This document shows, one piece after another, positions 1 through 28,946 of a stretch of 28,946 bases of DNA. Numbering within the stretch: the first letter of the stretch is position 1; the number at the start of each line of letters is the position of its first letter. The stretch is from the NCBI GenBank assembly GCA_000310025.1, contig FN649742.1:762714-791659 (forward strand), in the 5' to 3' direction. Origin of the DNA: Ectocarpus siliculosus. Taxonomy: Eukaryota > Sar > Phaeophyceae > Ectocarpales > Ectocarpaceae. The notes under the pieces are model-generated. The model was not told the origin of the DNA and did not search any database. It saw nothing but the letters and a program-made list of their open reading frames with translations. The translations under genes and the position numbers were made by a program.

Positions 1-16
1 GGGGGGGGGGGGGGGG
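1..16. repeat. Poly-G run at the left contig end
   Basis: Sixteen consecutive G open the window and a 24-G run almost closes it (28921-28944). This is seen directly. Such runs at both ends suggest that assembly stopped in homopolymer or that poly-G sequencing artefact was retained. The run bears on the Rab5 gene, whose last exons should lie near or beyond this edge. Confidence 0.95.
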
Positions 17-510
17 TTGTGTTTGTGTTTGTGTACTGTTCTCTTTCAATCCGCCTCATCATCCACGACAATCATTTTCGAGACGGGAGAGATCGCCAAC
101 AAACACGGATTGCTGTGTCGAGCTTTGTCCTGCAACACACACGGGCACTGCCACTCCACCGCCGTACTCCTACACCGCATCGAGTGGTACAGGATATATT
201 CCTTCGAGTCGTTGCGAAGGAAGCTGTACATCGTCTGGGTTGTGAATAAACTTCCAAAGAAAGGGCAAACACGAATGGAGTACACGGCTAGTGGCAAAAA
301 AGGCGGTTAGCGTAGAGGAGGCCGATGCCACGGCGAGAGAACCCCGTTGAACAAGGGCTCTGATGTGATCCACGAATCACACACACACACACACAAGGGC
401 AGGTTTCCCCTGTTGCTCTATACCGTTTCTGTCCTTAATCCGGAGAATAGCTCAGCCTTCCCCATACCGCCCCCTCACGGGGTCCCAGTTCATGACATTT
501 ACAAGTGTTT

Positions 511-659
511 TGTGTTTTCAACCGCACTGAGACTGGCGTCTTTTCAATGGTCAGTCGGTTAGCGCAAGTCGATGCTAATAAAAAAGACACACATACACAC
601 AGCGCTTTCCGTGTTCAGCCGCACTGACTGACGTCTGTTTATTGTTCAGCCGGCCAACC
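511..659. repeat. Imperfect direct repeat, two copies about 96 bp apart
   Basis: Copy 1 (about 511-563) and copy 2 (about 606-659) share the order: TGTTTTC or GTGTTC, A/GCCGCACTGA, GACTG/GACGTC, then TTCAATGGTCAG or ATTGTTCAGCC and GGTTAGC or GGCCAAC. The similarity is seen by eye and is partial. No coding potential is apparent. Confidence 0.4.
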
Positions 660-747
660 CGGTCTACGATGAGTCAAGAACCTCGCGCTAGGAACGGGTG
701 CCGCCAACCCGTTACACAAGACAGCACACTTATACTCGTTCCCTCAC

Positions 748-3700
748 CTGCGATGCTCGAGGTCAGCCTTGTTGCCCGCGAGCGCGATAATCACGTTCGG
801 GTCTCCTCTACGCTGCAGCTCCTTCACCCACGACTTAGCACCGTTGAAAGACTCCTGAAAGCAGTGTCGGCCAAAATAGAACAAATCAAAGACGTCAACG
901 ACAGAACAAAATGGGGTCGCACAACGGAGAACGAAAACGGGTAGGGAGAATTGAGTAAACAATACTTGTACGCCTTAAACCCTCCTGCAAAAGCTGCATA
1001 CGTGCATGTTGTACTAGGACGCCGATGGGGACTTAACTCAAATGCTGCATCGTACGCTGGTTCATTCCTGCACCCGCAAGCGTCAAATGGTCTCCGCAGC
1101 ACGATCGAGACCACTGTAGGCTCCAGGAGGAGCAAACAAAGTTTCAACCGGCGAGGCTGGTGTTTGCAACTCCATCTACGGCCGACCACGATGTTGCTAT
1201 CCGCCGCTGCGTCTTGCGCGCATGTGTGCTAAGAGAATCATGTTTGGCCCTACCTTCAAATGGCCCAAACTTTCAGAGACAACAAACGCTTGTCATGATG
1301 ACTTGAGGCATATGCCTACTTTACAGCAGTAGTCTTGGGGGTCTTAAATGTCCCAGCAAAACACGATTGGTGATGAGCTGCCAAATAGGCGCAGACGGCT
1401 GTCCAGCAACCCATCCCGCTCAACCCCACACACGTCCATCCAGGTCCAGAAGCGGCATCGATGTCCCACCACCGCGACCATCAGGCTCTACGCGCTAACC
1501 GTTACACTTAAGAACATAGAGAAGGCGCGAGCACCCGTCTGATTTCGTCAATGCCTGGACTCTGCGCGCAACGCATGAGTCCAGTGGCTTCCCTTGCTGC
1601 GTTTCACACCAACTTTCCACGGCAATACAAAAACGCCAACACGGTAAGCACGGCGAAACCGCTATAGCAAATCACTGATAACCGTGCACCGTGCATGTAG
1701 CACTAGTCTACACGCCTCGGGGCAACAACCATCCTCCCTCACGTACTGCAAAACAATCACCTTCCCTTCTCCCAACACCCCTCCCGTCTCTCCCCCAAGA
1801 GGAACAGACGAACCCACAATCAACAAGCTCAGTTGATTGACACCCCTTCCTTCCCCTGTTTTGCTGTGCACTTCCCAAAAACGAGGAACAAGAACTCGTG
1901 CACCACTCCAGGCCACACGCACCCCCATCTGAAACCTTTTAGGTGTCAGCTGCAACTGTACAGGCGCACATCTGTCACACTACAGCATGGTTGTTCCGGG
2001 AAACGAAACTACTAAAACAAAAAAGAGAAGCGTATGCTGAAAGGACAGACCATTTCGCAACAGTCGATCTGTTGTGTTCGAATACTATTGCCTTCTTCGT
2101 AACGTCGTACACCACAGACCATTGGCAGCAACGATCTGTTCAGTTCTGAAACTCTTTTTCTTCGTCACGTCGTACATCACAGACCCTTGACAAGTCGGTT
2201 TGTTATGTTCTACAACTCTCGCTTCTTCGTAACGTCGTACACCACAGACCATTGGCAGCAACAATCTGTTCAGTTCTAAAACTCTTTTCTTCGTCACTTT
2301 GTACACCACAGACCATTGACAGTCCATCTGTTGTGTTCTAAAACTATTGTCAGGTTCGTAACGTAATACACCACAGGCCATTGACAGTCGATCTGTTGTG
2401 TCCTAAAACTATTGTCATGTTCGTAACGCCATACACCACTGACCATTGACAGTTAGTCGATCTGTTCAGTTCTAAAACTCTTGCCTTGTTCGTAACGTCG
2501 TACACCACGATCGCCGCCGCCGCCCCCCGGTAGTACATGGGTGCGAGGCTACGGTATCGCTCCTGCCCAGCGGTATCCCAAATCTCGAATTTTACAGTCG
2601 CGTCATCGAGCTGCACCTTTTGTGTCAGGAACGCGGCTGCCCACAAGAACAAGGTCGACAGCGTGGGACACAAAAAAGGCGGTGGCAGGGGGAGCATTGG
2701 GCAGGTTACTGTTACATGGTTTCAACTCCTTGCCATCTGTAGCGACAGAGTCAGCGCGAGCAGAACCGCATGGCAGAGACGTCCATCACAAACCTCGCTG
2801 CATTGCCAGTCCTGCCGTAGCCGAGAGGTGAGCAAGCATGGCCTGCTAAACTTAGCGCCAAAGGATCTATGGTCCAGATATTCACACTACCACACCAGCA
2901 GCTGGTAGCTGGCAGCTGCAGCAGCAGCAGCAGGTCAGCACGTAGTAGACCCCACCACTTTCAAGAAAAGACGTATAAGCATAGAGCACTCGCCAACACA
3001 ACTGCCATCCGTAAGAGAACGCCATTACTTGCGGCCATCGCTTGGAGTACACAGCACGACGGGAGAAATGGAACCAAAAACCAGGTCCACAACAAACTTT
3101 GCCCTTCGGGCATGCTCCACAAGGCCAGCAGTATCCCTACGAAGTGTGCACGTGCACCCACGCGTCCATGGGAAAGGTAGATGTGTGGCCGGGTCTTTCG
3201 AAAACGGGGAATACAATCAAATCCATTACCACCAGCTCGTCGCTCCTAACGATACCTCAAACCCTCCGGTAGATAAATCTTCTTTCCAAAGCGATATGTC
3301 CATTGCTACGACGGCGACAATATTAAAACGACGGCGACAATATTGTTCGCCGGTGAATACAAGGGGGGTGCCGCTGGCAACAATCGTGCTTGAGCTGTGT
3401 GTTCATTTGCTCCCTCAAAAAGTACTCTTAAAATACGAACCCAGATTGTAGTCGAACATACTTGTAGGCATCAGTGTTCCGCTTCATAGGAGGGCAATGT
3501 ACATAATGTCCAATGTCCATCAATGGTGCGGTACTCCATGCGGTTTTCCGTGTAGTATGGCGTGTCGCAAGACGGGTGCTGGCCAATTCCAACGAGCAGC
3601 GCCTCATATAGGCCCAATTGACCTGACGCAACCACTCTATGAACAACTCTATCGACTTCCCCATTAATACTCATGGACAGCAGTAAACTAGCGACGATAG

Positions 3701-4521
3701 CAGTAGTTGCGGTCTGGCAATCTGCAGAAAAGGGGGTACGAGGACCTCGTGCAATGCAAAAGCCGGACGTGTGCGGGGTGCTTACCTCAATGTTATCTGA
3801 CTTTGATCTTTAGGGCCGCGATGGAGATGTGCAGAACTTCTCTAAGACAAAAATAAAAAAGGATGGTGCCACACAGCAGTTGCAAACCCCTTGATCTATT
3901 GAAAAAAACACAAACAATCCGTGTGTGACTGAAAGACACCCGTGTTGGCCCATCTACACCGAGCTCAAAATGACTACAGTTCGACCCTAAGCAGGAAGCG
4001 AGTGTGAAATGTTAATGTTACCGTCGTACAGTACTCAAAAGTAGCTTGCCTAATGTGTTCACTTCTGCCGTCCGCTAATCTAGTGAATGAGTTCGACAGG
4101 CCGAGTTCCAGGCGTCGCAAAGCCCAAATTTAGGACTCTCAGCAAAATCCTCTCGCTTTCGCTTTCGCCTGTCCTCGGGTGGAACCGCCGCCACACTGTT
4201 TTCAAGTGATCTGCTGTTCCCCCGCGTTTAAAAAATAAGAGACATGAAAGAACAAACCCTGTTTATGCCCCGAACCTCCTTCCATCCATATGCCCACACC
4301 TTGGGGTGCTATTCTACTGAGCGGTCTTCTGGGGGGGCAGCGTTTGCGACCTCTTCTGCAGACAAACACGACAGACACCTCCCTCCCCCCTTACCTCCGA
4401 TCGTGGGTTCTTGGTACTCGAAGAACTCGTCCCTCACAAAACGCACAACGAGACATGACTTCCCCACCGCCGTGTCCCCGAGCAACACCAGCTTGAAGTG
4501 GCACACTCTCCCCGAACTCAT
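748..4521 (-). CDS. Rab5-family small GTPase, three 5' exons, 3' end missing
   Basis: A Rab5-type GTPase acts as a switch on early endosomes, recruiting tethers and PI3-kinase when GTP-bound. The exons on the minus strand are 4521-4395, 2636-2485 and 854-748. Joined, they give about 128 residues. Visible motifs are the P-loop GDTAVGKS (residues 15-22), switch I with EPTIGAAF (38-45), [20 protein letters not shown] (G3/switch II), [17 protein letters not shown] and the G4 motif NKAD. Residue spacing matches Rab5 exactly at both junctions: exon 1 ends in phase 1, so G|CC gives Ala in IGAAFLTQ, and exon 2 ends in phase 0. The start ATG at 4521 has an in-frame TAG seven codons upstream. Intron 1 is GT-AG (1758 nt), intron 2 is GC-AG (1630 nt) and exon 3 is followed by GTGAGG. 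The G5 motif and the prenylation cysteines are not in the window. Assignment to Rab5 rather than Rab21 or Rab22 rests on the EPTIGAAF and VKELQ segments. Confidence 0.95.
2047..2510 (-). repeat. About 65-bp tandem repeats derived from the Rab5 exon 2/intron 2 border
   Basis: Units begin (plus-strand reading) with TTCGTAACG or TTCGTCAC at 2096, 2161, 2226, 2290, 2355 and 2420. The seventh start, at 2489, is the genuine 3' end of Rab5 exon 2. A partial unit lies at about 2047-2095. On the minus strand each unit reads through a copy of the VVYDVTNK-coding end, the donor position, then an AGTTTTAGAAC...CAATGGTCTGTG body. The period is not a multiple of three, so the copies cannot extend the exon in frame. 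The units at 2096 and 2226 are more alike than neighbours are, pointing to a later 130-bp duplication. Confidence 0.9.
2483..2484 (-). other. GC splice donor of Rab5 intron 2
   Basis: The minus strand reads AACAAG|GCAAGAG at the end of exon 2, and the acceptor is TTTCAG|GAGTC at 854. Splicing there gives [15 protein letters not shown], the correct Rab5 spacing. Using the nearby GT of GTTACG would remove four conserved residues (VTNK). The AAG|GCAAG context is the usual strong match of GC-AG introns. Confidence 0.85.
3307..3345. repeat. Two-copy 20-bp tandem repeat
   Basis: The motif ACGACGGCGACAATATT occurs twice in succession, separated by AAA, inside Rab5 intron 1. It is a simple duplication with no function visible. 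Confidence 0.7.
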
Positions 4522-7360
4522 GTCGCCTGCTGCTGCTGGCTATGGATGGCGGCGGCAGCCCTTCTCTTGTTCCTGTTGGCACGGAACTAATTATTCCGCC
4601 CTGCGGCACTGCGGCTGCGTTTGGCAGGAGGTAATCGTCCTTCACCGACCGATGATAGCTGCAAGAACGCGCCAGGGATTCCTGAGCTGTATGCAGGGCC
4701 GTCAAGCAGTACGCCGCCTCGGTGTTGGCTACCTCCTTTTTAATTTCCGGCTTCGCAGACCGAATAAGCGGTCGCCTGCTGTGTTCCTTGTTTGGCAGCG
4801 TTTCTCTCGTGTTGGCGCTGCAGAGGTGGGTTCGGGCATTTTCCGGGTCAAGACGTCAAGACACACTCACACGCGCGCCCAACACCGTCGTCGTACCAGC
4901 TGCAAAAACATTGCACGCCACACGGGTTTGATAATAATAAATCGCGCCATCAGAGCCAGGGCAGAGCTACTGCCTCTGCTCTGCTTGTCCTAGTCAAACT
5001 TCAAACAGCGTGCTCTTCGCCTTGCGCGGCAGCAGTTACGTGGCACCGTCGTTGACGAGACAGAAAAGAGGGCTTGAGGTTGACTTTCGAAACAATCAAC
5101 ATCGGCTTCTCCCAAGCGGAGGGATTTGGAAAAGCAGAGGGGATAGAGTTCGACAGAACGTGGATCGCTCAGACGTCTTCACAAGAACACCTGCATGGAG
5201 CCGAGCAAGCCTGCGCTCCCGGGGTGTCACGGGCGCGTTTGAGGACCGTGGTCACCAGGTGGGAACGGCACCAAACGAAACGTGCACGACTGCTTGCTGA
5301 ATCGTTCAGTGCTTGATGACGGGGAAACTCAGCGGGCTGGGCGCATTGAACCTCTCTTGCAAATAAGGCAGCTACGGGCAGAAGCACGACGGAGCTCATC
5401 GGTGTGACCTACGAGGGGTTATGAGACCCTGGGAAGCTCTCTCTAGAGTAAACGGGAGGCGGGCACCGCACTCGTTCCTGCTCTCTCCTCTGGTGTGCTG
5501 CTGCTGTCGCCGACTCGTTTAGGTTTCCAACGGTACGATCCAATACGGCCTGTACCAAGTTACCGACGCACGACTGTTACCTGTTTAGAACACATACCCA
5601 CCTGTTGTGCCACACTCACTTTCAATGCAGGACAGCTGGTCGGCGAAGAGGGCACACAACAACAACCGCGTCCCTTGACTACTCCAACCACAGCACAGGC
5701 ACTTACACGGAGGGGGGGTCGTGGGGAGAAAATGGGGGTATGCGGGGGGCACAAAATGTAGAAGAGAAGAGCGGGGCACCAGCAATCACTCATCAATGCG
5801 GTGAGACTACGAGCGCTACAGCTACTGCTGTGACGACTGCTTTTGCTGTCATAGTGATAGGCCCACAGACCACACCCGAGACAGAAAGTTGGGATCTCAT
5901 GTATGCGTTATACGCAAGTCAGGGGGAGCGCAATATTGGTTTCGTTAACCGCAACCTTTCGCACACACCTACATTACTGCATGGCCAAGGATCAACTTGG
6001 ATGAAACTGTCAGCAGCACGCCCCGGACGACGACGAACCGTAACATCGGCTACCGCCCCCTTTCGTGAGGGCTTTGCTAATCCACAACCCCGAGCATTGG
6101 CAGACCTCAACTTCATATGGGCCAGGGGAACTCAACCCACCCAATCCACCGAGCAGGGCGAAGCGGTGACTTGTGTGTTGTCAGGCGTTTCCTCCGTAAG
6201 CCGGCCATCTTGAACCGCCGCGACATCGACAAAATGACGTGCTTGCACTGGTGAGTAAGCCCCAACACAGGTCGACAGCGGTCCACAGTAGTACAGCGGT
6301 AGTATCATAGCGGCGCCGTTTCCACATCGATTCGAGATTGCGGAACAGGGACTACTTTACTCCTGTCTACGCAAGTCTATGCATGCTCTACAACAACCAG
6401 TTAGTGCAGAAGTGTTTCGGAATCACAGACATTCCAGGAACGATTGTTTGTATTCTTGAGTGCACCCTACCTCCTGTAGATAGGCGTGGGTGTACAAGTA
6501 CCCCAAAAGCAAAATTCATTTGGTGCAGGTAAGTAAATGTACTATATATGTAGTTCCCAAAGCAATGGTGCGTGCGTTCATGGGTAGTTTTGACTTGCTT
6601 GGCGATTGCTACAACCCTTATATTCGTGTTCTGGATCCGAACGGGCGAGAACTTTTCGATTTTTCGATGGAGAATAAATGTACACGGAATCAGCGAAGAA
6701 CTCTATTGCTGTATGCACTCCTTGAGAAATATCGAGTACGTACATAATTGGGGTGCTTTACAATTCGTTTTCTTTTTCCGGTACAAAGAGGAGCATTTAT
6801 AATAGGGTTCGAAGCTTGTTCTCTGTGGCAATAATAGCGTCTGGCGTGAACGACGTTTATTTGTTTTTTGCAGTCTTCGTATCACGAGGTGGTTGGATGT
6901 AGGCTAAATATCTTTTTTAGAATTATACAGCATTCCTTTGAACCGAGGAACTCTATGGTCTAGGTGGTCTCCTATGTGTACTGAAGTAAATTGCAGACAA
7001 ACCCTCCCCGACAATATCATGACCAAACTTCAGTCGCATCGATCCGCAGGGATCAGCGGTGCGGGATGTACCTTTAATATTAATATTACTCTTTGACGAA
7101 CAAACGTGCAACGATTTAGAAAAATATCTCATGGACAGCGGCATATAAGCAATCCAACGCCGGCATCGTTGCCTACAACCTAGATATAGGCTTAACGGGT
7201 GAACGAACGCTGAAGGACACGTCTGCATTCTGAGCCGTCTAAACTGACCGGCCTACATCACAGTAGGAAACAGTATACTAACCTCGTTAAACACACACGT
7301 CGTCAGCTAAAGTTATTGACGATAGAAGATAGTTTGGTTTTACTGCCCGTGGCCTTTTTA
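4522..7360. other. Region between Rab5 and the ankyrin gene, no supported gene
   Basis: This stretch holds the Rab5 5' flank and presumably its promoter, though no recognisable core motif is seen. A 202-codon open frame on the plus strand (5605-6213) is threonine- and arginine-rich and shows no domain. An AT-richer island runs from about 6330 to 7330; inside it a plus-strand frame (about 6560-6747) reads somewhat like protein, with LDPNGRELFDF, but has no clear splice sites and no family I recognise. Upstream exons of the ankyrin gene could lie here. Confidence 0.4.
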
Positions 7361-9888
7361 ATGCACGGTTCGAAACTCCTCTCCGCCAGTGGTAACCTTC
7401 GTCGACACATAGATATAGTTGTAGAGCGAAAGTACTATCAAATGCATGTCAGTTCACAAAGAAATTGTGTCTTGTCTACCTGCTGCGTGTTATTTGCTCG
7501 ACATACGCATTCCGCCTCGGGTCGTCGACATCTGGCATGGACGTGTTTGCTCGGGGCGGGGGTGGCGAGCAGGGCTTCGCAGCTAGGCCAAATCGATGTC
7601 ATTCAGGAGTTGATAGCGGCGGATGCAATCGAATTGAACGCGCAGGACGGCAACGGGTGGACCCCTCTCATGCACGCCTGCGCCCGCGGGTGAGTGGGTA
7701 GCAGTCGCGGTTGTACGGCGACCACTCTTCTAGTGCATGGACTGAGTACACTGAAGGATCCTGTAGCTTCCCCAAGCACGGCAAAGCTCACAATATGTCG
7801 ATTGAAGCTTCCCTATTTGGTTTGCAAAAACGAACCACAGTCAACGCGTAGCTGCATGCTTCTTGCACTCGCAGGTTGGGTCGCACGTGGCTTGTACGGC
7901 GATACCAATTCAGTAAGGAAAACACGTACAACCAAGCGCTTCCTGGCGCCAAACAAGATGGGAGGTGGGGGGGGGGTCCCTTGAAGAGCGACGCCCCACG
8001 GCTATCTAAAGATGTTCTCAGTATGTGAGGTCGTCATCTTGGCAGAGGGTAAAGCTCGTTCAGGGGACCCGCGGGTAAACGAGTGGTCTAAATGGATGTG
8101 TTAATTAGCATGTTGACAGGAAGTAAACGCAGTCCGTGCTCGCCATTGCCAACCGCTGGTGGTTGTCCGACTTTGTACGAAACAATCAGGCACAGGTCAG
8201 TCGTAGGGGCATTGCTGACCGCCGGAGCTAGCGTGGATATCGAGAGTCACGACGGGCGAACCGCTCTGCATCGAGCAGCGACTTGGAAACGACTGGGGCC
8301 CCTCGACCAAGTACGTTGCAAACAACAAGCATCGGAGAAAACAACTTAAGAGAGTGCTGACGTGAACAAACCCGTACCGAAATCGGGGCTGCGAAAGTAG
8401 GACTGCGAAGAAAAGGCAAAACCGGCGATCCTTCGGGCTCGTGGGCATCATTGTGGAGCCTACGCTCCCCCTTTACACTCCATGCTCTGACTGACTGTTC
8501 CGGCCGATCTGAGACAGATCGTTCGGTAGTCACCCCCATTCATGGCCACTCTCTTGGTTCCAAAACATGCTTGTTTTCTCCAGGCAAACGTACGTAATTG
8601 GAGCGCTGACAGCTCGACCAGCAGTACAACGGCAATCGACAAGGTCTCGCACTTGACTAGGACAATCGGAAGAAACCACATGTAGTGTCCGCTCTTTGTT
8701 GCTTGAAAAAATTACTTCTTCAGCTCATCGAAGCTGGTGCAGACGTGCGGCACGGGGCGCGAAACAAGTGGACCCCCCTCCACTGTGCAGCGGCAGCTGG
8801 AGATGCACACGCCTGCTCAATTCTGGTGGGGGCGGGAGCCGACGTGGACGCACAGGTGCAAGAACTCAAGCACAAAAACGACGTTTGTGCCAAGGGACAC
8901 TTCGGGTAGTTATTTTTTCCAGGTTGTGTTGCATTTCCAGTTGTCACCCGCCCTTGTTCATGCTGCGCACGTGACACTGCGTCTGAGTGACTAGTTCTCA
9001 CTGTCCCCTCGTCGCAGGTGTGAGGTGTTTCCTCACATCCCGTAGAACAAAACCTCACTCCCTTCAAACGATCGTAATCGCCCACGCACGCCCGATGGGA
9101 GCCAAGTTCAGCGCAGAGAAGATAAGGTCATGGGGCAGGCAGGGTCTGCCAGAGATTGCCCCAAACAGAAGTCAATGAAACGAGTGCCTGCCTTTCCATG
9201 CTGTCGCGCGCTGCCGATCATCTTCCCTCTGTTCTACTACTTTCTCGCTCATCGATACAAGGACATCTTCGGCCTCAAAGCCGTCGATGTGGTTGCCGAT
9301 TTTACCACGACAGACCTGGTGAAGAGAGCTCTCACCCAAGCACCGCAGGGTACCCCGCCGCGATCGTCAAGAGCTTTGTCGACGAGACTTTCGTCGACGC
9401 CGTCGTCGAGCTCGAACGCCCCGGTTGCTGCTGCCGCTCCTACCGAAGCTGCTGCCGCTGCTGCTGCAGCGGTTGCTGCCGGAGCGGGCGCCGCCATCGG
9501 CAAGCGGCCGTTCGAATCTTTGGGCGCTGGAGTGGACCTACGAAGTAGCGCGACGGCGACGGTGGGTGACGGGGCCACCACCGGGCTTGACGTAAGGCGT
9601 GGTAGCTGGAGCAGACCGGTGGGGCTCCAGCCTCTTGCAAGGGGCACCAACCACAACGGTGGTGGCAGCGATAGCTTGCACAGCTGCGGCTCTGTGAAGC
9701 CAAGCAGCGGCACCAAAAGACTATCGAGACACCAGGTGGCGGTGGTGGGGTTGGAGGCGCAAACGAGGCCCGAGCTCTTCGGAAATGGCGGAGAAGTCGG
9801 CGGTTCGGGACACGAAAGGAGCGTGGTGGGAGGGCCGAGCATTGCAGATAGGAGTAGCCCAAGAGACGAGAACGTTAGAGTGTCGTAG
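7361..9888 (+). CDS. Ankyrin-repeat protein, four exons, 5' end uncertain
   Basis: Ankyrin repeats are protein-binding scaffolds; the partner is unknown. Exons: up to 7689, 8190-8310, 8724-8855 and 9262-9888 (stop TAG 9886-9888). All junctions are GT-AG and phase-matched (2, 0, 0). The joined protein shows consecutive 33-residue repeats: a first partial one (QLGQIDVIQELIA), GWTPLMHACARGHRSVVGAL, GRTALHRAATWKRLGPLDQL, KWTPLHCAAAAGDAHACSIL, and a degenerate half repeat GLKAVDVVADF. A tail of about 180 residues follows, rich in Ser, Ala and Gly, with an alanine run (encoded about 9421-9500) and no domain. The first exon's frame is open back to ATG 7361, but its N-terminal residues do not look like ankyrin sequence. 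The exon may instead start after the AG at 7572 or at 7582, with earlier exons upstream. The tail could contain an unrecognised intron. Confidence 0.85.
9421..9500 (+). repeat. GCN triplet-rich tract coding for poly-alanine
   Basis: The tract is dominated by GCT/GCC/GCA/GCG codons and lies in the last exon of the ankyrin gene, giving runs of up to eight alanines after TEA. Mixed synonymous codons argue for selection at protein level, or an old expansion, rather than a fresh pure repeat. Confidence 0.7.
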
Positions 9889-12800
9889 ACAGAGCCGGTG
9901 GGGGCGGCGCGGGAGGCTCCACCACACACGTATGCATGCGGATGGGTTTACGTCGCAAGCACACCCTCCTAGCTAAGCGCTTCCCCGAATTGGCATGAAG
10001 CATTGACGAATATGCTGCCATTCTCGAACCCTCCGTCTCTCCCTCCGTTCGGGTTACAACTTGAGAGAGTAGGCATAGCAACATCGTACCCTTGAACGAC
10101 TAGTTAAAGGTATAGTAGACCCCCGAGTACAAGAGGAAGCAATACTGACCGGGTGTGCAGAGGTTGGTTCATCCTCTCCAAGCGTGACTGCTGTGTCTTC
10201 AAAACAAATCATGGAGGCACCGCACGTTAGCTGTTTTTGGGGGGTGCATCGTTTTGAACTCCCGGGGCAATGTTGACGGTCCGAGCAACAACACGACGGT
10301 GTGCGTCGGGAAATCAGCAGAACAGAGGCGGTATTATCGATGATGAATCAGCCAAACGTACCCAAGGTTATTCTACAACGCTTGGTCGCCATGATAACCA
10401 CGCTCACCCGTACCTCCTATGCTTGTAAATAGCTGCCGTGAACAGAGGGAATCGTCCTCGACGGACGTTGGGGAGATTGTACCCTGTATGAAGGGGATAT
10501 CCACCTTCAACTGAACTGCTACCCACGCTCCAAGGTCGTAGTGGCTTCTGCATCTTGCACAAGAGGGGCACCGCGATTCAAAGCCCTGGCACTTATCCCA
10601 GCGTGCAATGTGTGTGCACGCCTGCCTATGATTGGGACGGGCGAACGTGAATCATCACTCCTGTTTGTGAAACCACGATTGTACGTGTGTCAAATGTTCT
10701 GCGGTGACTACCCGGCCGGAGAAAAACCACAGGGACCTCACAACTATTTTACTGGAGGTGGAGCACGCCACAGATGGCGTATATGGTCTGGGGATTGGGA
10801 AGGGGGGGATACTTAATTGTTGATTTCCTAGGTCGACGGATGTGAAGCGCCCGAACTAAAGTTTGGTTCGGCTCCCCGAAAAAGCTTTCGAACGCCAAGG
10901 TTGGTCACAAACGACCGCCGAGCTCTTTCACAAACGCGGCAGTGACGTTCCCTCCGAACAAGAACACAGCGGTGCGTTCCGCGCGCGCGGATCAAGAGAG
11001 CTCTCGTGTCAAGAGGAGGGCCGTTCTTTCATCCGTGGACCGCCGGTCGTTCTGTTTCCCGTTGCTCGTTTCACTGTCATCACCACCGAAATGAAACTAA
11101 CTACTCTTCCTTTCCCACAAGTCCCCAAAATGGGCAACGACGAGGTCAGCTTCCACCCCCGCGCCCCTTTTTTGCTCTCGGATCACCAACCCCTTTGCCT
11201 CAACCCCTTTGTCTCTCATGAACGTCGAGATGACCCCCACCCGTCTTGGGTTCTCGTTTCCGAGCAAACAACACACAACCACCGCGGACCGAACACGTAT
11301 TTTCATCCTGTTCGGGGGAAACCCTCCCACCACACGCACCAATCCCTGATACACACCCCAATGACGCTAACAAAATATCTCTGCACCTGCTACGCAACCC
11401 CCCCACACTTCGCCATAGAGCCCCCCCCCGGCCTCTTTACTACCTGTCGCACACATACCTTACAGCAGTGCCATCCCTTCGCCTGTAAGCCAGCCACCCT
11501 CCCTGGCCAGCACCGTGCCATCACCCCCCCCCCCATCTCCACCGAGGAAACCGACAACAGACAAGATTATCGACTGTGCTGCCGTGCACACTTTTCTTAA
11601 GAAGTGCAAGTGCACACATTTCTAAGAAGGACCACTAAACTGCGTATACAGCCGCATTGATGGACTCATCCGTGGTTCTTCTATTTGGAGTTGTACTGGC
11701 TAGCAGCGGCATCGGAATGTTGTCACATAGATAAGCGACGATACGTTGGCCTCCCCTCCCCTTTGAAGCTATCGATGTCTTTCCAATCTGCCTGCGGGAA
11801 GACAAACAATCGACACCCTACCACCCAATGCACCACCACCTTTTCCTTTGATATTGTACAGCCCACAAGGTGAAAAACAAGATTCGCACCCAACCCGCAC
11901 TTTCTTTTCGTGCTCACGCGCAAATACTGAGTCTTGGCACCCCAAGCAAAGTCGACGCTATAGTTGTCGTCATCGTTGTTGTCCTGGCACTAAAACTCGT
12001 TCTGACTCTTTCCAGCTCCCTCCCTTCCATGCTCTTCGAGGTAACAACGAATTCCCACCGTCAGAAGCTAAAGGATAATCAACCCCCCCTCAAAACATGG
12101 CAGAAAACAAAAGGGAAGAAAACTACTCCGAGAAAGTGCCAGCACTCATCACGAAGAAATTTCTAGTATCTCTCTCACAGCACCGGCAAGAGGAATCTAC
12201 ATGGTTCGTGTGAATGAAAATTCCGCAACAAAGCGACCACTAACGCAAGCATTTATTCCGAGATTACCCCCCGAAACGACACTTGGTTGGCCCTTAACGA
12301 CCCCAAACTGCCACGAATCGCACGTGACCTCCCTGACCTATGCAGGACACTCAGACAGATTGATCAACACCCACGATTGCAATTTCAACTTGGATAGCCT
12401 TCTACGTTCTAGTCCGCGATGCTCCGGGACGCATACGGGGAAGAACAATCATTCGGCAGACAACAACTCGCTCAAAGCGTTTTTCCGTGAAAAGCCATAC
12501 CTGGCAAACAACACAGTGCGGGGTACAGATTAATTTCGTCGGAATCCGTAGAGTTGGTGGACATCTACCGGCCCTAAAATCCCCCAGGGACACAAACCTC
12601 AGCGCCGTCTGGATTTCAACGATTTGTGCCTTTCCCACCATCCTGAAAAATAGCCGAAAACCAACCTGGGTTGGGTTGCCGGAAGTGCCCCCCTTGACGA
12701 GACCTCTTCAAAGCCGGCCTAAAGACAACGTTAACCCCACGCACTAGACCCATGTGAAACAAGAAAACCCTTTCAAAATCTTGACGGAATCACCGATCTC

Positions 12801-13954
12801 TCGCCAACAAAAACACCAGAAAATAGCAGTACAAAAAAAGGAGAGGAGAAATATCTTCGCCGGTCCAAACCACCCCGCTTTCGACACAAAGATTTCTAAC
12901 AGCGTGTGTCGCATGTAGCAAGGTGGTTCTGGGAATAGATGCGGCAAGTATCCACCGGATGGGATCTACCGCCGCACCCAACGCAAGTCTCCCTAGGCGT
13001 TCTCTCTACTTCTCCGGTGTCTTCAATTTGTGAAGTTAAAACATGTAGGGTCGGTTTGTTTGTGTACTTTCTTCCACCGACCGTGTCCCGACAACGGAAC
13101 GCTGAAGAGCAACGTCACCGCCTGCCCCCTGCGTTGCTACTGCACATGTTGCTACGGCAGAGAACAACAGGTGAATGAACTACTCTTGATTTCGAGTTTG
13201 ACAACATGAAAAAACATACAAATGCAGCGTTCAGAAGGAAATTCTCAACGTATCGAGCCGAGTGCGTTCAGACAACCAACAGCGCACATGGCCCTCTAGT
13301 TTGTATCCTCCAAGTAAAGTGGGACGACAACCCTCCTAGCATAATAACCCCCACCCCCCTCCCTTGGTGATGTGCTAGCCTGGTCCGGCGAGAACCCGGC
13401 GTGCTCCGTCCCGGCTTAGTAGGAATGCGAGGTCCATGGTCTAACGACTACGGCATGCGCGACTAGGAGTACATCCCCCCCCCCTTCCCTTTCCCTTCCC
13501 CCAGCCTGCACAGAGGGCTGGGCGCAGATACGAAGCACCATATTTTCTTCGCTGGCAAGTGAAATTGATGTGGGCCGCGTCTCTCTACGTAGCTCTACCA
13601 ACCTTCGTGTGCCCTCAAACTTAAGTGGTGCCTGTGTTGGCTGGTAGCCCGAAACCTATGCAGTCTAGAGCTGTCAAACACAGCAAGCACGCGCCAACGT
13701 ATTTACAAAAAAACAACCCATCATCCACCACCCGCTAAGAAGGCTCGTATAGAAATATGCACGCCTGTATTCTACCTCACTTGATGTGTACAAAAGAAAC
13801 ACAAGCACCAAAAGCACCAACAACACACCACCATCTGGCAATGCAACCCCACAGCGCTACGGCCTCGCCCTTCTTCAAAAAATCCGTGCTCCTTGGAAAG
13901 AAGTGTTGCGAGTATTTCTAGGAAAACTCCGTGCAAGTTACATCAAGTCCAACG
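9889..13954. other. C-rich, apparently non-genic stretch
   Basis: From about 11100 to 12750 the plus strand is rich in C and A and poor in G, with long C runs (for example near 11426 and 11525). A 245-codon open frame at 10863-11600 is explained by this bias: it is rich in Pro, His and Thr and has no domain. A minus-strand segment near 13500-13590 reads a little like coding sequence (SLASEENMVLRICAQPS) and could be a further exon of the gene at 13955-14589, but I see no convincing splice borders. A C10 run lies near 13475. Confidence 0.4.
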
Positions 13955-14589
13955 TTACCTTACTCTGAGCCTCGACCACCAGAACCCCGAGAGAAAAAGA
14001 GAGAGAGGGAGAGAGGAGAATTTCCTCGCGAAGCGTTTGTCAAGGCTTTGGAAACCATCGCCCCCCCCGGGACCTCCAACATACAGCTTCTCAGAGAGGG
14101 CGGCTGCTACAGCTGCAGAGAAAACACCAGGAATCTTTTGAAATACAGCGTACAGATCGACATTGAAGGAACAACAGATTCTCTTCCCCACAGCACGTCT
14201 ACGACCCCCCGCGGTGGGCGACTACTGTAGCAACGCTCAACCAACCCGGGAACCGGATCATCACCACTCATTGACTAACCACACCACTGGCGCATGCCAA
14301 GCATGAAATGAATAAGAGTGTCGAAGTCGTGGGTCGTGATGGGGGACAAAAACAGCAAGGACCGGACCTCGTGCCCGCTGTCCGCCGTCACCAGGTAAAG
14401 ACGTAAGAAGTGGCTTCCGACGGACTCCGCGAGGAGCAACGGACGAGACACGGGCCACGGGGAAAGAGCAGCAAAGCCACCCGGGTTCTCCTGGGCAACA
14501 GAAACGCCCACGTCGGAGCACCTCTGAACGACCTCGCTAGGGGGGGCCGCCTGCCCTTGTCCGAACCCGATACACTTGATCCCTTGGAC
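13955..14589 (-). CDS. Unrecognised protein, two linked exons (partial)
   Basis: Exon A runs 14589-14280 on the minus strand after a CCCTGCAG acceptor. It reads 103 codons with protein-like content, including VQGIKCIGFGQGQ, FAALSPWPVSRPLLLAESVG, HFLRLYLVTADSGHEV and HDFDTLIHFMLGMRQWC. It ends at TGTG|GTTAGT (phase 1). Exon B begins at 14112 after TTTTCTCTGCAG, and the split codon G|CT gives Ala, producing RQWCAVAAALSEKLYVGG. It continues through DGFQSLDKRFARKFS to TAA (13955-13957); an AGA|GTAAGG site just before the stop could instead be a donor to a further exon. Earlier exons are needed because exon A starts at an acceptor. I do not recognise the family. Confidence 0.5.
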
Positions 14590-15424
14590 CTGCAGGGATG
14601 ATGAGCGATCGAGCGAGCAGCCAGAATAATAGGGATTTCCACATGCTGAACTATTTAATCAAGGACGAAAGCATGCGTGTAAAGAGGGTTTATCGTGTAA
14701 AACGCAAGAATCCGAAGGCGGGCGTGACGCTCAAGGGAAGAAACCACCCGGGTATGATACATACACACGCAGAAATATCTCTTATCAGAATCTGCACAAT
14801 AAGAACAATCGCGATGTCGGGGTCTATTGTAGATCATCTTTTTGTGTGGCGTTCAACGACCGGTTATGGGCGGACTGGAAAGGTTTCCGCGTGAGGGTTG
14901 TTCGTGCAACGAAATATATGGATTGTTGAGAAACATCTTGATCCGGGGCATGCTCAAAATATATATCCGGAAAACGTCAAGGACCAACGGCCGAACGGCC
15001 AGGTTGTGGATCGAAAAAAGAATCCAGTTCGACGGAATGCGGCGGCGGCACGGCCCCTTCTCTTTGACAGCGGGCGCGCGGTTGGTTGTGGATCAGCTTT
15101 TTTTTGTTTTTGCGCGCGAAGTTCTTTGCGTTTGGTTTCGGGTTGGTATCCCCACTTTGAGAAACCGCTGCACGAGTACCCTCTGTTACGGTGTAGTATT
15201 CTTACGTGCTTGACCAACGTAGGGGACGGTCTTATCGCAGACGTGTTCAAATCTAAGAAGTGCTGTGCATGGTACAAACGGCCCAGTGCTTGCATCATCA
15301 GTCAGTGTTGCCGATCGCTGCTGCTGCTGCTGCTGCTGTTGTTGTGGCTTCTCTCCCTGAAAATGCAAGCACTTGTACTCATATGGTTAGCTTTGATATG
15401 TTTCTGTGGGTGGTGCGAATGCAG
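14590..15424. other. Stretch without a supported gene
   Basis: Nothing here reads convincingly as an exon. A CTG/TTG triplet microsatellite lies at about 15316-15344. Upstream exons of the minus-strand gene at 13955-14589 would be expected here or beyond the hAT element, but none was identified. Confidence 0.4.
15316..15344. repeat. CTG/TTG triplet microsatellite
   Basis: Seven CTG triplets are followed by TTG triplets. It is not in a supported exon. Confidence 0.8.
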
Positions 15425-15548
15425 CAATGAACGATGCCTGTGTGCCCATCCAAGAGGTGTCTGGGCCGAACGAAATCGATGGGGTTATTGGTGCCCCACG
15501 CTTGCCCCACGTAAAAAAAGACCACATCATCGCCGCCGTCGAAATTTT
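15425..15548 (+). pseudogene. Candidate exon cut by hAT insertion
   Basis: After an acceptor-like GCGAATGCAG, the frame starting CA|ATG reads 41 codons that look like real protein, with VPIQEVSGPNEIDGVIG and PRLPHVKKDHIIAAVEI. The frame is still open where the hAT-like element begins (about 15549). No continuation is obvious after the element's far end at 16978. The family is not recognised. It could be a chance open frame; its codon pattern and its abrupt end at the transposon are what make it notable. Confidence 0.3.
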
Positions 15549-15564
15549 ACACGGCTGTGCACGG

Positions 15565-15735
15565 AGTAGAACCGCTCCTCGGAGCGGTTTTTATGTTTTT
15601 TTAGGTTCCACGGAGCGGAGCGGAGCGGTTTTTTTCATTTGAATATATCACGGAGCGGTGCGGAGCGGTTTATCCGAGGGTAAACGTCTCACGGAGCGGT
15701 TTATTCGTAGTGCGTTTTTTTTCACGGAGCAGTTT
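15565..15735. repeat. Left subterminal CGGAGCGG array of the hAT element
   Basis: Many copies of CGGAGCGG, usually followed by TTT, occur in this span. They include the segment CGGAGCGGTTTATCCGAGGG, which recurs as the same direct sequence in the right array. Such clustered short motifs next to the termini are typical transposase-binding regions of hAT elements; binding here is inferred. Confidence 0.8.
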
Positions 15736-16200
15736 CGTTTACTCCGTAGCATCAACCGCGCGAAACCGTGGCGTTGAGCACGGTTTTCCGTCAGAAAAAA
15801 ACGTCGAAACCGCATGGATATCCGTACAAAATCGACGGAGTACCTGCAACTTCGTGAAAAACGTTGGGTTCGGTACACCGAAGACCGTTTTTTCCGCACG
15901 GTGTGCTGTGGTTGCAGGCCGCCGGTGACACCGTATGCGTCCTCGCCGCTAGGACAGCCCAAACAGCCCAAAGAGCAAAAAGTAAAAAGCCAGCTCTCAA
16001 TATATCAATTATTCAGAAAGGAACCGTTCCCCACATCGATACCTCCTCGACTCATCATGTCATACGTTCCTGCTACACGTACAACAGCAGATAATTCCTC
16101 ATTCGCCTGCCGTCGAAACTTGCCAGTACTATGTAGCACTCTGTCTGGTAACACCAGGCGTCTTGTGTTATTCATCCAAATACATACGCCTCTATTTCAC

Positions 16201-16521
16201 TCAGTCAGTCAGATTCGACATCGACAAACACTTGCTCTCCCGCACGAGCGGCTTGCTTGGACAGATGCAGCTAGCTTTAGCCTTCCCAGCAGACTGCGCT
16301 GCAAGCAGCTTCCCCAACTCCATGTCCATCGACTTCGTGATCTCGGGAATAAAATGGGGGTTAGACCTGAGGAACATCATCACCATCTCGACACGGTCGG
16401 GCAGCATCGACTGCCGAAGATTGTTGTACACGAATCCCAGCCCCGAAAACTCCCCCTCTCTCTGATTGGCAACTAGTGCTGTCAGTGCAAAGTAAAGGTA
16501 CACGCGAGCAAGCATGGACAA
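16201..16521 (-). pseudogene. hAT transposase C-terminal (dimerisation) remnant
   Basis: The minus-strand frame of 106 codons contains REGEFSGLGFVYNNLRQ followed by MLPDRVEMVMMFLRSN. This matches the pattern of the hAT C-terminal dimerisation domain, in which SERxFS is followed by a segment like RLxPxxVExLxFL. The catalytic core and N-terminus are absent, and the sequence before REGEFS does not continue the family pattern, so the gene is truncated. It lies inside the inverted repeats of the element, which supports the identification. No function is expected. Confidence 0.75.
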
Positions 16522-16719
16522 GATGGGGAATTGCGCAGCAGAAACAACGTTTCCGTGGGGGTCAAGACACCGGATGCCGGCATCCCGCCAGAAACCGAGG
16601 ACGTCATAGTGTTTGTGTGTGGAGCGGACTGCTGTTTGTTGTGTGTGTTGGCACGGTTATATTGTTACTTGTGTGGCTGCTGTGAAAGAAGAACAGAAAG
16701 AAAGAAAAAATGCCGTGAC

Positions 16720-16970
16720 TCCGTGGGGAAAAACGTGACTCCGTGGGAAAATCGTGACTGTGTAATGCGGTTTTATCCGTGCTTGTGTGACGGAGTAGCT
16801 CAAACCGCTCCGTGAAAAAACCGCTTGTTGTACGGATTTTTGGGGAATCCCACGGAGCGGAGCGGAGCGGTTTATCCGAGGGCAACATTCTCACGGAGCG
16901 GAGCGGTTTTTTCTGTCATGTCACGGAGCGGTTTAATCCGCTCCGCTCCATGAAAAAACGCTCCGTGCAC
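16720..16970. repeat. Right subterminal array of the hAT element
   Basis: CGGAGCGG and its complement CCGCTCCG recur here, together with a run of GTGACTCCGTGGG-like units at 16724-16760. CGGAGCGGTTTATCCGAGGG (about 16864-16883) matches the left array in direct orientation. Near the terminus the two orientations face each other, so this end could fold into a hairpin. Confidence 0.75.
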
Positions 16971-17020
16971 AGCCCTGGAAATTTCACATTTATCTATTTT
17001 TTTTCTCCCTTGCACACTTG

Positions 17021-17375
17021 AAGGTGTACCGATTCTGGTAAATTCAATCGACCGATACCCTGCGAATCGGGTCCATCCTCCTTAACACTCTCCACCCACA
17101 GAATTTACCCTCAACTGGGAACCTCTTGTGGCAAGGACGGGTAATTCGATGCAAGTGTCACAAGGTTCTTTGTAGGATCGACTCCAAGAAGTGTTCTCAG
17201 GACTGACACACATTGTGTCCATGGGAAAATGTCCAAGTCAGGAGAAAAAATGTGCACCCAAGGAGATTCGAACCAAAGTATCCTGCCGCTGACGCCATAT
17301 ATATGCGAAGGTGTACCGATTCTGGCAAAAGTCAATCGACGGATCGGATACCCTGCGAATCGCGTCCTCCGTAAC
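17021..17375 (-). repeat. Repeat-flanked tRNA-like (SINE-like) segment
   Basis: A segment starting GAAGGTGTACCGATTCTGG and running to GATACCCTGCGAATCG occurs at about 17021-17090 and again at about 17309-17380. Between the copies, the minus strand reads TGGCGTCAGCGG (like a Pol III A box, about 17298-17287), then GGTTCGAATCTC (like a B box, about 17273-17262), then CTTGGGTGCACA and TTTTTT. The boxes are only about 25 nt apart, shorter than in an intact tRNA. It is therefore a tRNA relic or a tRNA-derived short repeat rather than a tRNA gene. Confidence 0.4.
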
Positions 17376-17380
17376 AACAC

Positions 17381-19421
17381 GATGATGGAGGTGGAAGTAA
17401 TACCAGCTACTACTATATACGTCTCCTTCTGGTACTGTTTATCGCTATTATTATTATTGTAACAACCGGCTCCCTCCCATTGCCGCCCCGGATGTGATGT
17501 GTTCATAATATGGTGGAGTGATCATATTAGAACCGTCCTTACAAGTCAAGGTGTTCGTTTCATTAACCACTACCTACCACATGTTCAAATTTCAGATTCC
17601 AAATCGTAAAACTCGTGAGAGAAATCGCTTCAACCATTTCCGCTGGCCTATCTTGTACGCGCATTTGATCATACTCCTCCAAGTACGTACGTGTGGGGGT
17701 GGCTTGACCGGCGAAACCCCAGCAGCGGCCTAGTAGGGGTGGAACGGAGGATAAAAGAGAACCAGCGACTCGAATTTATTTCTATTTTGCTCGAAATTTG
17801 TTTTGGTCGGCATCGAGTGCCGAGCGGGAGCTACGTGCTCTCTTTCCTTTTGTTGTCTGCATGGGGGGGTGGGATGGGACCTTCTCTGTATTTCTTGTTC
17901 TTTTTTCGGGCGCTCGTCTCTCTCTCTCTCGCGGTCTTTTGATGATTACCTGCCTGCTCCTGTGTATCATCATCCATCGCTTTTGTTTGTTTCGAGTATT
18001 ATATTTTCGGACGTCGTCCGTTCGTTGTTGTTGTTGTTGTTGTTTTTTGTAGCGTTCATTGATTTTCAGAAATAAGTTTGTTTGTAAACAAACCCTGTGA
18101 CACGGAAGGAAGGCTTCCGCATCATCAGTTGGACCGGCACGGATGTAAGGCACTGAGCAGAGACCGGGAACGCTTTTTTATTTTCATGTGTGCATGAAGA
18201 AGTCACCCACAGGCAGGAAAGTACACCGACCGGAAGAGAATGGGCTCACTCGTCTGTCTGTGGGCAACATGATGATCGATCGTGCTGGGAACATTTTGTT
18301 TTCTTGCGCATTTGCCGTTGGTGTAGTGTCTTGACATTAGAGTGTAGTACACCGTCGGTCCAACATTATTACCGGTTCAACTGACGACGCGGTGACAAGC
18401 TACACTGCTGTGTACGCAAGAAGCGACAGACCGCAACGGGCACGCACACTTTGTTTCCTACAAAATAAACCACAGGGAAAAGGCCAGAACCATTGATGAC
18501 AAACAGTCGAATGAAACAGACCGAGAAACATGCAGATAGACATGATAGTCTATGTGCACCGAGCACAAGATTCGAGACAAAGTCCGAGTTACACAGAACG
18601 GCATCGAGGTCTGCACAAGGTTTGGGGGTGAGCTGAAAGATATTTATCAGCTGATATTTATCTCTCGTGTGCTTGCAGCCGGTGGATTGTTAAAAAAAAA
18701 AAGTGCAGGAAAAAAAAGCTTGCCACGTAAGTGCTCTCATCATCACACACGCCCTCGAGATAACCTTACAGATCATCATCATGTAGGCAGCGGGTTGCTC
18801 CTCACAAAGCGTTGCTATTCAGCGAGGACTCAGAGAGAGAGAGAGAGAGGTCAGGACTCAGAGAGAGAGAGAGATCAGACTGCAGGGGTAGGCAGCATAG
18901 AAAGCAACAGTTGCTCAAGGCGGGTAGGAAGTCAGAGGTAGAACTTGATAGAAAAAAAAAAGAAGGCTGCAACGTGTGTTGCTGCCTGCTTCTAATGTAC
19001 GTACATACATACGCTCGACGAGATGTATCTACTACTGTGTGGCACAGAGTCTCGCTTGCATGTGCACGATACGAACGGAGGGTCAATGCCGATTGCCGTC
19101 ACTACTGCTGTGACGGGTGCCTGCCGCATACATGCTTCTTCGCCAGATCTTGGAAGGGAGATCGATCATGCGCCAACCGCAGAAACCCCCTCCTGTTGTT
19201 GTGGTTTTTTTCCCAGATGTCACTGGTATCGATGATTGCCATGCATAGAGGTAATCCGTCTACATACACAGAGTACAGTAGAGTGTAGTACATGACATGC
19301 GATGCGGGGCGTGGCGACGAAGAGATACATACGTACAATGCATAAATCGTTGACACGCGTGTGGTTCTTTGCAGGGTGTCGGGTGTCCGCCATTTTCCGT
19401 CCCAGTTTTTGTCCTCTTCAC
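17381..19421. other. Region without a supported gene; probable intron of the exon at 19422-19553
   Basis: Contents: a TTG triplet run (about 18025-18047), two AGGACTCAGAGAGA... GA repeats (18825-18851 and 18853-18876), and AT-rich patches. A minus-strand frame stays open from about 18680 to 18369 after an acceptor-like CTGCAAG but does not resemble a known domain. Downstream exons of the gene at 19422-19553 should lie here or further left, but I could not place them. Confidence 0.4.
18825..18876. repeat. Duplicated GA microsatellite
   Basis: Two adjacent units each start AGGACTCAGAGAGA and end in GTC or ATC after nine to eleven GA dinucleotides. It is a local duplication including its own flank. 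Confidence 0.8.
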
Positions 19422-19553
19422 CTGTACGTCCAGCTCCCACAGCCTTGTCTCGAACGACCGCATCAGGGCCAGCCTTTGATCGCCCGCCACGTACTCGGCC
19501 TGTACCTCATCATCCGTGGTCTCCTCCTTTTGCTGGTCATTGAAGAAAGCCAT
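19422..19553 (-). CDS. First exon of an unrecognised protein
   Basis: The ATG at 19553-19551 sits in a good start context (GAC before, G after). The frame runs 44 codons to CAG|GTGAAG at 19421 in phase 0. The peptide is acidic and helix-prone: it begins MAFFNDQQKEETTDDEVQAE and ends with ALMRSFETRLWELDVQ. The frame extends further upstream without a stop but with no other ATG; the upstream 30 codons are low-complexity (Asn/Asp run). I see no match to a known family and found no second exon. Confidence 0.5.
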
Positions 19554-20917
19554 GTCGTCCTCGTTGTTGTTGTTGTCCTCTCTCTCGGACAAGGATATGG
19601 GATTTGCTACTGCACGCTGCGACCAGGCCTGCCGTGAATGCACGCACCCGCGGCGAGTAGAGATGATGAATGCGGGAGCAGGGGACCGAAAAGGGAATGA
19701 AAGTCGGGAACACGTGGATCGGACGTTGCAGTTTGTGCGAGGTTTTGGTGGGTCGGTGTTGAATGTTGGGTTGGACGCAGGCAGGCGGACGTGGACCTGT
19801 GTGCAGGGAGAGCCGTTCGGCTCGCAAGTTGCATCACATCATCACGGTATGCATGTATGCATAGAAGGGATCTGGATCAAAGGATCGATGCCTCTTGTCC
19901 GGAAAGGTCTGAGACATGTATGTGTAGTTGCACCACATGAGTGCAACGTGTCTTGGCTGCGCGCCTGACCGGTTGCCCAGTTGCAAGTTGCAAGTTGCAG
20001 GCGCACTGCCCACAGGGCCAAAGAAGCGAAATTTCAATTTCGTAGCGCAGCATGTTCCATACCCATGCCAGAACGCATCTGCCCCAGCGTCGGAACGTCG
20101 GGATGGCGACCCAACCGTCTGTACCTAGGGCCTGGGTGGGCTTTTTCCTCACTAGCAGCGTCCAATGAGAGATGTATACATGTTCCGATGAATGCGCTGC
20201 TCTTCCTATAGCGGTAGCGAGGTGCTACCGACAAGAAAAAAGAAAAAAAATATGGATTCGTGGGGTCATCATGAAAACAAAAACACCGGCGTCACATTGA
20301 TCTATGGATGATCCATAATGAAAAACACCGGCGGCGTGACATTATTTATTGATCAGAGATAAGATGAGATCCGTCACAACATCCAACCTACAACTACCGT
20401 TCCGTTACAGGTACTTTACTGCGGTCTCATGCATGCCAAATGGTAACTCCAGCCGTGGCTGGCGCATAATAAGTTTCAGTGGGTTCACCTCTCTCTCTCT
20501 TCCGCACTAAAACTCTCGGAAGCTGTTTGCCGCGCGCTGATGGCGTGTTAGTGTGCTAGGATCCTATCCTACGAACAATCAATCGTGGTTGGTTCCGTTT
20601 ACATTTTTATGCGCGTATAATAAATAATAAGAGGGTGGTATGACAACGAACGGCCTTCGACCCTTACATCGGAGCCCCCTATCATATCGGTGTGAGACAG
20701 AAAGAAGAGGGTTAACCTCTTCAGTCTTTCTTATATTACTCAGGTAATCAAGGAAAAATGAAACAAAAGGAGTGCACTAGTCTACATTATGCATACAGTT
20801 AGTTGTATCGTCCGAGTTAGGATGCCGCGTAGTAAATAGACCTATAGACGGATTTCCTACGGGCTGAGGGCTCACGACATCGCAGGAAACGCAATCAATC
20901 CTGATGCTCTGGTGAGC
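19554..20917. other. Intergenic, no supported gene
   Basis: This stretch includes the presumed 5' flank of the minus-strand exon at 19553, with no clear promoter motif. An imperfect duplication lies at about 20270-20345, where AAAACACCGGCG is followed by TGACATT/TCACATT and TTGATC twice. From about 20580 to 20830 the sequence is AT-richer. Confidence 0.4.
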
Positions 20918-20925
20918 CTAGAGCC
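20918..20925. repeat. Left target-site duplication of the second hAT element
   Basis: CTAGAGCC is found immediately before the left terminus and is repeated exactly at 22464-22471 immediately after the right terminus. Eight bases is the hAT target duplication length. Confidence 0.9.
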
Positions 20926-20989
20926 CGGTGTTGGAAATCGGACCGCAAAAAAAGTTCGATAGATATTTATTTGTGGATCACCGGGCGAA

Positions 20990-21075
20990 GAACTTGGATA
21001 ATCGGCGATATTTTTCGATATTGGGAAAAACGGCTCGATATCAATCGATTTTCGATATTCGATATATTTCGATAA
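20990..21075. repeat. Left subterminal CGATATT-rich zone
   Basis: Repeated TCGATATT/CGATATC motifs in both orientations lie just inside the left terminus. They are probably transposase-binding sites, by analogy with other hAT elements. Confidence 0.7.
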
Positions 21076-21392
21076 TTCCAACTTGATAATTCAGCTGTTT
21101 TTGACGGGCATGAAGGATCACGGATCACGGCATGTATCAAGTATCAAGTACAGTTCACAAACGACCGAGTGGCCGAGCGGCATTTCAAGTGCCAGCGTGC
21201 CAGTGTACCGCGGACCGCGGGGCACACGGCGTGCATGTTACAGCAGCAATGGTTAACTGGCAACTGGTGCTGCGCACTGCAAAAGTGGGCGCGTGGGCGC
21301 CACGTACAAAAGCTATGTTCATCGAAACTATTTTTCTGCTCTGTAATCAATTCCCAACCAAGTGTTCGGCTGTTAGGTAGTTAGTAGGTAGG

Positions 21393-21695
21393 CTAGAACG
21401 CCAGAGTTTTCATGAGCAATGTTTTGCGAGTGGCGATCAACTCAGCACAGCGCAGTCGTCTTGTCGAGGGATCGCCTCCACTTCCCGAACTTGTAGCAGC
21501 AGGCTTTGAGCGAAGGTCCACCGTGGTTGTTGGTCTCTCTCCACTCTGAGACGCGGGCGCTGGTGCGGGTTGCGCAGCGCCCTGCGAGGAAGCACCAGCA
21601 GCGCCAGCAGCAGCACCCGCGTTTTGGTCGGCAGAAACGTCGACCGCGGACTCTGTGCTGTCGCCGCCGACAAAGCCGAAAGACTGAAGGCTCAT
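21393..21695 (-). CDS. Possible N-terminal piece of a hAT-element protein
   Basis: The ATG at 21695 starts a 100-residue frame: MSLQSFGFVGG, then an Ala/Ser/Pro-rich disordered stretch, then RRLRCAELIATRKTLL. A short SLxSF-like start followed by disorder is reminiscent of the beginning of some hAT transposases, before the BED finger, but no zinc-finger residues are visible. It lies wholly inside the element. It could be a 5' remnant of the transposase or a captured host exon. Confidence 0.35.
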   Translation of the reverse strand: MSLQSFGFVGGDSTESAVDVSADQNAGAAAGAAGASSQGAAQPAPAPASQSGERPTTTVDLRSKPAATSSGSGGDPSTRRLRCAELIATRKTLLMKTLAF

Positions 21696-21867
21696 GGTGC
21701 AGGTAGGTAGTAGGTAGACGCTGTGCGTGTGGTGTGTGGTGGGGTGTGTGAGTTGTCGACTGTCGGCTGAACAAGCGGGCGCGCCAGCGCCGGGAGCAAA
21801 AAAAATGGGGGGTCGACTGCTCGGAACCCCCTCCCCCCCTCTAAAATTCCCGAAATAGGGGGGCAAA

Positions 21868-21960
21868 TATCGAATATCGATATTCGATATTGATATTTGA
21901 TATTGATTATATCGACCAATATCGGGTTACAAACCGGCGATTTCTATATGGATATCGGAC
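21868..21960. repeat. Internal CGATATT-rich zone of the second hAT element
   Basis: A near-palindromic AT-rich cluster of ATATCGA and TCGATAT motifs, about 500 bp inside the right terminus. It matches the motif of the left zone. Its internal position suggests that a purine-rich segment (about 22300-22425) was added to the right end. Confidence 0.65.
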
Positions 21961-22299
21961 GTCCGATAATTGTTGTTGTTGTCTTCACATTAAAAACCGT
22001 TCCGATCTCTCTCTACCCAGTACCTTCGTATGTCCGTACTGATCCAACACTCGACGCGGTCGATTCCCGTGGTCACAGGTTAACTTACCCTAAAAAGGTA
22101 CACTCAAATAAACTGGCCCCGGGGTCCGCAAGTCAATAGAAATCAACGACAGATATTCTGGGATCCTCCGCTCCCTCTTCACGCTATGCGGGGTATCAAC
22201 TGAGATTAGCAGTCACTATCTATCATGGGCCGGAGAGAAAGAGGCACACTCCCTTGGTTCAATCTTGGTACTTCACAACGCAAGTAGAGACAAGTCCAT

Positions 22300-22425
22300 C
22301 TGGCACAGAAAAAGAGAGAAAAAAAGAGAGAAAAAAAAGGACAAAGAGAAAAAAAAGGAGAAAAAATAAAAATGGAAACCGTAAGGAGAAGAGAAAATAA
22401 ATGAAAATAAAATGAAAAAATGATA
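22300..22425. repeat. Purine-rich (A/G) low-complexity tract
   Basis: Runs of AAAGAGAGAAAAAAAG type make up most of this span, near the right end of the second hAT element. No coding potential. Confidence 0.8.
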
Positions 22426-22463
22426 GATATGTATCGAAACTCGATGTTCGATTTCCAACACTG

Positions 22464-22471
22464 CTAGAGCC
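22464..22471. repeat. Right target-site duplication of the second hAT element
   Basis: Exact copy of CTAGAGCC found at 20918-20925. Confidence 0.9.
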
Positions 22472-24786
22472 CTTTTTCGAGGTTTCTCCGCCCGTTGACC
22501 TCGCCTCGAAACGAGACTTGCACCTACCGATAGCCCTGTGTTGCGAGGGCCCTCCCGGCGTGCCGCGCGCTCTCGGGGCGGACTGCGTGCTGCGCTAGCG
22601 AGGGCAGAAAAGTCGCGTCTCCGACATCTACCATGGATCCACCAATCACACCCCGATTTCTTGACATAGCAGGCCACTCATGGATACATTCATTCGGCAA
22701 GCAAGCGGCTGACGTGGATTGTACATGTGGGCTGGCTACACACCGCACACCCTGCCACACACGACAACCAAGCCACCAAGTCTCCGCATGAGACGAGACA
22801 ACGTACTCTACTGCTGTAGTGCGTCTCCCTTTTGATCCAGGCGAAAGGCGGGGGGGTCAGCGGCCAGTGTCGTGCGCACAGCTGTCTGCAAAACTACACC
22901 CGCCCGAGAAAAAAAAAAATGAAATAAATACGTTGTTTGTTCCTCCCTCCGTTTCACGGAAATACTTTTTTTTTTTTCCCGGAAATATCTTCTGGCCTAC
23001 CGCACTTTATTGTAGAGCGCCTACCGGCACATGCTCCGCATCCCACCAACACACACCAACACACAACTTCTACAGTCATCTGACTCCCAAAACCCTCTAG
23101 CAGAACATGTAGAAATACTACTGCTGCTGCTGTGGGTTTCCATATTTTCATAAATAGGCAGAAAAAGTTGTCTGCTTTTCTCTGCTTTTGCTTATGTAAT
23201 GTACACACAACGTGCTGAAAAACTAAAAAAACTACCGTATGCATACATACATACGTGATGATTTGCGCTGCTTTTCCTCGCCTCCCGTACTCAACCTCGA
23301 TTCTCATCACCGACGGCTGTACATCAGATCACATACGAAGACCGAACATCCGAGAAGTAGCGAACTTTATTCAGCTACAACGTCTCGCTGAGGGGGTGGG
23401 TAGCACATACATGGGAGAGAGGGGGGGAAGACAGAGAAAAAAAGCTGGTTGCTTGATGTTTCTTTCTTACTTAGTTTAATTATTCGACACACTCCCCCCC
23501 CAGTAACCCCTCTCGTGTCTTATGAATAAGTAGAGCATTTTAGGGGTCGCTCCTCTGTTTCTTATTGAGACGTTTCTTCTATGGTGTGGCCCAGGTGGAG
23601 CTATTATATTATGTTACGTAACCCTATTTTCCTACTTTTTTCGTGGAAAGTGAGCCTTTTTGTTTCTGAAAAACAAACTTAAACTTCTTATCCGAGCAAT
23701 TAACCCTTACTTACTACGTGACTACAGGCCGATTCAGCTCCGTTCTCAGCGCCCATCACTTTGGGTGCCCGAAGATCGCCGTTGTGCCTCGGCTAAGAGT
23801 AAAAAAACTACATAGAGACCAGCAAGGAGACACAGGCAGCCCACCCCAAAAGCACGCTAATTATCAGCAATCAATGCGCACAGGACTCACATGGTACAAC
23901 ACTATTATTCACCCATGCCTCATCTCTCTGACGTGGGACAGATATCCTTTCCAGATCCAATCTACTGCCTATACTGCTGCTGCTGTAGTCTAAGATTCAA
24001 ACGCACAATACCACCGGAGAGAGAGGGTACATACAGCACCCTTAACATGTGATCAACCCGGTGCCGCATCCGCGGGGGAGAGCAGAGAAAGCGCACACCG
24101 GAGCCGATGCTAACGTACTGCCTCGGTGCTTGATGTTGTTGTGGTTGCGGTGCGTGTGGTTCCCAGTATTGGGAGTCAAGGGTGGTTCGTCTGCTGTGTG
24201 CAAAATTTCGCTCAAAGGCAAGGGTTTTCGGGACTACAGCTCCGATCACAGCTCCGATCACAGCGCTCTATTTGTAGTACAGAATAGTAAAAAATTATCA
24301 CGATTTTTATGCATTTTGTGCGATAGTGGATGATGGTCTCGATTCTCTGATGAGCGGGCCGTTTTTTTCGTCGAGCAGCAGTACTACACAGTAACTGTAC
24401 TCCTGTTCGTCACTCTTACATATACCGCGTCCCCATCCCTGTGAGCCCCACACACACATGGACCCACTGCTGCACCATCCTTCCTTGCCGCCGTGATTTA
24501 TGGGTGTACACGCATGCTTGGAAGATCTTTGACCGCAGAGAGCCAGCTAGCTGTGGGGAAAAAAACAAAAAAATCCAAATTAAAACCCAGTCACGTAAGG
24601 GTTAAATACTATGTCCTCCGGCCGTCGCGTAACATATGAATATATATATATATATAGTCATTGTGCGTCTCTGCTCTTCGAACAAACAAACAAGTTTTTC
24701 CCTCTTCGCAGCATTTTTTCTTCGTATCTCTCATTTCAAAACTCCACCCGCACACACTTGCCATCGCCATTGAACCTACGAGCGTA
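22472..24786. other. Intergenic, no supported gene
   Basis: No frame here shows a recognisable domain or convincing splice borders. Visible items are A and T homopolymers (near 22910 and 22968), a CTG triplet run near 23120, a C9 run near 23493, a tandem CAGCTCCGATCA pair at 24237-24262, and a (TA)8 run at 24641-24656. Confidence 0.45.
24641..24656. repeat. (TA)8 microsatellite
   Basis: Eight TA dinucleotides in a row, seen directly, in intergenic DNA. Confidence 0.85.
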
Positions 24787-24812
24787 GCGGCGACCGCGAA
24801 GCGGTACGCCGC
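24787..24812. repeat. Strong GC hairpin with GAA loop
   Basis: GCGGCGACCGC and GCGGTaCGCCGC pair over 11 bp with a single bulged A, around a GAA triloop. Flanking AGCG/GAAGCG motifs extend the repetitive character. Its role is unknown; it lies about 170 bp outside the LINE fragments. Confidence 0.6.
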
Positions 24813-24984
24813 GAAGCGCCCTTCCTTGTAAATACTACCTTCTCTACATACATCCCTTTCGACTGAGGTTATATCGTTATATCTCGAACGGATAGTCTTT
24901 CTGTGAGGTTATGTTTTCTTTCTAAAAATACTACCTTCTTTATGCGTGTGGTGTGTGGTGTGGATATTATGCACGATATGCGAG

Positions 24985-25915
24985 GCCTCTACTCCTTCTC
25001 TCCATCTCTTCGGCGCGTACTCGTGTTTCCATATCCAGTTGAATATCCGGACCAACATGTTAATCATCCCCTCCCCCCCCTGTTTCAAAAGCTCATTCAC
25101 AATTCCATCAGCCCCTGCCGCTTTTCTATTCTTCTTGAGTTTCGCTACGCAGTCCTCTACCTCTTCTCATGTGAACTCTCCCTGCAACCCGTCTACATCA
25201 CTACGTTCCCTCCGAGATCTTTCAACGTTTTCCTCTGCCCACGAGTTGATTTCCTTCTCAAACTCCGAGTCGAAGTTGTCGTTGGTGGTGGGTGTCCCAA
25301 GTTTGCGGTAGTGCTCTACTAGTACTTCCCTCTTTCCTTTAGAACTGCTTACCATCTTACCCTCGGCAGATCTTAGTGTCGTTATTTCCGTGTCTCCCCC
25401 TCTTTTCTTGCCCACTATCCCTTGAATTCCTACCCACATTTGCTTCATCCCACCCTCAAAATCTTCGTTAGTCTTTTGGACTACTTCCTCCCACAACCCT
25501 TTCTTCTTCTTCACGACCAACTCCTTCACCCTCTTTCTACTTTCAACATACTCCTTCCATCCTGCATCTGTTTTCCCTGCCGCATATTTTGCGTGTGACT
25601 CTCTACGTACTCGATCGAATTGCTTGCTTGATTTCTTCGTCCCACCACTTCACTGCTCTCTTACAAACTATCAACTTTCTACCTAGAACTCTATCTACTT
25701 GCTGTTGTGTTTACCAGCTCTTCCCACCCTTCTATGATTCTAGACCCTGCCTGGTCCCGGCCTTCGGCATCCTTCGGTGTGCCTCTATCAACTCCGAGAG
25801 TTTCTTGTCGTTTATAGCCATCTCTTCTTGAAACTCTACCCTCGTTTCTTCTACTTCTAGCTTATCTATTCTCCATCTGTACATTTTCCTGCGTCGCCTA
25901 TCTGTATGACTCTCG
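24985..25915 (-). pseudogene. LINE reverse transcriptase, N-terminal part, broken
   Basis: Reading the minus strand: KMYRWRIDKLEVEETRVEFQ (RT-upstream linker) near 25880, then in shifted frames VKWWDEEIKQAIR, then KKGLWEEVVQKTNEDFEGGM (25500), then after an in-frame TGA (25167-25169) VAKLKKNRKAAGADGIVNEL and NWIWKHEYAPKRWREG. The last parts match the conserved start of non-LTR RT (the AxGxDGxxxELLK block, then PxxWREG). Homology stops near 24985, before the YRPI/YADD motifs. At least one stop and more than one frameshift make it non-functional. Confidence 0.8.
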
Positions 25916-25930
25916 TCTGTTGGTGGGGGG

Positions 25931-26326
25931 GGGGGTCCAGGCAGGGGGAAACCGGAGCAAAATTGGCAGGTGTGCCTGAAGGACGACCTCAAGATGTTCG
26001 AAGCAGAGCACGGATCTACGGACGCCGAGCCATGCTTCTTCGGAGTCCCGGAAACAACTTGGATGGAAGCAGCGAAGGTGGACCGGGGGGTACCGTGGAA
26101 TACAGGGGTACTGCAGGGAGCGAAGAGGTTCATGGCCTCCTGGCACAAGAAGGAAGAGGAGGCTAGCCGACAACGAGCGCTCAAACGAAACAAGAAGCCC
26201 GACAACAACACGGACACGGCAACAACCACGGGGGTGGGAGGGGTACAGCAGGCGGACGAGACGGCGAGGAAAGGCAGGAAACGCGAAGAGGCGGACCGAG
26301 TGGCGCGAAACACCGTGCCGACATGA
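25931..26326 (+). pseudogene. LINE ORF C-terminal tail
   Basis: The frame reads PGRGKPEQNWQVCLKDDLKM, FFGVPETTWMEAAKV, GVLQGAKRFMASWHKKEEE and a basic tail to TGA (26324-26326). A basic GxP...W..C..DDL block followed by a W-rich, K/E-rich tail is the usual end of this kind of LINE protein. No upstream RT is present in this orientation, so it is a truncated piece. Similarity is judged from remembered family patterns, not a search. Confidence 0.55.
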
Positions 26327-27715
26327 ACCTCTTGCTTGACTTATTATTATCCCCCTCCCCCCCCCCGGCACTGTACCATTGCACCAACCCCCCTCGAGCG
26401 ATGACATGCATGGGCTGGCTCGAGTGGCCCGCTTTGTCTTGTGTTGTTTTGTGTTCTGTTTGTTTCTTTGCTCTTTGTCGCTACGGAGTGTGTCTTTCTC
26501 TGTCTGTGTCTTTCTCTTTCCCTTTGCTTTTCTCCATCTGCTCAATTCCTTTCTTTCTTTTTCTTTTCTTCTTCTTTTTCTCTTTCTCTTTCTTTTTCTT
26601 TTTTCTTTTTTCTTTTTCTATTCGTTTCCAGTCTAGGGTTACCTCGCATAGAGTGCAGAGAGGCGAGCGGAGTGGCCTAGACTATCTGTCGTTGACTTTC
26701 ATTGACCATGGTCGTGCCGCAACGTTCTCCTTCCACCAGCCACGCACGCACTCACATCTCACATCCACCCCTCTTCTACATAACCTCTCGCATTCTTCAG
26801 ACACATACACATGCATACGCCTATAGACTACTTCTAGATCACACCACCCCGGAACAACACGGAACGATATGTTCGCCACAGTATCTAGACCCCGTTCGCC
26901 AGGCAGAGCCGGACGATGCGTTCCAAGAAAAATCTTATGGATAGTTGTACCACACAACACACAACACACAAACGATGAAACCGAAGGACTGCGTGTAGTT
27001 ACTTCTTTAGGGTAATACGACAGACAGAAGATGACAATAGGAGTGGCTGTCGTGGTTTTTGTTTCTCGCTGCAGATCGCAAGGTAGGTATCACTGGACCC
27101 AACCATTTTTTGTGACAAGAAACGGCAACCGGGGTGACAGAAATCGGTGAAAAAAAAAAACGACAAGCCCGGTCTCCGTACTCTCCGCATGAGCCACCAG
27201 GGAACGGTATCGGTTGTCTTGGCCAATCAGCTTGTTGCCTCGGGGTCAATTCCTGAGTCAAAGAGTCAAATCCTTGTGTACCGTAGGCCACCCAACCTTG
27301 TCTCACATTCCTATTAAAATAGAAAAGTCCCGGTCTGTCTCTGCTCAGTACCCCTTTAACATTTGTACCGGTCCAACTGACTCGGACGGACGCCTTCACA
27401 GGTCAACTACGCTCAAGTACCCAAAGAACAATGGTACATACTCAAAACAATGGTACATACTCTACCTAGAGAAACAAAAAAGGAAGCAAAACGGACTCAG
27501 AAAAATCTCTCCGAAATCTCTTGTCGGATGAGGTTGCTTGTTGGTTTTAGCCCGGTGTTGGTCTCAATTTTTGCCACCGTACGTCCACCCAGCTGTCTGG
27601 AAGCTGCGCTTCCGGATACTTACTACTACACGCGTGCCACAGAACGAGACACCTTCTTACGCTTTGTTGAAGGGTGTTCGTATTGGTATTGGTATGGGTG
27701 AACCCCAAACCGACC
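26327..27715. other. Intergenic, with a pyrimidine tract
   Basis: A C/T-only low-complexity tract spans about 26500-26630 and creates a long Phe/Ser-rich open frame that is not a gene. A 17-bp motif AACAATGGTACATACTC is tandemly duplicated at about 27428-27463. Nothing else is supported. Confidence 0.5.
26500..26630. repeat. Pyrimidine-rich (TTTC/TTC) low-complexity tract
   Basis: Almost uninterrupted T and C in TTTCTT-type units. On the minus strand this resembles the A/G tract of the second hAT element at 22300-22425. Confidence 0.8.
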
Positions 27716-27921
27716 ATGAGAAGAGGAGAGGCGATGTATTCGCGTTCCGACCGAACAGACAGCAACCTGATCCACAGCAACAACAGACTCGAGACAGCAC
27801 TCCTCACTCCCGTGCCTTCGTGGGCAGAGGAACCGTTTTTCGTTCAGCTCGCAATTAGCGCCTGCCCTCCAACTAACACGGGCTGGCTTGACACGGTGTT
27901 CGACGGCAGGCTGGAGACACG
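27716..27921 (+). CDS. Candidate first exon, unrecognised protein
   Basis: ATG 27716 has A at -3. The frame reads about 68 codons, including SNLIHSNNRLETALLTP and EEPFFVQLAISACPPTNTGW, to ACACG|GTGAGT, a strong donor, ending in phase 2. The composition looks coding and the donor falls just before the in-frame TGA (27923). No downstream exon was identified before the contig end. The function is unknown and chance remains possible. Confidence 0.35.
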
Positions 27922-28790
27922 GTGAGTGCGGTAGTACCACGCCGGTTCACCCTCACTTCCATCTACCCGCACTTTACCATGCCCACCGCCGGTGGAATCT
28001 CCGAGCGAACCATGTCTAGGAAATCGCGAAAAAGTGACGTTGAGTGCTTCCTTTCACTCTGGACATTCTACCAGAAAAATACGTCGAGGGGTTGTATACG
28101 GTACAGCAAAAAAAAAAAAAAATGGGGACAAAGCAGCACGTTCCAAGAAAGACAAGCAGCAGCAGTCAGCCAGCCCCGCCGTGAGAATAAACATGCGGCA
28201 CTCTCCTCTTATCAAAAGAAAAAAGCGCACTTGTTGTACCTCTAAACACAGCTAACGAAAGAAAAATAGAGACAGGCAGGGAGAAACCTGAGCGCTGAGG
28301 AACACCGCACCTTCGGAGGATGTGTTTCCCTCTGCTTCTCCCGTAGACAAGAGCAAGCGTGATAAATTTATGAATAAAAGAAAAAAAACATGGAACATTT
28401 GTATGTGACGAAGACAATTAAGAAAACAGAGAGAGCTTGTAGCGAAACATTCCTCCACCATGAGATGCTTGCCTTCTCGATCCTCCTCTCTCTATCTATC
28501 CAAGAGGACTATCAAATACTCGTTACCTACTACCAAGACCGACAGATGGCGCGTGGATGAATCGAAAGACTGCGGCGCTATCGCACCCAGGTGTGTGCCC
28601 CCATCACGAGAGCCCAAAACAACAAACAACAGAACCGCAGCTTACGTCGAACAACCTCGATCATCCCAGTCGGAACCATGATTGCCCGACCAACCAACCA
28701 ATAAATACATGCAGAACGGCCATCTTCTGCTAAGGGAGACCATCTTCGTTCTTCATTGTTCTTCCCCAGCGGCGTGTCTCAGGATGTTAC
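27922..28790. other. Region without a supported gene
   Basis: If the exon at 27716-27921 is real, this is its first intron or further exons. A plus-strand frame at 28460-28681 is serine-rich with no domain. An A13 run lies near 28110. The stretch is otherwise unremarkable. Confidence 0.4.
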
Positions 28791-28905
28791 CCTCCGCGTG
28801 GGCTGCTCTTCGTCGATCTCGTTGTCCATGAGGGGGTAGTGTCTTCGCAGGCGTGAAAGCGAGTTGTGCCCGCGAAACGACGCAACACATGAAGAAGATG
28901 CACAC
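28791..28905 (-). CDS. Candidate partial exon at the contig edge
   Basis: The minus-strand frame reads SFRGHNSLSRLRRHYPLMDN followed by EIDEEQPTR and reaches a GTAACA donor-like site at 28790, just before a TGA (28779-28781). The content looks like coding sequence, but its upstream boundary is lost toward the terminal poly-G. The family is not recognised. Confidence 0.25.
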
Positions 28906-28920
28906 GAGGAGCGGGAAGAG

Positions 28921-28944
28921 GGGGGGGGGGGGGGGGGGGGGGGG
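28921..28944. repeat. Poly-G run at the right contig end
   Basis: Twenty-four consecutive G, then TC. It mirrors the 16-G run at position 1. Confidence 0.95.
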
Positions 28945-28946
28945 TC

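Follow-up and report, generated by a model that had tools for sequence, protein, structure and literature searches.

Tandem copies of a splice border form a minisatellite in intron 2 of a Rab5 gene of Ectocarpus siliculosus

When the end of an exon and the start of the following intron are duplicated next to each other, decoy donors are placed beside the authentic one, raising the question of how such copies arise, whether the host gene is affected by them, and whether selection works against the decoys. This question is posed by a stretch of 28,946 nucleotides of Ectocarpus siliculosus (assembly GCA_000310025.1, contig FN649742.1, positions 762,714 to 791,659), hereafter the window, in which the first ~440 nt of intron 2 of a Rab5 gene are occupied by a tandem array. 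The gene lies on the minus strand of the window (Table 1), in a contig of 5.8 Mb and an assembly of 189 Mb.

The joined exon residues align with Rab-5B (2hei) at 206 bits and with zero gaps, including the exon 2/3 joint (VTNK-ESF against ITNQ-ETF). Among the best 60 of 218 matches to chains of solved structure, the top 16 are Rab-5A, 5B or 5C (198–206 bits), which identifies the gene as Rab5 among the Rabs with solved structures; RABF2b (184), YPT51 (161), Rab-22A/31 (147–153) and Rab1/11 (127–135 bits) come next, and two chains named Rab5a score only ~150 bits. Since the ungapped Rab-5B match spans the junction, AAG|GCAAGA, a donor of the GC type that is absent from the preliminary description of this DNA, is likely the donor of exon 2, with intron 2 delimited as in Table 1. 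The calculated pairing of this donor with U1 snRNA amounts to -4.8 kcal/mol, against -10.1 and -11.6 kcal/mol for the other two donors of the gene. A motif search for the C-terminal Rab5 exons in the 7 kb downstream did not find them.

Table 1. Exons and intron 2 of the Rab5 gene and units of the array (window positions).
Feature	Positions	Strand	Details	Basis
Rab5 exon 1, coding part (MSSGRVCHF...EPTIG)	4395..4521	-	donor GAG|GTAAGG	translation; Rab5 match
Rab5 exon 2 (AAFLTQKV...VVYDVTNK)	2485..2636	-	probable donor AAG|GCAAGA, GC at 2484-2483	translation; ungapped Rab-5B match over exon 2/3 joint
Rab5 intron 2	855..2484	-	1630 nt, GC-AG	deduced from exon reading frames and ungapped protein match
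Rab5 exon 3 (ESFNGAKSW...DLEHR)	748..854	-	acceptor TTTCAG|, donor CAG|GTGAGG	translation; protein match
Unit E, authentic border	2440..2508	-	69 nt: 24 exon nt and 45 intron nt	unit cutting, alignment
Copy U1	2375..2439	-	65 nt; donor position ATG|ACAATA, core lost; quoted donor AACATGACAAT	
Copy U2	2310..2374	-	65 nt; CTG|ACAATA, core lost; 91% identical to U1; first read-through in-frame stop at 2352	
Copy U3	2246..2309	-	64 nt; donor core deleted (AAGAAAAGAG); 91% identical to U5	
Copy U4	2181..2245	-	65 nt; head 20/20 identical to exon; donor AAGCGAGAG, core lost	
Copy U5	2116..2180	-	65 nt; donor core deleted (AAGAAAAAGAG)	
Copy U6, outermost	2047..2115	-	69 nt; head 20/20 identical; retains AAG|GCAATA	

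At 2060-2508, TRF reports a 65-nt repeat in 6.9 copies as well as a higher period of 194 nt, and a repeat finder gives start spacings of 65, 65, 64, 65, 65 and 69 nt. Division of the minus strand at each GTG[G/A]TGTA yields seven units, namely the authentic border (E) and the copies U1-U6, each of which (64-69 nt) opens with the last 24 exon nt or a copy of them (VVYDVTNK) and continues with ~40-45 intron nt. E and the six copies together occupy window 2508-2047, U1-U6 (2439-2047) directly following E. The preliminary description had counted six complete copies and a partial one: the six copies stand, whereas the seventh element is the authentic border and not a partial copy. Its account of ~65-bp units that hold a VVYDVTN-like coding end, the donor position and the intron start agrees with TRF, the repeat finder and the unit alignment, and the donors that it quoted for U1 (AACATGACAAT), U5 (AAGAAAAAGAG) and the outermost U6 (AAG|GCAAT) are all correct.

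The core of the authentic donor, AG|GC, is retained in one of the six copies, U6, which lies in the reading frame of the exon, and is missing in the other five. In calculated U1 snRNA pairing, U6 (-3.0 kcal/mol) falls between E and the remaining copies (+1.0 to -0.9 kcal/mol). Translation continued past exon 2 would encounter five in-frame stops in the array, the first of them in U2, so that the copies are not coding and a coding role of the array was rejected. Where the outermost copy ends (window 2049-2037, minus strand), the sequence TCTGTCCTTTCAG resembles an acceptor site. The GT microhomology at the array ends (2508-2507 and 2046-2045), being of 2 nt, is too short to count.

The array derives from the exon 2/intron 2 border, an origin supported by the fact that the unit head is conserved Rab5 coding sequence, that the repeat was found at a single locus only and that its exon part aligns far above chance. 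The exon end scores 43 against the copies, a value reached by none of 1000 dinucleotide shuffles (shuffle maximum 29), and the 20-nt exon-derived head shows a mean identity of 92.5% between E and the copies, with 100% for U4 and U6. A search of the 189-Mb assembly with the whole array, of a kind that can miss weak matches, gave no match outside the Rab5 locus, and a search with the 20-nt head (up to two mismatches), which reached six of the seven units and whose reversed control pattern matched once, found nothing off-locus. In addition, further diverged copies were sought in the rest of intron 2, intron 1 and the in-window part of intron 3, none being above chance (p 0.28-0.89; 0.41 and 0.53 for the rest of intron 2). 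The border origin proposed in the preliminary description is thus upheld, with the repeat found at one locus only instead of at many unrelated ones.

More than one round of duplication made the array, as had been read from a nested 130-bp periodicity, because a 67-nt stretch recurs at a distance of 130 nt with 97% identity, as detected by the repeat finder, and because U1 pairs with U2 and U3 with U5. Identity between units ranges from 72 to 91%, these two pairs being the closest, and both are also grouped in computed unit trees. The topologies used for the counts of changes given below were set by hand, and the computed trees match one of them in the main pairs (support 0.75-0.98). Slippage driven by hairpins was rejected, the single-strand DNA folds of four unit sequences being no better than those of shuffles (z -0.38 to 1.86).

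The explanation that best accommodates the array, with a probability of roughly 0.85, is that the array arose as a minisatellite at a splice border and is carried as an intronic passenger, its donors decaying neutrally or slightly aided by selection. A local duplication would have copied ~65 nt straddling the end of exon 2 and the GC donor of intron 2, and later rounds, including one of a ~130-nt stretch, would have led to the six intronic copies, probably in this order. The authentic, most upstream donor appears to be still spliced, as protein conservation suggests, since this donor yields an intact Rab5 joint; the copies would consequently remain intronic passengers, adding ~390 nt to intron 2 and drifting.

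The variation along the unit bears on how far this decay has been neutral. Besides the well-kept head, identity between E and the copies is 78.6% in the tail and 63% in the nine donor columns. Head divergence is 0.075 between E and the copies and 0.133 among the copies themselves, which is the expectation if E alone is constrained. Parsimony changes per column amount to 0.35 in the head, 0.64-0.66 in the tail and 1.44-1.56 in the donor block, which is the most variable of 65 nine-column windows (p 0.001-0.003 with gaps counted, 0.016-0.030 with substitutions only). The p value varies with alignment and gap counting from 0.001 to 0.093 overall; five other alignments give 0.011-0.093, and in some of them three or eight windows are equally variable (up to 8 of 58). 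As the exon part is kept somewhat better than the tail (p ~0.09) and the donor block worse, the neutrality of the copies, which we infer, is not fully clean.

The preliminary description had suggested selection against the decoys. According to this alternative, working donors in the copies would have competed with the weak GC donor, variants with a broken core would have spread, and the array would be a record of purged competitors. Such an account seems doubtful, even though the donor block does change most and the weak U1 pairing of the authentic donor implies that competition could matter. The five other alignments give the donor block p values of up to 0.093. Of four independent lineages, about three have lost the AG|GC core, an outcome with a neutral probability of 0.07-0.28 at an assumed 0.08-0.15 changes per site, so the core losses by themselves fit neutral decay. 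Moreover, slippage in the purine run could account for the deletions in U3 and U5, and two of the border copies found elsewhere in the genome (see below) have kept their signals, AG|GTGAGC in a Rab6-like gene and GCAG in a chaperonin gene. The evidence for selection is therefore suggestive only.

It is improbable that the whole of intron 2 was born by tandem duplication of coding sequence, as in the Rogers model, with the array as its remnant. This mechanism is published, as far as the available parts of PMC2891723 and PMC3443670 describe it, and in a Rab5-like paralogue (C11) the coding sequence continues uninterrupted across the position of intron 2. Nevertheless, the likeness of the unit tail to exon 3 is not clear (p 0.64 in local and 0.05-0.15 in anchored comparisons). 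One frame of the U5 tail resembles the SFRT of the C11 paralogue; considered as a remnant of exon 3, this likeness is not clearly above chance and is taken as a coincidence, also because in that part U5 falls short of E by 2 nt. Moreover, the units carry a border that already has an intron on one side, and a Rab gene on C33 is interrupted by an intron at this very position and in identical phase (VTGQ|GTAAGA), of which the 324 nt seen contain no border copy. Given this same-site intron without border copies and the tail without a clear exon 3 match, the Rab5 array is regarded as a later event within a pre-existing intron. That the copies are functional, as alternative donors or as a regulatory platform controlling Rab5 splicing, is very improbable, since the well-kept heads and the in-frame GC donor of U6 are outweighed by the absence of the donor core from five of six copies, by the five in-frame stops that the use of U6 would add, and by a head/tail difference that is weak (p 0.09) and partly explained by a constrained E alone.

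Border copies adjoining their own exon, on the donor or the acceptor side, were also found in other genes of the assembly. The labels Rab6-like, Rab1/8-like and Rab2/4-like used for the surveyed genes are presumptive, having been assigned by eye. In the Rab6-like gene (C24:966085-966640), the exon end YDITNRA with its donor AG|GTGAGA recurs on the donor side of its own intron in two clear diverged copies, AG|GTGAGC at 966360 (intact) and AG|GAAAGG at 966486, none of 500 mononucleotide shuffles being as good; one of the two keeps AG|GT. A third, partial border copy is perhaps visible by eye in this intron. In a Rab gene at C5:1633739-1633900, the acceptor border TTTGCAG|GCGGGGCAAGAG, with the exon start AGQESFRSI, has three copies upstream in the intron. 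In a chaperonin (Cpn60_TCP1) gene at C8:2702673-2702819, GCAG and ~47 exon nt are copied 213 nt upstream in the intron (51 nt, 96%); the intron sequence around the two shows hardly any likeness (equalled by 15 of 1000 shuffles), and the copy looks recent.

In total, copies of a border in the adjoining intron accompany 4 of 36 distinct exon matches (22 of the Ras family, 14 of chaperonins), a lower bound because matches may stop short of exon ends. By family, this means three of 22 Ras-family exons, Rab5 included, and one of 14 chaperonin exons, or 3/35 without the Rab5 case that prompted the survey. If every exon match is taken to have two borders (72 or 70 in all), which may not hold for terminal exons, 4-6% of borders are copied. 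The Ras-family sample consisted of 26 loci, six earlier ones and the best 20 of 65 matches, which reduce to 22 distinct exons (four were duplicated), several of them from one gene; that of chaperonins comprised the best 14 of 59 matches. Two repeat pairs were dropped from the count, one in an exon (L061; 30 nt, 80%, E 0.029) for being weak and GT-rich, and one near L051 for being intron-only. A further chaperonin match (C38:126891-127037) lies inside an unusually long open frame of 6959 residues, perhaps reflecting a tract of repeats or an assembly gap.

Applied to random positions, the identical test places 4.6% of them (837 of 18,000) within a copy of a local repeat, a background that rests on 15 of 16 random 9-kb pieces (one being all N), with a repeat in the central 400 nt of 12 of 45 sub-pieces. 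In this comparison, which is rough in that the survey is small and made of best-scoring rather than random matches, borders appear to be copied about as often as any other position, and no border-seeking mechanism is needed, as the two rates are similar. It is a tentative, rather unlikely generalization that splice borders are commonly copied into the introns of this genome and that copies able to rival a weak authentic site are eliminated. If true, such arrays would be natural competition experiments on splice-site choice and a steady source of longer introns outside chordates.

A mirage in the Adh3 gene of amphioxus was reportedly described by Canestro et al. in 2002. In the text available from PMC3087553, the amphioxus mirages are minisatellite-like tandem duplications of either intron-exon boundary, present in Adh3 and in the globin genes BflGb6 and BflGb9; many of the copies, not all, hold splice signals, and regular splicing is suggested by the authors to be undisturbed. 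On this partial account, the Rab5 array fits a kind already described, if rarely. Its unit holds the exon end and the intron start, and its copies adjoin the authentic border in the intron. As with the mirages, whose units measure 10-160 bp, tandem copies of a splice border lie in an intron and stem from its donor or its acceptor end, some with splice signals and some without, several genes per genome are concerned, and the relations between units point to rounds of turnover (PMC3087553). Length instability between haplotypes is a further mark of mirages; the Rab5 array is seen in one assembly. However, the lineage is distant and the probable authentic donor of the Rab5 array is GC; moreover, the Rab5 copies differ from each other by 9-28%, whereas the units of BflGb6 are 81-100% identical, and against the many signal-bearing copies of mirages stand one of six with AG|GC in the Rab5 array and one of two with AG|GT in the Rab6-like gene.

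Tandem-duplication intron gain, as presented in the parts of PMC3443670 and PMC2891723 available and reportedly treated in PMC4974935 too, is also a local duplication with splice motifs beside coding sequence, but there an exonic piece is duplicated into a new intron, whereas in Rab5 an existing border was copied. Likewise, the internal tandem repeats at exon-intron boundaries in human segmental duplications (PMC2812944, in part) are boundary minisatellite expansions that may change gene structure; unlike the Rab5 array, known from DNA alone, they were recognized in transcripts of recent human paralogues and may give rise to new introns. Within the partially covered literature that was searched, which is weak evidence of absence, border-spanning repeats were not found under a name of their own outside amphioxus. 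Four cases among the few exons surveyed in a genome so remote from amphioxus suggest that local duplication may generate border copies quite generally. Border-spanning minisatellites set near-identical splice sites side by side, making the rule by which the spliceosome chooses among them testable, and they illustrate one route of intron growth.

Some other features were observed around the locus. Near the ends of the window, poly-G runs of 16 G (1-16) and 25 G (28920-28944) are present, and an open frame at 7316-7693 contains ankyrin-like sequence (VIQELIAADAIELNAQDGNGWTPLMHACARG), named by eye. At least 150 EsV-1-7 repeats occur in the assembly and point to a brown alga, a group in which the EsV-1-7 family is expanded.
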